Below, one piece after another: positions 1-64,000 of a stretch of 64,000 nt of DNA. A program made the position numbers and the translations under genes. The first letter of the stretch is position 1, and every line of letters starts with the position of its first letter. The stretch spans positions 118,121-182,120 of the IMG/VR virus record IMGVR_UViG_3300006112_000008. One strand, given 5' to 3'. The notes beneath the pieces were generated by a model. That model was not told the DNA's origin, did no database searches, and saw only the letters and a program-made list of their open reading frames with translations. This DNA comes from a virus.

Positions 1-55
1 CTCATAATATTAGATATGTTGGTTATACTAGAATATTTTAACCTTTTTAAAGAAG

Positions 56-367
56 TTAGTCCACCTCTTCTGGGTTATCCACAAATCTTAATCCGCATCT
101 CCAGAGTACATGCGCTATGTCATCACTGATTTCATCCACGATGTCATTGTCTAATTCCCAAACAGCACAATGTATCAACTCATCCAAAAGAGTAGCCAGC
201 ATCTCCTTAGGTGATTGATCTGGATCTACAACCACAGTTTTACCTTTGGCTTCTGGGTTATCCGTGCGCCCTCTGTTCTTGGTTTCATTAATCAGATTAG
301 GTAGCAATAGGAATTTATACCTTCTGCCTCTTACTGTGATAGAATGAATATTCTCTAGCTGTTTCAT
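56..367 (-). CDS. Hypothetical protein, degenerate metallopeptidase-like
   Basis: A 103-residue protein. Its C-terminal half (about residues 62-98) has the layout of a small phage protein family with an HExxH-type zinc site followed by an acidic helix and a VLWRCGLRF-like end. Here the first histidine of the motif is aspartate (DELIH), so zinc peptidase activity is doubtful. No signal peptide or membrane segment is seen. It is divergent from the replication-initiator-like gene that starts at 548. The family link is pattern recognition only; function unknown. Confidence 0.55.
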   Translation of the reverse strand: MKQLENIHSITVRGRRYKFLLLPNLINETKNRGRTDNPEAKGKTVVVDPDQSPKEMLATLLDELIHCAVWELDNDIVDEISDDIAHVLWRCGLRFVDNPEEVD

Positions 368-547
368 AATGTATTTGCAGACTAGGATACTCTATAAACC
401 CCTATATTGGAAGCGAGGATTTCAAGGGCCACCTAGTCTATTAGATAGATCCCTCTTTTTAACATCTCTCTCCTACACATTCCATCATCCAAAAGATTCC
501 AGTACAGAGAATTTGACAACCGTGCTTTCTGTGGATAATTTGAGCCC
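368..547. other. Divergent intergenic region with a 7-bp inverted repeat
   Basis: This gap separates divergent genes. It holds a perfect inverted repeat, GACTAGG at 380-386 and CCTAGTC at 432-438, with a 45-nt loop. Because the next gene encodes an HUH-type initiator, a nicking site or operator here is possible, but nothing in the sequence proves it. A plus-strand frame from 369 is open but shows no protein-like composition. Confidence 0.35.
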
Positions 548-1915
548 ATGCTTTCAGAAGAAGAGTTAGCCGGACAATTGTGTGGGGTGGACATGAAACC
601 TAACCGCCCAAGGGATAGGGTAATTAACGAATGGTTGGCTTTAGGGGCGAACAGGTGTATGAACAAACCCCTAGACTATTCTCCCACCTCTAGAGCTGAA
701 GTAGACCCTACAAATATGCGCTCTATAATTGCTGGTTGGGATTATCTCACTCCTGGTGAAAGTTGGAACATACTTAGAATACTAGAGAAAGAAGTTCAGG
801 GTGAAGGTAGATCTGGTAATCATGGAATCATTTACTATCCTGCATGGGGTATGAAGCGTAAGAACCAATTTACTCGTTGGTGCTCATTTGTTGCTCTTAC
901 TGGTGATAGCCTGTTGAGCTCTGGTTCTCTCTTAAACAGTATGCTCTCATATAAGAAAGGAGTTTGTGGTAAGAATCTCAAAAGCAAGACTCTCAACCCA
1001 TATACTACTAGGAATGATAGTACAAAGTGGTTGAATCAGCGTTCGCTCTCTATCTCTGATCTCTTCAGGTCTGGTAAACGTGCTATGACCTTTGTTATTC
1101 ATGAAGATGATGTTCACATTCCAGATCACGGTGAAGAATGGATATCTAGTTTGGACGGTGACTTCAAGAAAACCAGAGGTAGGTTGATGGCATTGAAGCG
1201 CTCTGGCGTTATCTCTGACTACTTCTACAGTCATGAGTGCAGTGCTACTTCTATCTCTAGCCGTGTGATTCATCCTCATACTCATGTGGTGTTCTGGGCG
1301 GATAAAGGTTGGTCAGAAGAGGATATGAGATCTAAACTTAAGTTAGACAAAGCTATTTCTATGGGAATGGCTGGAGATAACAAATATATAACCTGGAAGA
1401 GCAGAACCTCTGAGTTTGAGAACTATCTAGGATACATAACTGGTGTGTATGATTGGAGTGATAGACTGTCCACTGAGTGGAATCCTGATGATGGTGCCGA
1501 GCTGGTTAGAAATGCTCGTGAGATGGCATACTCTGTGGCTTATTTCTTCCTACATACACACAAAACAGGGTGCGGAGGATTAGAGAAGAATCCTGACTTG
1601 CAAAAAAAGCATTCTAAAGATAAAATCGATAGAACTAAATCTTGCGCAAACCCAGAATATGAATCCAGAAGCACTGAAGTCAGGAATGTTAGAAGTATTA
1701 TCTCAGGAGGGAATATCCAAAGAAGCCTCGCTGGGAATAGTGGATACAATACTCTCGAACAAAGAGACTATGGAGTTCCTGGAGAAGACTTCAGCTCTGT
1801 TGAATCAAGTGAGAGAAGAGAGTCTAGAGTTCAGAAAGGGCGTGAAAGAGGCTTTGCTAGAAGAAGGAAAGGACGAAGCATTCATAGAGGGATTCTTCAA
1901 AGAGAGCGAGGTTGA
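548..1915 (+). CDS. HUH endonuclease / rolling-circle replication initiator-like protein
   Basis: Of 455 residues, about 1-370 look like folded protein. Residues near 180-260 follow the Rep_1 (plasmid rolling-circle initiator) order: a hydrophobic strand (AMTFVIH), an intervening helix, a YFYSHE strand, then HPHTHVVFW, which matches the metal-binding HUH motif HPHxHVxx. A later NYLGYITGVYDW segment is where the catalytic tyrosine helix would lie. Such proteins nick and covalently join one DNA strand to start replication. The last 85 codons overlap the next gene and are rich in R, S and G, as expected for an out-of-frame read, so the functional protein may end near 1650. The usual lysine after the active tyrosine is not obvious. 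Confidence 0.6.
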   Translation: MLSEEELAGQLCGVDMKPNRPRDRVINEWLALGANRCMNKPLDYSPTSRAEVDPTNMRSIIAGWDYLTPGESWNILRILEKEVQGEGRSGNHGIIYYPAWGMKRKNQFTRWCSFVALTGDSLLSSGSLLNSMLSYKKGVCGKNLKSKTLNPYTTRNDSTKWLNQRSLSISDLFRSGKRAMTFVIHEDDVHIPDHGEEWISSLDGDFKKTRGRLMALKRSGVISDYFYSHECSATSISSRVIHPHTHVVFWADKGWSEEDMRSKLKLDKAISMGMAGDNKYITWKSRTSEFENYLGYITGVYDWSDRLSTEWNPDDGAELVRNAREMAYSVAYFFLHTHKTGCGGLEKNPDLQKKHSKDKIDRTKSCANPEYESRSTEVRNVRSIISGGNIQRSLAGNSGYNTLEQRDYGVPGEDFSSVESSERRESRVQKGRERGFARRRKGRSIHRGILQRERG

Positions 1916-2759
1916 ACTAGAGAAGATTGCAGGAGAGTTCAACGAGAAGACCGCAGGAGGAGAAGCTTCACTCCTCAGGGGACTAGGTGGTATAGGTGAG
2001 GGCTTGGGTAGAGTTTTCAAGGGAGTAGGAGACACCTGGAGAGAAGCAGGAAAGGGTGAGGGTATGCTGCAAGGATTGAAAAATACATTTATGGGTGTCG
2101 GAGAAGAGGCAAATAAGATTCGTCCTGGCTTCAGTGCTTCAGAAGGGGCTGGAGGAGTTCCTGCATCAGAAGCAGCGCATCCAGCTGCGGAGCCTATTAC
2201 ACCTGCAGCAGAACCCACAACTTCCACCCCTCAAGCAACTCCACAGTCAGGAGACCCTGGATTCATGGGTCCAGGATTCTGGGCACGTAGATGGAACAAA
2301 GCAGGCAAGGGGGCCCTCTACGGCGGTGGAATAGGTGCACTGGGAGGTTTACCAGGAGCTTTAGGAGGAGCCGCGCTAGGAGGGGCTGCCGGACTATTAG
2401 GTAGAGCAGGAGTTGCTGGCGTTGGTGCCGGTGCATTAGGAGGAGGAGCTTTACTGGGTAGGTCTATCTCAGGAGATGGGGGAGACTTCAAATATGGTCA
2501 GCCGCCCTGGAACCAACACCAAATGATTCCAGGAATTTCTAACGAGCTGGCTGGTACGGCAGGAGGCGCATTAGGTGCATTGATGCTCAGCAAAGAATTG
2601 GGGCTTCCTCTAGGCACAGTGACTCCTTTACTTTTAGGCGGGTTTCTAGGCCATAAGTTCTTACCAGGCATGATGAACTCTGCTATGGGAGGGGGCAACC
2701 CGTTAGCTAGCTATGGTTATGGTTGGAGCAGAGACGCGATGCCTTCCTCTATCAGATAA
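1659..2759 (+). CDS. Gly/Ala-rich hydrophobic putative virion or membrane-interacting protein
   Basis: 366 residues. The N-terminal ~90 residues are helical and charged, followed by a Pro/Ala linker (about 165-195) and long Gly/Ala/Leu stretches (about 215-270 and 295-345) that could insert in membrane or pack inside a capsid. It starts inside the previous gene in another frame; a stop lies 30 nt upstream in its own frame, so it is not a simple continuation of the initiator. It is first in a run of overlapping genes to 6719. No enzyme motif is recognised. A packaged or internal virion protein is an inference from composition and neighbours. Confidence 0.6.
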   Translation: MNPEALKSGMLEVLSQEGISKEASLGIVDTILSNKETMEFLEKTSALLNQVREESLEFRKGVKEALLEEGKDEAFIEGFFKESEVELEKIAGEFNEKTAGGEASLLRGLGGIGEGLGRVFKGVGDTWREAGKGEGMLQGLKNTFMGVGEEANKIRPGFSASEGAGGVPASEAAHPAAEPITPAAEPTTSTPQATPQSGDPGFMGPGFWARRWNKAGKGALYGGGIGALGGLPGALGGAALGGAAGLLGRAGVAGVGAGALGGGALLGRSISGDGGDFKYGQPPWNQHQMIPGISNELAGTAGGALGALMLSKELGLPLGTVTPLLLGGFLGHKFLPGMMNSAMGGGNPLASYGYGWSRDAMPSSIR

Positions 2760-2761
2760 AT

Positions 2762-3562
2762 ATGGATTTAGACCTCACGGCTTTTAGCTTGGGCTTTAAT
2801 GACCTCCTCAACGAGAAGAAGGGAGATTTCAATAGCTATGTAGACCACCTGGCTAACGAGAATATACTTCCATCTTTCTCAGGGCAGAAGAACTGGAAAT
2901 ATGTGGTTACTCCTGAAGGGTTGAGGCTATCTGATGGTAACCATGTTTACGGCTTTGGATTGAGTGAGTTCGGAGGAGAACTCAAACCTGTTGAAAAACT
3001 CAAAGATATAAATATATTAGACTTTGAGAAAGACAAACTGCACGGAGGCACGGCCCAAATCCACAGAAGTAGCCCGCACAGCATCTATATGACCCTAGCC
3101 ACAGGCAGAGAAAATCCTACATTTGTGTTAGAGCACAGTGAAGGCAGAAACTGGAAATATCTGCCATCTAAAAAGATGATGAAGAGGTTAGAGGCTATTA
3201 AAAATCAAGAATCGCAAGTCATTCCTAAAGTTGATCCAGAAGCACTCTTGAGAGGAGGAGAAGAAGAAATTAAAACTGCAGAATTCAACGGACTTCTAGG
3301 CTCTCCTGAAAATGCGGCTCATCTCATGTTCGGAGGAATCAACAATGTGAGAGGAGCTATGGGCGCAATGGCTTCACACCCTCTACTCACCATAGGTGGA
3401 ACAATTCTTGGAGGGTTGCTCTTGAATCATCTTAGAAAGAAACTTAGCCCTGAATATAATCAGCAAATGCAGGCAAACCCAGGGCAAGAGTTCAATAGAT
3501 CTGTTGGACTTCCATTGCTCGCTGGTGGAGCTCTTGTGGGGTTAGGAGGGGCTTTAAAATGA
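2762..3562 (+). CDS. Hypothetical protein with C-terminal membrane-like segments
   Basis: About 266 residues from the ATG at 2762, which sits 2 nt after the previous stop; an in-frame ATG at 2723 would overlap that gene and is less likely. The N-terminal ~160 residues look globular and soluble. After residue 190 come two Gly-rich hydrophobic stretches, the first beginning near HPLLTIGGTILGGLL and the second near VGLPLLAGGALVGLGG. The end overlaps the next start (ATGA). Function unknown; probably the same process as its operon neighbours. Confidence 0.65.
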   Translation: MDLDLTAFSLGFNDLLNEKKGDFNSYVDHLANENILPSFSGQKNWKYVVTPEGLRLSDGNHVYGFGLSEFGGELKPVEKLKDINILDFEKDKLHGGTAQIHRSSPHSIYMTLATGRENPTFVLEHSEGRNWKYLPSKKMMKRLEAIKNQESQVIPKVDPEALLRGGEEEIKTAEFNGLLGSPENAAHLMFGGINNVRGAMGAMASHPLLTIGGTILGGLLLNHLRKKLSPEYNQQMQANPGQEFNRSVGLPLLAGGALVGLGGALK

Positions 3563-3942
3563 ACGAAGCTATCTCAACAGGCATGGAAGGGTTGGAGCTA
3601 GGAGGTGCGCTGGATTTCTCTAGTTTGATAGGTCCAGGAGAAACAATGCTTCCTGCGGATCTTGCAAAATATATAAAAGCAGACCATGCTCTTTCTCAGG
3701 ATCAAAAGACCCACATATTGAGAATGCTCAACTCACCAGATGTAGCCAGTCATTTGCTCGCCGGAACAGCAGGGGCAGCCTTGGCTCTGGCTGTGGCTAG
3801 GTGGAAAAAGATGAGCGGCACTAGCCAGGTACTTATGAGCTTGGCAGGTTTTGGATTAGGAAATATAATATTAAACAAATTGATGGGTCCCTCGAAATTT
3901 ACACGTTGGGACCCTGATACAGGAACAGTCACAGTACTATGA
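3559..3942 (+). CDS. Small protein with hydrophobic C-terminal half
   Basis: 127 residues, start overlapping the previous stop by ATGA, end overlapping the next start the same way. Residues ~68-110 form two hydrophobic stretches (LLAGTAGAALALAVARW and a segment ending FGLGNIILNKL) separated by a short basic loop. No catalytic motif. The composition matches the flanking genes, suggesting a set of co-expressed structural or membrane-active proteins. Function not recognised. Confidence 0.65.
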   Translation: MNEAISTGMEGLELGGALDFSSLIGPGETMLPADLAKYIKADHALSQDQKTHILRMLNSPDVASHLLAGTAGAALALAVARWKKMSGTSQVLMSLAGFGLGNIILNKLMGPSKFTRWDPDTGTVTVL

Positions 3943-4310
3943 ACTTAACATCTTACGCAAAAACAATAAAAGAAGTATTAGCCGATGATCTTCAGAAGAT
4001 CGGAAGCTCGTTGGAGGAATTCGAGCATGCCCTGGCTAATATCAATACGGCAGAAGGAGCCATGAAGGTTGCGTCTGATCTTAATGTAATGAATGACTTT
4101 CTCATTCGTCCTGCTGCAGGTATTGCAGGAGGTCTTCCTCATTGGGCCATGAACACAAGCGCCGCAGCAGGAGCTGCTGGCGGCATGGCTTTTGACGAGA
4201 TGGAAAATAATGTTTCAGAATTAAATCAAGCCCTAGCCAGAGAGAGGCAGAAGGTACATATGATTAGAAATTTAACCCACAAACTAAAACAAGAACATGG
4301 CCTACACTAA
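3939..4310 (+). CDS. Small helical protein
   Basis: 123 residues. Predominantly helical: an amphipathic N-terminal half, an Ala/Gly-rich middle (about 65-85), and a charged heptad-like C-terminus from residue 90 that may form a coiled coil. Translational coupling with both neighbours by 4-nt and 14-nt overlaps. No family recognised. Confidence 0.6.
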   Translation: MNLTSYAKTIKEVLADDLQKIGSSLEEFEHALANINTAEGAMKVASDLNVMNDFLIRPAAGIAGGLPHWAMNTSAAAGAAGGMAFDEMENNVSELNQALARERQKVHMIRNLTHKLKQEHGLH

Positions 4311-4665
4311 CACAGAAAAAGCAACAGAACATTTTGACTTTGGAACAGCTAGTCCTGACTTCAGGCCTCAGCCCAAGCGCAGCATCCAGAGAGAATTAAA
4401 AGGAGAGATCCTAGATCAGCAAAAAACAGTAGATGCCTTTGAGCAGGCCAAGGGCTGGGCTAAAAAGCCAAAGATGGATCTCTCTATATATGAGTTTCAC
4501 AACATCGTATTAGACCCAGAAAAGCAGCATGATGGTGAAATGCTGTCCAGGCTCTTGAACGACGAGAAATATGTGATCAGCTACTACAAGGATAATTGGA
4601 CTCCTCAAGGAAGTTATAGAGTCTTTGTGATTTACGGAAAAAAGAAGGAAACCTCTAATGAATAA
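4297..4665 (+). CDS. Small soluble hypothetical protein
   Basis: 122 residues, hydrophilic and without membrane segments, unlike its neighbours. The C-terminal third alternates aromatic and charged residues (YKDNWTPQGSYRVFVIY), as in a small alpha/beta domain. It overlaps both adjacent genes, so it is in the same operon. Function unknown. Confidence 0.6.
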   Translation: MAYTNTEKATEHFDFGTASPDFRPQPKRSIQRELKGEILDQQKTVDAFEQAKGWAKKPKMDLSIYEFHNIVLDPEKQHDGEMLSRLLNDEKYVISYYKDNWTPQGSYRVFVIYGKKKETSNE

Positions 4666-5392
4666 TAACAACCAAACAAAAATACCTCTATCTCCAGAAG
4701 AGGCTTATCTTGCTTCTAAGCTTTTTGGCAGAAGCTTGTTCAGTGCTATACAACTTGCAAAAGAACAGGAAGAGGCCACCCGCAGAATGGAAGGTCTTGG
4801 TGGAGGAGACACCTTGAGAATTCCTATTCCTGTAAATACTTTGCACAAAACCAGTGAAGAGGGCGAGGCTTCTCCTGGGTTGATAGGAAGAGCAATCAGA
4901 TTCAACAGAAACCCAATTCGCTCTGTGTTTGGTGGTGAGGCAGGCTTTCACGAAGCCAGGAGAGAATACTTTCAGCAACAGAAGATGCAGATACAGCGTG
5001 AACTTCAGGATGCGCAAAAAGAATATCTCCAAACACTTCAAAAGATTAAGCAGGGTGAATTAGAAACCCCTAACGTGGATGCATTCTGCAATGGATTGGC
5101 TGCAGAAGCGACCATCAGTGAAATTCTTCCTAAAACTGCAGGTAATACTGCAGAAGATGTAGAAATAAGCGATCACAGCCTAAAGAGACTTCTTGGTAAA
5201 GGCCTAGGTATCTTGAAAAAGCCTGTTGACCCTGTTATTGATTTAGGTGCCACAGGATTAATAGGTACAGGCGCAGGTAGTGCTTATCTTACTTATGTTA
5301 TTAAGAAGAAGCTTAGAGAGAAAAATCACGCTGAGGATTATATCTCTAACATTCCTACCAGAGTAGAATTAGAACCTTACAACATAGGATGA
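4658..5392 (+). CDS. Hypothetical protein with coiled coil and single membrane-like segment
   Basis: 244 residues. Residues ~85-135 are Gln/Glu/Lys-rich with heptad spacing (coiled coil). Near residue 200-218 there is a short hydrophobic Gly-rich segment (GATGLIGTGAGSAYLTYVI) followed by a basic stretch, a typical membrane-anchor pattern. It starts 8 nt inside the previous gene and ends in an ATGA overlap. Function not recognised. Confidence 0.6.
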   Translation: MNNNNQTKIPLSPEEAYLASKLFGRSLFSAIQLAKEQEEATRRMEGLGGGDTLRIPIPVNTLHKTSEEGEASPGLIGRAIRFNRNPIRSVFGGEAGFHEARREYFQQQKMQIQRELQDAQKEYLQTLQKIKQGELETPNVDAFCNGLAAEATISEILPKTAGNTAEDVEISDHSLKRLLGKGLGILKKPVDPVIDLGATGLIGTGAGSAYLTYVIKKKLREKNHAEDYISNIPTRVELEPYNIG

Positions 5393-5877
5393 AAATAGAC
5401 TGGAGCGAATTTGAAAGAGGATTTTCCGATATGGAAAAAGAGGGAGGTTTTTTAACCAACCTCTTAACCTCCCGTGTGAGTAAAATATTAGATAATATTG
5501 CACCCAGACCTAATCCAGGAATAGCTCCACTGCTTCCACAAATGCAGGGAAAGTTGAATTTAAACTTAGGCCCTGAAAAAACCATTTTTAATACTCCAGC
5601 TAACGAAGTGCACAGCATAGGCTCTCCTGTTAAAGGGCAAGAAAAGTTAGCAGGACTCATAGATCCTCATGTGCTTAGAAGTGTATTAACAGCAAAAGCC
5701 GTTAAAGGTGCGGTAAATACCATTGCGGGTCCAGACGCACCAGAAACTTCTGAGGTACCTGAAAAAAAGGTTATTTTAGAAACTAAATATCCTGAAATGA
5801 AAAAACTTCTTGAAGATGAGAAGACTAAAGCATATCTTGAATCCTTACTCACAGAGGATTTGAACAATGCAAGCTAA
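5389..5877 (+). CDS. Hypothetical protein
   Basis: 162 residues, soluble, with a helical N-terminus, a Pro-rich middle (about 40-60) and a charged helical C-terminus. Coupled to its neighbours by a 4-nt overlap upstream and an 11-nt overlap downstream. No motif recognised. It lies just before the beta-subunit fragment in the same operon. Confidence 0.55.
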   Translation: MKIDWSEFERGFSDMEKEGGFLTNLLTSRVSKILDNIAPRPNPGIAPLLPQMQGKLNLNLGPEKTIFNTPANEVHSIGSPVKGQEKLAGLIDPHVLRSVLTAKAVKGAVNTIAGPDAPETSEVPEKKVILETKYPEMKKLLEDEKTKAYLESLLTEDLNNAS

Positions 5878-6079
5878 ACAAATCTATATTCCGTCTTTAA
5901 AAATAAAAGGAACATACCTAGAAGAAATCGGCGGAGAAAAAGAAAAAGTGACCTACCCTGGTAAGCCTATAGAGGTAGAGTTAACAGCAGAAGATTTCTT
6001 ATCAGAAGAAGATTATCACAGTGCCTGGATAATAATAACAAGAGCAGTGCAAAAAAAGCTTTCAAATGGAGTTTCCTAA
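5867..6079 (+). CDS. Small beta-rich hypothetical protein
   Basis: 70 residues with alternating charged and hydrophobic residues typical of a small beta domain (IYIPSLKIKGTYLEE; IEVELTAEDFL) and a C-terminal helix. Its last 14 nt overlap the start of the RNA polymerase beta fragment, so the two are probably translated together. A polymerase accessory role is possible but only inferred from position. Confidence 0.5.
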   Translation: MQAKQIYIPSLKIKGTYLEEIGGEKEKVTYPGKPIEVELTAEDFLSEEDYHSAWIIITRAVQKKLSNGVS

Positions 6080-6719
6080 AAATACCAGAGATTTTTTTGA
6101 TCCGCATGCACTGAATAAGCTTATTCAGAAACATGTGCTAGAAGGTTTTAAGTCTAAGTTAGGGCAGATAGAAACAAACGACCACAAGTTAGAGGTAGAG
6201 AACATAGAGATACACCCAAAGCCATTCTCTATAGAGGACCAGAAAAAGGCTATCTTAGAAAAGCGTGATCTTACTTACCCAATAAAGGGAGATGTGCACT
6301 TGGTGGATAAACGCACAGGTCAGCGGGTAGAATCCAAACATATTACCATTGCGAATATTCCTTTTGTCACAGACAGGAATACGGTTGTGTATAACGGCAG
6401 TGAGTATGAGCCTATTCATCAGCAGAGATTGCTTCCTGGGGTTTACTCCAGGATTCGCCAAAGCGGAGAAGCAGAAGCTCACATCAATCCGGCCCCTAGA
6501 ACAGGAATGGGCGGAAGAATATTATTTTATCCAGACAAACAACTTTTTGTTTTGATGCTTCAGAACACGCAAATAAAGCTTTATGGTGTGATGAGAGATC
6601 TCGGCGTGTCTGATAGCCAAATGCAAGCCGCCTGGGGAAATGAGATTTATTTAGCCAATAAGAAAATGTACACAGGCGACGAAATAGACAAGTTGTACAA
6701 TAAAATATTTTTAAGTTAA
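6066..6719 (+). CDS. RNA polymerase beta-subunit N-terminal fragment (RpoB protrusion-like)
   Basis: 217 residues. Residues ~70-185 follow bacterial RpoB in order: LTYPIKGDVHL aligns with the early beta strands; ITIANIPFVTDRNTVVYNG aligns with the IPxMTDxGTFxING segment; then QQRLLPGVYSRI (cf. SQLHRSPGVxF), a strand-rich stretch including GGRILFYPDKQLFV, and a DLGVSDSQMQAAW helix (cf. ALxxTxEQIxxxF). RpoB would continue for ~900 more residues, but this gene stops. The next part of beta appears to be the minus-strand gene 10167-10859. I infer a split phage RNA polymerase, as known for phiKZ-like phages. The remaining beta and beta-prime parts are not in this window. Confidence 0.75.
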   Translation: MEFPKNTRDFFDPHALNKLIQKHVLEGFKSKLGQIETNDHKLEVENIEIHPKPFSIEDQKKAILEKRDLTYPIKGDVHLVDKRTGQRVESKHITIANIPFVTDRNTVVYNGSEYEPIHQQRLLPGVYSRIRQSGEAEAHINPAPRTGMGGRILFYPDKQLFVLMLQNTQIKLYGVMRDLGVSDSQMQAAWGNEIYLANKKMYTGDEIDKLYNKIFLS

Positions 6720-6722
6720 AAT

Positions 6723-6753
6723 TTGCAACCCTACCGTGTCAGAGGTATATATT
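6723..6753 (+). promoter_or_regulatory. Promoter-like TTGCAA-17-TATATA
   Basis: TTGCAA at 6723-6728 and TATATA at 6746-6751, preceded by GG, are 17 nt apart, just after the beta-fragment stop. The gene at 6774 follows with a strong AGGAGG at 6757-6762. This suggests a new transcription unit starting after the operon. Confidence 0.55.
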
Positions 6754-6773
6754 AAGAGGAGGTGAACACACAC

Positions 6774-6995
6774 ATGAATAAAAACGCATACGAAATCAGA
6801 TTAGACATTCTTATGGACGCTCACAGGTATTGTACTGAATTATTTCAGCACAAAGCCTCTGCGTTTATGGCGGCAGCTGAGAAAGACAATAAGGTTGTTT
6901 CACCAGAAGCAATTGAAAAGCTATATCCATCAAAAAAGGAAATCATCAGCACTGCAGAAATGTTTTATGAGTTTGTGGGAGGCAGCCACAAATAA
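6774..6995 (+). CDS. Small hypothetical protein
   Basis: 73 residues from the ATG at 6774, which lies 11 nt after a strong AGGAGG; the GTG at 6762 overlaps that site and is a poorer start. Helical, soluble, no motif. It has its own promoter-like sequence and precedes the structured leader of the next gene. Confidence 0.55.
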   Translation: MNKNAYEIRLDILMDAHRYCTELFQHKASAFMAAAEKDNKVVSPEAIEKLYPSKKEIISTAEMFYEFVGGSHK

Positions 6996-7028
6996 AATAT
7001 TGCATACTAACAAACAATAAGTAATAAT

Positions 7029-7112
7029 AACTATCAGCAATGGAGAAACCTTATGTTTCTCTGGATTAGTAATCCTAGTCTGTTGCAAGGGCATAATCCA
7101 TTGTTGATAGTT
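7029..7112 (+). promoter_or_regulatory. Multi-hairpin 5' leader RNA of the 7142 gene
   Basis: A 16-bp closing stem (7029-7044 with 7097-7112, one G-U pair) encloses GAAAC/GTTTC (7045-7059), GGATT/AATCC (7063-7075) and a short TGC/GCA hairpin (84-93 of the same block). This cloverleaf-like fold ends 29 nt before the ATG at 7142. It may stabilise the mRNA or control translation of an abundant protein. A weak TTGCAT-16-TAATAA lies at 7000-7027. Confidence 0.6.
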
Positions 7113-7141
7113 CAACCAAAAACAAACAACAATTAAAAATT

Positions 7142-7657
7142 ATGGCTACCACATATTCAGTTCGTAAAAACGCTTCTGGCGTTACAGCCGACAATCAGAT
7201 CGGTGGACTCATCACTTCTCGCTACGAGAAGGCTAGCATGGCCTTCGGCACTATTCCTGCCGGAAGCTACAATTGCGGCGACACCATCAGCTTTGATGAT
7301 GTTGACAGCCGTTATATCGTTGAGGCTCACGTCACGGCCCACCTCGGTGGCGGTGTGATCGCTCTTGATGTTGTTCCTGGAACGGATCTCACCGCAGGTC
7401 CTCTCGCGCTCAACATTGGTACAGGAGCCACGGGCGCTGGTACAGGCGGAACGGGAACTTATTCCAACAACAACCCTGGTCCTTTGCTCAGCTATGTAAT
7501 TTATTACATCCGCGGTAACGGCACCCAAGGTTCAGCCGGATCCACGAATCCTAACGTTGGTGGTTCTGCTGGTGATCTCCTTCAGGTCACCGTGTCCGCT
7601 AGTGCAATTGTTACCAAGGATTCTGTTTCTAACACAGAAACAGGCCCTACTGTCTAA
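7142..7657 (+). CDS. Probable abundant small structural protein (decoration/fibre type)
   Basis: 171 residues, rich in Gly, Thr, Ala and Asn, beta-strand-like with low-complexity Gly/Thr linkers (about 95-115). Its codons are clearly more GC-rich than neighbouring genes, it has a folded leader, an A-rich unstructured stretch before the ATG, and a strong terminator right after. All point to high expression. A capsid-decoration or head/tail surface protein is the best guess; no family is recognised. Confidence 0.6.
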   Translation: MATTYSVRKNASGVTADNQIGGLITSRYEKASMAFGTIPAGSYNCGDTISFDDVDSRYIVEAHVTAHLGGGVIALDVVPGTDLTAGPLALNIGTGATGAGTGGTGTYSNNNPGPLLSYVIYYIRGNGTQGSAGSTNPNVGGSAGDLLQVTVSASAIVTKDSVSNTETGPTV

Positions 7658-7683
7658 TCTTTAGACCAGTTAAAAAAGAATGG

Positions 7684-7717
7684 GGGTGTGGAGAAATCCA
7701 CACCCTTATTTTTTTAT
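7684..7717 (+). terminator. Intrinsic terminator
   Basis: GGGTGTGG (7684-7691), loop agaaat, CCACACCC (7698-7705), then a T-rich run. Ends the 7142 transcript. Confidence 0.9.
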
Positions 7718-7726
7718 AAAAAGCAC

Positions 7727-7754
7727 TTGCGCGTAGCTAGAGATCGTATATATT
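7727..7754 (+). promoter_or_regulatory. Promoter-like TTGCGC ... TATATT
   Basis: TTGCGC at 7727-7732 and TATATT at 7749-7754 (16-nt spacer), directly after the terminator and 38 nt before the ATG at 7792. It resembles the TTGCAA/TATATA signal at 6723. Confidence 0.5.
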
Positions 7755-7791
7755 AATTCTCGTCAGTAACACTTAAACAAATAATAAACAC

Positions 7792-7938
7792 ATGGAAGAA
7801 TCAAAAGAATCCCAAGTATTTCGTCTTGTTCAAGAGCTTGAACAAACCAGGAAAAATAAAAAAGCCGAGATGCAGGCTTATAACGAAGACATCAAAAGAA
7901 TCAACGCCGAGATAAAAGAATTATTAACCAAGGAATAA
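7792..7938 (+). CDS. Small coiled-coil protein
   Basis: 48 residues from ATG at 7792, preceded by AAACAC. It is almost entirely charged helix with heptad-like leucines and isoleucines (FRLVQELEQTRKNK). One nt separates its stop from the next ATG, so the two coiled-coil proteins are probably partners. Function unknown. Confidence 0.55.
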   Translation: MEESKESQVFRLVQELEQTRKNKKAEMQAYNEDIKRINAEIKELLTKE

Positions 7939-7939
7939 T

Positions 7940-8221
7940 ATGAGCGCACAAGATGAACAAAGAGGCACAGTAGAACTTCCCGCAGTGGTAAGTACAGAAA
8001 CAGACAAGCATATCTCTATGCTCCTGATAGAGGACGGTCTAGCTCAAGTTGAAGATCAGCTCAATGGGCTAGAATCAGGAATTGCCGAAGTCACAGAAGC
8101 AAATAAGCAGCTAACAGAAAGAATGAATATGCTACAAAGCCGAAAGATCGCAGCTACGGCCCAAAAAAACCTATTATTCGAATTGCAGAAAAAGATTACT
8201 GAGTTGTCGGCTGCTCAGTAA
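7940..8221 (+). CDS. Coiled-coil protein
   Basis: 93 residues. Residues ~25-90 show regular heptads (LIEDGLAQVEDQLNGLESG onward), a long coiled coil. It lies between another coiled-coil mini-gene and a membrane protein, possibly one complex. No enzyme motif. Confidence 0.6.
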   Translation: MSAQDEQRGTVELPAVVSTETDKHISMLLIEDGLAQVEDQLNGLESGIAEVTEANKQLTERMNMLQSRKIAATAQKNLLFELQKKITELSAAQ

Positions 8222-8229
8222 ATAACTAT

Positions 8230-8583
8230 ATGTCAGAGGCTCCTAATAATTTTATTATATTGTTAGGAGCCTCTGCATGGTTGGCTTATATTCTATTGGT
8301 TTGGTTTAGAACAAATGCGTTTGCCGAGTATATAAATCTTTTCAAGCTTTCTAAATATTTTAAAGTAGGCAAATATTATGAATTGGTAGAAAACGGCTAT
8401 CCGGATGGATACGTTCAATTTTTAAAGGAATATTATCACGACTCTTTCCTGGTTCGTTTAGTTACATGTCCTATTTGTTTTGGATTTTGGTTAGGTTTAG
8501 ATATTGCTTTGGTATTTAATATTAACTTTTTAGTTATACCTATAGGCTTGTTTTTATATGGCTGTTTAAATAGAATTATTTGA
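8230..8583 (+). CDS. Membrane protein with CPICFGFW motif (DUF1360-like)
   Basis: 117 residues. One membrane helix near residues 8-27 and one or two more near 85-117. The TCPICFGFWLG motif at about residue 78 resembles the CPFCxGFW signature of small phage and bacterial DUF1360 membrane proteins, whose function is unknown. The upstream gap is 8 nt, so it is in the same transcript as the coiled-coil genes. Confidence 0.6.
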   Translation: MSEAPNNFIILLGASAWLAYILLVWFRTNAFAEYINLFKLSKYFKVGKYYELVENGYPDGYVQFLKEYYHDSFLVRLVTCPICFGFWLGLDIALVFNINFLVIPIGLFLYGCLNRII

Positions 8584-8584
8584 T

Positions 8585-10162
8585 ATGGCCGGATTAGAAA
8601 TAAATACATCTAGTGTAATACTAGGCTCACCAGATACTTTAGGAGTTCCTCAATACACGGCGCAATATCAGCCAGGATATTTTAGTATTTCTAATGAGTC
8701 TGTTGTAGTTACTCAGTTAGCATTAACAAATGCATTAGACTTAGTTGTAAACAGCCCAAGTTTATTAAGTGTTGGTCAGATTGTAGAGGCTTATGGCATT
8801 CAGCCCAATACAACAATAACTCAGATCTATGGAAATACCATAACTCTTAGCGCGCATCTCACACATAATATTTCTAGTGGCACTAGTCTTATATTGGGCA
8901 CAATAACCCCGCCAGATAACTGCGCATTACCCGCACTTAGCGCTCCTCTATTAGACTTAGGCAGCCCTATCACACCTATGGATAGGGCCTGCAGTTTTGC
9001 ATTTCCAAACGTAAATCTTGTAACGCCTGTTTATAACGCTCCGAATATTGCTGCTCTCGCCTGTCAAACAGTTCAGGTAAAAGGAAACATAGTGCAGACT
9101 GGGGCAGCAGACGGGCAAATAACTGTTACTAGCTCTGGCAACGCCCCTGATTGCGGTATTTTATTGGGAGGAAATATTCACGTTACTGCGTGTGAAAATT
9201 TTAAAATTGATTCTAATGTAAAGCTCACAGGCAGTGCGCAAGGAAGTTTAACATTCGGAAGTGTTTCTAGCGCTCCTGACTGCGGAGCCCAGCTTACAGG
9301 GAATATATTCGTTCCTCAGGCTTGCGAGGTTATTTTTGTCGAAAAAGGAAATATTAATTTTCCCCCTAATATGGCGGGATCTGCGTTTAATATTTACAAC
9401 AAACAGTCACTCACGGCAACAACAGGGCCTACAGGCGGAGGCGGTGGTCCTCCATGCACAATAAGCTATGATTTAGACCTTCATGTTAATGCCTGTGAAG
9501 CAATTAAAATAAATCCTATATTCAACCCTCCCTCGGCTTTCTCGGGATCCACTTTCCTGGTTAAACCAAAAGCCATAACAGGTCCAACGAGCTCCACAGG
9601 CCCAACAGCTTCTATATCTTCTGCTAGTTACGCTCAACAACAAGAAGAAAATTGTTCGGTGGATTTAAAACTGGATCTTGTGACTAACTTTTGTGAAGCT
9701 TACAAAGTATTTGGAACAGTTACCACATCAGGGATGGCACAAGGAAACGTAAAACTGTCCTCCTCTGGGAATAAAGGGCAATGCCAGCTTATATTAGATG
9801 GTAATATAGAGGTACCAGAAATTCTATTTGATAGCGACGTACAGACTCACGGGTTACCTTGGAGTGTTGATGTTCTGCGAGTACCAAGCGCGGCAGGTGC
9901 TACGCATACTCCTCCTCACTATCAACTAAAAGCAGACTTTAAGCTAGGAGATAAGTTGTCATCTGTTCTTAGTGGCTGTTGGTTACCTATATCTGTTTGC
10001 GTTCTCGGAGTAACAAGGGATATTTATGTTTGGGTGGTTGGATACCGCGGAGATAAACGATGCCCAGGCCCCACTTGCTGCTTACTGCCATCTAATCCAA
10101 ACGACGGTCGTAGTCCTATCGAAATATATAGTGGCTGGTATAACGGGTATGCTCCTGCGTAA
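8585..10162 (+). CDS. Putative virion fibre/appendage protein
   Basis: 525 residues, beta-rich, with repeating units that each contain a CxxxxV/ACExxK-like pair (for example VTACENFKID, VPQACEVIFV, VNACEAIKIN, VTNFCEAYKV) and short GPTGG and GPTSSTGPT linkers. The repeat period is roughly 60-80 residues. Such repeat-plus-linker design is typical of phage fibres. The C-terminal ~110 residues are a distinct Cys-containing domain ending in a Tyr/Gly-rich tip. Binding target unknown. It converges on the beta-fragment gene at 10167. Confidence 0.6.
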   Translation: MAGLEINTSSVILGSPDTLGVPQYTAQYQPGYFSISNESVVVTQLALTNALDLVVNSPSLLSVGQIVEAYGIQPNTTITQIYGNTITLSAHLTHNISSGTSLILGTITPPDNCALPALSAPLLDLGSPITPMDRACSFAFPNVNLVTPVYNAPNIAALACQTVQVKGNIVQTGAADGQITVTSSGNAPDCGILLGGNIHVTACENFKIDSNVKLTGSAQGSLTFGSVSSAPDCGAQLTGNIFVPQACEVIFVEKGNINFPPNMAGSAFNIYNKQSLTATTGPTGGGGGPPCTISYDLDLHVNACEAIKINPIFNPPSAFSGSTFLVKPKAITGPTSSTGPTASISSASYAQQQEENCSVDLKLDLVTNFCEAYKVFGTVTTSGMAQGNVKLSSSGNKGQCQLILDGNIEVPEILFDSDVQTHGLPWSVDVLRVPSAAGATHTPPHYQLKADFKLGDKLSSVLSGCWLPISVCVLGVTRDIYVWVVGYRGDKRCPGPTCCLLPSNPNDGRSPIEIYSGWYNGYAPA

Positions 10163-10166
10163 ATTT

Positions 10167-10859
10167 TCAGCTTTCTGGAACCTCAACAACAGAGTTCAAG
10201 AAAGTCTGATGATCTATCCAAATTTTTTTACCAGAAGAGTCCTCTACTAATCTATAGAGCTTACCGTCTTCTCCTTTTCTGCAGTTTTTAACAAAAAAGT
10301 TTACCACGCCTATTGTTTCGGCTTCTACTGTTTGAATAGGGTCCATTAGTCCAAACTGACTCTCATTAACACTTCTGGAGCTATCAGGAATGCTCTCTGT
10401 GCTTCCTATGCCGCCCTCACCCATCTTGCTGACTTTGTGGGCAAGCATATATTGCTCCATAGGATTTACACCCTCGATGTTTTGGCTCAGGGCGTTACCC
10501 ACAAAAACACTCTTTATTTGAGGAGTAAAAAAGCCGCTATGCAGCCAGGATAGATTTCTTTTTTGTCTGAGCTTCATCTTTGCTTTCATTTGTATCTTAC
10601 CCGCATCGTGCTCTATGTGCTCTTTGACATAATCCTCCGCACCTAAAAATTTTGAATACGCCAGGTTATCTCTATCATCGGGATGTACTTCTCTGCTATA
10701 AACCTTTAAAAGCTTACTCGTTGTCTGCAGTAATACCGCGGGATTTATGTGGTTAACAGACATACCAAGGGTTTTCCCCATAACACCCACGTCTAGTCGA
10801 ATGTTTCCAAAGTATTCTTTTATTTTTTGTGCCTTCTCGGCCTTAGTCATCGTATTCAT
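10167..10859 (-). CDS. RNA polymerase beta-subunit middle fragment (RpoB fork/Rif region-like)
   Basis: 230 residues. Near residue 60, HPDDRDNLAYSKFLGAEDYV aligns with the DDxDxLxNxRxxxxGE segment of RpoB; a SGFFTPQIKSVF stretch with NPMEQYMLAHKVSKMGEGGI aligns with FFGSSQLSQFMDQ...NPLxxxxHKRRISALGPGG; and GLMDPIQTVEAETIGVVN aligns with GRVCPIETPEGPNIGLIN. These are the Rif pocket and fork region lining the active site. With 6066-6719 it would make about 450 contiguous residues of beta. The fragment order matches RpoB, but the genes are on opposite strands with 3.4 kb of virion-type genes between them. The TPEGPN core is altered to TVEAET. Confidence 0.78.
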   Translation of the reverse strand: MNTMTKAEKAQKIKEYFGNIRLDVGVMGKTLGMSVNHINPAVLLQTTSKLLKVYSREVHPDDRDNLAYSKFLGAEDYVKEHIEHDAGKIQMKAKMKLRQKRNLSWLHSGFFTPQIKSVFVGNALSQNIEGVNPMEQYMLAHKVSKMGEGGIGSTESIPDSSRSVNESQFGLMDPIQTVEAETIGVVNFFVKNCRKGEDGKLYRLVEDSSGKKIWIDHQTFLNSVVEVPES

Positions 10860-10866
10860 CTGAATT

Positions 10867-10894
10867 ATTATATCTTGTAAATTAAAACCTACAA
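10867..10894 (-). promoter_or_regulatory. Promoter of the beta-fragment gene, TTGTAG-16-TATAAT
   Basis: On the minus strand, TTGTAG (10894-10889) and TATAAT (10872-10867) are 16 nt apart, with the TATAAT only 7 nt before the ATG, so the mRNA leader would be very short or absent. Confidence 0.5.
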
Positions 10895-10920
10895 TCAGAA
10901 TTGCTAAGTAAAGATATTCT

Positions 10921-10948
10921 TTGACGAACGTAAAATATGTATTAATAT
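10921..10948 (+). promoter_or_regulatory. Promoter TTGACG-16-TAATAT
   Basis: TTGACG at 10921-10926 and TAATAT at 10943-10948; the gene at 10975 follows. Divergent from the promoter of the beta-fragment gene. Confidence 0.55.
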
Positions 10949-10974
10949 ATTATTAGTGTGCTAAATAAAACTAT

Positions 10975-11163
10975 ATGAATTTTGAATTCAACTACGACCC
11001 TGAGTCAGAGGAGATATCTATCACTTATGACAATTCGATAACCCTCAGGGCATACCAACAAAACGGTAAAATAATTTTTGTTAACTTTGATAGAGTAGAC
11101 GACCCGGACATAGAAGACCTTTTAAAAAACGTTTGCAAAAACACATACAGTCTGCTTACTTAG
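10975..11163 (+). CDS. Small hypothetical protein
   Basis: 62 residues, acidic, beta-rich at the N-terminus (MNFEFNYDPESEEISITYD). It is first in a short operon with dCMP deaminase, 4 nt apart. No motif recognised. Confidence 0.5.
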   Translation: MNFEFNYDPESEEISITYDNSITLRAYQQNGKIIFVNFDRVDDPDIEDLLKNVCKNTYSLLT

Positions 11164-11167
11164 TCTA

Positions 11168-11611
11168 ATGGCTAAAAGCACTAACACACAGAATAGATTA
11201 TCTTGGGATGAGTATGGTATGCTTCTCGCATACGCGGCAGCCCTCAGATCAGAAGATCCATACAAAAAGGTAGGAGCAGCTGCCCTGCGCAATGATTATA
11301 GTGTTGCAGGTACTGGTTATAATGGAGTACCGAAAGGGGTGGATATTTCCTGGGAAGATAGAGAAGAGCGCAGAAAATATGTGTGTCACGCAGAATTGAA
11401 TTGTTTAAGATACACAAAGCCTTCAGAAGTACATACTATCTACACCACACTGTCCCCTTGCTCAGACTGTATTAAAACAATAGGAGCATTCGGTATTAAA
11501 AGAATTTTCTTCTCAGAAATTTACGACAGAGATAAATCTTGCTTTGAAATTGCTGATGTATTTGGTATAGCTATACAACACTTTCCATTTAACCCACAAA
11601 TAATTTTTTAA
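11168..11611 (+). CDS. Deoxycytidylate (dCMP) deaminase
   Basis: 147 residues, the usual length for phage dCMP deaminases. The zinc site is complete: CHAE (about residues 75-78) with the catalytic glutamate, and SPCSDC (about 97-102). The N-terminal GAAALRNDYSVAGTGYNGVP segment is the substrate-binding strand typical of the family. It converts dCMP to dUMP, feeding dTMP synthesis in the infected cell, in line with the ribonucleotide reductase genes at 18-21 kb. Confidence 0.9.
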   Translation: MAKSTNTQNRLSWDEYGMLLAYAAALRSEDPYKKVGAAALRNDYSVAGTGYNGVPKGVDISWEDREERRKYVCHAELNCLRYTKPSEVHTIYTTLSPCSDCIKTIGAFGIKRIFFSEIYDRDKSCFEIADVFGIAIQHFPFNPQIIF

Positions 11612-11628
11612 ATCTTGTTGACAATACT

Positions 11629-11799
11629 ATGAAGCCGAAAGATAGTGATGATGAGTTTTATAACCCCTCTCACAAAAAAGAAAATGATGGGGGGAATAAA
11701 AAAAGTGAGTTTGTTAAAAAAATAAGAAAATATCAAAAATCTATAGAACCTGACGAATATGACGAATACTACGAACACAGAGACGACACAAGAGACTGA
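11629..11799 (+). CDS. Small charged protein
   Basis: 56 residues (ATG at 11629), highly charged, with an acidic Tyr-rich end (EPDEYDEYYEHRDD). Its last 41 nt overlap the next gene in another frame. No domain recognised. Confidence 0.45.
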   Translation: MKPKDSDDEFYNPSHKKENDGGNKKSEFVKKIRKYQKSIEPDEYDEYYEHRDDTRD

Positions 11800-11986
11800 T
11801 ACTTGTAAAAATTGCAAGTACTGGTTTAAAGTTCAAAATGAAGCAGCTGAGACAGAAGGTGCTTTAATTTTTGGAAGGTGCAAAAGAAATCCTCCCCTTT
11901 TTGTACAAAAGGATGATACTACTTATACAGGATTCCCCATGATTGTGGACCACGAATGGTGCGGAGAATTTATCCCTAAGCAATAA
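11759..11986 (+). CDS. Cys-rich zinc-binding-like small protein
   Basis: 75 residues with CKNCKYW, GRCKRNPP and HEWCGEF, a four-cysteine arrangement seen in many small phage and bacterial proteins of unknown role. The first ~14 residues are Thr/Glu-rich and encoded in the overlap with the previous gene; an alternative later start is not obvious. Probably binds one metal ion. Confidence 0.6.
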   Translation: MTNTTNTETTQETDTCKNCKYWFKVQNEAAETEGALIFGRCKRNPPLFVQKDDTTYTGFPMIVDHEWCGEFIPKQ

Positions 11987-11994
11987 ACACATAT

Positions 11995-12540
11995 ATGAAG
12001 AAACCAACAAATAACAAACCTAGAGTAAAAGCAAAAAACCAAAAGCTGGTATCTCGTGCAGTGAAAGAAGCGGGATTCAAAAATATTAAAGAGGCCAAGG
12101 AAGTGATGGCAAAGCAGAAAGAGCAGATTTCTGCTGATACCGCGGTAGAGCAAGCAAATCTGGAATTGATCATTCCCGAAGGAGCGAACTATCAATTTAT
12201 CAAGAATGAAGTCGAAAACCTCAAGAATGAAGGAGCTCCTTTTGCGTATATCACAGAGCGTGTTAAGTATCTTGTTTGGAAGACCAGAGCCTCAGAGATT
12301 GAAGCAGAAAAGAACAAAACCCAAAAATGCATTTGCGGACGTAATCAATGCCGCGAGGGGCAAGAAAATAATTATATTGAACACGTTGGAAGTCCCAATG
12401 AAATCACAAAGGCAACCACCGGAAGAATTCCAATTAATATTGGAGATGCCTTTATCATTTCTAATCAGGAAGTAGACCAAAATCTTATTCAGGAGTTTAA
12501 GGAGATCTTTGGCCCTATCTTTAAAGTCCTGAAAGTTTGA
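11995..12540 (+). CDS. Hypothetical protein with short Cys motif
   Basis: 181 residues. Basic N-terminal tail (about 1-25), helical middle, then a CICGRNQC motif near residue 118 that could bind metal, and a C-terminal beta/alpha part. Leader AAACACAT before the ATG as for several other genes here. No family recognised. Confidence 0.5.
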   Translation: MKKPTNNKPRVKAKNQKLVSRAVKEAGFKNIKEAKEVMAKQKEQISADTAVEQANLELIIPEGANYQFIKNEVENLKNEGAPFAYITERVKYLVWKTRASEIEAEKNKTQKCICGRNQCREGQENNYIEHVGSPNEITKATTGRIPINIGDAFIISNQEVDQNLIQEFKEIFGPIFKVLKV

Positions 12541-12555
12541 ATAAACAGTCACGAT

Positions 12556-12636
12556 ATGTCAGAACTGTTTGCATTTGGGCTAGCAGGATTCCTGATAGTC
12601 ATGTGCTACAAAGTCTGGAAAATATTCGATAAATAA
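12556..12636 (+). CDS. 26-residue single-pass membrane peptide
   Basis: ATG at 12556, 16 nt after the previous stop. One hydrophobic helix (LFAFGLAGFLIVMCYKVW) with a charged tail. It is one of many single-helix mini-genes in this window. The strong terminator that follows supports real transcription of the region. Confidence 0.45.
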   Translation: MSELFAFGLAGFLIVMCYKVWKIFDK

Positions 12637-12659
12637 AATTCGGGGTTGGTGGTTAGAAG

Positions 12660-12702
12660 TTATAGGTCGGGGCAATCGTAGCCCCGGCCTATAATTTTTT
12701 TG
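12660..12702 (+). terminator. Intrinsic terminator
   Basis: TATAGGTCGGGGC (12661-12673), loop aatcgta, GCCCCGGCCTATA (12681-12693), then seven Ts. Nearly perfect 13-bp stem. Confidence 0.92.
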
Positions 12703-12759
12703 TTTAATAATGAACTAAAAGCTTTTAAACTTTAATGAACCCCTAACCATAGATAATTA

Positions 12760-13773
12760 ATGTTTATTTTTATAGTAACCCTGTCCGCCCTTTTTATTGC
12801 TGGCTGTGCAGCCTTCTTTTCCATTAAAGGAATAACTCTTCTTTTTGCTGGCAGTGCACTATCTGTGGGTGTAATGGCCTCGTCCTTAGAGATAGGCAAA
12901 CTTGTTGCCGCGAGTTTTCTACATAGGCAATGGAGCAAGATCTCTCTATCTCTAAAAATATATCTTTGCTTGGCTGTGAGTATACTGATGATGATTACAT
13001 CTCTGGGAATATTTGGTTTTTTAACCAGGGCCTATGAGGAGCATAGAGGTGTGGCCGTTGGTTACGAAAATGAGCTAAAGGGCTACGATGTTCAGGTAAA
13101 AATATTGCAAGACGAGCTTTCTGCCGGGCAGATCAGAATAGAAAGCTTAAACGCCCTTAGAAAGGACCAGGAGGCCCGTGTAACTGCTGCAGGTAAATAC
13201 AAGGCCCCTAGAGAGCAGGCATATAAAGCCATAGCAGATGCAGATAAAGAAATAGCAGAAAAAGAAACCAAGACTTCTGAATTACGCAAAAAGATAGGAG
13301 AGCTAGAAATTAAAAAAACAGAAACATCTTCTGCAATAAATACAAAGACAGATGTTGGCACCTTTACATTTGTAGCAAAGGCGTTGAATACTGATGTAGA
13401 TACAGCGGTAAAATGGTTTATTCTCTCACTGGTTTTTGTGTTTGATCCACTGGCGGTTTCTCTAATTTTGGCCCTTAATCAATTGGTAGAAGAAAGGGAG
13501 AAAATCAAAAAAAGTGAAAATGTTTGCTACAGAGAGCCTATAGAGAGAGAGGTAGAAAAAAGTGAAGATCTAAATGAAGATGTTGTTATGGAAGAAATCC
13601 ATACAGCTCCAGTAGAACCTGAAGCTACTCAGTCTCCAAAAGTTGAAGAGCCAGCTCTCCAACCCGTCGTGAGTCCAGAAGTTTCAGAAATCCCGGAAAC
13701 CATTCAATTAAATGAACACACACCGCAGAAAATACTTGTAGGAAAAAATAATTCGATTATAACTATTAAATAA
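12760..13773 (+). CDS. Membrane protein with central coiled coil
   Basis: 337 residues. Membrane helices at about 3-20, 26-46, 66-90 and 228-248 flank a coiled coil (about 100-205, rich in E, K, A and Q); the acidic Pro/Glu-rich tail (250-337) is probably cytoplasmic. Similar layouts occur in uncharacterised large-phage proteins. It follows the strong terminator and precedes tRNA-Thr by 1 nt, so both may be on one transcript. Role unknown; a host-envelope function during infection is possible. Confidence 0.6.
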   Translation: MFIFIVTLSALFIAGCAAFFSIKGITLLFAGSALSVGVMASSLEIGKLVAASFLHRQWSKISLSLKIYLCLAVSILMMITSLGIFGFLTRAYEEHRGVAVGYENELKGYDVQVKILQDELSAGQIRIESLNALRKDQEARVTAAGKYKAPREQAYKAIADADKEIAEKETKTSELRKKIGELEIKKTETSSAINTKTDVGTFTFVAKALNTDVDTAVKWFILSLVFVFDPLAVSLILALNQLVEEREKIKKSENVCYREPIEREVEKSEDLNEDVVMEEIHTAPVEPEATQSPKVEEPALQPVVSPEVSEIPETIQLNEHTPQKILVGKNNSIITIK

Positions 13774-13774
13774 C

Positions 13775-13858
13775 GCCTGAGTCCCTTAGTGGCCAATAGG
13801 ATCGGTTTTGTAAACCGACGCGCAAGCTTCGTGAGTTCGAATCTCACCTCAGGCTCCA
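13775..13858 (+). tRNA. tRNA-Thr(TGT) with long variable region
   Basis: Acceptor GCCTGAG/CTCAGGC, anticodon stem TCGGT/ACCGA with loop TTTGTAA (anticodon TGT at 13809-13811), T arm GTGAG-TTCGAAT-CTCAC, CCA encoded. The variable region is 12 nt and the D arm looks like that of class II tRNAs, unlike normal tRNA-Thr (about 5 nt). Confidence 0.85.
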
Positions 13859-13867
13859 ATTTTTAAT

Positions 13868-14638
13868 ATGCGACTATTCGATTGCTTTCTATATAACGGG
13901 GAAGAAAAAATGTTAACCTTTAGGTTGCATGAGTTAAACGAAGTAGTGGATTACTTTGTAATTGTAGAGGCAGACACTGGGTTTTCTGGAAGCAAAAAGC
14001 CAATTAGGTTCAATATAGATAACTTTAAGTCTTTTGAAGAAAAAATAATTTATAGGCCTTACACGTTCCCTCCTACCTCTAACGCCTGGGAAAATGAAGC
14101 AAAGCAGCGAACATATTTAGCTAGCGGTTTAAATCAATTAACACCAAATAAAGCAGACTTGGTAATGCTGTCTGATGTTGATGAAATACCTGACACAACA
14201 GTATTAAAGCAGATTAAATCTTCAGGCATGGTAGGAGCTTTGGCCTTTTATCATAATTTTTATTATTATAATTATAAATGTAGAAATATTAATAAATGGG
14301 CAGGTACAGTCATAACCAGCATAAATACCTTCAATACCCATTTTAATAATAACTTTGAGATTGTTAGAAATAGCAGATGGTCTATATCTAAAATAGGACA
14401 ACCTGGAGATTACAAGTCAGGAGGTTGGCATTTCTCGTATTTTGGAGATGAGAATTATATAATAGATAAAATAAAGAACTTCTCACATCAGGAATACAAC
14501 AACTCTAAATATACAGATCCAGAAACAATTAAAAAGTTAATCAAAGAAGGAAAAGATTTATTTTTTAGAGACGAGCAGAAATACGAGTTTATTGAGAACG
14601 GCGATTATTTGCCGAAAAATATAAGCTTGCTGGATTAA
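13868..14638 (+). CDS. Glycosyltransferase family 17-like protein
   Basis: 256 residues. DCFLYNGEEKMLTFRLHEL at the start, VDYFVIVEADTGFSG, KPIRF, and a metal-binding-like SDVDEIPD near residue 102 match the GT17 (beta-1,4-N-acetylglucosaminyltransferase-like) pattern. It starts 9 nt after the tRNA and opens a glycosyltransferase cluster. Donor and acceptor cannot be told from sequence; virion or surface glycan decoration is likely. Confidence 0.8.
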   Translation: MRLFDCFLYNGEEKMLTFRLHELNEVVDYFVIVEADTGFSGSKKPIRFNIDNFKSFEEKIIYRPYTFPPTSNAWENEAKQRTYLASGLNQLTPNKADLVMLSDVDEIPDTTVLKQIKSSGMVGALAFYHNFYYYNYKCRNINKWAGTVITSINTFNTHFNNNFEIVRNSRWSISKIGQPGDYKSGGWHFSYFGDENYIIDKIKNFSHQEYNNSKYTDPETIKKLIKEGKDLFFRDEQKYEFIENGDYLPKNISLLD

Positions 14639-14655
14639 TTTTTAACTGCAGAAAT

Positions 14656-16035
14656 ATGATTACTGTTTTTTATCATATGTTTTGCGTGAATAATGCAATT
14701 GATTTGTTTAATCAAACTTTAAAAAAAATTAAAAGCAGTGGCTTATACGACGAACTAGATCAAATTTACTTAAGTTTAAACGGCCCCAATACAGAGCTAT
14801 ATCGCCAGGCTTTAAACATACATGATTCAAAAATTAACGTAATAGAATTCAATTATAACTATCACGGAGAGTTTAATACTTTAAATTTTATATCAGACTT
14901 CTGTAAATTTAACGAAGGCAAAATTCTATATCTACACAGTAAGGGAGTTACACACCCCTTGCATAATCCTGTTAATCACTGGAGAGAGTATATGGAATAC
15001 TTTGTCATAGAAAATTTTAAAGATTGTTTAGATGGTTTGCAAAAAAACGACACCGTTGGAGTTAATTTACAAGAAGATCCAAAAAAGCACTACTCTGGAA
15101 ATATGTGGTGGGCAAACGCCAGCCACATTAGAAAATTACCCAAAATAGAAAATTATCGTGACAGGCTCTATTGTGAGTTTTGGTTGCTTGATACTTCTTT
15201 TAACACACCATTAAATTTATACTCCTCAAATAAAAATCACTATATAGATATTTTTCCTAGAGACGAATATTTAGGAAAGCTTAAAAAAAACAATATCTTA
15301 AACCGTAAAGTATTTTCACACACCGGATATATAGGTGACATAATTGCTTTTCTGCCCATTTTTAAAAATTTAGAAGGAACCACCATACAAATAAAAGATG
15401 GTCCTTCGGGGTTTGAACCGATGGCTGGCAATAAATATGACTCTATAAAGCCATTGCTAGAGTCTCAAGATATTGAAGTTTATTTCGGTGAGAATGAGCT
15501 AGCTGTAGACTATGATGTACATCCATGGAGAGAATGCTACCAGCCAGGAATTACTTTAATAGATGCGCAAGCCAGATACTTAAACGTAGTCTGTAGAGCA
15601 TCAGGTAAATTTATAGTTAATGAGCCTTGGTTAAATGTACCAAAAGATCCAAATACAAAAGGTAGAGTGATATTCAATAGAACTACTAGGTATAGAAATG
15701 ATAATTTTAAATGGGTTGAGGTATTTAATTATTTTGGAGATAAGGCATTATTCGTTGGCACAGAAGCAGAGCACTCTGAATTTTGTGAAGCTTATGGCAA
15801 TATAGAATATTATATAACAAAAGATTGCTATCATGTAGCCAGGGCAATAGCGGGAGCAGACTTTTTTGTAGGAAATCAATCTAGTGCTTGTTGGATTGCT
15901 ATGGGGTTATTTAAACCTTTACTGCAAGAAGTTTTCGAAGAACACCCTAATAGCCAAATAAATTACCCAGGAGCATATTATCCTGCTAACGGTAAAATTG
16001 ATTTTAATATATTAGATAACTATAATTTAAATTAA
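14656..16035 (+). CDS. Two-domain glycosyltransferase (N-terminal HSKG type, C-terminal GT9-like)
   Basis: 459 residues. The N-terminal ~210 residues have YLHSKGVTHP and GNMWWANASHIRKLP, patterns seen in phage glycosyltransferase-like proteins. The C-terminal part, from a HTGYIGDIIAFLP segment near residue 220, has the two-Rossmann layout of heptosyl/GT9-like enzymes, ending in ARAIAGADFFVGNQSSACWIA. A fusion of two transferase modules is therefore likely. It lies 17 nt after the GT17 gene. Substrates unknown. Confidence 0.65.
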   Translation: MITVFYHMFCVNNAIDLFNQTLKKIKSSGLYDELDQIYLSLNGPNTELYRQALNIHDSKINVIEFNYNYHGEFNTLNFISDFCKFNEGKILYLHSKGVTHPLHNPVNHWREYMEYFVIENFKDCLDGLQKNDTVGVNLQEDPKKHYSGNMWWANASHIRKLPKIENYRDRLYCEFWLLDTSFNTPLNLYSSNKNHYIDIFPRDEYLGKLKKNNILNRKVFSHTGYIGDIIAFLPIFKNLEGTTIQIKDGPSGFEPMAGNKYDSIKPLLESQDIEVYFGENELAVDYDVHPWRECYQPGITLIDAQARYLNVVCRASGKFIVNEPWLNVPKDPNTKGRVIFNRTTRYRNDNFKWVEVFNYFGDKALFVGTEAEHSEFCEAYGNIEYYITKDCYHVARAIAGADFFVGNQSSACWIAMGLFKPLLQEVFEEHPNSQINYPGAYYPANGKIDFNILDNYNLN

Positions 16036-16062
16036 TAGAATATTGCCTTAAATATAACAGCC

Positions 16063-16092
16063 TTGTTTATATATGCCTATGTTTAGTATAAT
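16063..16092 (+). promoter_or_regulatory. Promoter TTGTTT-18-TATAAT
   Basis: TTGTTT at 16063-16068 and a consensus TATAAT at 16087-16092. The ATG at 16098 lies where transcription would start, which predicts a leaderless or nearly leaderless mRNA. Confidence 0.55.
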
Positions 16093-16097
16093 TGGTA

Positions 16098-16763
16098 ATG
16101 AACAATCCGGGCGAAATCACTTGGAATAGTTGGAAATTGTTTTGCGCCATAACAGGCAGAGAGAAGCTTTGGGGTGCAAAAATAGGGAGATTACTCACCC
16201 AAGAAGGAGTTCTTCCTACAGGGTTAGTTTTAGATGTAGGAACGGGTACCGGCGAGTTTTTAGACTCGCTCAAGAACTATACTCATAATGTAATAGGTAT
16301 TGATATAGAAGATTACAGAGTATTAAAAACATTTAAATTTCAGAAAGTAGGTGTAGAGAAATATAAAGGCATAGCCCCTAATGTAGTTATATATAAACAA
16401 GTTTTTCATTTAATCTCTTCTCCTTTCCACATAGCTGAAAAATATCCGAAAGCTACCATAGTGATTATGCAGATGCCTTTTGAGGAAATTCACGGCTCTG
16501 CAAATCCTTTAGAAGACACTAATCAAAATAGAATAAAATTTAACAGATTAGGCTATGCTACAGAGATATACACAATAACTCTAAGATTTAAATTACCAGA
16601 AGAAAAATACAAGGAGTTTATTCTTTCTGGATATATGTCCAACCTATCAAAGATGGATTTATCTCAAAGATTAGAAGTTTGGGAAGCCCTGAAAAACGAC
16701 TATAAAGGAATATACAGAGATAAGTTGGAGATACTCATAGCCTATCCTCAAAGCGAGTTGTAA
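16098..16763 (+). CDS. SAM-dependent methyltransferase-like protein
   Basis: About 221 residues from the ATG at 16098 (a TTG at 16092 is also in frame). LVLDVGTGTGEFLD is a clear class I SAM-binding motif I, followed by VIGIDIEDY at the end of strand 2. The target-recognition half does not match a known DNA or rRNA methylase I can name. Its place among glycosyltransferases suggests sugar or small-molecule methylation. Confidence 0.75.
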   Translation: MNNPGEITWNSWKLFCAITGREKLWGAKIGRLLTQEGVLPTGLVLDVGTGTGEFLDSLKNYTHNVIGIDIEDYRVLKTFKFQKVGVEKYKGIAPNVVIYKQVFHLISSPFHIAEKYPKATIVIMQMPFEEIHGSANPLEDTNQNRIKFNRLGYATEIYTITLRFKLPEEKYKEFILSGYMSNLSKMDLSQRLEVWEALKNDYKGIYRDKLEILIAYPQSEL

Positions 16764-16769
16764 CGGCTA

Positions 16770-16982
16770 TTATGTAAGTTTCTCAAGGTCTTTAACGTCT
16801 CTTTCCGCTCTAAGTTTAAGCTCGTTCAGTTCTTTTTTATAGCTCTCGATTAAAGCTTTATTTTTTTTACTAAACGGACGTTTTGCGGTATCAGACAATA
16901 CTTTAACTTTATTTTTTAAGTCCTCTAGCCTGGAATATATCCAGTCTAAATCCTCTTCTATTAATTTCATCTTGTCGCTCAT
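16770..16982 (-). CDS. Small coiled-coil protein
   Basis: 70 residues, nearly all charged helix with heptads (LEDLKNKVKVLSDTAKR). Two nt from the SET-domain gene upstream in the same minus-strand transcript. No motif. Convergent with the methyltransferase gene. Confidence 0.5.
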   Translation of the reverse strand: MSDKMKLIEEDLDWIYSRLEDLKNKVKVLSDTAKRPFSKKNKALIESYKKELNELKLRAERDVKDLEKLT

Positions 16983-16984
16983 AC

Positions 16985-17395
16985 TTAAATCCAGGAAGCA
17001 TATGTCATTCCTTTTGGTTTAGGTTCTAGTCGATAGTCTATAAATAACTCATCACCCACAGTTATATTCTTTTGAGCCACCACCAATCTCTCCTCTAGCT
17101 TCCATAAGCAGTTAGGATTTCGACTATGATTTATATATGAAAACTTACTCCAGCTATCGCTAGTTATGCAGTTTTCGCTGTCTATCATAACATATAGATT
17201 TTTACGCTTTTTATCTTCGCAAAGATCGGAGTACTTGAGGTGATACCAGCTAGCTGGAAACAGATTATAGTTTACAATAATCTCACCTATCTCAAAGTCT
17301 TTCGCCGCGAATAAGCCGTAGCCTTCTGTGAATGACGCTTTTACTTTTGTGTTTGGAGCATCATCGTTATTTATAATTATGTCTAATTTTAACAT
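16985..17395 (-). CDS. SET-domain protein (putative lysine methyltransferase)
   Basis: 136 residues, the length of a minimal SET domain. SEGYGLFA-type motif is present as TEGYGLFAAKD (about 24-34), then INHSRNPNCLW (about 90) equal to the NHSxxPN SAM-binding motif, and GDELFIDY (about 115) equal to the GEELxxDY motif with the active-site tyrosine. SET proteins methylate lysines on proteins. It sits between glycosyltransferase genes, so virion proteins are candidate substrates; a host target is equally possible. Confidence 0.88.
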   Translation of the reverse strand: MLKLDIIINNDDAPNTKVKASFTEGYGLFAAKDFEIGEIIVNYNLFPASWYHLKYSDLCEDKKRKNLYVMIDSENCITSDSWSKFSYINHSRNPNCLWKLEERLVVAQKNITVGDELFIDYRLEPKPKGMTYASWI

Positions 17396-17397
17396 GA

Positions 17398-18012
17398 TTA
17401 AAGCGTGGGTTGATTAGATAATATTTTAGCCAATACCGTCATCTTATGCTCACCGTTGCCGGGCACATGCACCACAGCTGAAGAAGCGCAGAAGTCAGAT
17501 TCGTAAGCATTGAAAAGTGACTTTGGTGCAACACCTATCCTGTTTTGCAAATCCATAAAATTTTCTTTTTCTAGTTTCATAAACGCTGCTTGCTCCCACC
17601 AGCAGTGATCTATAAATTCTCTTTGCTCCCACATTGCATCTAGCAATATTTTATTTTCATTACAATTACGCCAAAGCATAACCCCACAATTAAATCCGTT
17701 ATCATCTCTAGATAAAACTATATCTTTATTTTCATGAATAAAATCTAATATTGATTTTTTAAAATTGTAAAAAACCGCATCTGCATCAATCCACATAACC
17801 CATTCACAAGGCAGTTCAAAAGCTTTTTTAATGCTTTTTATTTTATACCAAGAGGGGGGCCTTTCCAAATTTTCTAAAATTTCTGTTTGAAATATTAAGT
17901 TGTGCTGTTCAGCATATCTTTTATTTCTTTCAAAAGTGAAATTCGACACCCACTGAAAATTTTTGGTGGTTAAGCTGCAAACTATTAACTTTATTTTTTC
18001 TTCAGTAGTCAT
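17398..18012 (-). CDS. GT34-like galactosyl/mannosyltransferase (GMA12/MNN10 type)
   Basis: 204 residues. WVMWIDADAVF (about 72-82) carries the DxD-type metal motif, NCGVMLWRN (about 108) and HCWWEQAAF (about 137) are the family's conserved C-terminal patterns. It is a retaining glycosyltransferase by family. Two nt before the SET gene in transcription order, so the two are co-expressed. Confidence 0.75.
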   Translation of the reverse strand: MTTEEKIKLIVCSLTTKNFQWVSNFTFERNKRYAEQHNLIFQTEILENLERPPSWYKIKSIKKAFELPCEWVMWIDADAVFYNFKKSILDFIHENKDIVLSRDDNGFNCGVMLWRNCNENKILLDAMWEQREFIDHCWWEQAAFMKLEKENFMDLQNRIGVAPKSLFNAYESDFCASSAVVHVPGNGEHKMTVLAKILSNQPTL

Positions 18013-18034
18013 TCTATAAATTAATAGCTTGCGA

Positions 18035-18289
18035 CTAAAATGGGGGCTGATCTTTACCTGTTATTTTCCAGTAGAGATAAGGAATGAATGTTCTATAGTA
18101 TAAGGATTCCAACCTAGTTCTAGCTCTATTGTACCAGCGGTTTTGTTTTTCAAGAAAGCGCTCATCATCTATATGCCATTTGATTATAGCGCTGAGCGCT
18201 TTCTTCGGGTCTTTATCTAGTTCTTCTGTATAGAGCCAGAGAACCTCCAGCTCATCTACAATTGCTTCTTTCCATTTATTCTTCGCCAT
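18035..18289 (-). CDS. Small hypothetical protein
   Basis: 84 residues, helical, Trp/Arg/Tyr-rich (WYNRARTRLESLYYRTF), basic. Immediately downstream of nrdA (4-nt gap). No motif recognised. Confidence 0.5.
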   Translation of the reverse strand: MAKNKWKEAIVDELEVLWLYTEELDKDPKKALSAIIKWHIDDERFLEKQNRWYNRARTRLESLYYRTFIPYLYWKITGKDQPPF

Positions 18290-18293
18290 AATC

Positions 18294-19940
18294 TTATGCC
18301 TCGCAGCTCTTGCAGCTCATAATAGACCTGGCAAGTTTCTGGCTAGGGTTAGAACTACGCTGATAATAGAATGTCTTGATTCCCTGCTCCCAGCCAAAGA
18401 TAAGAAGCTCATTAACTTCTTTAGGCTTGGCGGACAGAGGAATCATAAGATTTAAGCTCTGACCTTGATCTATATACTTCTGCCTATTTGCAGCCTGAAT
18501 AACAATTTCTCGTTGGCTGATTTCTTCGAAGGTCTTGAATACATCTTTCTCGTGGTCTGTTAAGAAATCAAGGTTCTGCACACTTCCACCGTCCACAAGA
18601 ATCTTCTTCCAGGTTTCTTCTGTGTCTTCGCCCTTTTCCTTGAGAAGCTTTTTAAGATAAGGATTTTTATATGTAAATTTACCTTTGGCCAGATCCTTCA
18701 CATAGAAGTTACTAACCATAGGCTCTACGCTCTGAGAAACCTGCCCAAGGATAAAGGAGCTGGAGGTGGTGGGAGCAACCGCAAGAGTTGTACTATTCCT
18801 GCGACCATAACCCTCTAACAGCTCTGGCTCACCGAATAATTTGGCCAACTCCTGGGTTGCTTCGTCCGCTTCCCTCCGAATAGCTTTCCAAATAGTATTA
18901 TTGTGTAGCTTAGCCTCCATAGACTCAAAGCTAATCAATTTGCTCTGAAGATATGAATGCCAGCCCAACACACCCACACCTAATGCTCGCTGACTAATAG
19001 CGAACTTTCTAGGGGCCTCCATAAATGCCAGTCCTTCTGTTTTTTCAATAAACTCAGACATTACGGCGTCCAGGAAATAAACCAATGTTTTAACTGCATC
19101 TGTTTCTTTTATTTCGTCCCAGTGTTCTAAATTGATAGAAGATAGATTACACACAAAGCTCTCATCCTTATCTGTGGAGAGCATGATCTCTGTGCAGAGG
19201 TTACTTGCCCAGATAGTCTTTCCCTTATCTTTATAGACCTGAGGGGCGTTATTATTCACGGTATCGCTAAAGAAGATATATGGATATCCGCTCTCGAAAC
19301 GCTTTTGGATTACCTTTCCCCAAAGCTTACGTTTATCCTTATCTCCATCAATCATGCTCTTCATCCATGCATCAGACACAGTAACACCAAAACTCATCTC
19401 TTGAATTTCATTACCCTCACTACGAATGCTCAAGAACTCCTCTATGTCCTCGTGGTCTATAGGAAGATACGCCGCAAAAGAACCTCTACGAACATTACCC
19501 TGAGAAATCACATTCATGAGCTTATCAAACATCTCCATGAAATGCACAGATCCTGTGGATTCTCCGCCAGAGGAAATTGCTGCACCCCTAGGTCTAACAG
19601 CACCAAAATAAGCACTGGTGCCGCCGCCGGCCTTTGTCATCATACCTACTTCAGAATGCTTATAAAGAATAGCTTCTATATTGTCGTCTATGAAACTTCC
19701 AAAACAACTAATAGGTAGCCCTCTGGCTCTCCCAAAATTACTCCAGATAGGAGAGCTCAAGCTAAAGTAACCCTTGTGCATATAGTTTTGAAACTTTACT
19801 CCAAATCCCTCTATGCCTAAGATTTCTTCGGCCCTTTGTGAGATATTCCAAATACGCTCCTCAGGGGTTTCTCCTTCTACCAGATAACCCCGCTCTAAAA
19901 ACTTCCTAGAATCTTTGTTTAGCCAGTATATGTCGCTCAT
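18294..19940 (-). CDS. nrdA: Ribonucleotide reductase class I large subunit
   Basis: 548 residues, shorter than cellular NrdA (about 750) because the N-terminal ATP-cone is missing. Key residues are visible: PISCFGSF (redox cysteine), ASNLCTEIML (N-x-C-x-E active site with the thiyl cysteine), FVCNLSSINL (partner cysteine), TFYYQRS near the end (radical-transfer tyrosine pair), and a C-terminal CKSC redox pair. It reduces ribonucleoside diphosphates with the small subunit encoded just upstream. Lack of the cone suggests it escapes dATP inhibition. Confidence 0.93.
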   Translation of the reverse strand: MSDIYWLNKDSRKFLERGYLVEGETPEERIWNISQRAEEILGIEGFGVKFQNYMHKGYFSLSSPIWSNFGRARGLPISCFGSFIDDNIEAILYKHSEVGMMTKAGGGTSAYFGAVRPRGAAISSGGESTGSVHFMEMFDKLMNVISQGNVRRGSFAAYLPIDHEDIEEFLSIRSEGNEIQEMSFGVTVSDAWMKSMIDGDKDKRKLWGKVIQKRFESGYPYIFFSDTVNNNAPQVYKDKGKTIWASNLCTEIMLSTDKDESFVCNLSSINLEHWDEIKETDAVKTLVYFLDAVMSEFIEKTEGLAFMEAPRKFAISQRALGVGVLGWHSYLQSKLISFESMEAKLHNNTIWKAIRREADEATQELAKLFGEPELLEGYGRRNSTTLAVAPTTSSSFILGQVSQSVEPMVSNFYVKDLAKGKFTYKNPYLKKLLKEKGEDTEETWKKILVDGGSVQNLDFLTDHEKDVFKTFEEISQREIVIQAANRQKYIDQGQSLNLMIPLSAKPKEVNELLIFGWEQGIKTFYYQRSSNPSQKLARSIMSCKSCEA

Positions 19941-19952
19941 CTTGTATGTGTT

Positions 19953-21032
19953 TTAAAATAAATCGTCTTCCCCAAAAGACTGGTTCTTTTTTGCATAACC
20001 GGTGGGGCGGCTATGAAAGAAGTCTGTGTGGTTTTCTCCCAGTAATTCTTCTTCAAACCATAATGTATCTTTTAATAAAGCTGAGTCAATATCGAATACT
20101 GGTTTAAATCCAATTTGTTTCAGGGACTCATTGATTCTATTTTTGATGAACTCTTTTAAGTGTGGTGCAGAAAGGCCAGGCTCTTTAATACCGTTAATCA
20201 TCCAATCAACAATCTTGGCTTCGGCATTATATGCCTCTCTTGCCTCTGCACTGATTCTCTCTTCTAACTCATCGTCAAAAAGCTCAGGATACTCTTCTCT
20301 GATTGTATTAATAATTCTTGTGCCTACCAGGGCGTGGATATTTTCCTCATTCCTGGTGTACTTTACCTGCTGATCAGTATCTTTCAATACATTCTTAAAT
20401 CTTGCAAACCAGTTAATTACATAGAACTGGCTAAATAATGAAACGTTCTCTACAAACAATGTAAACAGGATCAAGGCATATAAATACTGCTTCTTAGAAT
20501 CTTTGTAGAACCTATGCGTGTACTTCTTAAGATACTTAACCCTACCCTGAATCCATTCCAACTTGAGATTCTCCTCGAATACATCTTCTAAGCCCAGAGC
20601 AGTAATAAGACGCTCGTAGGCGTTGTTGTGAATCACTTCCACGTTAGCCATAACATACCCAAGATCAGAAAGAGCAGGATGAGGGAGATTCTCTCCAAGC
20701 TTAGCCCAGAAAGTCTTAACAGCCACCTCTATCTGGCCAATAGCGGAGAGGGTCCTTACAATAATGTCTCTTTCCTGCTGAGTAAGCTTAACTTTAAATT
20801 GTTGAATATCTGATTTAAAACTAAATTCTTTATCCGTCCAGAATCCGTCATGCATTACTTTAATGAAATCATCTGTCCAAGGATAACGATTAGGTTTACG
20901 GGCGATCTGTTCTTCGAATATTTTTATGTTTTCCATAGTATAAAGGCGCGGTTGTGACTTTTTAGTATCCCCTATAAAAAGGCTATAGTCAATTAAGCTG
21001 AGCGTTAAATTTGAAACTATATTTCTTGACAC
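19953..21032 (-). CDS. nrdB: Ribonucleotide reductase class I small subunit
   Basis: 359 residues from a GTG at 21032; the ATG at 20936 is an alternative, but the extra N-terminus (SLFIGDTKKSQPRLY) resembles the start of other NrdB proteins. Ligands are present: EVIHNNAYERL gives ExxH plus the radical tyrosine four residues on, FVENVSLFSQF gives the third glutamate, NEENIHALVG gives the second ExxH. The YFDF-like C-terminal region contacting NrdA is present but divergent. 12 nt before nrdA. Confidence 0.93.
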   Translation of the reverse strand: MSRNIVSNLTLSLIDYSLFIGDTKKSQPRLYTMENIKIFEEQIARKPNRYPWTDDFIKVMHDGFWTDKEFSFKSDIQQFKVKLTQQERDIIVRTLSAIGQIEVAVKTFWAKLGENLPHPALSDLGYVMANVEVIHNNAYERLITALGLEDVFEENLKLEWIQGRVKYLKKYTHRFYKDSKKQYLYALILFTLFVENVSLFSQFYVINWFARFKNVLKDTDQQVKYTRNEENIHALVGTRIINTIREEYPELFDDELEERISAEAREAYNAEAKIVDWMINGIKEPGLSAPHLKEFIKNRINESLKQIGFKPVFDIDSALLKDTLWFEEELLGENHTDFFHSRPTGYAKKNQSFGEDDLF

Positions 21033-21037
21033 GATTT

Positions 21038-21123
21038 TCCCGAAATTTGTTTCGGGAACATACCCTCAGTGAATAGATAAAATTAGTATTTATCTACCTT
21101 TAACTGGACATCTTGAATGGATG
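21038..21123. promoter_or_regulatory. Three small hairpins between phoH and nrdB
   Basis: Three consecutive inverted repeats: CCCGAAA/TTTCGGG, AGATAAA/TTTATCT and GACATC/GATGTC. There is no T tract on the minus strand after any, so they look more like mRNA processing or regulatory elements than terminators. Confidence 0.45.
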
Positions 21124-21125
21124 TC

Positions 21126-21902
21126 TCAGTGTTTTGGATGTACAGGAGGGTGCGCCTGCTTGTAGGTATCAAATGTCTCTACAACAAACTTACACAGCTC
21201 AGAACGTACAATGTCATCTTTGGTAAATTTAGCAGAGAAAATACCCATACTCTGGGCAGCATCTGTATCAAATATTTGGGCGCATGTAGAAAATCCTCCC
21301 TGTTTATTATGAGGAAGATCGCTCTGGTCTGGGTCAGCACACACAATAACTTTACTGAATTTACCTATACGAGTAAGAATAGTTTGAAGTTCGTTAAATG
21401 TTAAATTCTGTGCTTCGTCCACAATAACGCATTTGGCTGTCCAGCTAGAACCACGACAGAAGTTAACAGGCTTATACACAAGCCTTTCTTCTGCACCTAG
21501 CTTAGTTCTATCTCCTGCACACAAGAGCTCTTCTAATTTATCTCCGAATGGAGTCATATACGCTCCGAGCTTATCATCAATATCTCCAGGAAGCATGCCC
21601 AGCTTACTGTCACCACTCTCTACTGCAGCACGGATAAAGATAATCTCTCCTATCTTCTTCTCGTTCATGAGCTGTAGCGCTGCTCTAACCGCTACTGTGG
21701 TTTTACTAGTGCCGGCTGGACCAGTGAGAAATATTACTCTGGTATCCTTATGGGTGGCTAATGTAATAAATGCTTTCTGCTTCTCTGTCCATGGAAGTTC
21801 TCTGATATTAAGAGTCCAGCCTATTTTGTCTCTCTGATATACTTGAGGGCTCGTGTCTGGCTTTTTCTCCTGGGGAGTCTTCTTCTTTTTGGCTTTTTGC
21901 AT
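21126..21902 (-). CDS. phoH: PhoH-like ATPase
   Basis: 258 residues. GPAGTSKTTVAVRA is the Walker A (about residue 55), VIVDEAQNLTFNEL the Walker B/DExQ region. The Lys-rich N-terminus (about 1-25) overlaps the preceding small gene. PhoH-like proteins are common in large phages; RNA or nucleotide metabolism roles are proposed for the family but unsettled. Upstream of nrdB on the same strand. Confidence 0.9.
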   Translation of the reverse strand: MQKAKKKKTPQEKKPDTSPQVYQRDKIGWTLNIRELPWTEKQKAFITLATHKDTRVIFLTGPAGTSKTTVAVRAALQLMNEKKIGEIIFIRAAVESGDSKLGMLPGDIDDKLGAYMTPFGDKLEELLCAGDRTKLGAEERLVYKPVNFCRGSSWTAKCVIVDEAQNLTFNELQTILTRIGKFSKVIVCADPDQSDLPHNKQGGFSTCAQIFDTDAAQSMGIFSAKFTKDDIVRSELCKFVVETFDTYKQAHPPVHPKH

Positions 21903-21999
21903 ATTCCATTAGTTCCTTGTACAGAGCTTCACGCGCTTCTGGAGTTAATTCTTTATATTTAACGTAATACTTATACAGTAGTGTTTCTTGTATATTCAT
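21808..21999 (-). CDS. Small helical protein overlapping phoH
   Basis: 63 residues; the first ~35 (MNIQETLLYKYYVKYKELT onward) look like a real helical domain, the rest lies in the 95-nt overlap with phoH in another frame. Either a genuine overlapping gene or a frame remnant. A TATACT element sits about 20 nt before the start. Confidence 0.45.
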   Translation of the reverse strand: MNIQETLLYKYYVKYKELTPEAREALYKELMEYAKSQKEEDSPGEKARHEPSSISERQNRLDS

Positions 22000-22051
22000 A
22001 CTGTACTCTAGGAATAAAGTATATCAAGAATTAATAAAGGAGTCAGTAGCT

Positions 22052-22082
22052 AAAAAAAAGAGCCCGCTAAGGCTCTTTTTTT
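22052..22082. terminator. Bidirectional intrinsic terminator
   Basis: A-run plus GAGCC (to 22064), loop cgctaa, GGCTC plus T-run: a 12-bp stem that works on either strand. On the minus strand the T tract runs into AGCTA, a tail shared with other terminators here. Confidence 0.88.
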
Positions 22083-22089
22083 ATGTTAT

Positions 22090-22251
22090 TTATTTATTTA
22101 TAACCTCTAGAACTATCACTTCTGATACTGCACCTACTGTGAATAGGATTCCTCCCAGTGTATAGTCTATGTTTTGGATTATAAGATATTCTCCTGCCCC
22201 TAAAACTAACAGAGGTAGAGTGATCCAGACATAAATAAGTATGTCTTTCAT
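22090..22251 (-). CDS. Small two-helix membrane protein
   Basis: 53 residues, ATG at 22251, overlapping the previous stop by 4 nt. Two hydrophobic helices, about 3-20 (ILIYVWITLPLLVLGAG) and 30-50 (YTLGGILFTVGAVSEVIVL). It is the distal gene after a secreted protein and just before the bidirectional terminator. Hypothetical envelope function. Confidence 0.55.
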   Translation of the reverse strand: MKDILIYVWITLPLLVLGAGEYLIIQNIDYTLGGILFTVGAVSEVIVLEVINK

Positions 22252-22640
22252 TGCACTCTGGAGTTGGCTTTAGCTCTAATAATTGTGCACTTCAACCCAT
22301 ATACAGCTTCAGCTAAACAAGGATAATACTGATAATTAGGTATCATCTCTATCTGGTGAACCATATATTCAAGATTGGGTATGTTTATACTCAATGGAGC
22401 ATAACTCACCTCGCCTGCCCTTAATGGGCAGGTGGGACACAATGGAACCATTCCTCCTGGTAATATGGGGGTTTGGACTCTCCCACCACACCCATTCAAT
22501 GGCGCACTACCCAAGGCGGGAGCAGGAGAAAGTCTATAGCTAGGCTCTACCCTATTTACGCCGCAACTACTTGTTCTAAACAAGTCATCACCGTAAACAC
22601 TACCGCAGACCAATACTGCTAACATTATTATTTTTTTCAT
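22248..22640 (-). CDS. Secreted or periplasmic Cys-rich protein
   Basis: 130 residues with a clear signal peptide (MKKIIMLAVLVCGSVYG), then a Pro/Cys-rich mature part with CPTCP and several scattered cysteines, suggesting disulfide bonds outside the cytoplasm. It is driven by one of the C-tract promoters and has the AACCCTTAACCAAACA leader just before its ATG. No family recognised; superinfection exclusion or lysis roles are possible but unproven. Confidence 0.6.
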   Translation of the reverse strand: MKKIIMLAVLVCGSVYGDDLFRTSSCGVNRVEPSYRLSPAPALGSAPLNGCGGRVQTPILPGGMVPLCPTCPLRAGEVSYAPLSINIPNLEYMVHQIEMIPNYQYYPCLAEAVYGLKCTIIRAKANSRVQ

Positions 22641-22683
22641 TGTTTGGTTAAGGGTTATGAAATAGTGGCTACTACTTCATGGT

Positions 22684-22719
22684 ATTATACCTATATAAAG
22701 GTTAAATAACCTAAGGGGG
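22684..22719 (-). promoter_or_regulatory. C-tract promoter (CCCCC-N25-TATAAT)
   Basis: Minus strand: CCCCC (22719-22715), 25 nt, then GG-TATAAT (22689-22684). One of six promoters with this geometry. It precedes the secreted-protein gene 22248-22640. Confidence 0.65.
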
Positions 22720-22760
22720 TAGGGGTAACCCCTAGCTAAAAAAAAGATATTTTTATTAGT

Positions 22761-22891
22761 TATGCATCTAGTTTTATTATTAGATATGCATATGTATTTG
22801 TTGATTAAGCACTTAGGACGTTGGAAAAGCCCAAAATCCTAAGTGCTTATTAATCAACTTGTTATATAATCGGGAGTTTCCGGTTATATAA
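22761..22891. repeat. Cluster of three inverted repeats
   Basis: (a) ATGCATCTA/TAGATATGCAT at 22762-22791. (b) A long hairpin, TTGATTAAGCACTTAGGA (22801-22818) with its complement at 22837-22857, three bases inserted in the second arm. (c) TTATATAA plus CGG at 22862-22873 mirrored at 22880-22891. TTGATTAATAAG also recurs at the end of the ligase gene. Candidate origin, processing site or 3' end structure. Confidence 0.6.
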
Positions 22892-22898
22892 ATACTTA

Positions 22899-24035
22899 TT
22901 AATCAACAACTAACTCTTCTCCGGTTTTGTCCCTAAACTTAATGCAGGTTAAGAACTTCGGAATACCGTCTGGAGTTAATCTTTGATATTTAACTGTGGC
23001 GTTCATTCCTACGAGGCTATCTCCGATATTGTAGAGCTTTCTTGTGTACTCTACAGAACCCTTCACAGAGCAATCAAACTCTTGACCATTATCATTCTTG
23101 CAGCGAAGTATGATACAGCCCTGTCTGTTACCCTTGCCTTCTCTATATCCCACAATAGGATATTCACTATCCACGAACTCTTTTCTCTTTAGCAGATAGT
23201 TTGTTCTCTTGTGCTGATATATCGCAGAACCATCCCTGATCATTTGACCCTCGTATCCGCCCTCTAGATAAAGATCATACAATTCATCTAATTGCTCTCT
23301 ATCTGCAGCCAGACTAGTGTCCACTCGTTGAATGCAGATATCTTCGGCTTCTGCCAGATAGCTGATTAACTTTTTAGACCTATCCGCATACGATTCTTTG
23401 TTTTTATCTACATAATCATATACATGATATTCGATCTTATCTTTTGCTCTGGAAATATCCTCTCTTGTGGCTTTTGGCTGTTTTACAAGACTAACTATCT
23501 CATTGAAGTCATCCTTGTACAGGTGGTTATAAACCTCCCCGTCAAACGCCACGATATTTGGATATTTATTGAACAATGAAGCTAGGGCATCTCTGATATG
23601 TTGAAGCGTCATGAATGGCTTCCAGTTACGGCTATATGCTCCGTCTCTGGTTACAATACATCTCAGACCGTCAAACTTAGGTTGACTATACACAGGCCAG
23701 TTTAAACTATCCTGGTAGTCCTTGAAGTCTTTAGCCAGAGTGGGCTTGATTATATCAGCTACCACGCTATCGACCTCCCCTATGTTTTCTGTATAGCCGG
23801 CCTCTTTCTTCAACTGCCACTTAGCCTCTGCCTCTAGTCTTGCTTGCGCTTCTGGAGTGGTTTGATTGCTGCGCCCTATGTTTTTAGCTTCGCATTGTAC
23901 TCTATCATTCACAACCATCTTGCCTCCGTCTTTGCCTGATACAGTCCAATACTTAGATCCTTCTACATGAATGGTCCAGCTTTGAACTGCTCCTGTGACT
24001 GTACGTTTATATAGTGTGGGTAACGGTTCACTCAT
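22899..24035 (-). CDS. ATP-dependent DNA ligase
   Basis: 378 residues from ATG at 24035 (an in-frame ATG at 24071 would overlap the upstream gene more). Motif I is PKFDGLRC with the adenylated lysine at about residue 120; later FDGEVYNH (motif III type), EGQMIRDG (motif IV type) and a YLLKRKEF motif V are present, followed by an OB-like C-terminal domain. The N-terminal ~50 residues (YKRTVTGAVQSWTIHVEG) resemble a WGR-like nucleic-acid-binding module. It seals nicks during phage replication and repair. Confidence 0.9.
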   Translation of the reverse strand: MSEPLPTLYKRTVTGAVQSWTIHVEGSKYWTVSGKDGGKMVVNDRVQCEAKNIGRSNQTTPEAQARLEAEAKWQLKKEAGYTENIGEVDSVVADIIKPTLAKDFKDYQDSLNWPVYSQPKFDGLRCIVTRDGAYSRNWKPFMTLQHIRDALASLFNKYPNIVAFDGEVYNHLYKDDFNEIVSLVKQPKATREDISRAKDKIEYHVYDYVDKNKESYADRSKKLISYLAEAEDICIQRVDTSLAADREQLDELYDLYLEGGYEGQMIRDGSAIYQHKRTNYLLKRKEFVDSEYPIVGYREGKGNRQGCIILRCKNDNGQEFDCSVKGSVEYTRKLYNIGDSLVGMNATVKYQRLTPDGIPKFLTCIKFRDKTGEELVVD

Positions 24036-24039
24036 TATA

Positions 24040-24255
24040 TTAATAATTTGCAGCTTGTTCCGCGGCTCCAAATAGTTGATCCCATTCTTCTCCAGTGATT
24101 CCGTTCTTTATGAATTCCCTGTCATCCATATCCAAATGGGGAAACGCCTCTTGCAATAACGCTCCATTGTTATAACTAGCCAGCTGTTTCTCTGTGATAT
24201 CTAAGTCTTTTGTTCTAGTGATTCCTGTTAGTGTGGATGTGCGTGTTATTTTCAT
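24040..24255 (-). CDS. Conserved small phage protein (ITGEEWD type)
   Basis: 71 residues. The pattern RTSTLTGITRT...AFPHLDMDDREFIKNGITGEEWDQLF is common to small phage proteins that modulate unknown steps. It sits 4 nt before the ligase start, so the two are coupled. Function unknown. Confidence 0.75.
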   Translation of the reverse strand: MKITRTSTLTGITRTKDLDITEKQLASYNNGALLQEAFPHLDMDDREFIKNGITGEEWDQLFGAAEQAANY

Positions 24256-24257
24256 TT

Positions 24258-24578
24258 TTAGTATTTTCGTTCTTTGAACTCTCTATACCAAGAAGGAACT
24301 AAATGATATGAGGAAAGGTCTGGCAAGACTCTCTCTATCATTTGCTCTAACTCTCTATTTTTATTTTGCAGTTCTACTATCTCTTTAGCTGCGTTTAATT
24401 GATTTTCTAAACTTACTTTTAATTGCAGCTTTAATTGCTCAACTTCATTATTTTCCATATCTTTTATCGGAGTGTTTAGTGCTCTTCTAACTGCTGGGTC
24501 TGTGCTTTCTATTTTAGCAAATCCACCATACCATTCTTCCATTGTTATACCTTCGAGTTTGTCAGCTTCCTCAGACAT
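24258..24578 (-). CDS. Coiled-coil protein with duplicated N-terminal cassette
   Basis: 106 residues. The first ~29 residues (MSEEADKLEGITMEEWYGG on) and the DNA upstream are repeated almost identically at 26829-26975, where a different C-terminus follows. The rest is a coiled coil (LKLQLKVSLENQLNAAKEI) with a short Trp/Arg tail. Function unknown. Confidence 0.6.
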   Translation of the reverse strand: MSEEADKLEGITMEEWYGGFAKIESTDPAVRRALNTPIKDMENNEVEQLKLQLKVSLENQLNAAKEIVELQNKNRELEQMIERVLPDLSSYHLVPSWYREFKERKY

Positions 24579-24636
24579 ATCTGTTAATTATGTAAGCTTC
24601 CTTATACATTTAATTTTTTTTGTATACGATAGGCTA
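24490..24636. repeat. Direct repeat copy 1 (leader plus N-terminus)
   Basis: About 147 nt nearly identical to 26829-26975, covering ~90 nt of coding sequence for the N-terminus and ~55 nt of leader with TGTATAAGGAAGC (possible -10 on the minus strand). Few mismatches, so the duplication is recent. Confidence 0.85.
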
Positions 24637-25389
24637 TTTATCTGGCTTATGAAGTTTAAGTATATCTCCTCCTCCAGTTTCTTGATTTCCAGGGCGGCGG
24701 GTGCGAACCTTGGCAAAGTTTGACGCTGGGTAGCCTATCCACCCAGTTATTTTAGTCCACTTGCCAGTATAATACTCATCCCCTTCTTTGATCACCTCGT
24801 CTTGGCCAAGCTCTCGCCATCCCATGACCTCGTTGGCTTTCTCTAGGGCATTTTCCCTCTCCGCTTCGGTCAGGTTGTTGCAAGCGGCCCTCGCTTCGGC
24901 GGCGATGCGAGTTCCCTCGCTCATGGATTCCTCTGGCGCGGGGGCGATTCGGGCTTCTGCTTTGATTTTATCAAGCTCGTCAGAAGCATCTATGAAACCG
25001 CATCGGCAACGATACTTGTTCACCTCATAGTAACAGGCGGTATCGTGACCATTGCTTTGAAAGTCTTCCGCAATCTCAATCGCTCGGTTCAGAAGCTCCC
25101 TGAGCCTTGCGACTTCTTTCTCTTGTTCAATGTAGGCTTGTTTGCACTTCTGTGCTTTTGAAGCCTCGTCGCGGTAATGCTGATGCCAAGTGTTTGCTTC
25201 CTCACGGAGCCTTGCGACCTCGTTGATTTTCTCGGTCAGCTTACAGCGGTCGGATTGACCTACTACGATTTCTCCATAACCAAGGTCATGCAGTAATGCA
25301 CCGCATTCCCATCTCACAGGGTCGATTGGATAAGACCCGCAGTGAGGGCAGGCATCCGTCCTCGGCGTTGGTGTGGTGTCGGGGTTCAT
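24634..25389 (-). CDS. Cys-rich coiled-coil protein, GC-rich middle
   Basis: 251 residues. N-terminal CPHCGS zinc-finger-like pair with a later cysteine, coiled coil (about 60-100), a RAIEIAEDFQSNGHDTACY...YRCRCGF module near 103-130, and a C-terminal 70-residue domain (MGWRELGQDEVIKEGDEYYTG) found as a stand-alone family in bacteria and phages. The stretch 24830-24960 is clearly more GC-rich than its surroundings, a sign of recent acquisition. First member of a mosaic paralog cluster to 26285. Confidence 0.65.
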   Translation of the reverse strand: MNPDTTPTPRTDACPHCGSYPIDPVRWECGALLHDLGYGEIVVGQSDRCKLTEKINEVARLREEANTWHQHYRDEASKAQKCKQAYIEQEKEVARLRELLNRAIEIAEDFQSNGHDTACYYEVNKYRCRCGFIDASDELDKIKAEARIAPAPEESMSEGTRIAAEARAACNNLTEAERENALEKANEVMGWRELGQDEVIKEGDEYYTGKWTKITGWIGYPASNFAKVRTRRPGNQETGGGDILKLHKPDK

Positions 25390-25676
25390 ACTAGCTGTGA
25401 GTGGTAATTAGGCTTTACTATCTTCGGGTAGTCTCGGCGTGACCACTCGTAAAACTCTTGGATGAGTTCTTGAAGGCAGATGTTTTCTGTGTGGAGCTTG
25501 GCGATTTCCTCCCTGAGCCTTGCGACCTCGTTATTTAATTTACATATTTCTGAGATACTGCAATTCCCTGCTATATTGGGAAAAGTAGTTCCGCAAACAT
25601 AGCTATGAATCATTGGTTTAGCTCCGCAATGTGGGCAGTTAGTTGTGTCGGGGTTGATCAGATCAGTTGAGTTCAT
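25386..25676 (-). CDS. Small Cys-rich coiled-coil paralog
   Basis: 96 residues. Shares INPDTTNCPHCGA and KLNNEVARLREE with the 24634-25389 gene, that is the same N-terminal zinc-finger-like and coiled-coil modules without the C-terminal domains. 4-nt overlap with its downstream neighbour. Probably arose by duplication. Confidence 0.6.
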   Translation of the reverse strand: MNSTDLINPDTTNCPHCGAKPMIHSYVCGTTFPNIAGNCSISEICKLNNEVARLREEIAKLHTENICLQELIQEFYEWSRRDYPKIVKPNYHSQLV

Positions 25677-25986
25677 CGTATTTCTGTTTTAATCTTTGTA
25701 GTTCTATTTGTGTTGGATTTTCGCTGGTTGCCCATACCCTATATCTCTCCACAATTTCGCGGAGCTTCTGATTGAGAATACCCACAGGCTCACAGCAATA
25801 GCAGCTACCCTGTGAGCCATTTTTAAGCCTTGTTATTTCTCTCTCAAACTCTCGGCAAAGGGTTATGAGATCTTTTCTATCTCCATCACAAGGCTTTTTG
25901 AGTTCTTCAATTAGTGCATTAGTAATCGGTGTATCAGAAAAATAATCTGACTGTGTTTCTTCTTTGCTATTTTCGTATGGGCTCAT
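25663..25986 (-). CDS. Small coiled-coil protein with CYCC motif
   Basis: 107 residues. DTPITNALIEELKK and LCREFEREITRLK give a helical coiled coil, followed by a SCYCCEP cysteine cluster. This layout (Phage DTPRTD-LExEL type) is common in phage small proteins. Overlaps both neighbours by a few nt. Function unknown. Confidence 0.55.
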   Translation of the reverse strand: MSPYENSKEETQSDYFSDTPITNALIEELKKPCDGDRKDLITLCREFEREITRLKNGSQGSCYCCEPVGILNQKLREIVERYRVWATSENPTQIELQRLKQKYDELN

Positions 25987-26285
25987 TGTATTTCAGATTT
26001 TAATTGTTTTAGTTCTTTATCGCACTCTCTCCAAGAACAACGGCATCTGATTTGAGGTTTGCTTTCATCTGCATAACATGGTTCTTTATGTCCCCACGAC
26101 AGCAGTTCTTCAACAATCTCAATTGCACGGTCTCGTTGATTTTTAAGCTTTTCAATCTCTTTTTCTGGCTTCTCTAAAAGGGCCATTACAAAGGTATTTT
26201 GATTCTCTTTGTGCTCCTTTAACTCCGAAGTTATTTCTGCCAATTCAGATAGTGTATCCTTAATCTTTTGTTTGTCTGTGTTCAT
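25983..26285 (-). CDS. Coiled-coil protein with RAIEI-GH-CY-RCRC module
   Basis: About 100 residues from ATG at 26285, which overlaps the upstream stop by ATGA; an in-frame ATG at 26336 is less likely. The C-terminal half repeats the RAIEIVEELLSWGHKEPCY...RCRCSW module of the 24634-25389 protein. Conserved cysteines suggest metal binding. Function unknown. Confidence 0.6.
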   Translation of the reverse strand: MNTDKQKIKDTLSELAEITSELKEHKENQNTFVMALLEKPEKEIEKLKNQRDRAIEIVEELLSWGHKEPCYADESKPQIRCRCSWRECDKELKQLKSEIQ

Positions 26286-26467
26286 TTCCATGTGAATACT
26301 GTTTCTGTTTGTTTTGTAGGATCTGTGTTTTTCCATTCTGCATATCCCCTTTTAATCGCTTCTCTTTCTAGAGGATTCACGACGAACAGAGTCATACAAA
26401 ATCCTGTTAGAAAAAAGCCCGTGGTGATTCCAACAAGGAATGCAGAGGTTTCTTGAGATGACATCAT
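26282..26467 (-). CDS. Single-pass membrane mini-protein
   Basis: 61 residues (start at 26467 or the adjacent ATG at 26464). Hydrophobic helix at about 9-30 (AFLVGITTGFFLTGFCMTLF) then a charged tail. Overlaps both neighbours (ATGA type), so it belongs to the same operon. Confidence 0.55.
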   Translation of the reverse strand: MMSSQETSAFLVGITTGFFLTGFCMTLFVVNPLEREAIKRGYAEWKNTDPTKQTETVFTWK

Positions 26468-26592
26468 TTTCTATTAATAAGGTTATTAAGAATCCACCCC
26501 AAGTAAATGCCCTGCACCCACATTAACAAACTCACCATTGCGGCAAACCAATCAGCTATTCCGTTTTGTGCTGAAATATTAGGAATACTCAT
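26464..26592 (-). CDS. 42-residue membrane mini-protein
   Basis: ATG at 26592, TGA at 26464-26466 overlapping the next start. One membrane helix (FAAMVSLLMWVQGIYLGWIL) and a short NRK tail. It overlaps the upstream stop by 1 nt. Confidence 0.5.
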   Translation of the reverse strand: MSIPNISAQNGIADWFAAMVSLLMWVQGIYLGWILNNLINRK

Positions 26593-26708
26593 TATTTTTT
26601 AAGTTTTTGTTTTATCCACCCTGTGGCTTTTAATAGAGTTTCTAAGGGTGGAGATTTCTTAGAAGCTTTTATCAATTGCTTGATAGTTTCAGGAGTCTTT
26701 TTCTTCAT
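26592..26708 (-). CDS. Small basic protein, probably the broken C-terminus of the next gene upstream
   Basis: 38 residues from the internal ATG at 26708. The same frame is open further upstream (VDNVPAIDWDK) until it meets the stop of gene 26737-26919. Its sequence (KKTPETIKQLIKASKKSPPL) looks like a genuine domain. A single-base change would join it to the upstream gene, giving one protein of about 107 residues. Confidence 0.45.
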   Translation of the reverse strand: MKKKTPETIKQLIKASKKSPPLETLLKATGWIKQKLKK

Positions 26709-26736
26709 AGATTTATCCCAATCAATAGCGGGAACA

Positions 26737-26919
26737 TTATCTACCGTTCACAATTACTTCTGGAGCGTCCCAATAAAACTTAACAGCGGGACGCCTGTCA
26801 TTACAAACATATCTACCCAAGCCATGATTAACTGCTGGGTCTGTGCTTTCTATTTTGGCAAACCCACTATACCATTCTTCCATTGTTATACCTTCGAGTT
26901 TGTCAGCTTCCTCAGACAT
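26737..26919 (-). CDS. Second copy of the duplicated N-terminal cassette, possibly frameshifted
   Basis: 60 residues. Residues 1-29 match the 24258-24578 protein almost exactly; the remainder (YVCNDRRPAVKFYWDAPEV) is unrelated. It stops early; dropping one G in the run before the stop would continue it into VDNVPAIDWDK of the next frame. Either a real short protein or a frameshifted gene. Confidence 0.5.
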   Translation of the reverse strand: MSEEADKLEGITMEEWYSGFAKIESTDPAVNHGLGRYVCNDRRPAVKFYWDAPEVIVNGR

Positions 26920-26975
26920 ATCTGTTAATTATGTAAGCTTCCTTATACATTTAATTTTTTGTGTTTCTGTATACC
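26829..26975. repeat. Direct repeat copy 2 (leader plus N-terminus)
   Basis: Matches 24490-24636 with only a few substitutions and a small difference at the distal end. Carries the same leader and the first ~29 codons. Confidence 0.85.
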
Positions 26976-27568
26976 TGCCCGTATAATTCTAATACAGGGT
27001 GGTTTTGGTTTGTGTAGTCACCCAGGCTCAAGAAGCGCTTGGGCATTTTCTTTCTTATCTTTTCTTTTTTGTATGGGTGCTTGAACCACTTTCTATGGAT
27101 CATTGTGGCCCCATAAGCAAACAGGTAGCTGTTAGCCCCTTTGACATATTCCTCTAAGTCTAAAGGAAGTTTATAATCCTTTATTTTTTTAACTGCCCGC
27201 TTCTCACAGTCTAGCTCTAGCTCTATGACTTTTTCAAAAGACTCTGCTTTTTTTAATATCTTATATTGTGGATCTGCCAGCCATCTATCCACACGCCGGA
27301 GGTAAGGATCTATTTCTCTCCATATAGGTATGTCCTCTATGTACTGGTCCATATGGCAACTCTCATGCACCAATACTCCCAACCAGATTTCTAGATCGTT
27401 GTTTATGGCTACCTGCAAGCTCTTCTGATCAAACATTCCACTGCACTTTATTTTACCCAAATTAATCTGCTTTTGATACAGGAGCTTTAGCGTAACGTTA
27501 TTGCTGTAACAGGTAGCCACAAGGTCCCCCAAAAAATTTTTTACATTCTGAGTTACCTTTGTTCTCAT
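26951..27568 (-). CDS. Zinc metallopeptidase-like protein
   Basis: 205 residues. VHESCHMDQ (about residue 88) is an HExxH zinc site and a LELDCEKRAV segment (about 138) offers the downstream glutamate, as in phage SprT/ImmA-like families. No signal peptide. It follows two tiny genes in one transcript from a C-tract promoter. The substrate is unknown. Confidence 0.7.
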   Translation of the reverse strand: MRTKVTQNVKNFLGDLVATCYSNNVTLKLLYQKQINLGKIKCSGMFDQKSLQVAINNDLEIWLGVLVHESCHMDQYIEDIPIWREIDPYLRRVDRWLADPQYKILKKAESFEKVIELELDCEKRAVKKIKDYKLPLDLEEYVKGANSYLFAYGATMIHRKWFKHPYKKEKIRKKMPKRFLSLGDYTNQNHPVLELYGQVYRNTKN

Positions 27569-27577
27569 AGCTAAAAA

Positions 27578-27679
27578 TTACCTACTCTTAACTGTTTTAG
27601 TGAGTGTAACTGTTTTACGGAGAGTTACATTCCCCTTCTTCACTGTGGATACCCTGCGTGTTGTTTTTGTTTTTTTCAT
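27578..27679 (-). CDS. 33-residue Thr/Lys-rich peptide
   Basis: ATG at 27679, stop TAA at 27578. Very basic (MKKTKTTRRVSTVKKGNVTL), could bind nucleic acid. 2 nt after the previous stop and 9 nt before the metallopeptidase, so it is part of the operon. Confidence 0.4.
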   Translation of the reverse strand: MKKTKTTRRVSTVKKGNVTLRKTVTLTKTVKSR

Positions 27680-27681
27680 AA

Positions 27682-27951
27682 TTACCAGACTATTTCAATG
27701 TATATGACTTTTTCTTCTTTTGTAAGGTTTTTATATTTTTCTTTTATCTCTGGAGTTTTCTTCAGATTCTCCTGAGCTTCCCAAGCTTCTTCAAACTCAC
27801 TTTCTTTCAATATCTTTAAATCAGACGACGTGATCCTGAAATCAGAGTCATCACTCATATTAGAGAGCCAATTATCTATCTCCCTAAAAGCCTGAAATCT
27901 GCTCATGCCGTCAGGAATTTTCCGCATGTGTGTTTCTACCATTCCGCCCAT
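27682..27951 (-). CDS. Small acidic helical protein
   Basis: 89 residues (an in-frame ATG at residue 9 is also possible). Charged, helical, Trp-containing (FEEAWEAQENLKKTPE). First gene after the C-tract promoter at 28005. No family recognised. Confidence 0.5.
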   Translation of the reverse strand: MGGMVETHMRKIPDGMSRFQAFREIDNWLSNMSDDSDFRITSSDLKILKESEFEEAWEAQENLKKTPEIKEKYKNLTKEEKVIYIEIVW

Positions 27952-27979
27952 TTCTTTTTTAGCTATTGGTTAATATCTA

Positions 27980-27997
27980 ATAGGCGTTAGCGCCTAT
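27980..27997 (-). promoter_or_regulatory. 5'-end hairpin of the 27951 transcript
   Basis: ATAGGCG-ttag-CGCCTAT, 7-bp stem, located right where the transcript from the 28005 promoter should begin. A 5'-terminal hairpin can protect mRNA. Confidence 0.5.
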
Positions 27998-28004
27998 ACA
28001 AAAT

Positions 28005-28040
28005 ATTATACCTTAAAAAAAGGAAAAATTTAAAGGGGGG
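28005..28040 (-). promoter_or_regulatory. C-tract promoter (CCCCCC-N24-TATAAT)
   Basis: Minus strand: CCCCCC (28040-28035), 24 nt, GG-TATAAT (28010-28005). The C tract lies inside the last codons of gene 28030-28281. Confidence 0.65.
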
Positions 28041-28281
28041 AGTTTTCTATCGTAACACTAAATCTACCATTACCTGTAGCAATTTTAAAAATACTGATAT
28101 TAACGGCATTTGAAAAATCTTGGCCTTCAGGAAGAGTAATTATATTAGACTCTTTTATTGCTTCTATAAGTAGCTGTAATTGATCTTTTGTTAAGTTTCC
28201 AGAAGAGGAGGTTCGCACACTAACGTTTGTTGGAACCGCAGGAGAAACTAGTATAGGAGGATTATTTGTAGGGTCAGGCAT
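28030..28281 (-). CDS. Small virion-type protein (NLP-G fold paralog)
   Basis: 83 residues: Pro/Val-rich start, LTKDQLQLLIEAIKES helix, IITLPEGQDF, then beta strands to TIENSPL. The same order (LTxEQ - helix - LINFPAGY - strands - VTLVNTP) is seen in gene 35272-35532, so these are paralogs, probably small structural or chaperone-like proteins for fibres. Confidence 0.55.
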   Translation of the reverse strand: MPDPTNNPPILVSPAVPTNVSVRTSSSGNLTKDQLQLLIEAIKESNIITLPEGQDFSNAVNISIFKIATGNGRFSVTIENSPL

Positions 28282-28299
28282 ATATTTTATTTTTTTTAA

Positions 28300-28326
28300 A
28301 TTATACCAAAATCATAAATCACGCAA
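28300..28326 (-). promoter_or_regulatory. Promoter TTGCGT-15-TATAAT
   Basis: Minus strand: TTGCGT (28326-28321), TGG just before TATAAT (28305-28300). It precedes the 28030-28281 gene. It has a -35 element rather than a C tract. Confidence 0.5.
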
Positions 28327-29859
28327 GGATTGAGTGTTTACTTTTACTGTAAAATTATGCATTCCAGTTACATCCCATTCAAGGCTAGCGTGTGAATAAG
28401 CAGGAGTATTGCCACCATAGCTATCAGCGTAAAATCTTCCAGTCGGGGCTCCGGTTGGTGTATGCATTTGGCAGGCTCTATATCCCTGAATAATTTGGTC
28501 TTCAAAATAATATAAAATATTTATACTGTCCATCCAATTTGGCTTAGGCAGGCCTCCCAAAGTACTCGCCAAGAAATCAAAATTTACAAATGAATTACAA
28601 CTATCACTAGGTCCATTACACTGGAACAGATAGTTAGGACACCTAGGATCGCTTTTGTCCCCCTCATCTTGTCCAACAGTACTTCCAGATCCCTGGGCGG
28701 CGGCATAAGCTATAAGAGAAGCATTTACAATAATTCCTGGATCCCACCAAAATTCTGCAGTTTCGGGATCTGTGCCCACCTGGGCAACATTAAAACCTAG
28801 CCTTGGAATACTTGGTATATAAGTAAGTATAAATACGTTTGAACTTGTTCCTGATCCTTGAGCTCCTGCTGCAGCGTAGCCCTCGTCAGATCCTGCATTT
28901 GTTATAAAATTGTCTACATGTGTACCTGCATATACGATCGACCCACACTGATCCGCATGGTGTTCTGAGGATTGATCGTTAGCAAAAACACCCACAGCAT
29001 ACCAAGATTTATCTCCTGGAATTTCTTCATAACTTCCCGCCCCATCTCCTCCACAAGGTTCTTTATATACATACGCTAAGACTCCGCCAAGGCTGCTTTG
29101 TAAAAAACTATATCTATTAGGCGGTCCCTCTGGGTAAGGTTTTACATTTACAGGTATGCCTATAAAATTAGATCCTGCCACCAGCAAACCAAGACTAGAT
29201 GCACTAAAATTTAAAGAATTTAAAGGCGTAGAGCTCTCTAATGTGAAATTACCATTTTTTCCTGATTGAACATACGTATTAAGGCTAAATATGTTGACGC
29301 AATCTTCTGCTCTGTAGGGTCCTTGGTATAATTGAGCCATGTCACAAATTTGATAAAAATATTCCGCACCATCATCTAAACATATAGGATAATATATGCA
29401 TCTCGCTCTTATTTGATACGCTGCAGGACAGCTAGATTCAAAGTCTACACTAGACTCGACAGATCCTCCGTCATAAATGTATGAATATTCGTTATAATAC
29501 CCACCAGTAAAAGCATCTATACACCTGAATGGTCCTTCTGAGTAAGAGGCGCAACCCTGGCCTGCAGAGTTGGCGGAACATTTTATTTGGATTGTTCCGC
29601 CACATGTGGCTTGGGCCAATACTGCGTTTATAACATTATTATATAATGAATGAAGTTGATCTCTATCAACCAACCTCATACAATATTTTGTAAACGGACC
29701 AACAACATCAATATCTTCCGTCGAAGATTCAGAAGGAAATCCACTAGGCCCGTATGTCATGCCGTCCCAATGCTTAAACAACCTTCCGGCTTGATTTGTT
29801 TTTTTAATATAACAATCTAAGTCATCTATAAGATTAGCTTGAAAGTTATTATATCCCAT
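28312..29859 (-). CDS. Cys-rich putative virion protein
   Basis: 515 residues, rich in Ser, Gly, Tyr, Asp and about 20 cysteines in the outer parts (CGGTIQIKCSANSAGQGC; CPNYLFQCNGPSDSC). No signal peptide or membrane helix. Its composition resembles the 8585-10162 fibre-like protein. Probably an adhesin or appendage protein; no enzyme motif is seen. Confidence 0.55.
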   Translation of the reverse strand: MGYNNFQANLIDDLDCYIKKTNQAGRLFKHWDGMTYGPSGFPSESSTEDIDVVGPFTKYCMRLVDRDQLHSLYNNVINAVLAQATCGGTIQIKCSANSAGQGCASYSEGPFRCIDAFTGGYYNEYSYIYDGGSVESSVDFESSCPAAYQIRARCIYYPICLDDGAEYFYQICDMAQLYQGPYRAEDCVNIFSLNTYVQSGKNGNFTLESSTPLNSLNFSASSLGLLVAGSNFIGIPVNVKPYPEGPPNRYSFLQSSLGGVLAYVYKEPCGGDGAGSYEEIPGDKSWYAVGVFANDQSSEHHADQCGSIVYAGTHVDNFITNAGSDEGYAAAGAQGSGTSSNVFILTYIPSIPRLGFNVAQVGTDPETAEFWWDPGIIVNASLIAYAAAQGSGSTVGQDEGDKSDPRCPNYLFQCNGPSDSCNSFVNFDFLASTLGGLPKPNWMDSINILYYFEDQIIQGYRACQMHTPTGAPTGRFYADSYGGNTPAYSHASLEWDVTGMHNFTVKVNTQSLRDL

Positions 29860-29912
29860 GAGCTCATTAATTCTATTTTTTTAAAAATAGAGCAATGATG
29901 AAATATATTCAA

Positions 29913-30074
29913 CTACTTTTTAAAAATAAACTCAACCCAACTTTTTACGGTAACAAATATATCATCAGCTCCACCATATGTAAAAAACCCAACAGAAATA
30001 TCTGCACTTTGAGAATAATAGAATAACGCCCAAGCGAGCATAACCCACCAGAATATAACTTCTGATTTACTCAT
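29913..30074 (-). CDS. 53-residue membrane mini-protein
   Basis: ATG at 30074. One hydrophobic helix (VIFWWVMLAWALFYY) then a soluble tail ending VEFIFKK. Sits between the terminator of the regulator gene and the Cys-rich virion gene. Confidence 0.5.
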   Translation of the reverse strand: MSKSEVIFWWVMLAWALFYYSQSADISVGFFTYGGADDIFVTVKSWVEFIFKK

Positions 30075-30107
30075 GGTTATATTATATATTATTAACTATA
30101 GCGCAGA

Positions 30108-30145
30108 TAGCTAAAAAAAGAGGAGCAGCGTTAGCCACTCCCCTT
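30108..30145 (-). terminator. Intrinsic terminator with AGCTA tail
   Basis: Minus strand: GGAG-TG-GC-taac-GC-TG-CTCC followed by TTTTTTTAGCTATCTGC. A second hairpin with a GAAA tetraloop (AACC-GAAA-GGTT) lies just upstream. Ends the regulator gene 30168-30833. Confidence 0.8.
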
Positions 30146-30167
30146 TTCTTGTTAACCAACCTTTCGG

Positions 30168-30833
30168 TTAGATTGCGTTAGCGAGCTTATCAGAGAGCTC
30201 GTCCAGCTTGATCTTTAGCTTACTTTCCACAGAGGGAGCTTTAATAACTCCTGCAGTGTTTCCAGCTTCTCTGTATAGATCAATATTCATATCTTCGATA
30301 TCCCTCAATACATGACTAGGAAGTAATCGAACAATTTTGTCGATACTTTCTGAAGGAATATTCAAGATACCCACAAGCTGTTCTAGAAATTTGGCATTTG
30401 GCCAGTTATTTCCATTTTCAACGTTGCGGATAATGCTTATTGATGTAACAGAACGAATCTTCCTTCCTGATGAGCTGGTGTATTGAGGAAAATCTACAAG
30501 TTTTTCCCTCAACTGTTCAGCTGTTAGATTCCTAGCCCTGCGCCAGTTTCCCAGAATTTTACCAATTACTTTTCCCTGGGTTTTCATAACTGGGGCAGGT
30601 TCTTGTGCCCTGCGCACATAGGCGTCTCTTTCCATCTTCATTTTCTGTGCGACTTCTTGGGCTTTATGCAGATAGGCCTCCCTCGCCATCTTCTTTTTCT
30701 GTATGAGGAGCTCAACTCCGGATAAAGTTGGTGTAGAAAACTGCTTGCTCAGTTTCTCCAGGTCACTCTTGATTTCATCCATCATCTCGTACATCTTGAG
30801 CATCATGCCCATAGCGTAGAACTGCTTATCCAT
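30168..30833 (-). CDS. XRE-type helix-turn-helix regulator with coiled-coil N-terminus
   Basis: 221 residues. Residues ~1-85 are a charged coiled coil. Residues ~92-165 match an XRE/HTH_3 domain: GNWRRARNLTAEQLREKL (helices 1-2), a SVTSISIIRNVENG recognition region and LEQLVGILNIP. A C-terminal helical tail may dimerise. It has a C-tract promoter and its own terminator, so it is a single-gene unit and could control the C-tract regulon, including itself (inference). Confidence 0.72.
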   Translation of the reverse strand: MDKQFYAMGMMLKMYEMMDEIKSDLEKLSKQFSTPTLSGVELLIQKKKMAREAYLHKAQEVAQKMKMERDAYVRRAQEPAPVMKTQGKVIGKILGNWRRARNLTAEQLREKLVDFPQYTSSSGRKIRSVTSISIIRNVENGNNWPNAKFLEQLVGILNIPSESIDKIVRLLPSHVLRDIEDMNIDLYREAGNTAGVIKAPSVESKLKIKLDELSDKLANAI

Positions 30834-30902
30834 ATGTTTCTTATAGTTTTTTAATGGTTAACAAAGTGCGGGCAGGTCCCAAAACTGGGTTGCTCACATA
30901 AT

Positions 30903-30939
30903 ACTATACCCTAAAAAAAGTTAATTTTTACTGGGGGGG
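30903..30939 (-). promoter_or_regulatory. C-tract promoter (CCCCCCC-N24-TATAGT)
   Basis: Minus strand: seven Cs (30939-30933), 24 nt, GG-TATAGT (30908-30903). Drives the XRE regulator gene. The C tract lies between this and the divergent promoter at 30958. Confidence 0.68.
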
Positions 30940-30957
30940 TATATAAAATAAATTTAC

Positions 30958-30984
30958 TTGCTTAGCATAAAAAATAGGTATAGC
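30958..30984 (+). promoter_or_regulatory. Promoter TTGCTT ... GG-TATAGC
   Basis: TTGCTT at 30958-30963 and TATAGC at 30979-30984 (15-nt spacer, GG before the -10). Serves the plus operon 30993-31936, divergent from the regulator. Confidence 0.5.
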
Positions 30985-30992
30985 TTACACAC

Positions 30993-31211
30993 ATGGAAGA
31001 ATATAAAAAATACGTTATACAAATCTTTGATGACGCAGATGCCGAATGGTTAGACAGCCAAGATGGGCAATTTCCATTTAATGAAACTAATAGTGGGGTT
31101 GTTTTATATGGCGCTATTCAAAAATTAAGAAACTGGAAATTAAGCGTTCCCGACCTAGAGGCCAGAATTGTTGCTAGAACAGAGGAAATACTAGAAATAG
31201 GTGATTTATGA
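30993..31211 (+). CDS. Small hypothetical protein
   Basis: 72 residues, acidic, mixed alpha/beta. Leader TTACACACATG. Last 4 nt overlap the next gene. No motif recognised. Confidence 0.5.
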   Translation: MEEYKKYVIQIFDDADAEWLDSQDGQFPFNETNSGVVLYGAIQKLRNWKLSVPDLEARIVARTEEILEIGDL

Positions 31212-31408
31212 GAAACTGGGGCGAAGATGAAGAAGACGAAGAGGATCTCGATGAGGATGAGCTTAAGCGTCAAATAGTTGCTTCTCTGCAATATCTGATC
31301 GCTGAGGGTATGGTTGTACAAGAAGGAGATAGATATAGACTAAAGACTAAAAAAGAGATTAACAAAGAGTTAAAGGCTATAGAGAAGGGTAAGAACGTAA
31401 AACTTTGA
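31208..31408 (+). CDS. Small acidic protein, winged-helix-like
   Basis: 66 residues. After an acidic N-terminus (WGEDEEDEEDLDEDE), the segment LIAEGMVVQEGDRYRLKTKKE looks like the end of a winged-helix (helix then wing). Possible DNA-binding or antirepressor role, low confidence. Confidence 0.45.
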   Translation: MRNWGEDEEDEEDLDEDELKRQIVASLQYLIAEGMVVQEGDRYRLKTKKEINKELKAIEKGKNVKL

Positions 31409-31806
31409 ATATGAGAGAGGGTGGTTATAAATTCAGAGCTTGGCATCCAGAATGGAAAAAATACATTCCATTGTCTAATCTTTCTCTGGATTATGACTAC
31501 AGCTGGACTTTAACCACAGGCAAGAATGGAAAAACAGAGTATAGGTGGTTTAAGAAACAAGATGTGGTAATAGAGGAATACACCGGTCTTAAAGACAAAG
31601 CAGGAAAAGAAATATACGAGGGAGATGTGATATTCTCCACAGACGATTTGGAGAAATATCTAGTTAAGTTCTACAAGGGTATGTACTGTGTTTGTGTAGA
31701 AGATGGGAACTATTCTCCACTGTATGAATATGTGGATGACTCTGTTGTAGTAGGTTCTCTACTGGAAGATCCAGATATTTTAAAAAATGACCTCTTGGAA
31801 GAATAA
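31405..31806 (+). CDS. YopX-domain protein
   Basis: 133 residues. FRAWHPEWKKYIPL at the start, QDVVIEEYTGLKDKAGKEIYEGDVIF in the middle and a VVVGSLLEDPDIL end match the YopX family of small phage proteins. Function of the family unknown. ATGA overlap with its neighbour. Confidence 0.85.
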   Translation: MNMREGGYKFRAWHPEWKKYIPLSNLSLDYDYSWTLTTGKNGKTEYRWFKKQDVVIEEYTGLKDKAGKEIYEGDVIFSTDDLEKYLVKFYKGMYCVCVEDGNYSPLYEYVDDSVVVGSLLEDPDILKNDLLEE

Positions 31807-31936
31807 ATCTTTGTTGGGTTTATTGCTTTTAACAATAACAAGCTGCACATACCCATATCCCGGAGGTCCAGGTAAAACTAAATATAAGAGCAGGGACTGG
31901 AAAATACTCCAAGCCGAGTACAACAAGAAGTATTAA
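31787..31936 (+). CDS. Predicted mini-lipoprotein
   Basis: 49 residues, ATG at 31787 inside the end of the YopX gene. Short basic start, hydrophobic core (LLGLLLLTITSC) ending in a lipobox cysteine at residue 20, then a short basic tail. Predicted to be lipid-anchored. Size and type resemble outer spanins or superinfection-exclusion lipoproteins; which one cannot be told. Confidence 0.6.
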   Translation: MTSWKNKSLLGLLLLTITSCTYPYPGGPGKTKYKSRDWKILQAEYNKKY

Positions 31937-32643
31937 ACTTCTGGATGTATTAATTTAGACGGTACCAACCTTTTAGGTACATGTATTCTAAATCCAGACT
32001 TCTTGTGGGTGATTCCTACATAGCCACTATTGAGATGGCTGTCTACTTTGAACGCCCCTGGGTTTTTAGCTAATAACTTTTTAAGGACTTCATTCTTGTT
32101 AATGTAGTCTTTGTTGTCACTCATTTTTTTAGCCTTTATCAGCTCCCTGAGTTCTAAGGATTTAGCAAGCTTTACATTATTATTTAAATTTAACTTTTTC
32201 CATAAGGCGATTTCAGCTGCAGAAGGAACTATCATGGCTCCATGTGAATCATTATGAATATAATTGTTACGATTATATGGTCCAGAAGGTCTACGCACAG
32301 GTAAGCCTAAGATCAGCTGCTCTGTGGTGATCGCGCTAGGATTAGGAATATCCGCAGGTAACGGATTAATTTTAGTGAAGGCATTCTGACGGGCTTTAAC
32401 TCTATTTCCATTTTTACCCATAGATGACAAAAGAGAATAATCTCCATCCCTAATAGCTTGCAAAACTTTATCAGGAATCTGTCTACCATTAAACCAGCCA
32501 GCTTTCTTTTCTTTTTTAACATGATAGGGAAGCTTTTTACCTCTAGAGGATTCATTCCATTCATCCACATCAACACCCTGGCGCTCTAATTCTTTGCGAT
32601 GGATATTAAAGTATGCGGCTTGGGCTTTAGATTTATATGGCAT
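31933..32643 (-). CDS. Phage protein with KSKAQAAYFNIHRKEL N-terminus
   Basis: 236 residues. The first ~38 residues (KSKAQAAYFNIHRKELERQ) are a widespread phage module found at the start of many virion-associated proteins. The remainder is basic and helical; no enzyme site seen. It is downstream of the 316-residue desuccinylase-like gene (2-nt gap) in the virion block. Confidence 0.6.
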   Translation of the reverse strand: MPYKSKAQAAYFNIHRKELERQGVDVDEWNESSRGKKLPYHVKKEKKAGWFNGRQIPDKVLQAIRDGDYSLLSSMGKNGNRVKARQNAFTKINPLPADIPNPSAITTEQLILGLPVRRPSGPYNRNNYIHNDSHGAMIVPSAAEIALWKKLNLNNNVKLAKSLELRELIKAKKMSDNKDYINKNEVLKKLLAKNPGAFKVDSHLNSGYVGITHKKSGFRIHVPKRLVPSKLIHPEV

Positions 32644-32645
32644 AA

Positions 32646-33596
32646 TTAATTATTATACTTACGTGCCCTGTATTCATCCATCAATTTCTTTAAAGCTTCC
32701 GGATTTTTAACAAGTTTTGTAGGATCTATCGCCCAATTACGCAGCGCATATGCTCTACGAGGAGTTGGATTAGATCTAAATGCATTTCCACCATGGCGAG
32801 CTTTAAAAGCCTTCCATCTTTTTATCTGCCTCTCATCATCTTCCATTCTTCTGCCTTCGCTATACCTCTTATACCATTGGAGCCAGCCATGAGGGTCTGC
32901 AGGATGATACCAATGTTGAGGCCACTCAGGAAGACTAGCTAATCTAGGGGCAGTTTTAGGCCCATACACTTCACCATACGCACCCATCTCTTTCAATTGG
33001 TTTGGCGTATAATCAGGTTGGAACTCGCCATGTATATCTGCTTTTTTTATCTTGTTAATAAATTCTTTCTGATAATTCACTCTGTCTTTTAACTTTTTTT
33101 TACCAGGAGTCTCTAGAGTTACATAAGGTATCTTTTTTTTAGCTAATGCCTTTTCTAGAGTTCCACTATATGGTTCTCTACCATTTGATATAACTCCCTG
33201 GTCTGTCTTTTCACCATCTCCACTTTTAGCTACCTCTAGACCGCCTACCGATTTTAATAGCCTCTTAACTAGTTCTTTCTTATCAGGAGAGCTATAGGCA
33301 TAAACACCTTCACTGTCCCTATCCTCGTGAAGGTCTACCACAAGTTTAGGTTTCTTCTCTAGTACCTTTTTTAATATAGAGCTATCCCCATCTACATGCC
33401 TATTAAGATCCTTGCCATCTAGTTTTCTCTCTCCTGTGTGATTGCCGGCATCAACTCCAGGGGTAGCTGTTTCTTCTAACGCAATAGATCCAGCAGGCTC
33501 ATCGCCATGCATTCCGTGAACAAATACCACATCCTTGGAGGCCCTAGGTTTTAAACCTGCTAATTTAAGCAAGTAACTCATGCCTCCGTCTTTCAT
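32646..33596 (-). CDS. AstE/AspA-type zinc hydrolase fused to a phage virion-associated tail domain
   Basis: 316 residues. VFVHGMHGDEPAG (HxxE zinc motif), DLNRHVDGD, VVDLHEDRD and PYVTLETPG match the succinylglutamate desuccinylase/aspartoacylase family of M14-like zinc enzymes. From about residue 200 the C-terminus carries HWYHPADPHGWLQWYKRYSEGRRMEDD and NPTPRRAYALRNWA, patterns seen in structural and hypothetical proteins of large phages. It may deacylate or trim a peptide during assembly or entry; the substrate is unknown. Confidence 0.72.
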   Translation of the reverse strand: MKDGGMSYLLKLAGLKPRASKDVVFVHGMHGDEPAGSIALEETATPGVDAGNHTGERKLDGKDLNRHVDGDSSILKKVLEKKPKLVVDLHEDRDSEGVYAYSSPDKKELVKRLLKSVGGLEVAKSGDGEKTDQGVISNGREPYSGTLEKALAKKKIPYVTLETPGKKKLKDRVNYQKEFINKIKKADIHGEFQPDYTPNQLKEMGAYGEVYGPKTAPRLASLPEWPQHWYHPADPHGWLQWYKRYSEGRRMEDDERQIKRWKAFKARHGGNAFRSNPTPRRAYALRNWAIDPTKLVKNPEALKKLMDEYRARKYNN

Positions 33597-33601
33597 TTAA
33601 C

Positions 33602-33688
33602 TTACTTGATTCCCTGCCAATAAACCAGAGAAATGGCAGTTAAAGGAAGAAGTAAAAAGTTAAATAAAGCAAATATTTCAGAGTTCAT
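33602..33688 (-). CDS. 28-residue membrane peptide
   Basis: ATG at 33688. Almost entirely hydrophobic (FALFNFLLLPLTAISLVYW) with a short QGIK tail. Fits between two virion-block genes without overlap. Confidence 0.4.
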   Translation of the reverse strand: MNSEIFALFNFLLLPLTAISLVYWQGIK

Positions 33689-33706
33689 AGGTTTATTTAT
33701 TATATT

Positions 33707-35215
33707 TTAATGGCAGTTCCATTTTCTAAGAGCTAAAGCTTTACGTGTGGGTCTGCCGTGCTCATCTTTCATAGGTCCCTTTACTCCACGCATACGCGCA
33801 CAGAAAGAGGCTCTTCTTGCTTTTGCTTTTCCTGTGGGATTCTTCTGAGTAACAGGAGCCTTTAAATGGCTGCCTGTGGCTCTGTTATATTTATCTCTGC
33901 CGTGTTGCGTTAAACCACCAGAAGGGCTTTTATCTTCCTTGTGCATAACCACATTTGCAGCAGCTAACTTCTTCAACGCCGCTAAATACATTCCAAGCTT
34001 CTGCCCAACGGCTGCGGGTTGCTGAGTATGGGGATGCGCAAGCGGAAGAGTCTTGTCATGCTCTTTTTGCAGTTGCTGCATCTGATTTAAGAAATTAGTA
34101 TCCGCAGGAGCTCCAAATCCTTCAGCACTCTGACTAGCAGGATAGTGTGGCAAAGGAGTTGGTGTAGGGATAGGTGTAGGAGCAGGAGTTGCTTTAGGCT
34201 CATTACCAAAAGTACTAGTTAATCCCATAATAGCCTGATCGGGGTCCATTGGGTGTGGAAGAGTGTGAGGAGCTCCCACATCAGGGATGCTTCCTTCACC
34301 CGCTTCTTTTAATTGCTCGTGATGAGCTCCATGTCCCGCCCTGGCATTAGCATAACCCGCTAATCCAGTTATTGCTCCCAGTGCGCCTGCACCTATTGCG
34401 GCGTTTCTTCCTACCAATTTAAGAATTCTTTTTTTAGCCAAAGCTCTCTGTATTGCTTCTGCTCGTGCGGCTCTTTCTTCAGGACCAAAAGATCCACTAC
34501 CAAAAGAAACGGGTGTATCTAGCTTTTTCCATCCTTCACCAAACTCATCTCTCATACCATCAAACGAATCTTTTACATTACCCATCAATTTGTTTAAATA
34601 CGCTTTTTGTACTTCTGGGTGAAGCATGCTTATATATCCTCCAAGCACCGCTCCCCCAACGGCTCCACCAGTACCATTACCAATAGCAGACCAAATGGCA
34701 TCTTTTTTCCTTTGAGCCTCAGAGTCTACAATAGGAGCAGCTTCATTTAAATTTGCTTTCTTTTGATGTGTTAATTTTTTCCAGTTTTTTCTGTCGGGAT
34801 ACCCCTCATCTCCTGGCTTAGCCGGCTTTCCACCACGAGCTCTCTTTGCTCTGATATTGGCCCAAAGACCAGGATGTGCTGCATCTGCCCCTTTCTTGTG
34901 GTGCCACTTACGGGCGTTCAAAGCAAAGTTAGCTCTACGACGTTCTGCCGGTGTTCCATGAGCTTTTAATGATTCTAATTTAGATGCAGGGATTTTTTCA
35001 CCCTCGGGTACCCCCATACTCTGATGAAGAAGTCCTTTATGCGAAGGCTTTATCTTTATATCCGCACTCTTAACGCTATTAGGATCTTCTCTGTCTACGG
35101 GAAGATTAGGGCGAAGAGAGGTACCAACACCAGCAGGATTTAAATTTCCTGTTAGGTCATTCTGAGACCCGGCGAGCTCTATGGCTTTTTTTAATATATT
35201 TTTTAATGTATCCAT
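33707..35215 (-). CDS. Large multi-module phage protein (DUF6321-like C-terminus)
   Basis: 502 residues. About 50-150: IKPSHKGLLHQSMGVPEGE...KKGADAAHPGLWANI, a module common in phage proteins. About 180-290: Gly/Ala-rich membrane-like segment. About 330-400: Pro-rich low complexity. C-terminal ~75: SPSGGLTQHGRDKYNRATGS...ASFCARMRGVKGPMKD...RKALALRKWNC, matching DUF6321. Probably a virion or assembly protein. Confidence 0.65.
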   Translation of the reverse strand: MDTLKNILKKAIELAGSQNDLTGNLNPAGVGTSLRPNLPVDREDPNSVKSADIKIKPSHKGLLHQSMGVPEGEKIPASKLESLKAHGTPAERRRANFALNARKWHHKKGADAAHPGLWANIRAKRARGGKPAKPGDEGYPDRKNWKKLTHQKKANLNEAAPIVDSEAQRKKDAIWSAIGNGTGGAVGGAVLGGYISMLHPEVQKAYLNKLMGNVKDSFDGMRDEFGEGWKKLDTPVSFGSGSFGPEERAARAEAIQRALAKKRILKLVGRNAAIGAGALGAITGLAGYANARAGHGAHHEQLKEAGEGSIPDVGAPHTLPHPMDPDQAIMGLTSTFGNEPKATPAPTPIPTPTPLPHYPASQSAEGFGAPADTNFLNQMQQLQKEHDKTLPLAHPHTQQPAAVGQKLGMYLAALKKLAAANVVMHKEDKSPSGGLTQHGRDKYNRATGSHLKAPVTQKNPTGKAKARRASFCARMRGVKGPMKDEHGRPTRKALALRKWNCH

Positions 35216-35271
35216 ATTTAGCCTTAAGTATATTTTGTGGGAATATGTATTCCCTGATTAAATCTAAAATA

Positions 35272-35532
35272 TCAGTTTCCGGTTGCTCCAGTAGATCCTG
35301 TTGCTCCAGTGGCAGGGGTATTGACTAATGTAACAGCAAGACTACCTAGCCCAGAAGGAGTTACAGTCACAAAGAACTGAGCAACATTTTGAGCAGTATA
35401 CCCTGCAGGAAAGTTGATTAATCCGGAAGATTCAAGAAGTGATTGAAACGCAGCCACCTGCTCTATAGTGAGTTGGGTACGCGCCTGAATAGGAGCTTGA
35501 ATAGGATTTAATGTTACTGGTGTTGCGGACAT
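35272..35532 (-). CDS. Small fibre-associated protein with collagen-like end
   Basis: 86 residues. LTIEQVAAFQSLLESSGLINFPAGY plus beta strands (paralog of 28030-28281), ending in a short GATGSTGATGN collagen-like tail. Probably part of the fibre set. Confidence 0.6.
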   Translation of the reverse strand: MSATPVTLNPIQAPIQARTQLTIEQVAAFQSLLESSGLINFPAGYTAQNVAQFFVTVTPSGLGSLAVTLVNTPATGATGSTGATGN

Positions 35533-35602
35533 AGGTTTAATTTAGGATTGATATTATATGTTATCTTAAAATATTAGAGAGGTTCTTACAATCAAATTAA
35601 TT

Positions 35603-35797
35603 TTAGCTAGGTTGGGTGAAATATTTTTCAGCATCTGTTGAGCTTTCTGCCCATATCCAACCATTTATGGGATATGTATATGTATCTTTTAATTCTTTTA
35701 ATAATTCAAAATCAGGACCATATACAAAATTTGGAGCATATACTCCATCTGAATTATAAAACCCAGCTCCTGTTATTTGTGTATTTTCGTCGCTCAT
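35603..35797 (-). CDS. Small hypothetical protein
   Basis: 64 residues, acidic, aromatic-rich (YTYPINGWIWAESS). Four nt after the 417-residue repeat protein upstream. Function unknown. Confidence 0.5.
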   Translation of the reverse strand: MSDENTQITGAGFYNSDGVYAPNFVYGPDFELLKELKDTYTYPINGWIWAESSTDAEKYFTQPS

Positions 35798-35800
35798 AGT

Positions 35801-37054
35801 TTAACCAGTTATAGTCCAACCCTTACCTGTTGCAATTGCCCTGTCTCCTGAAGAAAGAGAAGATGCTCCATAGCAATTTGTGATATTTATTGTTTGTGCG
35901 CCTGCAGCTGTGCCTAGGCCATTAAAAATAGCAACTAATTCGTTTCTCGCCAACTTAGGAGCTGTGTTATAACCTATTGAATAGCGTGTTCCAGATAGCG
36001 CCGCAGAACTCAACGAGCCACAACCATAAAAAGTACTACCAAAACCTGTTCCGTTAGCTGTATTTAAAGAAGGGGCAGAAGTCAATGAGCGACAATTAAT
36101 AAACATACTGCTAAAGCTTGTTCCACTAGATGTATTTAAAGAAGGGATAGTAGTTAATGAATAACAACTACCTAAAAAGTTTACAAAATTAGTTACATTT
36201 GCAGTGTTTAATAAAGGTAGTGATGTTAAACTATAGCAAGTATAAAACATATAAGTCATATTTGTCGCACTTGCCGTATTGAATAGAGGAATAGAATTTA
36301 GTAAATAACAGCTGGTAAACATATATGATAAATTAATTCCAGCCGAGGTATCAAATTTATTCAAATTTACTAATTCAAAGCAATTATAAAACATGTAGCT
36401 AAAGTCTGTACAACTACTCGATGGGCTATAGAATATGAAAGATTTTAATGTACTTAGTCCATAGCAAAAATACGAAAGGCTTGCGTAAGTCGAAGATAAA
36501 GAATAAATAGTTATTTGCCTTAGTAAACTCAAGGAAACATTAAAACTAGAAGATCCTGCGGCGGTTGTGGCGAATAAAACAGAAGTTAAAGACTGTCCCG
36601 CAATAGCAATATCTACCCAATTTACTGAAGTTGAACTACCTACATAGCCGCTGGGTAATACTTGCAGAGAAAATGTATTTAGTGTGCTTCCTGAGGTTGT
36701 TGGATATACTTTAACGATAACTTGTTTCCATCCGGTAGAAGTAACGGAGCTATTAACACTAGAATAAGTATATTGGTACGACGCATTTGTTCCTGAAGTA
36801 TATGTCTGAGGAGAGGATCCATCGCCCCAGTCTACTGTGTAGCTTCCAGAACTAACCGTGCAAGTTAAAGCAACGAGGTTAGACGCATCGTTTGTTACTG
36901 CAAATAGTCCTACAAATTTATTATCTGTGCTCTGTAAAACAGGTAAGCTTAACCAATCTGCAGGTCTTACCCATGAGTTGGTGTTGCTATTGGAGTTAAA
37001 CTTACGTATAGCTGGAGCTCCTCCAGCAGAGATAATAGAAGAAGTATTTGCCAT
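35801..37054 (-). CDS. BspA-like leucine-rich-repeat surface protein (DUF285 type)
   Basis: 417 residues. From about residue 200 there are at least six tandem repeats of ~24 residues with the pattern xxMFxxCxxLxxxPxxNTxxxTxFxx, typical of BspA/DUF285 leucine-rich repeats used in adhesion. The N-terminal ~180 residues hold a Ser/Thr-rich beta domain with a VDWGDGSS motif (PKD-like). No signal peptide; a virion adhesin or fibre tip is likely. Confidence 0.75.
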   Translation of the reverse strand: MANTSSIISAGGAPAIRKFNSNSNTNSWVRPADWLSLPVLQSTDNKFVGLFAVTNDASNLVALTCTVSSGSYTVDWGDGSSPQTYTSGTNASYQYTYSSVNSSVTSTGWKQVIVKVYPTTSGSTLNTFSLQVLPSGYVGSSTSVNWVDIAIAGQSLTSVLFATTAAGSSSFNVSLSLLRQITIYSLSSTYASLSYFCYGLSTLKSFIFYSPSSSCTDFSYMFYNCFELVNLNKFDTSAGINLSYMFTSCYLLNSIPLFNTASATNMTYMFYTCYSLTSLPLLNTANVTNFVNFLGSCYSLTTIPSLNTSSGTSFSSMFINCRSLTSAPSLNTANGTGFGSTFYGCGSLSSAALSGTRYSIGYNTAPKLARNELVAIFNGLGTAAGAQTINITNCYGASSLSSGDRAIATGKGWTITG

Positions 37055-37055
37055 A

Positions 37056-37592
37056 TCAAGATAGCTCTGTTACATAAAGTGTGTTTCCAGAAGAGCTCCA
37101 AATTCCTGTGAGTGCATTATTTATACTATTCAAAGAAATAACATCTCCTGGGTTTATAAAAAATGAGAATGCTGTGCTAGATGTTGTTGAGGTTCCTACT
37201 GTGACATAACAGATACCTGTGTTAGTTGCCGGAGAGGAAAGAATAGCGCCTTTTCTAGCTGCGTTAGAAGAAAGAATAGATGCGCTAGATGTAGATGTAA
37301 ATGTAGAAGTACTAGACTGTGTGGAAGCTCCTATGTTTACTGTGGATTGGCTAGATCCATTGTCATAATAAATAGTTAATAAATCTCCGCTATTAGGAGT
37401 AGAAGAAAGTGTGGCTACTGAGTTTCCTCCACTAACTGTAGAATAACCTGCAAGCGTGGGTCCGGCGGGGCTATATAAGAGCTGCCCCGTGGTTGCGTCG
37501 CTGATAAAAAGTAAATGATCTTGCGGGGTGTTTACTCCGCCGAGAGTAACAGTATTTCCAGAAAGTGTGTAATTAGGTACTAAAGTTTTCAT
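37056..37592 (-). CDS. Fibre protein with shared N-terminal domain
   Basis: 178 residues. Residues ~1-75 (VPNYTLSGNTVTLGGV, LLYSPAGP, DLLTIYYDNGSS) align by eye with the N-terminus of the 59993-61123 fibre protein, probably the part that docks on the virion. Then a Ser/Thr-rich linker and a beta-rich tail ending in SSGNTLYV. Confidence 0.6.
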   Translation of the reverse strand: MKTLVPNYTLSGNTVTLGGVNTPQDHLLFISDATTGQLLYSPAGPTLAGYSTVSGGNSVATLSSTPNSGDLLTIYYDNGSSQSTVNIGASTQSSTSTFTSTSSASILSSNAARKGAILSSPATNTGICYVTVGTSTTSSTAFSFFINPGDVISLNSINNALTGIWSSSGNTLYVTELS

Positions 37593-37614
37593 TTTTTGTA
37601 TAATATATTTTTGA

Positions 37615-38535
37615 TTAGCTCAGTGCAATAGATAATGCGATTGATTTAGATAATGTAACAGAGTTACCGCCTCCTCCACCTCCTGTGAAGTTTGTGGCAT
37701 GTAAATTACCCAAAGAGTCAAAACCAGCGGCTCCTCCTGCAAAAGAAGCAGATCCGGCGAGAGTAGCATTTCCACTTCCGTCGTCTAATACATTATTAGA
37801 TGTAAACGCAGCCCCATTACCTATAAATGGATTTACCACAAGAGCCGCAGATTGATCTGCCGTGGAACGAAATCCAGATATTCTAAAGCCCGTCCAAGTA
37901 GCGCCATAAACATCCCATTCATTTCCGGAAGAAAAACCAGAACCAAATTGAAAGTTTCCATAATTATCTATCTGTGTACCTGATCCGTTTCCACCATCAT
38001 AAGCCAGACTTTGAAATAACCCTACATAAGTTCCATTAAAGTTATTTGCAAATATATTTCCTGACGAGTCAAATCCCGCGGCTCCTTGAGCAAAAGAAGC
38101 AGATCCATCCATGTTAATTCTGGACACTGTGTTAAGTCCAAAAGTTACATCTTGTCCGCTATAACCTAAACCTATTCTATTATTTCCAAATACAGCAATA
38201 GGCAGAGCTGTGTTAGCATTAGGAAGATAGGTTATTTGAAACTCGCCTGTACCTAAATTAGCTTGTGCGTAAGTATATTGTTCTCTGTTTTCTAATCTGA
38301 GACTATAGGTTATCCCTGTGTTTGTACTCAAGCCTACGTCACAAAGATCATAGTTAGATTCTTCAAGAAGTAATCCCTGAATTCCTTTGTATCCGTCACC
38401 GAAAGATAATCTTACTGCGTTTATCTGTACATGGTCCTGTAAAGCAATAGATGTAAATAACACCTGATCACTCTTATTGAGTGATTGGTCAAATGTTTGT
38501 CCAGATACTTGTGGTGCTCCCATATTAGTATGCAA
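37615..38535 (-). CDS. Tail-fibre-like protein
   Basis: 306 residues. SGQTFDQSLNKSDQVLF near the start is the segment typical of fibres built on 'N-Q-S-L-N-x-x-x-D-V-x-F' motifs. Two repeats of ASFAQGAAGFDSSGNIFANNF / ASFAGGAAGFDSLGNLHATNF occur about 150 residues apart. Gly-rich C-terminus. Overlaps the next gene by 11 nt. Confidence 0.65.
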   Translation of the reverse strand: MHTNMGAPQVSGQTFDQSLNKSDQVLFTSIALQDHVQINAVRLSFGDGYKGIQGLLLEESNYDLCDVGLSTNTGITYSLRLENREQYTYAQANLGTGEFQITYLPNANTALPIAVFGNNRIGLGYSGQDVTFGLNTVSRINMDGSASFAQGAAGFDSSGNIFANNFNGTYVGLFQSLAYDGGNGSGTQIDNYGNFQFGSGFSSGNEWDVYGATWTGFRISGFRSTADQSAALVVNPFIGNGAAFTSNNVLDDGSGNATLAGSASFAGGAAGFDSLGNLHATNFTGGGGGGNSVTLSKSIALSIALS

Positions 38536-39001
38536 TGTAGGCTATTTTGCCTGTTGTACCTGAAGGACTGATAAAGTTTATCACGCTTGCATTACTCACA
38601 GCTAAGCTAACGGAAGAATTCGCAGCGAGCTGAAAACCTGTACTTGTGGTGACTCCAGATCCCCCTACGTATAAAGGATTATTTGTTAAATTAGTCACAA
38701 CAGCTCCATTTGTAAGTGCTTGTGATGGAAGGGCCTGCGCAGTGGTCCCTGCAGTTATTTGTCCCGAATATAAGGAACTACCTAATGCCGGGAGAGATCC
38801 GCCACCAGAGCCACCACCACTTCCACTAGTGGCAAAGTATAGAACCGCAAGATCCTCTGGAGAAGGAGTGCTCAGTAACCATTGAGCACCATCAGCAATA
38901 TAATAGTTCTTGGTGTCTGTACCGTAGAAATAGTTTCCTGTGTTGGAGATAGGGTTGTAATTGCCTATATTTGAATAGATATCTTGAATAATTTTTGCCA
39001 T
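38525..39001 (-). CDS. Virion-type protein with shared N-terminal domain
   Basis: 158 residues. IIQDIYSNIGNYNPISNTGNYFYGTDTKNYY at the start parallels VISGLYSNIPSPAANTGIYYYATDTGVYW in the next gene, so both share a docking domain. A Gly/Ser linker (GSGGGSGGGS) follows, then a small beta domain. Fibre or appendage component. Confidence 0.6.
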   Translation of the reverse strand: MAKIIQDIYSNIGNYNPISNTGNYFYGTDTKNYYIADGAQWLLSTPSPEDLAVLYFATSGSGGGSGGGSLPALGSSLYSGQITAGTTAQALPSQALTNGAVVTNLTNNPLYVGGSGVTTSTGFQLAANSSVSLAVSNASVINFISPSGTTGKIAYIAY

Positions 39002-39065
39002 AGCTTTTAAACAGTATTATCCAATAATAACTGTTAACAGAAACTATCGCAAGCCAACGTTAAAA

Positions 39066-40472
39066 CTATCTGCTAATTTCTTCCCAATCTAAAGAGCCAT
39101 AAACATTACTAGAATTTGTGTCTGCGGCTATGATTAATGTTATTTCATAATAAACACCATTCAAACCATCTCTTTCTAATTGGTTAGAAAATAATGCATC
39201 TTTTAATATATCCACAGATATTCTTGATTGTGTGGTAGTTCCAAAATAACCACTACCCAATATCCTACCCCCGGTAAAAGAGGTTCCTCCTAAATTATAC
39301 TCTACACACGAGTTAGTGCCTGCACTTGTCCAAGTTCCCCCTGTGGTAGTTCCTGAGGCTACCAACTGCCAATTATAGTAAGCTGATGTTTTTCCTATAA
39401 TGCTTATTGCTGAAATAATAGCAATAGCGTCAGGAAAAGTCGATTTGAGGCGTATAGATACCGCGGGATAATATGTTCCCGCTGTGGTTAATGTTTTAGC
39501 GGTTGTGATAGGGGTGCAAATAGACTGCTGTAGCCCTCTTAATTCATAGCCGCCCTCAGAGCTCACTGTAGAGCATATTTGCTTCAGTGTGCTAGACCCT
39601 GATGTGGCGGCTTTGTTAGTGATTTCGTATCTCAAAGGCAAGCTAGCTGTGGTTATATATGTGGTGGCTATCAGGTTGGCATGGTTAAAACTATGGCAAA
39701 CTATGAATTTTCCATTAATCACAAAGCCAACTCTGACCGTACCAACACCCAACCACTCTAAATCCATCCACATGATCTGGGCTTTTGTGGTATCTAAAAT
39801 TAACCCAGAAGCTCCTGTGCCGTCTAACTTATCTCCGTTCCACTGAGCCTGTGTTATTATATTTTCAACCAAAGAACCAGATACAGAGGTTCTCTCTACA
39901 AAGCTTACCGTGCTGTCGTCTTGCTGAAAGTAATACCCGTTATTTGCACCAAAATAACCTACTCTTTGTCTCAGGTTTGTGGCTTTAGGAGCCATTACAA
40001 ATGTATTTAAAACCAACAATGATTTACCAGGCTGATAGGAAAAGACCTTTGTTGTTTCTCTGATAACAGAAGAGCCCGAAGAACTATCCACAGTTAGATC
40101 CACAAGCCCTTGGTTAGCATTAAAGGTAGCCGCACCATTAGAGGCAGTTAGTGTGCTCCATAAACCATTGTCTTTGTATCTGTAAGAAGAATCAAACATT
40201 GTGTACGGAGTAGAGATTCTCAATCTACCAAAAGCATCTAATTGAGTAGGGGGATACCCCACAGGTATGGTATTAGCGTTTACTACGTGTACAGCCAATC
40301 CTCCATCATAACTAACAGGAGTACCGGAGGTGTCTAGATCAGGGGTACTTTGAATCCATTTATCACCATCAGCTAACCAATAAACACCTGTATCCGTGGC
40401 ATAGTAATATATTCCTGTGTTAGCCGCAGGGCTAGGAATGTTGCTGTATAATCCTGAAATAACGTTAGCCAT
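39066..40472 (-). CDS. Large virion/appendage protein
   Basis: 468 residues. Shares the N-terminal ~35-residue docking segment (NTGIYYYATDTGVYWLADG) with the 38525-39001 gene. The main body is a beta-rich domain (about 70-460) with many Ser/Thr/Gly turns and no recognised enzyme site. Part of the fibre block. Confidence 0.6.
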   Translation of the reverse strand: MANVISGLYSNIPSPAANTGIYYYATDTGVYWLADGDKWIQSTPDLDTSGTPVSYDGGLAVHVVNANTIPVGYPPTQLDAFGRLRISTPYTMFDSSYRYKDNGLWSTLTASNGAATFNANQGLVDLTVDSSSGSSVIRETTKVFSYQPGKSLLVLNTFVMAPKATNLRQRVGYFGANNGYYFQQDDSTVSFVERTSVSGSLVENIITQAQWNGDKLDGTGASGLILDTTKAQIMWMDLEWLGVGTVRVGFVINGKFIVCHSFNHANLIATTYITTASLPLRYEITNKAATSGSSTLKQICSTVSSEGGYELRGLQQSICTPITTAKTLTTAGTYYPAVSIRLKSTFPDAIAIISAISIIGKTSAYYNWQLVASGTTTGGTWTSAGTNSCVEYNLGGTSFTGGRILGSGYFGTTTQSRISVDILKDALFSNQLERDGLNGVYYEITLIIAADTNSSNVYGSLDWEEISR

Positions 40473-40495
40473 AGTTGTTTATATCCTTTTTTTAA

Positions 40496-40520
40496 CCCTC
40501 TGGAAAGAAAAATTGATTAA
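40496..40520. repeat. Direct repeat copy flanking the methyltransferase gene
   Basis: 25 nt matching 41092-41116 with two mismatches. On the minus strand it reads NQFFFPEG-stop, echoing the NQFFFPQG-stop end of the 872-residue gene; it is a coding remnant after the methyltransferase gene. Confidence 0.75.
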
Positions 40521-40529
40521 ACTTTGATC

Positions 40530-41084
40530 TTATTTAAATATTACTAGTAACCCTCTATAACATCTTTCCTCGGCTAAACTAGATTTATTAAATAATCTAT
40601 ATTTTAAATTTCTAGTTTTTGCTTTTTCTAAAATACTTACTAAATTTGGAAATTCTTGGTTAAGTTCTGGAAATATATTTATATCGTGATAAATAAGTAC
40701 CCCTTGGTCATTCAAAAGATTGTCGTAAACATACTCAAACCATTGATCTGTGCTGTTATGATCTGCGTCAGAAAATATAAAATCAAATTTATCTTGTGTA
40801 GAAAATACAAAATCTCTTTCGTTGGCGGATATTATATTAATTTTTCCAGAATATTTATCTAACACTTCTTTAGGTATTTTAAAACCAAAATCCAGCCAAT
40901 TATCTACTAATGTATATCTAGGATTGTTTTTATTATAATTTATTGCTGAAATTATTTCGTCGGTTGTTCTTCCTCCACCTATACCGAACTCTAAAATATT
41001 TTCTGGTTTCAAGCTTTTGACCAATGCGCCCACTAATTCTGCATGGGCGATGTCAACTTTTACTCTTTCGTCTTGGCCAAACAT
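40530..41084 (-). CDS. Class I SAM methyltransferase-like protein
   Basis: 184 residues. NILEFGIGGGRTTDE (SAM motif I), YTLVDNWLDF after strand 2, and FDFIFSDADHN (motif for strand 4, as in the Methyltransf_24 type). A small-molecule or sugar methyltransferase is likely. It lies between two copies of the 3' end of the upstream structural gene, so it seems to have been inserted. Confidence 0.75.
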   Translation of the reverse strand: MFGQDERVKVDIAHAELVGALVKSLKPENILEFGIGGGRTTDEIISAINYNKNNPRYTLVDNWLDFGFKIPKEVLDKYSGKINIISANERDFVFSTQDKFDFIFSDADHNSTDQWFEYVYDNLLNDQGVLIYHDINIFPELNQEFPNLVSILEKAKTRNLKYRLFNKSSLAEERCYRGLLVIFK

Positions 41085-41087
41085 ATA

Positions 41088-43706
41088 CTAGCCCTGTGGA
41101 AAGAAAAATTGATTTATAGTTTCCACATTAGAGCTTAGCGGGAGTGCAACATATTCCTCAGGAGTTAATCCTATAAAAAGAGCACTCTTGGTTAGATATT
41201 CAAAATCTTTAGGGTTAACCCAATCTCCTAACCCTGTATTTCTTCTTTTTAAACTACTCGCCTTACCTAAAGAGTTAGTTGCTTTAACAGGATTAACTGT
41301 CATTGTGCCGTGTACTTTACCATCTGGACCTGTTAATACTGTGGAGTTAGATCCTGTTTGTTTTACATTATATCCAGAACCTCCACCATCGTTTAACATA
41401 TTAACTTGATCTAACTTGGACTGATTTAACGGGTTAGCTCTTTCTAATATTTCATTTTGATCTGTTACCACAGCCTCGGGACTAGGTGTATATTTTGCCA
41501 CAGTATCTCCAGACCTCTGCTCTACTCCGGTGATTCTACCTATGAACGGGTTAGCCCCTAAACCACTAGCCTTTCTGTCTTCTGTGACTCTTTGAAGATA
41601 AGCTCTGTTATTGTCTGCCGTTTCTTTCTTCATCGCAAGGTTATCAAAAGAATTTAATGTTTTTAATCCCTCGTTGTTCTCTGGGCGAGGAATATGCTCC
41701 ATAGGCTTCACAGCTTCTATAGCTGGAGGAACAGTCACAGGTTCACCACTTGTCTTTAGTAACGCATCAGAGTCTAAAGCTTCTGTTTTAGGCTGTTGTG
41801 GTTGAGGAGTTGGAGGGGTAGCCGGATTATTATTAGGCTGACCTAAAGGAGGTATAGAGTTATTTTGCTCTGTGGTATTAATTAACTTACCGTTTTCTAT
41901 GGTTCCTGAATATGTTCCTGGTGCTCCTGTAGGGTTTAACTGTCTTCCTATATCTTTGGTTTCCCATCTATCTCTAGCCATATCTGCCCGTAATCCCCCC
42001 TTGGCCATATCTGCCTTATACTCAGGATCATTCAACATCCTATTTCGGTTATCAGCTATTCCCTTGTTAGCTGCAACACTTTCTGGATTAGTTCCTGCGG
42101 CATATTCACTCATAGCTGGAGAGGTGGCTGTTGTTGCTCCTACTTCAGGAATTTCAGGTCCTTGTGCTTGAGGTTTTATATTCACAGGGTTGTTATTGGC
42201 CTGAACAGGTTGACCAGGAGCTGCGGCAGGAGCCTGTTTATTCCCCCCGAATACTTTATCGTATAATGCCGCTCCTCCTCTTTCACCGGCCTCACTTCCC
42301 GCTATTTCACCAATAGCAGTACCCACACCTGGAGCCACAAATGTACCAGCAGCTCCGCCGCCTATTCTTCCTGTTAATGAACCAATACCACCAGCTATGG
42401 CCCTACCAAAAGAATGATTTCCGTCTGTATATCCAGCTCTGTATCCCTGCATTATATCTCCTGCTAACGGGAGAGCTTTAACACCTAAACTTAAACCCTT
42501 GAATGCCGCTGGAGCTAATCTTTGAAGAGTAGGGCTAGTTGCTCTGGATATGTTTCCTATGTTTTCTGAAACTCTGCCTGCAATCTGAGGAGCGTTTGCC
42601 ATCGCTCTGTTTGCTATGTTTTGGCCACTTCTAAGTAAATTTCCAGCACCTTCTCTGATATTGTTAATAACATTAGGAGCATTTTGAATGAGTTGGTTAT
42701 ACCTAGGGGCAGATTGTTCGGCTAGTGTATTAAATATAGTGCCGGCATCTCTACCCACAGCATTTAAACCATTTCTGGCTATATTAAATCCTGACCTTAA
42801 TCCATTCTGTACAACAGGATTTTGAGCAATACTTCTGTATGTATTCATACCTTGTCTGGCACCATTAATAGCCATAGCCGTGTTAATGCCTCCCATAGCT
42901 GTGTCTCCAACAACTCCACCAAGATTACCTTCTGTCCAGTCTTTACCAAAATTTTTAATATTACCTAAAGCATCATAAGCAGCAAAAGGAGCACCGAATG
43001 CATTTAATTTACCCAAAGCACCAGGAGTTTTAGCTAAAGAGCTAGCCACAAATGGAGTATTTCCAAGTGTATTGGCAAGACTACCCACACCATGAAAAGC
43101 TTGTCCAATGTTTCTGTTGTATAATCCCCCTCCTATTTCTCCTAAATCAACAAGACCACCAGCTCCCATAGCTGTGTTCATTAGGGCGGGACTAAGAAAA
43201 GCCTGCTTAATATTTTTATTTTTTACGGCTGTTTTTTTAAATTCATCAGATAACATAGACATTTTATGGCTGTTTTGTTCAGCTTTCTTATTTATTAACC
43301 TTTTAATTTCATCTTTTAACCTATCAGACTCTTCAGAACCACTTTTGAGCATTCTTTCCAAGAAGTCATTTTTATTAAATCTGTGTGGATCTTCCATTCC
43401 TATTGTGGCTGAGTTAAGTATCATAGGTCTTCCTCTCTCAAGATTTCCAATGTCTAATGTTGCACCTGCACGCATTCCCCTGCCAACATTTTCCATTGTG
43501 TCATATATTCCATGTTCTTTTATATAATTCTGATCAAGCGGCATATTGGGAAACAGTGTTCTGATTGCATTATCTACGGTTAAATTCAAGTTCTCTGGAC
43601 TGATTACTCTTTTAAGCCAGCTTGGTTCTGCTTTTCCAGGTTTAAAAAAAGTATAACCTGTTGCAGACTCTAGATTGTTGTATCTTGGAAAGGCTTCTAC
43701 GTCCAT
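41088..43706 (-). CDS. Large Ala/Gly/Asn-rich virion-type protein
   Basis: 872 residues. N-terminal ~180 soluble and charged; 185-520 rich in Gly, Ala and Asn with hydrophobic segments (for example LSPALMNTAMGAGGLVDLG; AIAGGIGSLTGRIGGGAAGTFVAPG), possibly membrane-interacting; then Pro/Gln/Asn-rich low complexity (520-700); the last ~50 residues are a compact domain ending NQFFFPQG. Similar in style to the 1659-6719 operon products. An internal or ejected virion protein is likely, but no family is recognised. Confidence 0.55.
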   Translation of the reverse strand: MDVEAFPRYNNLESATGYTFFKPGKAEPSWLKRVISPENLNLTVDNAIRTLFPNMPLDQNYIKEHGIYDTMENVGRGMRAGATLDIGNLERGRPMILNSATIGMEDPHRFNKNDFLERMLKSGSEESDRLKDEIKRLINKKAEQNSHKMSMLSDEFKKTAVKNKNIKQAFLSPALMNTAMGAGGLVDLGEIGGGLYNRNIGQAFHGVGSLANTLGNTPFVASSLAKTPGALGKLNAFGAPFAAYDALGNIKNFGKDWTEGNLGGVVGDTAMGGINTAMAINGARQGMNTYRSIAQNPVVQNGLRSGFNIARNGLNAVGRDAGTIFNTLAEQSAPRYNQLIQNAPNVINNIREGAGNLLRSGQNIANRAMANAPQIAGRVSENIGNISRATSPTLQRLAPAAFKGLSLGVKALPLAGDIMQGYRAGYTDGNHSFGRAIAGGIGSLTGRIGGGAAGTFVAPGVGTAIGEIAGSEAGERGGAALYDKVFGGNKQAPAAAPGQPVQANNNPVNIKPQAQGPEIPEVGATTATSPAMSEYAAGTNPESVAANKGIADNRNRMLNDPEYKADMAKGGLRADMARDRWETKDIGRQLNPTGAPGTYSGTIENGKLINTTEQNNSIPPLGQPNNNPATPPTPQPQQPKTEALDSDALLKTSGEPVTVPPAIEAVKPMEHIPRPENNEGLKTLNSFDNLAMKKETADNNRAYLQRVTEDRKASGLGANPFIGRITGVEQRSGDTVAKYTPSPEAVVTDQNEILERANPLNQSKLDQVNMLNDGGGSGYNVKQTGSNSTVLTGPDGKVHGTMTVNPVKATNSLGKASSLKRRNTGLGDWVNPKDFEYLTKSALFIGLTPEEYVALPLSSNVETINQFFFPQG
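41092..41116. repeat. Direct repeat copy at the end of the 872-residue gene
   Basis: Partner of 40496-40520 (two mismatches in 25 nt); encodes the genuine NQFFFPQG terminus. Confidence 0.75.
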
Positions 43707-43736
43707 AAGTAATTAGATTATATGTGAGCAGATAGC

Positions 43737-43775
43737 TAAAAAAAAGAAGAAAAGCTGGAGGGGTTAGCTCCAGCT
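43737..43775 (-). terminator. Intrinsic terminator with AGCTA tail
   Basis: AGCTGGAG (43753-43760), loop, CTCCAGCT (43768-43775); on the minus strand followed by a T tract that ends in AGCTATCTGC. A TATAAT for the 43706 gene follows immediately (CACATATAATC). Confidence 0.88.
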
Positions 43776-43780
43776 CTCTT

Positions 43781-44020
43781 TTATCTTCCATTCCAGGCAG
43801 AGTCCCAATACTTCTCCGCAACGGCTTTAACCATATAGATTTCTTGGAATTCTATTCTGGGATCAATAAAGAACCTACTCCTACTTCCTAATCGTATTTG
43901 AGTATGTTCTTCTTCTGATTTCTTGATTTGGCTTTTTACCGCCTCACATTTGAAGTTGCAAACATACTTCTTTACCCTCAGCGTCATTTCTTTACCGCAT
44001 CTAGAACATGGATTTTTCAT
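43781..44020 (-). CDS. Zinc-finger-like small protein
   Basis: 79 residues with PCSRCGKEM near the N-terminus and VCNFKCEA later, a CxxC...CxxxC set that may bind zinc. Its ATG is 23 nt after the terminator of the previous gene. Function unknown. Confidence 0.55.
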   Translation of the reverse strand: MKNPCSRCGKEMTLRVKKYVCNFKCEAVKSQIKKSEEEHTQIRLGSRSRFFIDPRIEFQEIYMVKAVAEKYWDSAWNGR

Positions 44021-44042
44021 ACGATAGATAAATAAAAGGGTA

Positions 44043-44070
44043 GCTCCTACTTCCCGGAGGAAGTAGGAGC
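44043..44070 (-). terminator. Intrinsic terminator
   Basis: GCTCCTACTTCC (44043-44054), loop cgga, GGAAGTAGGAGC (44059-44070): a 12-bp perfect stem; on the minus strand TACCCTTTTATTT follows. Ends the 44087-44278 unit. Confidence 0.85.
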
Positions 44071-44086
44071 ATTCCCTGTACCAATA

Positions 44087-44278
44087 TTAGGCAGCTGCAG
44101 TAGCCTCTTCTGTGCCAGGGTTTTCACCCTTGCGCTTGAAGACGTTCTTGATCTTCTCTGCGCCATGCTTTGCCGTGTTAGACACCTTGGTGTTCACCTT
44201 CTTTCCGAAGATGCTTCCCACAGCGTATCCAACAACGGTGGCTCCGAATCCGATTCCTGCGATTACGATCTTGTTCAT
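44087..44278 (-). CDS. Small membrane protein, probably highly expressed
   Basis: 63 residues: one Gly-rich membrane helix (IVIAGIGFGATVVGYAVGSIFG), basic middle, Glu/Ala tail. Codons are GC-rich compared with neighbours (as in the 7142 gene), and it has its own C-tract promoter and terminator, so strong, single-gene expression is likely. Function unknown. Confidence 0.6.
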   Translation of the reverse strand: MNKIVIAGIGFGATVVGYAVGSIFGKKVNTKVSNTAKHGAEKIKNVFKRKGENPGTEEATAAA

Positions 44279-44369
44279 TTTCTGAGTTTGTTTGGTTTTA
44301 GGGTTTGAAACAGATAAAATATGTAATTCCCGTTCTTATCAGAAGGGCATACTTTCTCTGCTTCATAAT

Positions 44370-44406
44370 ACTATACCAGTATCTATGCCATAACACCCCA
44401 GGGGGG
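44370..44406 (-). promoter_or_regulatory. C-tract promoter (CCCCCC-N25-TATAGT)
   Basis: Minus strand: CCCCCC (44406-44401), 25 nt, extended TGG-TATAGT (44375-44370). Drives the 44087-44278 gene. Confidence 0.68.
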
Positions 44407-44431
44407 TAGGGGAGGGGCGCGGGGAATAGCT

Positions 44432-44457
44432 AAAGAAAAGGGGGATTTTACTCCCCC
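44432..44457 (-). terminator. Intrinsic terminator with AGCTA tail
   Basis: GGGGG (44440-44444) and CCCCC (44453-44457); on the minus strand TTTTCTTTAGCTA follows. Ends the 44467-44775 unit. Confidence 0.75.
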
Positions 44458-44466
44458 AGTTCTCTA

Positions 44467-44775
44467 TTAGTCTTTGGTGGCATGTATTCTGCCGCCTTTA
44501 CCGCTTAACCTAGCTTCTGCCATTTCTCTGGGATATCCAACCCTAATAAGGTTAGTTATAACCTTTTCTGGTGGATATTCTGTAGAATCAGGTTTTATAT
44601 ATTTGTCAAATCCCTTGGCTCTTTCATAATAAGTAAGACTTGCAAAGAAATCCCACCAAACAAGGTAGGCTACCGGCTTTCTGATATCTTCGCTAAGTTT
44701 GTTTATTTTATTTAGCCATTCTTTTTCTGTGCGAATTTCTAGTTTGGCTACCAACGGATTTCTCCGGTTACTCAT
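44467..44775 (-). CDS. Small basic hypothetical protein
   Basis: 102 residues, helical, with two Trp/aromatic patches (VAYLVWWDFFASLTYYERA). Leader has TTTAACCCTAACCAAACACA. Own C-tract promoter and terminator. Function unknown. Confidence 0.55.
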   Translation of the reverse strand: MSNRRNPLVAKLEIRTEKEWLNKINKLSEDIRKPVAYLVWWDFFASLTYYERAKGFDKYIKPDSTEYPPEKVITNLIRVGYPREMAEARLSGKGGRIHATKD

Positions 44776-44835
44776 GATTTTTAATGTGTTTGGTTAGGGT
44801 TAAACTGCAGAGGGCATATTTTCCCTCATCAATTT

Positions 44836-44872
44836 ACTATACCAAATAATATGTGATATCCCGGAGAGGGGG
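44836..44872 (-). promoter_or_regulatory. C-tract promoter (CCCCC-N26-TATAGT)
   Basis: Minus strand: CCCCC (44872-44868), 26 nt, extended TGG-TATAGT (44841-44836). Drives the 44467-44775 gene. Confidence 0.62.
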
Positions 44873-45250
44873 TTATTTATTTTGGTAGTCTATGCAGGCT
44901 TTAAACATATCCGCGCACTCAGGAATAGATATCCCCTTGTTGTAGTGCATGTCTCTACCTATGTACTTATACCACCATACTTTCAGATCCAGAGGCTTGT
45001 AGTGAAAGTTCGGTTCTCCGTCTTCTTTACACCAACGGCAATCCTCCTCCTCGCACCAGCAATAGCTTTTCATGGAGAATACAGGATTATCCTCGTGATG
45101 GAGCCCATATTTGTCTGCCCATTCACCATCACTTGCATAATATTCTGCTACTGCTCTGATAATACTCTCAACAAGATATCCCTCTTCTGGACCCATCATC
45201 CCAGGAGGAGTGATTATTTGTATTTGTACGTTTTCTTGATTTTCTTGCAC
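44873..45250 (-). CDS. Cys-rich hypothetical protein
   Basis: 125 residues from a GTG at 45250 overlapping the previous gene. A SYCWCEEEDCRWCKE cluster of cysteines and acidic residues near residue 60 may bind metal. Ends 1 nt past the C tract of the next promoter. Function unknown. Confidence 0.55.
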   Translation of the reverse strand: MQENQENVQIQIITPPGMMGPEEGYLVESIIRAVAEYYASDGEWADKYGLHHEDNPVFSMKSYCWCEEEDCRWCKEDGEPNFHYKPLDLKVWWYKYIGRDMHYNKGISIPECADMFKACIDYQNK

Positions 45251-45357
45251 GTCTTCTTCAGATTAGGCTCATCTTTCTTTTTCTGGAACTTAATGTTGTC
45301 AAAGTTATCCCAGAACTTTTTTGTGTTATTGCTTCTTGGAAATGATCCTTTACCCAT
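45214..45357 (-). CDS. 47-residue basic protein
   Basis: ATG at 45357, TAA at 45214-45216. Lys-rich, Phe/Asn-containing (KFWDNFDNIKFQKKKDEP). Overlaps the next gene by 37 nt in another frame. Not recognised. Confidence 0.4.
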   Translation of the reverse strand: MGKGSFPRSNNTKKFWDNFDNIKFQKKKDEPNLKKTCKKIKKTYKYK

Positions 45358-45361
45358 ATGT

Positions 45362-45502
45362 TTATTTTGTTTTGTTTCCGTATATTATCTTTTTTCCTTT
45401 TAACTGCCACTGACTAGAACTAACTCCTCTAGACTCCCAGAAGGCTGCTATAGCTGCCCCGAAAGTTTTATGCGTTGGAAGATTCTTTTTCTTTTTTTTC
45501 AC
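45362..45502 (-). CDS. 46-residue basic protein
   Basis: GTG at 45502 overlapping the phosphatase stop (GTGA), TAA at 45362-45364. The THKTFGAAIAAFWESRGVSS segment looks like a genuine small helical domain. Part of the same transcript. Confidence 0.45.
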   Translation of the reverse strand: MKKKKKNLPTHKTFGAAIAAFWESRGVSSSQWQLKGKKIIYGNKTK

Positions 45503-46083
45503 AAGTTTGATCCGAAGGGTTTTTTATTTTCCTCTTCTTTCCATAGTAATATAGCAGGATATAAATTTGAATCTAGAATTTTATCTGCCAACCTAAGCAT
45601 CAACTGATTTGGCCACATACAACGCCTATCTTTAAATGTAGCCATAATAGCCTCTTCCTCTGTCATTCCATTGAGATATCTGAGAATTATTGCTGTGGCT
45701 GTGCTTCTTGATACCCCGGCATGGCAATGAACCAACACATTAAAGCTTTCGTCCATGGCCTTTAATTCTCTGCCCACAGCTATGATATTGAGCAGATTTT
45801 TATAGCATGGTCCCTTCTGGTCGTTAAAATAAGGATCATCTATCCATCTCTCCAACTCTTCTTCTGTGAAGGGCTTTCTATACATCCATGTTTCATCTAA
45901 ATCGTTGAACTCCTCCACATGATGCACCACACCTGGGTTGTTTTTAATGTTAGCTTCTTTTAATTCTTTTATATCTTCTAAGCTGTCAGGGTCGTATAAA
46001 GAGATTAAAACATTCCAATCATGCTTGTTATTGCAGATCTCCCTGGTCTTGTATATATCCTGAACTTGAATTTTTGTAATCAT
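45499..46083 (-). CDS. Dual-specificity/tyrosine phosphatase-like protein
   Basis: 194 residues. VLVHCHAGVSRSTATAII (about residue 117) is a full HCxxGxxRS active site with the nucleophilic cysteine and the P-loop arginine; GMTEEEAI follows as in DSP/PTP folds. An acidic DDPYFNDQKG loop upstream may supply the general acid. It may dephosphorylate host proteins or RNA ends; substrate not evident. Confidence 0.85.
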   Translation of the reverse strand: MITKIQVQDIYKTREICNNKHDWNVLISLYDPDSLEDIKELKEANIKNNPGVVHHVEEFNDLDETWMYRKPFTEEELERWIDDPYFNDQKGPCYKNLLNIIAVGRELKAMDESFNVLVHCHAGVSRSTATAIILRYLNGMTEEEAIMATFKDRRCMWPNQLMLRLADKILDSNLYPAILLWKEEENKKPFGSNL

Positions 46084-46177
46084 TTGCTGCTTTTAAGTTT
46101 AAAAGTATCGCGATTAGTATAGTTGTTACTATAGAAATTATTATTATTTTAACTGTGTCTAGCTCTGATCTTCTCAT
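46028..46177 (-). CDS. Single-pass membrane mini-protein
   Basis: 49 residues, ATG at 46177. Hydrophobic helix about 9-28 (VKIIIISIVTTILIAILL). The tail lies in the overlap with the phosphatase gene. It starts directly after the stop of the 46178-46255 mini-gene. Confidence 0.4.
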   Translation of the reverse strand: MRRSELDTVKIIIISIVTTILIAILLNLKAANDYKNSSSGYIQDQGDLQ

Positions 46178-46255
46178 TCAATCTTTTAACAGAGCTAAAA
46201 AGCAAACTATATACAGAATGATAGATAGCGTTAGTATTATTTGGGCTGGTTTCAT
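46178..46255 (-). CDS. 25-residue membrane peptide
   Basis: ATG at 46255 overlapping the previous stop by 1 nt. Almost all membrane helix (AQIILTLSIILYIVCFLALL) with KD at the end. Translational coupling to both neighbours supports it. Confidence 0.45.
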   Translation of the reverse strand: MKPAQIILTLSIILYIVCFLALLKD

Positions 46256-46572
46256 CACTTACCTTTTAATTTCTTTATTTCACTTTTGAGCTTTGTGATT
46301 TGTTTATTCTTTTTAGCTAATTCTTTTTCTAGCTCTGCCACTCTTTCTTTGGTTGTGTCTGGTTGGGAGATATTACAAATCAGATCCTCATAATCTTCAT
46401 AGAGCTTCCAAAATGCAACATCCCATTCTCCGTTGGCTAGTTTGAGGCGTTCATTCCATTCCTCTACGTTTTTTACAGGAGTGTTTTTACTCCACACCCA
46501 TATTCCTCTCTGCTCTTCAAAAAATTCTTTTAATGGGTCGTATGCCAGTAATGTTGGGAATAAGTTAAACAT
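46255..46572 (-). CDS. Coiled-coil hypothetical protein
   Basis: 105 residues. C-terminal third is a coiled coil (VAELEKELAKKNKQITKLK). N-terminal part has two Trp-rich patches. Its ATG is 18 nt after the 3' end of the candidate structured RNA, so that RNA may be its leader. Confidence 0.5.
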   Translation of the reverse strand: MFNLFPTLLAYDPLKEFFEEQRGIWVWSKNTPVKNVEEWNERLKLANGEWDVAFWKLYEDYEDLICNISQPDTTKERVAELEKELAKKNKQITKLKSEIKKLKGK

Positions 46573-46589
46573 GGTTTTAAGTGTTAGCG

Positions 46590-46764
46590 TCTCCTACAAT
46601 CATAGCTACGGGTAAAGACCTAGAGCAGCAATACTAGCTGAGTGGCTAGCGTTAACTGATAAGCCCCGATTACTCGCTGTCCCTAGAGTCTCTTCTCAGG
46701 GAGACCCGTCACAGTCAGAGCGCGCCTAACCACCTCCGGGCAGGACGACTATGACTGTAGGAGA
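46590..46764 (-). ncRNA. Candidate structured RNA (~175 nt) closed by a 16-bp terminal stem
   Basis: TCTCCTACAATCATAG (46590-46605) pairs with CTATGACTGTAGGAGA (46749-46764), one mismatch. Inside, ACGGGT (46609) pairs with ACCCGT (near 46714), AGCAGC with GCTGTC-type bases, and a GAGT-GGCT...AGCC...ACTC hairpin sits at the centre. It is much more GC-rich than the genome and has no ORF. A promoter at 46770-46797 would start the minus-strand RNA at the stem's 5' end. It does not match tmRNA, RNase P or 6S by eye. It could also be a 5' leader of gene 46255-46572. Confidence 0.7.
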
Positions 46765-46769
46765 AATTC

Positions 46770-46797
46770 ATACTAACTCAATAGAGGTGTTTGTCAA
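46770..46797 (-). promoter_or_regulatory. Promoter TTGACA-16-TAGTAT of the structured RNA
   Basis: Minus strand: perfect TTGACA (46797-46792), 16 nt, TAGTAT (46775-46770). Predicted start near 46764, the first base of the terminal stem. Confidence 0.65.
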
Positions 46798-46801
46798 CCC
46801 A

Positions 46802-47056
46802 CTATTTGTGTTTGAGCTTTTGCATAGGTGTTGTGATATGGCACAATCCCCAGCTCACTTTATCTAAGATATGGTTGGCCTCTTCTTTTTGATCTTCTGA
46901 AAACTTTGAAGTATCCAAATTTAAAAAATACTCCTCGGTTTCTCTCAAGACATTCCACACTTTCCAGAAGGCCGTTTCTTTTATTTCTACACCTTTCTCA
47001 GGGTGCGTCTGGATTTCTTCTTCTGAAGATTCTTTCTCCTCTGATATAGCTTTCAT
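46802..47056 (-). CDS. Small acidic hypothetical protein
   Basis: 84 residues. Glu-rich N-terminus (59 nt of it overlapping the end of the next gene upstream), then a helical domain (FWKVWNVLRETEEYF). Function unknown. Confidence 0.5.
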   Translation of the reverse strand: MKAISEEKESSEEEIQTHPEKGVEIKETAFWKVWNVLRETEEYFLNLDTSKFSEDQKEEANHILDKVSWGLCHITTPMQKLKHK

Positions 47057-47651
47057 TGTTATTTCCTAAAGCATACACATTATCCATTTGTCCTTTACCG
47101 AAAAATGGATGCATATGATTAAACGTGAGTTTTGTTCTTTTTATTATGCCTAGTTTATTTGCTCTGTGTGTAAACTCTCTATCTACATACAGGTGGTCGT
47201 ATTCCCCTGAAAACATCTCATTTTCGTTTAAGCCTAGTAAACCAGGCACAACTCTAGTGAATACAGGGTGAGTTAATAATCCATCCCCTCTACAACCATC
47301 ACCCACAGCTAATACCACAGGCTGGGACGGGTCAGGAATATCTTCTATTATTGAAGTGTCCCAATCTTCAGGAGGATCTATGTCATCCGCCCCAAAAACA
47401 ATTACTTTCCCCACACTTTTACTAAATGCGGCGTTCGAGTTCTGTACCGTGGTAGGCAGACCGTCATCTCTTTTGGGGGTTATAACATGGTCAAAACCTA
47501 TAAGTTTTTTACTACCCTCATCGTCTTCTGAAAACCCAAAAATATATTCAACATTTCCAGGCCGCTTAGCCCTGCTCAAGAAGGCTTCTCTTACTTTGAT
47601 AGCCATTTCTGGTCTTTCTCTTGTGGGATGTATTACCGAGATATAGCTCAT
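46998..47651 (-). CDS. Family A glycosyltransferase-like protein
   Basis: 217 residues. ISVIHPTRERPEMAIK start, FGADDIDPPEDWD with a DDxD-type metal site (about residue 87), then GDGLLTHPVFTR and a YVDREFTHRANKLG segment fit a GT-A (family 2-like) fold. It could glycosylate phage DNA or a protein; no acceptor clue here. ATG 1 nt from the upstream stop. Confidence 0.65.
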   Translation of the reverse strand: MSYISVIHPTRERPEMAIKVREAFLSRAKRPGNVEYIFGFSEDDEGSKKLIGFDHVITPKRDDGLPTTVQNSNAAFSKSVGKVIVFGADDIDPPEDWDTSIIEDIPDPSQPVVLAVGDGCRGDGLLTHPVFTRVVPGLLGLNENEMFSGEYDHLYVDREFTHRANKLGIIKRTKLTFNHMHPFFGKGQMDNVYALGNNNESYIRGERIFRRRNPDAP

Positions 47652-47881
47652 TATGCGTCAGGGGTTATAGGAACAAACAATACTTTTATTTGGTTCCCGC
47701 TATTTATTACTTTAGGGTGTTGATAAAACCTGTTTGGTAGTCTCTCTATCGCCCCAGGAGCGAGATGTGGTGGAAGTAGACTTACATCATCCCCATCCAC
47801 CCAACTATAACTCTCTCCAGTCATTTCACAATATATGTCTTGGTCTGGGGTTTCCGGGAAGTTTTTAGTAGGTACGTACAT
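47651..47881 (-). CDS. Small hypothetical protein
   Basis: 76 residues, Pro-rich, beta-type (DIYCEMTGESYSWVDGDDVS). Starts on the last base of the UVDE stop region and ends on the start of the glycosyltransferase-like gene. Not recognised. Confidence 0.5.
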   Translation of the reverse strand: MYVPTKNFPETPDQDIYCEMTGESYSWVDGDDVSLLPPHLAPGAIERLPNRFYQHPKVINSGNQIKVLFVPITPDA

Positions 47882-48795
47882 CAGATTAATTCTTTATATT
47901 TATCTCTTAACTTCAAAACTGCCAAGTTTTTTTTCTTTGCTTCTACCTCTAAATCCACACTGTACTTTTTAACTATTTCATCAGGCAATTCTTCAACATA
48001 ATCATGATGCGTTCTATCTGCAGGGCCTGCTTTCCCTTCTGATATATGCATCAATGGTCTAGAGCTCCCCCAGGAATATATACAATTTGCCGCAGCCTCT
48101 TCTACACTCTCGCCCTCATTATTTATGTTTCTGTGGTGAAAGTCTAGAGTTACAGGGAACAACGGGAAATATTTCCTGATTTTTTGCCACGTCCAGAAGC
48201 TTTTGTCTTCATTTTCAAACACTAGTCGGTTAGTAACGCCAAAAGAAAGCCTGTTTATGCTTTCCCTGAAGTAGTCTAAATTCGCTATATTGTCTTTGCC
48301 GCTGCTTAGGTGGATGTTTAATGGACAAGTTTTATTAACAGGTATACCCAAAAGAGAAAGAAAGGTACTATGAAACTCCAGATTATTTATTGAGTTAGCT
48401 CTCACATTTTCATTAGGACTACCTAAACTTACAAACTGATCAGGATGCATGGTTAGCCTTCCATCTTTTAAGTAAAGCTCAGTAGTAACCCTAGCTGTAT
48501 TCCATATATCAGAAAATTCTTCAGATATAAACTCTGTCCATAGATATCTGAAATTTATGTGATCCGCCAATGGAAACAGTGCGCTACTTATTCTGAATAA
48601 CTTAAAATTATTCAGCATGTTATATTGCAACACCCTGTTATGTTCTTCCAGATTATGCTTCCATATTCCATGCAACTTATTTCTCAACTCTTCTGATCCC
48701 AGCCCTAATTCTGCCGCTCTTGTTAGGGTTATAGTCTTAAAGGTTGATTTGTGCTCTCCTAATGAAATGCAGCAATAGCCTAGTCTGGTATTCAT
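47881..48795 (-). CDS. uvsE: UV damage endonuclease (UVDE)
   Basis: 304 residues, the usual length. LGYCCISL at the start, RISSALFPLADH, LTMHPDQFVSLGSPN, NIHLSSGKDN, LVFENEDKSF, VTLDFHHRNI and MHISEGK carry the metal-binding His, Glu and Asp residues of the TIM-barrel UVDE family. It incises 5' to UV photoproducts, giving damage repair independent of the host, consistent with an environmental phage. Confidence 0.92.
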   Translation of the reverse strand: MNTRLGYCCISLGEHKSTFKTITLTRAAELGLGSEELRNKLHGIWKHNLEEHNRVLQYNMLNNFKLFRISSALFPLADHINFRYLWTEFISEEFSDIWNTARVTTELYLKDGRLTMHPDQFVSLGSPNENVRANSINNLEFHSTFLSLLGIPVNKTCPLNIHLSSGKDNIANLDYFRESINRLSFGVTNRLVFENEDKSFWTWQKIRKYFPLFPVTLDFHHRNINNEGESVEEAAANCIYSWGSSRPLMHISEGKAGPADRTHHDYVEELPDEIVKKYSVDLEVEAKKKNLAVLKLRDKYKELI

Positions 48796-48995
48796 TGATT
48801 ATCTGTATGCTGTAGCCCTATGCTGATAGGAGTTGGGTGACTACCATAATACTTTCTTATTATATGTGAATAGGTAAAAAATAGAACAGTGCCGGCTATG
48901 TAAAAAATACATAAATTACGTATTGAAAATACTAGCCTTAGCTTTAATGCAATATACTGCCAATGTGTTAATACAGGTGTTTGATTTAGTTTCAT
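48792..48995 (-). CDS. Single-pass membrane protein
   Basis: 67 residues. Basic N-terminal part, hydrophobic helix about 29-46 (LCIFYIAGTVLFFTYS), soluble tail. 4-nt overlap with the UVDE gene. Starts 15 nt after tRNA-Lys. Confidence 0.5.
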   Translation of the reverse strand: MKLNQTPVLTHWQYIALKLRLVFSIRNLCIFYIAGTVLFFTYSHIIRKYYGSHPTPISIGLQHTDNQ

Positions 48996-49009
48996 TTGTT
49001 TTTAGTTTG

Positions 49010-49083
49010 TGGAACCGCTGGGACTTGAACCCAGAACCCTCTCATTAAAAGTGAGATGCTCTAACCAATTGAGCTACGGTTCC
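49010..49083 (-). tRNA. tRNA-Lys(TTT)
   Basis: Acceptor GGAACCG/CGGTTCC, anticodon stem TCTCA/TGAGA with loop CTTTTAA, T arm TGGG-TTCAAGT-CCCA. CCA is not encoded. Class I, regular. Confidence 0.93.
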
Positions 49084-49087
49084 AAAG

Positions 49088-49163
49088 TGGCGCACCCGGC
49101 AGGATTCGAACCTGCGGCCAAGGGTTTAGAAAACCCCTGCTCTATCCTCTGAGCTACGAGTGC
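49088..49163 (-). tRNA. tRNA-Arg(TCT)
   Basis: Acceptor GCACTCG/CGGGTGC, anticodon loop TTTCTAA in stem GGGGT/ACCCT, T arm GCAGG-TTCGAAT-CCTGC, CCA encoded. Reads AGA, a codon common in this AT-rich genome. Confidence 0.93.
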
Positions 49164-49172
49164 ATTTTAAAC

Positions 49173-49263
49173 TGGCGGGTAGAGTAGGATTCGAACCCAC
49201 GGAACCTTTTAAAGTTCTCTCGATTTCAAGTCGAGCGCCTTAGACCAACTCAGCCATCTACCC
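49173..49263 (-). tRNA. tRNA-Ser(TGA)
   Basis: Acceptor GGGTAGA/TCTACCC, anticodon stem CTCGA/TCGAG with loop CTTGAAA, long variable arm as expected for Ser, CCA encoded. Its 5' 14 nt overlap the end of gene 49250-49495. Confidence 0.93.
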
Positions 49264-49495
49264 TGAATCTAGGTAAATACACTGCCTCTAAATCAGGCAT
49301 TGGATTTTTCCTATTATATTTTGGATTGTTTAATTCATATTCACCGTCCCAATACGGCTTTCCCTCATAAGGGCCATGTACAGATATTTTTCTTATATCT
49401 TCCGGGCTGTGATATCCGTCTTCATAACCATCAACTAAAACCAACAGCTCAGGATCCAACGTTTGTAGCTTCTCTATGAGTTGTTTTACTTTCAT
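49250..49495 (-). CDS. Conserved small phage protein
   Basis: 81 residues. VKQLIEKLQTLDPELLVLVDGYEDGYHSP is a common phage/bacterial small-protein pattern (a 'kLkelpxdaxVxVdgyE' type) of unknown function. The 3' end overlaps tRNA-Ser by 14 nt. Confidence 0.65.
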   Translation of the reverse strand: MKVKQLIEKLQTLDPELLVLVDGYEDGYHSPEDIRKISVHGPYEGKPYWDGEYELNNPKYNRKNPMPDLEAVYLPRFRVDG

Positions 49496-49715
49496 TTTTA
49501 GGCTCTTCTATTTTGAAACCTAGCCTACGTAGACGTTCCCGTCCAGGAAAAGTTTCTTGTTCGGCTAAAAATTCTCTCATAAGAAGATCAAACTTCATTG
49601 CCATCTCTGTATCAGAAAGACCAACTGTTCCCTTAGGTGAACCTGTTTTATATAGTTTATAAAAGTCCACGTATAACCCCGCCTTTTGTTTATCTGTGAT
49701 GTTGGCCTTTAGCAT
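49449..49715 (-). CDS. Small hypothetical protein
   Basis: 88 residues, helical and charged (DTEMAMKFDLLMREFLAEQ). Overlaps the next gene by 47 nt and the previous one by 26 nt, in different frames. Not recognised. Confidence 0.45.
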   Translation of the reverse strand: MLKANITDKQKAGLYVDFYKLYKTGSPKGTVGLSDTEMAMKFDLLMREFLAEQETFPGRERLRRLGFKIEEPKNESKTTHREATNVGS

Positions 49716-49911
49716 TATTTTTTTCAGGATTTAATAAAACATAGTTTAAAGCATTCCCATAGTATATCAGATGTTTAGAATGGTTTAAAAAAATTTCATA
49801 TGTTTGTATGTCGTAAGCTCTCTTCCACTTCATCCAAAAGAAAAACCAACGAGTTCTTCCCTTTTTTAGCAATTGAAGTAACTTATATAAGTCTGTCTTT
49901 TTGAAATCCAC
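49690..49911 (-). CDS. Small basic Trp-rich protein
   Basis: 73 residues with a RTRWFFFWMKWKRAYD segment, possibly membrane-peripheral. Overlaps both neighbours by 26-29 nt. Not recognised. Confidence 0.4.
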   Translation of the reverse strand: MDFKKTDLYKLLQLLKKGRTRWFFFWMKWKRAYDIQTYEIFLNHSKHLIYYGNALNYVLLNPEKNNAKGQHHR

Positions 49912-50101
49912 TTTCTTGCATTACCTCACTTATTTTTTCAGGGGTAACGGTCAGGTCGTTTTTATGTTCAGCTTTAATCCAATTTTCTATAGCTCTGTTT
50001 AATTCAACACAGAGATTAGTTATTTCGGAAGGTACTGTTTTGTCTTCAAGTACACCGAGAATTACTGTGCTTATAGTTGTTAGTCTTTGTTTTGTTGTCA
50101 T
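49883..50101 (-). CDS. Small helical protein
   Basis: 72 residues, amphipathic helices, ends TPEKISEVMQESGF. 4-nt overlap with the SMR transporter gene upstream. Not recognised. Confidence 0.45.
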   Translation of the reverse strand: MTTKQRLTTISTVILGVLEDKTVPSEITNLCVELNRAIENWIKAEHKNDLTVTPEKISEVMQESGFQKDRLI

Positions 50102-50436
50102 TTATATATTTCTGTAAAAAATATTCCTAAGAGTACAAAAAATATTCCTATAATTTGATTTTTTGTTAATTGCTCTGAGAAAAGCCATCTACTCATTAAG
50201 GCTACCATGAACACATTTAATCCTATAAATACCACCAGCCCTTTTGTGAGCTCGTGGTATTTAAGAGATACAGCCCATGAGGCAGAGCCAAGAATATACA
50301 CCATAAATCCACCCCAACGGAATAATTCATTATTGTTCAACGTGGCATATCTGAAAGCCACATCGCCAACACTTTCCAGCACAGTTCCAGCGACTATAAA
50401 TAACCAGAAAAGAAAATACTGTGTACTTTGCTTCAT
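50098..50436 (-). CDS. Small multidrug resistance (SMR/EmrE)-like transporter
   Basis: 112 residues with four membrane helices at about 8-25, 35-55, 62-82 and 90-110, the SMR size and layout. GTVLESVGDVAFRYA places a glutamate in helix 1 as in EmrE. A strong AGGAGG lies just before the ATG at 50436. SMR proteins export cations or guanidinium-like compounds; in a phage it is unusual, and a structural DMT-like role is an alternative. Confidence 0.75.
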   Translation of the reverse strand: MKQSTQYFLFWLFIVAGTVLESVGDVAFRYATLNNNELFRWGGFMVYILGSASWAVSLKYHELTKGLVVFIGLNVFMVALMSRWLFSEQLTKNQIIGIFFVLLGIFFTEIYK

Positions 50437-50437
50437 A

Positions 50438-50649
50438 TTAACCTCCTCCGAAAACTCTAGGATTTTTGCTCAATAGCTTAACCGCCTCGAGCTGATCTTT
50501 TAGATGTTTATCAAATGTAGAGTTTCCATAACTCTCCTCGAAATAAAGCTCAAGATAGTTTTTGCTTTGGTTAACATTAAAATTATATCTTTGTTATCTA
50601 AAGCCTCTATTGCTGCGTCTAAAGCAAGTAGTTGTTGATGTTCGGTCAT
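50438..50649 (-). pseudogene. Small gene interrupted by a frameshift
   Basis: ATG at 50649 reads MTEHQQLLALDAAIEALDNK and stops early. Shifting by one base at about the 20th codon continues with RYNFNVNQSKNYLELYFEE... to KLLSKNPRVFGGG-stop at 50438, a natural-looking sequence. Either a decayed gene, an indel error, or -1 frameshifting. Joined length would be about 68 residues. Confidence 0.5.
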
Positions 50650-50795
50650 TTTGTGTTTATTTGTTTTAGGTCTTCTACCACTTCTTCAAGAGCCACAATG
50701 ATTCCTTCTACTACATCATTAGGATTATACTCTTGCTGTTTTTTCTTCTCCGCCACCCGCTTCTCGTATCTTTCGATAAGTGTGTTGATATTCAT
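50646..50795 (-). CDS. 49-residue helical protein
   Basis: ATG at 50795, TGA at 50646-50648 overlapping the next start (ATGA). Basic amphipathic helix (IERYEKRVAEKKKQQEY) then an acidic one (VVEGIIVALEEVVEDLK). Starts 10 nt after tRNA-Glu. Confidence 0.5.
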   Translation of the reverse strand: MNINTLIERYEKRVAEKKKQQEYNPNDVVEGIIVALEEVVEDLKQINTK

Positions 50796-50804
50796 TTTTA
50801 AATG

Positions 50805-50876
50805 CATCCTCGACGGGATTCGAACCCGTGCTCCATCCGTGAAAGGGATGTATGCTAACCACTACATTACGAGGAC
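50805..50876 (-). tRNA. tRNA-Glu(TTC)
   Basis: Acceptor GTCCTCG/CGAGGAT, anticodon stem CATCC/GGATG with loop CTTTCAC, T arm CGGG-TTCGAAT-CCCG. CCA not encoded. Class I. Confidence 0.92.
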
Positions 50877-50880
50877 AAAT

Positions 50881-50956
50881 TGGTGCGCCTGGAGGGATTC
50901 GAACCCCCAACCAATCAGTTATGAGCCGACTGCTCTGACCATTGAGCTACAAGCGC
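50881..50956 (-). tRNA. tRNA-Met(CAT), possibly Ile2
   Basis: Acceptor GCGCTTG/CAGGCGC, anticodon stem GTCGG/CTGAT with loop CTCATAA, T arm GGGGG-TTCGAAT-CCCTC, CCA encoded. First pair is Watson-Crick, so it is not an initiator. Lysidine-modified Ile is an alternative. Confidence 0.9.
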
Positions 50957-50963
50957 GTGAAGT

Positions 50964-51039
50964 TGGTACCTGTGGTCGGATTCGAACCGACACTGGAGCG
51001 ATTTTAAGTCGCTTGTCTCTGCCGTTGGACTACACAGGC
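50964..51039 (-). tRNA. tRNA-Leu(TAA) with a short (class I) variable loop
   Basis: Acceptor GCCTGTG/CACAGGT, anticodon stem AGCGA/TCGCT with loop CTTAAAA (anticodon TAA), a 5-nt variable loop (CCAGT), T arm GTCGG-TTCGAAT-CCGAC, CCA encoded. Normal tRNA-Leu has a long variable arm, so the anticodon and body do not match. Confidence 0.85.
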
Positions 51040-51054
51040 GTTGTTAAAATTATT

Positions 51055-51162
51055 CTAGCGAGCCAACAAGTAGCACTCTAGATAGAATAAACCTAGCAGC
51101 AAAATCAAACTTGTCCATACCACAATTGGATGATTCCAAAGTTTTTTTAGGAAATTCCCCAT
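51055..51162 (-). CDS. 35-residue membrane peptide
   Basis: ATG at 51162 overlapping the previous stop region. One membrane helix (IVVWTSLILLLGLFYLECYLL) with LAR at the end. Precedes tRNA-Leu in transcription order. Confidence 0.45.
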   Translation of the reverse strand: MGNFLKKLWNHPIVVWTSLILLLGLFYLECYLLAR

Positions 51163-51278
51163 AGTTTGAAATACCACTTAATCGCAAGAATTACAGGAGG
51201 CATTAGCCCGATTAAAAGCGTAGAGAAAATTGAAATTACGAATAGCAACTTACAGAATATCAACGTTGTTTCTTTCAT
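51147..51278 (-). CDS. 43-residue membrane peptide
   Basis: ATG at 51278. One hydrophobic helix about 5-35 (FCKLLFVISIFSTLLIGLM, then PPVILAIKWYF). Overlaps the next mini-gene by 16 nt; 1 nt after the upstream stop. Confidence 0.45.
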   Translation of the reverse strand: MKETTLIFCKLLFVISIFSTLLIGLMPPVILAIKWYFKLWGIS

Positions 51279-51279
51279 A

Positions 51280-51576
51280 TTATTGTTCAGCTACTGTTGG
51301 TACAAAGTCTTTAGGAACTCTATCAGCCAACCACTCTTTTGGTCTCTCTGTGTACTTTGCCTCTTTTCCTAAAAGAACATAATAAGCACATTCTAGTCCA
51401 GTAAGCATACCATACATATACTCATCATAGTTATAGTTGCCATTCTTCTTTTGGATGTCAATAAGACCTTTAATCTTTTCAGCTGCTTCATTCATCTGAT
51501 GAGAATTTCTTTCCTTCTCATATTCATTTCTAGGATCCATTCCTCCATCACTTACAATGTCACTGTATTTGTTCAT
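51280..51576 (-). CDS. Small hypothetical protein
   Basis: 98 residues, helical, with a YMYGMLTGLECAYYVLLG patch. Overlaps the next gene upstream by ATGA. Not recognised. Confidence 0.5.
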   Translation of the reverse strand: MNKYSDIVSDGGMDPRNEYEKERNSHQMNEAAEKIKGLIDIQKKNGNYNYDEYMYGMLTGLECAYYVLLGKEAKYTERPKEWLADRVPKDFVPTVAEQ

Positions 51577-51872
51577 ACTAATTTTATAGGTAAAGGTGTC
51601 AGTGTACTATCATAGGATTTGTGATATACTGGAGTCATTTCTCTAGTAACTATAACACCACCACAGATATTATCTTCATCTCTAATTGGAATAACTTCAC
51701 AGGCTGGTCCTTTATATGGAACATAAGGAATGTCTTTTCCAAAATGAGGATCAATGTTTGGAGGTACTGGAACAGTTGGAAGAGTTCTCCAAATGTTTTG
51801 ATTCTTTATGATCTCTTCATTCTGCTTTACAATCATTTCAAGTAGTTCAATAATCTTTTCTTTTTTCTTCAT
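51573..51872 (-). CDS. Small hypothetical protein with amphipathic N-terminal helix
   Basis: 99 residues. N-terminal charged helix (KKEKIIELLEMIVKQNEEI), then Pro-rich beta region with ICGGVIVTREMTPVY. ATGA overlap upstream and downstream. Not recognised. Confidence 0.5.
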   Translation of the reverse strand: MKKKEKIIELLEMIVKQNEEIIKNQNIWRTLPTVPVPPNIDPHFGKDIPYVPYKGPACEVIPIRDEDNICGGVIVTREMTPVYHKSYDSTLTPLPIKLV

Positions 51873-51980
51873 ATTTTCTGGATGAGTTGGTTTATTTTCT
51901 GGATTGGATAATGCACCCCACCAGCAACTTTCGGATGCTCATTCAGCAACAAAGCCACAATGTCTGCATTCTCTACTCAT
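51869..51980 (-). pseudogene. Small zinc-finger gene interrupted by a frameshift
   Basis: ATG at 51980 gives MSRECRHCGFVAE then TGA. The +1 frame in the same place reads ALLLNEHPKVAGGVHYPIQ...KI and stops at the next gene's start. Joined, it is a typical C2H2-like finger (CxxC...H...H). Indel error, decay or frameshifting are all possible. Confidence 0.5.
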
Positions 51981-51985
51981 ATTAA

Positions 51986-52165
51986 TTAAGGATTAGAAAA
52001 TCTGTGATCATGCTCTGCTGTAATAGTAATCAGATTATTAGAAAGAACTATTAGAAGCTCATCATACTTTTCCAAAATTGTAAATGGATCACCACCAGAT
52101 TGCATAATAGCTCTAGCGAGTTCTACATAATTCTTGTGATATAGTTCATGGTTAATGCTTATCAT
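51986..52165 (-). CDS. 59-residue hypothetical protein
   Basis: ATG at 52165, TAA at 51986-51988. Helical with a hydrophobic end (LEKYDELLIVLSNNLITI). One nt after the upstream stop. Not recognised. Confidence 0.5.
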   Translation of the reverse strand: MISINHELYHKNYVELARAIMQSGGDPFTILEKYDELLIVLSNNLITITAEHDHRFSNP

Positions 52166-52166
52166 A

Positions 52167-52799
52167 TTACCAACCCTCCTCTTTCTTTCTTGGTGCTGTT
52201 ACCCATACACCAACTCCATCATTTTCTTTATGAAATCCAAGTTCATATTTGTCACCTCTAGGAAGAGTCTTCCACTTATTGTCGATTAAATCGTAACATT
52301 CTTGATATTTTTTATCAATAAAAAGTTTAAGCAGTTTATTAGCAATACTTTTCGGAGCTTTGAAGAACTTTCTAGTACTAAACCCTTGTACAACTGGATT
52401 GGGAACATCTGAATAAGAACCCCAACAAGTATCAAAGTCACGACCAGAACCAGAGTATCCTCCGTTTCTCTCATATGCCATATACTGTCTAAGAGTCTTC
52501 CAGATCATATAGGCTTCCTCTCCACCAAAACCATACTGACCAACTCCCCATGCGGCATTATTAGAGAGTTCCTTGAAATAAACTCTTCTGATCATAGTTT
52601 CAATGTTCTGATTGTCATTGAAGTGATCATAGCTCTTATCCTTGAGCATCTTTGTCTGCTTATCGGCATAACACTCATCCAGCGCCATAGCGATCTGCCC
52701 ACTACGCATTCTCATGAATGCTTCCAATGCGCGAGCAATAACAGGAAGATGTCTCTCGTCAAAGGTAACAGTGACTTTCTTGTATTGTTTCTTTTTCAC
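52167..52799 (-). CDS. Hypothetical protein with His/Trp-rich C-terminal domain
   Basis: About 210 residues from a GTG at 52799 that overlaps the upstream stop (TTGTGA); earlier in-frame starts would read through the neighbouring gene. TVTFDERHLPVIARALEAF at the start, then a helical domain with WGVGQYGFGGEEAYMIWKTL. Not recognised; a nucleic-acid role is possible. Confidence 0.55.
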   Translation of the reverse strand: MKKKQYKKVTVTFDERHLPVIARALEAFMRMRSGQIAMALDECYADKQTKMLKDKSYDHFNDNQNIETMIRRVYFKELSNNAAWGVGQYGFGGEEAYMIWKTLRQYMAYERNGGYSGSGRDFDTCWGSYSDVPNPVVQGFSTRKFFKAPKSIANKLLKLFIDKKYQECYDLIDNKWKTLPRGDKYELGFHKENDGVGVWVTAPRKKEEGW

Positions 52800-53335
52800 A
52801 AAATTAGTTTGTTTATTTCGTCTAAGTTTATTGGTGTGTAATTTATTCTTTCGCAAGATACACAAAAGTATCTAGGATCAGGAGTTCTTCCTAAGTTATC
52901 CAGCTTGAATTCCATTACTTGGCGGGCGTGTATATGCCCATGCACGTTCAGTTTATGTGCTTTTCCGAATGCGTCGGGATGTACAGGTATATGACTCATA
53001 AGAATACCATTATCCAGCCGGTGAGTACCACGAATGTCTTTGAAATATTTGTAATACTTCTCAACTCCGTATATGTCATGGTTTCCCTTGATAAGGATTT
53101 TCTTACCCATAAGTTTACCGAAGTTTTCTATATCTTTTGGGCGTTGTGCTATATCTCCTAATACATAGACTTTATCGCTAGGGTGAGTTACCACGCTGTT
53201 CCAGTTGTCTATGAGTGTCTGATCGTGCTCTTCTATACTGTTGAAAGGCCTGATAGGATGTGATTGTCCATCCAGGGTGATTATCATATCGCTGTCTCCG
53301 AAATGAAGATCAGCTATTAGGAATGTTCTTTTCAT
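52796..53335 (-). CDS. Calcineurin-like metallophosphoesterase
   Basis: 179 residues. FLIADLHFGD (DxH), VLGDIAQR (GDxx), IKGNHDIYG (GNHD) and NVHGHIHAR (GHxH) are the full two-metal phosphoesterase signature. Small stand-alone versions occur in phages as putative nucleases or phosphatases. Substrate not predictable. Confidence 0.9.
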   Translation of the reverse strand: MKRTFLIADLHFGDSDMIITLDGQSHPIRPFNSIEEHDQTLIDNWNSVVTHPSDKVYVLGDIAQRPKDIENFGKLMGKKILIKGNHDIYGVEKYYKYFKDIRGTHRLDNGILMSHIPVHPDAFGKAHKLNVHGHIHARQVMEFKLDNLGRTPDPRYFCVSCERINYTPINLDEINKLIL

Positions 53336-53751
53336 TTGATATACCTTTTTGCGTGTAGGACTGTTTGTTCTAACGTAGGTCTGCCAGGAGTATCCAAGGT
53401 GAGAATAAGCTCAGCAAGCATATTCTGAACCTCATCATAGTCAGTTTTTTTAATCCAACCTCCTAGAGTATCTTCAACCATTGTTGTCGATGCATACTTT
53501 TTATCTACGCTATACCTTTTCGGAACTATCTTTTTAGGTTCTGGTTTGTGTGAATGTACCTGGAGTTCTATTTCATGAACTTCTACAATTTTGACTTCTT
53601 TGTAGTTTTCAAACTCGTTGCTATAAACTTCTTTCATAGCCTTTGGATATACGTCATATATATGTCCCGACCAATCAATCCATTCACCTGAAAGGCGTTG
53701 AACAATAACTTTATATCCTAATAACTTTCGTGTTTCTGTGGGTTTATTCAT
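53332..53751 (-). CDS. Hypothetical protein
   Basis: 139 residues. N-terminal LLGYKVIVQRLSGEWIDWSG and a following strand/helix, with an HEIELQVHSH His-rich segment. Its leader contains AACCCCAATAAACCAAATG. ATGA overlap with the phosphoesterase gene. Function unknown. Confidence 0.55.
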   Translation of the reverse strand: MNKPTETRKLLGYKVIVQRLSGEWIDWSGHIYDVYPKAMKEVYSNEFENYKEVKIVEVHEIELQVHSHKPEPKKIVPKRYSVDKKYASTTMVEDTLGGWIKKTDYDEVQNMLAELILTLDTPGRPTLEQTVLHAKRYIK

Positions 53752-53863
53752 TTGGTTTATTGGGGTTGTTTTATTGACTTATGGTTAGTTTAAATTTAAG
53801 ATTTAATTTATGAAGGTTTGTGCTAATTGCCATCGAGAGCACCATAATCTTCACTACCAAAAT

Positions 53864-53956
53864 TGGTAGTCCTAGAAGGATTCGAACCTTCACCACGCAG
53901 GCGTCTCCCCGCTTACACTGTATAAGAGTGCTGTTCTGCCATTAAACTATAGGACT
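53864..53956 (-). tRNA. tRNA-Ile(TAT) with a long variable arm
   Basis: Acceptor AGTCCTA/TAGGACT, anticodon stem GCACT/AGTGT with loop CTTATAC (anticodon TAT), T arm GAAGG-TTCGAAT-CCTTC, CCA encoded. The variable region is ~23 nt and can pair with itself, a class II feature not expected for Ile. Only other content of the 53752-54054 gap is the promoter and terminator-like hairpin. Confidence 0.82.
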
Positions 53957-54002
53957 ATTAAAGTTAAAAAGACGGGCGACAAAAGAGTCTCTCATCTAAA
54001 AG

Positions 54003-54038
54003 ATTATACCCCCAAAAGGCTAAAAACCTCTTGGGGGG
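54003..54038 (-). promoter_or_regulatory. C-tract promoter (CCCCCC-N24-TATAAT) overlapping a terminator-like hairpin
   Basis: Minus strand: CCCCCC (54038-54033), 24 nt, GG-TATAAT (54008-54003). The C tract and the G-run just before the -10 can pair as CCCCCAA/TTGGGGG, which would also terminate the 54055 transcript. Drives tRNA-Ile and gene 53332-53751. Confidence 0.62.
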
Positions 54039-54054
54039 TATATCTCGTTTTTAG

Positions 54055-55572
54055 CTATCGTATATAGCTGTAGATGATTTCTGAAACTCCGGTGTTATCT
54101 ACCACGAAGTAACTTTGACGAGGTACATTATTCAAACCTAGTGCCTCTGAATGCTTGTCACCTTTCACTGTGGTGCTGAGCATATAATGATCAAACTCTG
54201 CGTATTCCTTGGCTTCTAGATGGTGCTGGTCTGCGGTAAGCAGTACCTTTGTTTTAACACCAATAAGACTCTCTGGATGAGCAAGGAACAGGTTAGCAAT
54301 ATAGCTTTCTCTGCCTTTACCACAGCCAGGGATTCTGCCCTTGTATTCTGCACTATACCCATGAGAGATAACAAACAAGGTATTGTTGATCTTGAACAGT
54401 CCATGATCTGTTTCGAATACTTCGAAGCAAATACGTTTCTCGGTTCTGAAATAAGCTTCTAGCGCCTTGAACAACACATAATCACCAAAGTCATTATGGT
54501 TTCCTTTAACACTCTTCACACGAACTTTAGGAAAGAGGTCTAACATACTATAAATAAACTTTACCAACGAATTGAAGGCTTTGTTGAACTGCTCTTCTTT
54601 CAAGCAGTCATAGCTAAGAGGAGTACCCTTAACAGTGAACCCCTGACCCGAAGTATGAAGAATGTCTCCTAGGCTGGTAACAACGCATTCTTTGAAACTG
54701 TAGGTTCTGTTCTCCACAGTCTTCTTGATGTCGTGAGCATAGTTCTCCATAGAGTTAACAGTCTCGTCTGTGCTAGTGCCTTTGTTGCGATATGAGAGAT
54801 GCTTCTCTGCATACCCACCAAAGTGAACGTCAGAAAGACCCACAAGCATTGTTTCATCACCCTTGGGCTTCTTGTCGCTAACAGACTTTGCAGGAGCAGG
54901 AACATACTTAGGAGGCTGCCAGTTCTTTAGCATAGCCTCCATAGGATTATAACTACCCTCTATGAATTCATACCAACGATGAGCAGCTTCTTCTGTTTCT
55001 AGCCAGCTCTGCTTCTGGACTTTCTGGTGTAGTTGAAATTTCTTTTTCTCTAGAACGTCAGTGGTGAGTTCATCTACATCTTTCTCTATAAGTTGTTCAT
55101 TTGTAAAAGGTTCTGAATTATGAGTAAAGCCCATGATCTGCTTTAGCTCATTGAAATAAGACTTAGGAATCTGATAGTTGCGGCAGATTTCACCGATGGT
55201 TCCAGGATTACCATACCAGTTAGAATAGTTCTCCTTAATACCTCTCATGGTAGATCCAGGAATCACAACATTACCATTCGCTGCCTTTAGGTAGACCACA
55301 TATTTGTCGTCTTCTTTGTTGTAGACATATTTATTAGTAAACTTTAAGCCACTCTTCCAGGAAGACTCACTCTCAGCGGGCATGTCTAAATCAATATTTT
55401 TTTCTGAGGCTGTTCTAGCAAATGCGGCAGGTTTATCCTTGGTGCTGTTAAACGCCTTCACAATTTTGTCTGCCTCTTTTGCTTTATATCCCTGCTTCAT
55501 GAGATAAGAGCGAATCCCCTTCTTTTGTGCCTTTAACTTTTCAAGTGTGTTGTAGAGTTCTGTGTTTTGCAT
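54055..55572 (-). CDS. Large metallophosphoesterase with N-terminal helical domain
   Basis: 505 residues. Residues ~240-500 carry the phosphoesterase set: LVGLSDVHFGG (DxH), TSLGDILHT (GD), SVKGNHNDFG (GNHN), VISHGYSA and LTADQHHLE (GHxH-like). The N-terminal ~230 residues are helical and unlike known families; they may bind DNA. Similar to phage Mre11/SbcD-like or uncharacterised phosphoesterases. The stop codon TAG is inside TAGCTAAAAAC before the hairpin at 54009-54040. Confidence 0.8.
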   Translation of the reverse strand: MQNTELYNTLEKLKAQKKGIRSYLMKQGYKAKEADKIVKAFNSTKDKPAAFARTASEKNIDLDMPAESESSWKSGLKFTNKYVYNKEDDKYVVYLKAANGNVVIPGSTMRGIKENYSNWYGNPGTIGEICRNYQIPKSYFNELKQIMGFTHNSEPFTNEQLIEKDVDELTTDVLEKKKFQLHQKVQKQSWLETEEAAHRWYEFIEGSYNPMEAMLKNWQPPKYVPAPAKSVSDKKPKGDETMLVGLSDVHFGGYAEKHLSYRNKGTSTDETVNSMENYAHDIKKTVENRTYSFKECVVTSLGDILHTSGQGFTVKGTPLSYDCLKEEQFNKAFNSLVKFIYSMLDLFPKVRVKSVKGNHNDFGDYVLFKALEAYFRTEKRICFEVFETDHGLFKINNTLFVISHGYSAEYKGRIPGCGKGRESYIANLFLAHPESLIGVKTKVLLTADQHHLEAKEYAEFDHYMLSTTVKGDKHSEALGLNNVPRQSYFVVDNTGVSEIIYSYIR

Positions 55573-55641
55573 TTTTTTATTTTTTAATCCGTCTGGGTTG
55601 GGTTGGATTTTTTTTATAAGCTCGTGTCAGCCAGGTAGTTA

Positions 55642-55971
55642 TTACGCAAACTGTCCGAGTTTAATATTTCCATGTTTTGGAAATTGTACAGAATATTTGC
55701 CTCTATTTGCTTCAGGTACAGATACTAGAGCTAGATTTGATTTGCGCATATCCTGTCTATTTGACGATTTAAAAAATACTCTATCCCACACTTTTGTCAA
55801 ATTGAATATTTCACGGTGAAGATAATTTCTTTTTCCGTGACTGTAAAAATAAACACGACCGTCACTTAACCTACGTAATCTTTTTCCTCGATACCGCAAG
55901 TAATCTTCTTCGTCTACACAAATCTCAAATCTCTTTCTACCCTTTTGGATAGCATGCAGTTTGTAAATCAT
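55642..55971 (-). CDS. HNH/AP2-like homing-endonuclease-related protein
   Basis: 109 residues. GRVYFYSHGKRNYLHREIF and RVFFKSSNRQDMRKSNLAL follow the layout of phage HNH endonucleases (NYLHRxI...VDHxNxxxLDNRxxNL), but the central histidine is replaced by Phe/Lys. Likely an inactive or highly diverged relative. Lies between the phosphoesterase and a structural-type gene. Confidence 0.6.
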   Translation of the reverse strand: MIYKLHAIQKGRKRFEICVDEEDYLRYRGKRLRRLSDGRVYFYSHGKRNYLHREIFNLTKVWDRVFFKSSNRQDMRKSNLALVSVPEANRGKYSVQFPKHGNIKLGQFA

Positions 55972-56439
55972 TTATGGAGTACCGTCATTATACACAGATG
56001 GGATAGTAGAGGAAGAACTAGATCCTATGTGTATACTGTTCAGTGTAGTTATAGCTCCTGATATTTGATAGGTAGCCGTAGTAAGTAAGCCGTTATGCAA
56101 TGCATCCAGATCTACCGCCAGCTTGTTAACCTCATAAAGCATAGAATCAAATATTGCCTGCATACTTTCCGCGGTTCTAACCACCAAGGTAACTTTATTG
56201 GTTCTGTAGTATGAAGAGTTTGGTCTTGGGATACTTACAGGAAAATCTTCTATTTGTGCTGGTGTGGCCACAGCTGCGAACACATCGTCAAATTGGTCAT
56301 TTACATAATTCGTAGTTCTCTTGATCACAAATATTTCTTTAGGTGCCTCTACAGCCGCAGTTATCTCCACAGTCATTTTGTAGGAGTTAATATCTGGCAA
56401 CCACTCAGACGAGGTTTTAGCTAAGGTAAAATTAACCAT
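55972..56439 (-). CDS. Hypothetical protein, structural type
   Basis: 155 residues, beta-rich at the N-terminus (YKMTVEITAAVEAPKEIFV), helical in the middle, Thr/Ser-rich at the C-terminus (ISGAITTLNSIHIGSSSSS). No enzyme site. Divergent from the 56569 gene. Confidence 0.5.
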   Translation of the reverse strand: MVNFTLAKTSSEWLPDINSYKMTVEITAAVEAPKEIFVIKRTTNYVNDQFDDVFAAVATPAQIEDFPVSIPRPNSSYYRTNKVTLVVRTAESMQAIFDSMLYEVNKLAVDLDALHNGLLTTATYQISGAITTLNSIHIGSSSSSTIPSVYNDGTP

Positions 56440-56516
56440 TGTAAATATAATTTGACTTTGCTTTATGGTAACTTAAAGTTTAAACCCGAACAAGAACAAC
56501 ATTTGCAAAAAACCGT

Positions 56517-56544
56517 TTGACTTGTGTTTTAATTAGAGTACAGT
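56517..56544 (+). promoter_or_regulatory. Promoter TTGACT-16-TACAGT
   Basis: TTGACT at 56517-56522, 16 nt, TACAGT at 56539-56544. The ATG is at 56569 with leader GCAACCCTCAACCAAAATAA. Starts the plus-strand structural block. Confidence 0.6.
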
Positions 56545-56568
56545 GCAACCCTCAACCAAAATAAAACT

Positions 56569-57180
56569 ATGCAAGAAGATACAAATTTTAGACCCGGAGA
56601 TATAGTTGTTGGTAATAGCGACTCGACAAAGTCTGTATATAGCTCAACAGGGTCAAGACTAACGGATGGTGTAAAAGTAGCCGGCAAGGCAGAAGATATT
56701 GCGGCCAGGCAAAACAAGATTCTTAACGATGTAAGAATGTCAGGAGGAGAGCCACTGGTATCTCCCACTCAGCAGAAGAATAAAAAGGTTAAAGGGAAAG
56801 TAAAAACAAAGAGTTATCAATCCTCAGAAAATGAAAACAATCCATTTTGGGGAAATCATGAAGATATTTCCTTCCCCACAACCTACCCCGCGAGCACAGA
56901 TAATATCACTCAAGAGATGCCAGTTAAATTAGAAACAGTTATTTTTGAAAACGAATTCGGTAAGATGCGGGCAAAGGTAGAAAATATATTAGACCACCCG
57001 CAAGCCATGCTTTTAATTTTCTCTAGTGATGACGATGTTGTTTTCGAGCCGAAGATAGGTGAGACACTAACCATATATAGAAATAAAACGCCGCAAACTG
57101 TTTATTACCCTGGCGTTATATTTGATTGGACTGACAATATCAAAAGAGCTATGATTCTCTTTAAAAAAGAAGATGAATAA
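56569..57180 (+). CDS. Structural-block hypothetical protein upstream of portal
   Basis: 203 residues. Hydrophilic N-terminus with FRPGDIVVGNSDSTKSVYSS, basic linker (KKVKGKVKTKSY), and a C-terminal beta-rich domain (about 125-203). Overlaps the next gene by 8 nt. Position just before the portal suggests a virion role. Confidence 0.55.
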   Translation: MQEDTNFRPGDIVVGNSDSTKSVYSSTGSRLTDGVKVAGKAEDIAARQNKILNDVRMSGGEPLVSPTQQKNKKVKGKVKTKSYQSSENENNPFWGNHEDISFPTTYPASTDNITQEMPVKLETVIFENEFGKMRAKVENILDHPQAMLLIFSSDDDVVFEPKIGETLTIYRNKTPQTVYYPGVIFDWTDNIKRAMILFKKEDE

Positions 57181-57340
57181 GTACGGAATGTTGACCCAGG
57201 AATCAAAATCAGATTTCGATGGAGATAAAAATGCAGAGTATTACGACGAAGAAGGATTTATGGTAGCAGACTCCGCTAATAAAAATTTGTTGAATTCCCC
57301 AAAAAAGATTGAACAACCTCCTACAGAGGTTGTCGAATAA
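57173..57340 (+). CDS. Small acidic structural-block protein
   Basis: 55 residues, ATG at 57173, TAA at 57338-57340. Acidic (DFDGDKNAEYYDEEGF) and disordered-looking. Its 3' end forms ACAACCTC/GAGGTTGT, an 8-bp hairpin within the coding end. 11 nt before the portal ATG. Confidence 0.5.
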   Translation: MNKYGMLTQESKSDFDGDKNAEYYDEEGFMVADSANKNLLNSPKKIEQPPTEVVE

Positions 57341-57351
57341 TCCTTCACACT

Positions 57352-59088
57352 ATGATAGATTCTAATCAACCACAAAATTTTTTCAACGAAGGTCTGGGGT
57401 ATAGAGACAGATATTCTAACCCTTTTTATAACATTCCTTTGCAGTATATGCCTCTTAATATTGAGGGGCAGTTATTATGGGCAGAGCATTTCTTGTTTAG
57501 GAATGGCTTCTATAAACAGGCATTGAGCAGAATTGCCAACTATTTCATAACTTCTCTTCAGGTGGAATGTGATGATTACGAAGCTAAAGAAAAATATATT
57601 TCAGTATTAGACGAATTAAAGTGGCGACAGATTCTATCTGTTAGCGGGTTGAATCTTTTGGCTTACGGAAACGAGTTTTTAACTGTTAACCAGGGTTTCA
57701 ATAGAAACCTTCAGTGCCCAAAGTGCGGTAGAGTGGATAATATAGATAAGCTCAATAATTTTGAGTTTAATAAGGGTAGATATGCTAAGGTATGTTTAAA
57801 GTGCGGTTTCAAGGGAGAGCACACCGTGGTAGACAAACCATCCACCGACATAGACAAAATTCACGTTGTTCATTGGCCGGCTAAAGAAATCAAGATAAGG
57901 CACGAAGACACTACTGGAGAATATGAATATTTTTGGGATATTCCTCAACAGTATATAAAGAAAGTTACATCAAAAAATAATAAGTTCTATAGCAAGAAGA
58001 CACCTAAAGTTATATACGACTGTATCTTTGAAAAAAAGATGCTCTCTTTTAACACAAAGAATTTTCTGCACCTGAAGCTTGAAACCCCCTCCACAATAAG
58101 AACTGACGGAAAAGCAATTCCTCCTTGCATGTTCTTGTTTGAGGACTTGTTCATGCTTCAGACTCTCAAAAAATACAACGAAGTGATATGCTACGAAGAC
58201 ATTGCCCCGTTTAGGGTCATTTCCATGAGTACAGAGAGCAATAGTGCAGCGAATCCTATTTTACACCAAAATGGAGCCCTTTGGAGTGCCACTGTGGATG
58301 AGATGATTACCCAGCATAGACAAGATCCAGGAGCATATCACAAGTTCCCTTTCCCTATAAACTACCAGCAGCTTGGAGGAGAAGGCAAAAACCTGGCTCC
58401 TGTGGAAATGATGGAGAATTATAAGAACAATATTCTTAATGCTCTTAATATTCCTGTGGAACTTTTCCAGATGACTCTTAAGGCAGAGGCTGCCGGTCCT
58501 GCATTAAGGTTGTTTGAAAACTCGTGGAATGTAATTCCTACAAACTATAATCATTTATTGAATCACCTCGGAGATGTTATAGGTAAAATTCTTTCGCTTC
58601 CTAAAGCAAAAATAAGCCTTATACCTATCACGTTCTCTGATGACATAGAGCGTAAGGGAGTTATTGGTCAGCTTGTTTCCGCAAACGCCATAGCTCGTTC
58701 TGAACTACTCAATCTTTATAACTTTGATTATGAGGATCAGCTTAGAAAGAAGAACGATGAGGATAGGGTTGCTAAGGAAATTCAAACAGAAGAAGCCGAA
58801 AGACAGCAGATTCAGCAAGCTAGTGAGGCCAGTATATTTAATCAGCAGCAAGGACAGCCACAACAGGGCGGAGGAGTTACCCCTCAAGACGCGCTTCAGA
58901 AAGCTCAGCAAATAGCACAACAGTTATTCCCTCTTGATGGGGCGCAGAGAAGAGAAAAGCTTCAAGAAATAAAAGCCACCGATCAAGAATTATATGCCAA
59001 TGTTAAGGCGCAATTAGATCAAATGACTTCTCAAGCAAGAAGCCAAGGATTAAACAATAGCAAACAACAACCCCAACAAAATGGATAA
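57352..59088 (+). CDS. Portal-like protein with zinc ribbon insert
   Basis: 578 residues. YGNEFLTVNQGF (about 104), a CPKCGR...CLKCGF ribbon (about 123-160), a long alpha/beta body, and NALNIPVELFQMTLKAEAAGPALRLFENSW (about 365) where the portal stem-helix region would lie. The C-terminal ~100 residues are Gln-rich and helical. Two-part layout and size fit a large-phage portal through which DNA is packaged. By sequence alone it is the best candidate, not proven. Confidence 0.72.
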   Translation: MIDSNQPQNFFNEGLGYRDRYSNPFYNIPLQYMPLNIEGQLLWAEHFLFRNGFYKQALSRIANYFITSLQVECDDYEAKEKYISVLDELKWRQILSVSGLNLLAYGNEFLTVNQGFNRNLQCPKCGRVDNIDKLNNFEFNKGRYAKVCLKCGFKGEHTVVDKPSTDIDKIHVVHWPAKEIKIRHEDTTGEYEYFWDIPQQYIKKVTSKNNKFYSKKTPKVIYDCIFEKKMLSFNTKNFLHLKLETPSTIRTDGKAIPPCMFLFEDLFMLQTLKKYNEVICYEDIAPFRVISMSTESNSAANPILHQNGALWSATVDEMITQHRQDPGAYHKFPFPINYQQLGGEGKNLAPVEMMENYKNNILNALNIPVELFQMTLKAEAAGPALRLFENSWNVIPTNYNHLLNHLGDVIGKILSLPKAKISLIPITFSDDIERKGVIGQLVSANAIARSELLNLYNFDYEDQLRKKNDEDRVAKEIQTEEAERQQIQQASEASIFNQQQGQPQQGGGVTPQDALQKAQQIAQQLFPLDGAQRREKLQEIKATDQELYANVKAQLDQMTSQARSQGLNNSKQQPQQNG

Positions 59089-59470
59089 TAACACAAACAA
59101 ACAACACTATTGTGTAGTCAGCGGAAAAGAAATTCCTGAAGCTAGAGTAGAAGCACTTATTATGCTAGGTGTACCTGAAAATCAATGGACTTGTGTAGAG
59201 CACTCCACAACAAAACCAAAGCAGGGAATATTCATGGGAGAGCATGGAACTAGCGAAATGAAGCTTGTTGATAAGGTTTATGACGACTCTGTGAGAACTA
59301 TTTTCAGTAGCTCTGACCGCGAGGAAGTTGAGGATACTCCGGTTGAAAAAGGCGAAGAAGCTCCAATAAAACCCGGTTTCTACTCAGAGAAAGAAATTAA
59401 TTATTATAATACTGGCGATGAAGCAGATTCCGAAGAAATGCAAAATACTCAGAAGCCTGTTAATTCTTGA
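59081..59470 (+). CDS. DksA/TraR-like zinc-finger protein
   Basis: 129 residues. YCVVSGKEIPEARVEAL...WTCVEHS near the N-terminus is the CxxxGKxIPxxRxxAL...CxxC/H pattern of TraR/DksA-like phage proteins (one cysteine is replaced by serine or histidine). The tail is acidic. ATGG start overlaps the portal stop by 8 nt. A regulator or assembly factor. Confidence 0.65.
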   Translation: MDNNTNKQHYCVVSGKEIPEARVEALIMLGVPENQWTCVEHSTTKPKQGIFMGEHGTSEMKLVDKVYDDSVRTIFSSSDREEVEDTPVEKGEEAPIKPGFYSEKEINYYNTGDEADSEEMQNTQKPVNS

Positions 59471-59474
59471 TTGA

Positions 59475-59499
59475 TTGGTCTCTTCAAAGAGACCAATTT
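59475..59499 (+). terminator. Intrinsic terminator
   Basis: TTGGTCTC (59475-59482), loop ttcaaa, GAGACCAA (59489-59496), then TTT. Short T tract, moderate strength. Confidence 0.7.
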
Positions 59500-59503
59500 A
59501 CTC

Positions 59504-59532
59504 TTGTTAGTGGGGCTATATATCTCTAATAT
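59504..59532 (+). promoter_or_regulatory. Promoter TTGTTA-17-TAATAT
   Basis: TTGTTA at 59504-59509, 17 nt, TAATAT at 59527-59532. The ATG at 59541 is at the expected transcription start, so the mRNA may be leaderless. Confidence 0.5.
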
Positions 59533-59540
59533 ATAGGGAT

Positions 59541-59996
59541 ATGGCCGACAGTATAATTTTAGCTCGTTTAGGTGTTGAGGGTGCGGTTTTCACTAGCGCT
59601 GGTGAAGCTGATGCCTATAAATTACCCGTGCTTAACGCACTTGGTAAGATAGACCCCTCCCTCATCACCAACGGAGCAGCTATACACCAAGTTGATAACC
59701 TCCAGGTACTCGCGGGGCTTGTAGCGGCTCCTGGGGATTTTGCATATGTTTCATCTATAGGCACTTTATACGTATATGTACCAACTGCACAGGGGCAGCC
59801 TCCCACATGGTTACCACTCAAAAGTCCTGTATCTTCTGTTAACGGCTATTCTGGTGCTGTGGTTTTAACAAAAGCAGATTTAGGTTTAAGTAATGTAGAC
59901 AATACTAGCGATATAAATAAACCCGTTAGCACTCTGCAGCAGCAAGCCATAAACAGAGTCAATAATCAGGCTATAGCCTATGCGATAGCTTTATGA
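59541..59996 (+). CDS. Tail-fibre protein with NGxxGAVxLTKADLGLSNVDNT repeat
   Basis: 151 residues. SVNGYSGAVVLTKADLGLSN with VDNTSDINKPVST is a hallmark segment of phage tail-fibre and appendage proteins. The N-terminal ~85 residues are a beta domain with GDFAYVSSIGTLYVYVPT (DUF-type fibre cap). ATGA overlap with the next gene. It opens the collagen-like fibre operon. Confidence 0.75.
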   Translation: MADSIILARLGVEGAVFTSAGEADAYKLPVLNALGKIDPSLITNGAAIHQVDNLQVLAGLVAAPGDFAYVSSIGTLYVYVPTAQGQPPTWLPLKSPVSSVNGYSGAVVLTKADLGLSNVDNTSDINKPVSTLQQQAINRVNNQAIAYAIAL

Positions 59997-61123
59997 AGCA
60001 ATTTTTACAAAATTATTCCTACGACGCGGCAAGTAATCAATTAACTTTTAACAATTTAATTGTTCCGCCTGAAAGAATATTACTGGTAGCCACTGGAGGA
60101 ACAGTACTTTATTCGCTGGCTGACGGTGTTGGTTATGCTGGTTATTCAACAGCTAATGGAAACACGTTACTCACTCTTCAGCCTCCTCCAAGTTATTTAG
60201 GATTAACAAACTATTCTAAATTTACAATTTCTTATGATGATGGGGTTATTCAAACAAACACAGTAACCACATATAGTTCTACCGCGCCAACACTTTTAGC
60301 CGGCTCCACAAATAACCCACTACAAGCAGATCAGCACGGTAATTTAAATGTTAATGTTGCTGCAGGCACAATAAATGCAACTAGTGCTGCCGTATACAAT
60401 ACTTTTAAACCCACACTGACCGGAGGAACAACAAATCCACTCCAATCAGATGTTAGTGGAAATTTAAAAATAGATATAGCTAACTCAGAAATAGCCTTAG
60501 CTACAAACGCAACATTAGCTCCAGGACAGAGCTTAAGTAGTGCGGGGAATGTCACGTTGTCAGCAGCCAATTGTACTTTACCTGTTTCTGGTAACTTTTA
60601 TCAAAGTAATCAACCTGTATCTTTAACGGCGAACCACAATGGCACACCTACAAATGTACAAACAGATTCTTTAGGTAATTTAACAACTTCGCTTCTGGGT
60701 GGTTCCGTTGCTCTCGCTGGAGGAACCGCAACGATAGGGTCTGTCTATCTCTCAACCAACAACGGAGGGTTAGGGGCTTCATCTAATGCGCCAATGTATG
60801 AGTCAATCGTGGGTGGGAATATAACTTCCGCTATACCTATAGGAAACATAACAACTACCGGGGGAACGGCGGTTACAACCCCAGGTGGAGCTCAGGCTAT
60901 TGCCGGCACAAGCGTGTCTAATATGTTAGTAATTCAAAATACAGGAACCGCAGGAAATCTTTATTTGAGCGTTATTACAGGTAGCGCCACAGTTCCATCC
61001 TCTCAAGCGATGGCCCTTAGTCCTGGAATGGGCTATGAATTTCCGGTTTTACCTGGAGCTTCTCAATATGTTTATTTACAGGGAGCTGTTTCTGGTATCT
61101 CTTATAGTCTTATTTACGCCTAA
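59993..61123 (+). CDS. Fibre protein, beta-rich
   Basis: 376 residues. N-terminal domain (about 1-85: [24 protein letters not shown]) parallels that of gene 37056-37592. Then Thr/Gly/Asn-rich beta repeats with ~50-residue spacing ([20 protein letters not shown] and [20 protein letters not shown]), and a C-terminal compact domain (about 290-376). A long trimeric fibre shaft is likely. Confidence 0.65.
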
Positions 61124-61125
61124 TT

Positions 61126-63369
61126 ATGCCATTCTTCGGTAATACAGTAGGATTGGGTTATGATGGAGTAACATCCGCCACATCCATAACCATACCTCCA
61201 TCCAATTCTACTATAAATTTAACAGTCAACAAAACAGGAGCATATGCTGTAGGCTCTAATATATTAATTTCTACCATAGTTGGATCTGTTAATTATTATG
61301 TGGCAGGTTCCATTACAAATATATCAGGAAACATCTGGACTGTTCTTGTTTCGAATTATTATGGCGTAGGTACGTACAATACATGGAACATATCCATAGT
61401 AGGGCTACAAGGTCCAACTGGTTCAACAGGCGCAATAGGTCCAACAGGAATCACCGGAAATACAGGGGCGGCTGGAACTACAGGAAAAACAGGTTCAACA
61501 GGATCTACTGGCCCCACAGGTGTCACAGGACCTACAGGCTCTACCGGACCTATTGGTACAGGCACAACTGGACCCACAGGTAGCACTGGGCCTACAGGAG
61601 GCACTGGAATTACTGGAGCTACTGGCCCCGCAGGCACCTCTGTAGCCGTAAAAGGATCCTTGGGAAGTACAGGCAGTTTACCTGCAACTGGAAATGTATT
61701 AGGCGATAGTTATCTAATTAATGGTGATTTTTGGGTTTATACGGGAGGATCGGGAACCGGTACATATAATGGTTTTACTGATGCCGGGCACGTTCAAGGT
61801 CCGGTCGGAAACACAGGGGCAACTGGAGCAAGTATAACAGGATCAACAGGTCCAACGGGAGCACCTGGAGCAACAGGATCCACGGGACCAACAGGGGCTA
61901 CCGGTGTCGGTGTTACCGGTCCCACAGGATCCACCGGTCCAACGGGAAACCCTGGATCTACTGGTGTTACCGGCCCCACAGGATCTGTAGGAGCTACTGG
62001 TATCACAGGTTCCGTAGGTAACACTGGAGCAACTCCTACGCTTTCTGTAAATTCAAATGTAGCAATATCCGGAATAGGACTTACAGGCAGTGCACAATTA
62101 ACAGGAAGCACATCAAACCCTATTTTAAACTTAACATTACCTGCAAATACATCGGGATTAGTTTTCAGCGGTACAGGCACAACAGAAACATTAACGGGTT
62201 ACAATTCTAATGGTGTTTTACAAACAGTACGATCCGTTAGCTTATCGGGAGGTAATTTTATTTTAAACTTAGGAGTATTTACACCTTCTTTTAGTGTAAC
62301 CACAAATCCAGCCACACCTAACTGGGATCAGAGTATAACTTCATTTACTGTAACTGTGACTAATGACACACTTATTACCAGTGATTATATTTATTCTGTG
62401 GATAGTATAACAGGTCCAGGAATAACAGGACCTTTATCAGGCTTCTCAACACCTGGGCCATCTCCAGCTCCCGCAACCGGAAACACATGGAGCCAAACCT
62501 TTACAACCAGAGGAACCGGCTATTCAGCAATATACAGTAATTCAAATTCATCTTCAGGCGGATCAGCAGCAGGCACAATTTATTTTAAAGATATTTATGG
62601 GGCAACATCATCAAATTGGGCGTTACCCATATCCGTGACATGGCCAGATGTGAGTAACTATGTAAATTTTACAGGAATATCCGGAAATACTTTTCTGCAG
62701 TCTTATACGACTTTAGGTTATACTGTTGGTGTAAACTGGTTATCCGGGGCCGCACAACACACAGTCACATCAGGAACTGCGGGAGATACACTATCCAGTA
62801 CATTAGGAAGCGGTACGTTAACACTAAAAAACCCTATAACTCCTCTAAACAACGGTCAAGATAGCGTAGGTTTAACTTCTAAAGTAACAAGACCTAAAAA
62901 CGTATCTGGAGCCACGGCGACTATTACATTAAATCCATCAACAAATCCCAAACCTATCACTGCGTCTTTCACATATCCATCATTTTGGTTATTTACAGCC
63001 TCTGGTGTAACCCCCACGGCAGCCACTATAGTTTCTTCCGGAGGCACAGGAACAACATTTAATTCAGGTGTATACACAACTACCTCAGGAGATCAGGCAG
63101 GGCTAGGTAATAAAACATGTCAATTTTCAGGTACAGTAACAAACCCCGTTAATGCTCAGCAAATTTTTTGGCTTGGTGTGGTTGATAATGTCGACGGCTC
63201 AGCTGTAACACAACCCTCTGTGTTTAAATCAGGGTCATCTTCAGGTAATCCGCAGCCTGTTTCTGTTAACTTTCAAACATATGTTAACTTAGGTACAATA
63301 GGTCAAAAATATAATTTATACGGAATAAATATACAGGCTAACACTGCACTATATCTTTTAATATCATGA
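61126..63369 (+). CDS. Collagen-like tail-fibre protein
   Basis: 747 residues. Two collagen-like stretches of G-x-T/P triplets (about residues 95-168 and 225-302) such as [16 protein letters not shown], separated by a small domain ([22 protein letters not shown], a common collagen-insert motif). The C-terminal ~430 residues are beta-rich with [19 protein letters not shown]. Likely the main receptor-contact fibre. It can be a target for the nearby modification enzymes elsewhere in the genome (inference). Confidence 0.85.
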
Positions 63370-64000
63370 GTTCTAACTACACAGGGTTAACACGAAATCC
63401 GTGGAGTGGTACATGGGAACCCCCTGTTACTTCCCCTATAGTGCTTTCCGCAGATATTCGTGGAGGTTTTAGAACTATTAGCGGAGCTGCTGGAGATAAA
63501 TTAACAGATATTCCAGGACAAAGACTTGAAAACGGTATGCTTGTATACCTAGAGTCAAGTTATACAACAGGAGGAGGAATAGCATATACTGGAAATACTC
63601 TTTATCAGTATATAAACACAGCGACTAGAGGAAGCGACGGCACTTTATCTAATTTAGATCAATATTGGTCAAAGTATTCAGGATTGTTAGGAGCCACAGG
63701 GGCTACAGGTACAACTGGTGTTACTGGAGCTACAGGCGTTACCGGACCTGTCGGCGTAACTGGGGCTATGGGATCAACAGGCTCAATAGGGCCAACAGGA
63801 ATTACAGGCGCGACCGGAGCTACAGGCTACACAGGTTCAACAGGATCTACTGGTACTGCAGGAGCCACAGGTGCGACTGGGGCTACAGGAGCTGCCGGCG
63901 TTACTGGAGCTACAGGATTAACAGGTCCAGGAATAACCGGACCTACTGGAGCTGATGGAAATACCGGTCCCACCGGTCCCGCAGGTTCATCAAATTTAAT
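63366..64000 (+). CDS. Collagen-like fibre protein, partial (runs off the window)
   Basis: ATG at 63366 overlaps the previous stop (ATGA). The N-terminal ~95 residues ([19 protein letters not shown] and [19 protein letters not shown]) include a carbohydrate-binding-like [19 protein letters not shown]...[10 protein letters not shown] segment, followed by G-A/V/I-T-G collagen triplets (from 63683) to the end of the window. The frame is open at 64000, so the protein is incomplete here. Confidence 0.8.

Follow-up and report, generated by a model that had tools for sequence, protein, structure and literature searches.

A structured RNA of about 175 nt, headed by a conserved promoter and followed directly by the gene for a small coiled-coil protein, is predicted on the minus strand of the genome of an uncultured large tailed phage with a bacterial host. 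Sequence evidence makes it very probable that this RNA is real and that it represents an undescribed new family of a known general kind. Comparison with a diverged homologue in a second phage establishes that the sequence, the promoter hexamers, and the structure of the first two helices (P1 and P2) are under selection, and that the RNA and the downstream gene co-occur.

The window analysed, 64,000 nt in length, comprises bases 118,121-182,120 of a virus record of 182,120 bases (IMGVR_UViG_3300006112_000008). The portal protein of this phage shares mostly 69-100% identity with portals in about 50 IMG/VR contigs and is distantly related (just 23-24% identity) to those of Vibrio phage D69 and Salmonella phage Arash. 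Read along the minus strand, the locus has a tRNA cluster followed by uvdE, a glycosyltransferase-like gene, and an 84-aa gene ahead of the RNA, and behind it the 105-aa coiled-coil gene (beginning MFNLFP) and then a phosphatase-like gene. The RNA lies approximately 2.2 kb from the tRNA-Lys/Arg/Ser genes, downstream of them and on their strand. The uvdE gene (47881-48795, minus) encodes a UvdE-type UV endonuclease and adjoins the phage tRNA cluster. A blastn search over 37 related records yielded one homologue of the RNA, in IMGVR_UViG_3300032242_002651 (L062:2726-2902), with 77% identity over 181 nt. The features of the locus are as follows (all on the minus strand).

46792-46797, minus: -35 hexamer TTGACA, perfect, identical in L062 at 2694-2699
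46770-46775, minus: -10 hexamer TAGTAT, separated from the -35 by a 16-nt spacer; transcription predicted to start at about 46764/46763
46590-46764, minus: structured RNA of about 175 nt closed by P1; z -3.79 (homologue in L062, z -6.58), 76% DNA identity
46748-46764, minus: 5' arm of the P1 closing stem, UCUCCUACAGUCAUAGU; the homologue retains 17 of 17 pairs, 2 with both bases changed and 3 with one
46723-46747, minus: P2 hairpin, adjoining P1; of the 10 pairs in the homologue's hairpin, 9 kept, 3 with both bases changed
46663-46721, minus: putative P3 arm with inner hairpin (GCUCUGA...CCCUGAGAAGAGA.UCUAGGG ACAGCGAGUA AUCGGGGC), the most conserved part, about 88% identical; fits both sequences
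46649-46658, minus: linker from P3 to the 3' domain, CAGUUAACGC, holding the palindrome GUUAAC; identical in both sequences
46607-46652, minus: 3' domain, overlapping the linker end, with conserved CUCA.CU.GUAU.GCUGCUCU and CCCGUAG; the homologue's helix is largely broken here, with 78% of cells paired
46590-46606, minus: 3' arm of P1, GCUAUGAUUGUAGGAGA, pairing with 46764-46748
46255-46572, minus: coiled-coil gene (105 aa, MFNLFP...), directly downstream of the RNA; among 38 records seen only together with the RNA, two weak coiled-coil-only matches apart

Promoter and fold of the RNA

The original prediction had described a GC-rich, ORF-free stretch of about 175 nt closed by a 16-nt stem and carrying its own promoter, leaving the strand unstated. 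Both the promoter and the informative fold lie on the minus strand, and it is there that the stretch and its stem are borne out. The minus-strand MFE is -72.6 kcal/mol (z -3.79), as good a value being reached by none of 200 shuffles; the plus strand was rejected as the RNA strand, its fold being no better than that of shuffles (z -1.03). GC content is 0.53 in the RNA region and 0.40 in the window, and stop codons occur in all three minus frames, with no open frame spanning the region. P1 pairs 46764-46749 with 46605-46590 (16 bp, or 17 bp with an adjoining U-G pair) and is the sole helix of at least 15 bp with a loop of 60-300 nt on either strand of the window; 30 Markov shuffles of the window contained 0-2 such helices each (mean about 0.4).

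A nested ACGGGT/ACCCGT helix had also been proposed. It is absent from the minus-strand MFE and lost in the homologue, which reads ACGAAT/CCCCGT at these positions, and was rejected. The window's unconstrained MFE departs inside P1 from the structure shared by the two sequences. The GUUAAC palindrome in the linker could support dimerisation, and pairing of CAGCGA with UYGCUG, between P3 and the 3' domain, is possible; we offer both as leads.

The positions of the -35 and -10 hexamers, with their 16-nt spacer, would plausibly start transcription at about 46764/46763, on the first bases of P1. Promoter-like sites of equal quality are frequent by chance, so the conservation of this promoter, rather than its mere presence, carries the weight: hexamers and 16-nt spacing are identical in the homologue, and the spacer itself is about half identical. 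The promoter first proposed is thus kept as a conserved element, transcription from it being a prediction.

Other stretches of the window also caught our attention. The non-coding gaps at 22641-22898 (z about -7.5, minus) and 12553-12759 (z -5.1, plus) have strong predicted folds, and 44021-44466 (minus; GC 0.47, z -4.2) includes a frame of 63 aa as well as a strong terminator-like hairpin (44457-44440).

Conservation in a second phage

The homologue lies in a matching locus, downstream of tRNA genes and uvdE and upstream of an MFNLFP gene; in L062, tRNA-Ser/Arg/Lys and uvdE are followed, in this order, by genes of 112 aa and 84 aa, an open frame of 67 aa, the RNA, and the coiled-coil gene MFNLFP. 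Its RNA folds at -80 kcal/mol (z -6.58). For a test of structure, the fold was predicted from the L062 sequence alone and the window was then checked for its pairs, against a random model in which the observed substitutions were redistributed among sites of the same base. The window keeps 55 of the 63 predicted pairs (47.3 +/- 2.3 at random, p 0.0009). For P1 and P2 together, 26 of 27 pairs are kept where 19.0 are expected at random, a count reached in 0 of 20,000 trials, and five pairs have changed on both sides (p 0.012 under redistribution). The double changes in P1 are U-A/C-G and G-C/A-U, accompanied by three one-sided changes. Shifting the partners by 1-3 columns, as a sliding control, lowered pairing from 94% to 35-43%.

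The two-sequence comparison supports the structure of P1 and P2, and the stem, whose loss in homologues would have counted against the RNA, is conserved (17 of 17 pairs in P1, 9 of 10 in P2). P3 pairing is plausible; the arm is almost invariant, and its pairing therefore lies beyond the reach of the covariation test. The structured noncoding RNA originally proposed is accordingly upheld by the compensatory changes in P1 and P2, by the conserved hexamers, and by the lack of an Rfam match (below), and stands without the nested helix.

The RNA is also better conserved than the genes around it. DNA identity between the two phages is 76% in the RNA and about 88% in the P3 core, compared with 52-67% in the flanking genes (67% for uvdE and the next gene, 52-64% for the others); the MFNLFP gene itself has 53%, with its first 17 nt identical in both phages. 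The excess of identity in the RNA, together with hexamers that were kept while the spacer diverged, points to stronger constraint on the RNA than on the neighbouring proteins.

Autonomous RNA or leader of the coiled-coil gene

The MFNLFP gene starts 17 nt past P1 (AUG 17-21 nt past the RNA end), and no terminator was seen between the RNA and the gene. Our preferred reading, to which we give about an even chance of being right, is an autonomous phage RNA that heads a two-part transcript. A sigma-70-type promoter would start the transcript, the first 175 nt or so would form a multi-armed RNA closed by the 17-bp P1, and the gene for the small coiled-coil protein would follow 17 nt later on the same transcript. 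Processing at the foot of P1 would perhaps set the RNA free, and the paired 5' end and sealed P1 would make this RNA long-lived. The near-invariant P3 arm and linker would be the likely partner-binding surface, the partner being either the helical, Lys-rich protein of the adjacent gene or a host factor. We infer transcription from the minus strand, processing, stability, and partner binding. Several points weigh against this reading. With no terminator before the gene, the RNA would be part of that gene's mRNA unless processed; two members are known, so that covariation amounts to the five double changes; the departure of the window's unconstrained MFE inside P1, noted above, counts here too; and RNA binding by the 105-aa protein is a guess, because its AlphaFold model is of low confidence (mean pLDDT 61) and was set aside.

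Alternatively, the domain could be a cis-acting 5' leader that heads the coiled-coil mRNA and controls the gene through protection of the 5' end from decay or through sensing of a ligand or protein. We consider this the main competitor, with somewhat better than one chance in three. The RNA begins at the promoter and stops 17-21 nt short of the AUG, and no terminator intervenes. Two of the 38 related records contain both RNA and gene, and the identical first 17 nt of the gene in both phages would fit a leader as well. A base-paired 5' terminus stabilises mRNA, as in ompA-type leaders. Against a leader stands the far greater conservation of the RNA than of the gene it would control (76% versus 53% DNA identity), and neither a terminator nor sequestration of the start codon is apparent, the AUG being mostly unpaired in both folds.

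Nor is there a Shine-Dalgarno sequence to hide. An AGGAG in the 3' arm of P1 lies 18-22 nt from the AUG, too distant for normal use, and the phage rarely uses such motifs; sequestration by P1 was therefore rejected. Matches of at least four bases to the Shine-Dalgarno sequence were found at only 15 of 69 starts sampled in the window, most genes being without one, a scarcity that hints at a host with Shine-Dalgarno-independent initiation. A search of the locus for an expression platform (a terminator or a sequestered start) found none, and with the start codon mostly accessible, Shine-Dalgarno motifs rare, and no terminator, a classical riboswitch platform is not visible in the modelled folds. 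It is because no terminator, Shine-Dalgarno sequence, or hidden start codon can be seen that the autonomous RNA is preferred to the leader.

Distribution and comparison with known RNAs

A two-member covariance model searched over 38 related records (six of them of 150-204 kb) and their loci found nothing beyond the two members; its E-values are rough and were not relied upon. The RNA and the MFNLFP gene were found together in the same two records, the protein otherwise giving two weak matches, to its coiled-coil part only. Patterns built on the invariant DNA core gave one real site in 2.9 million viral contigs, that in L062, and conserved-core patterns found no convincing match in bacterial genomes; other core-pattern matches were rejected for missing the flanking conserved motifs or for model scores at chance. 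The RNA had no blastn match among GenBank phages and plasmids, single-sequence scans with the flanking 84-aa and 105-aa proteins found no relatives, and a search for relatives through the 872/828-aa protein returned the same contig only.

In two close relatives, G004 and G007 (portal identity 83-84%), uvdE and the following gene are present and are then succeeded by different genes. The RNA is missing from G007, a contig that extends across the locus, and from G004, where the uvdE side is covered; six large records of the phage group lack it too. Many of the remaining close contigs are short, and the position of their portal gene indicates that they probably stop short of the locus, so that absence there has little weight. 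As the RNA and the MFNLFP gene occur in two records and are replaced by other genes in close relatives, the unit is accessory and narrowly distributed.

The earlier failure to match the sequence by eye to tmRNA, RNase P, 6S, or known phage RNAs agrees with a search of the 4227 models of Rfam 15 with the window sequence (up to E = 10) and the homologue, which gave only chance miRNA and lncRNA matches far below the gathering threshold. ARAGORN and the models RF00005 and RF00023 detected no tRNA or tmRNA at the locus; the phage has a separate tmRNA elsewhere. Family models of GOLLD, ROOL, and phi29-type pRNA did not match the RNA, and a literature search on phage stable RNAs near tRNA clusters turned up nothing that matched it.

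The tmRNAs of this phage group are observations in their own right. Genes above the Rfam cut-off (G000:C1:56254-56688, minus, outside the window; L120-L129) occur in the phage and in nine related records, and the tags that ARAGORN predicts for most of these are unusually long, at about 30 aa, and follow a conserved pattern (e.g., ANSNEMLAPSLAEADAILAKYGYADSELLAA in the source phage). Downstream of uvdE, a close relative, L054, has some 600 nt of ORF-poor sequence (10363-10962, plus) ending in a 95-nt tmRNA-like tRNA domain without the mRNA part (RF00023, 42 bits, below the cut-off); this stretch may be a further unusual RNA.

Several known systems share part of the arrangement. The phi29 pRNA has paired ends, a promoter of its own, and a size similar to the 175 nt or so seen here; its model, however, does not match, and the present RNA is not conserved across its phage group. 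The T4 tRNA cluster has stable RNAs (species 1/2, also bands C and D) that are small, of unassigned function, and close to tRNA genes, a likeness of description; the RNA described here differs in its consensus-like promoter and separate position. Bacterial Y RNA/YrlA, the partner of Ro60, likewise has ends sealed by a long helix and a multi-armed form. The present RNA has no Rfam match to it, and a reading as a Ro60/Y RNA was rejected since no TROVE-domain protein (Ro60) was found in the phage record, which may be incomplete. GOLLD and ROOL occur in phages and prophages, often beside tRNA islands. They are structured RNAs without an assigned function that phages carry close to tRNA genes (PMC12286853). 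The RNA studied here is also phage-borne and close to tRNA genes, but GOLLD and ROOL are about 660 to more than 800 nt long, and it has no Rfam match, stands directly before a small protein gene, and is narrowly distributed. Phage genomes carry further small RNAs and leaders (e.g., PMC9964418). With abiF (RF03085; PMC9964418) and type III toxin-antitoxin RNAs it shares the arrangement of an RNA module directly before a co-occurring small protein gene; it differs in lacking an Rfam match, and the 105-aa protein has no Abi_2 or ToxN domain.

These comparisons bear on three further explanations. The RNA might be a decoy or regulatory RNA directed against host defence or host RNA-binding proteins, as would suit an accessory RNA that some members of the group have and close relatives lack, with other genes in its place; it resembles no known RNA that it might mimic, no Ro60/TROVE partner was found in the phage record, and we regard this as improbable. 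Still less credit is due to a pRNA-like RNA serving the virion or motor in structure or packaging: size, own promoter, and paired ends recall the phi29 pRNA, but there is no Rfam match at E up to 10, and absence from G007, G004, and the six large records argues against a core function. A chance or DNA-level inverted repeat without RNA function is equally remote, for although GC-rich stretches fold well and promoter-like matches are frequent, neither the z-scores, the unique helix, the compensatory changes, and conservation above that of coding genes, nor an invariant P3 and linker, which a DNA cruciform leaves unexplained, fit such an origin.

Large phages are thought to be rich in undescribed RNAs, most candidates being supported by folding energy only. 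Here, compensatory changes in a diverged homologue, the conserved promoter, and the constancy of the neighbouring gene suffice to found an RNA family. A bolder proposal, to which we assign a low probability, is that the RNA joins the Lys-rich coiled-coil protein encoded beside it in a new phage ribonucleoprotein module, inherited as a unit, with the invariant P3 arm as its functional core. If RNA and protein do act jointly, they would form a compact new phage ribonucleoprotein.
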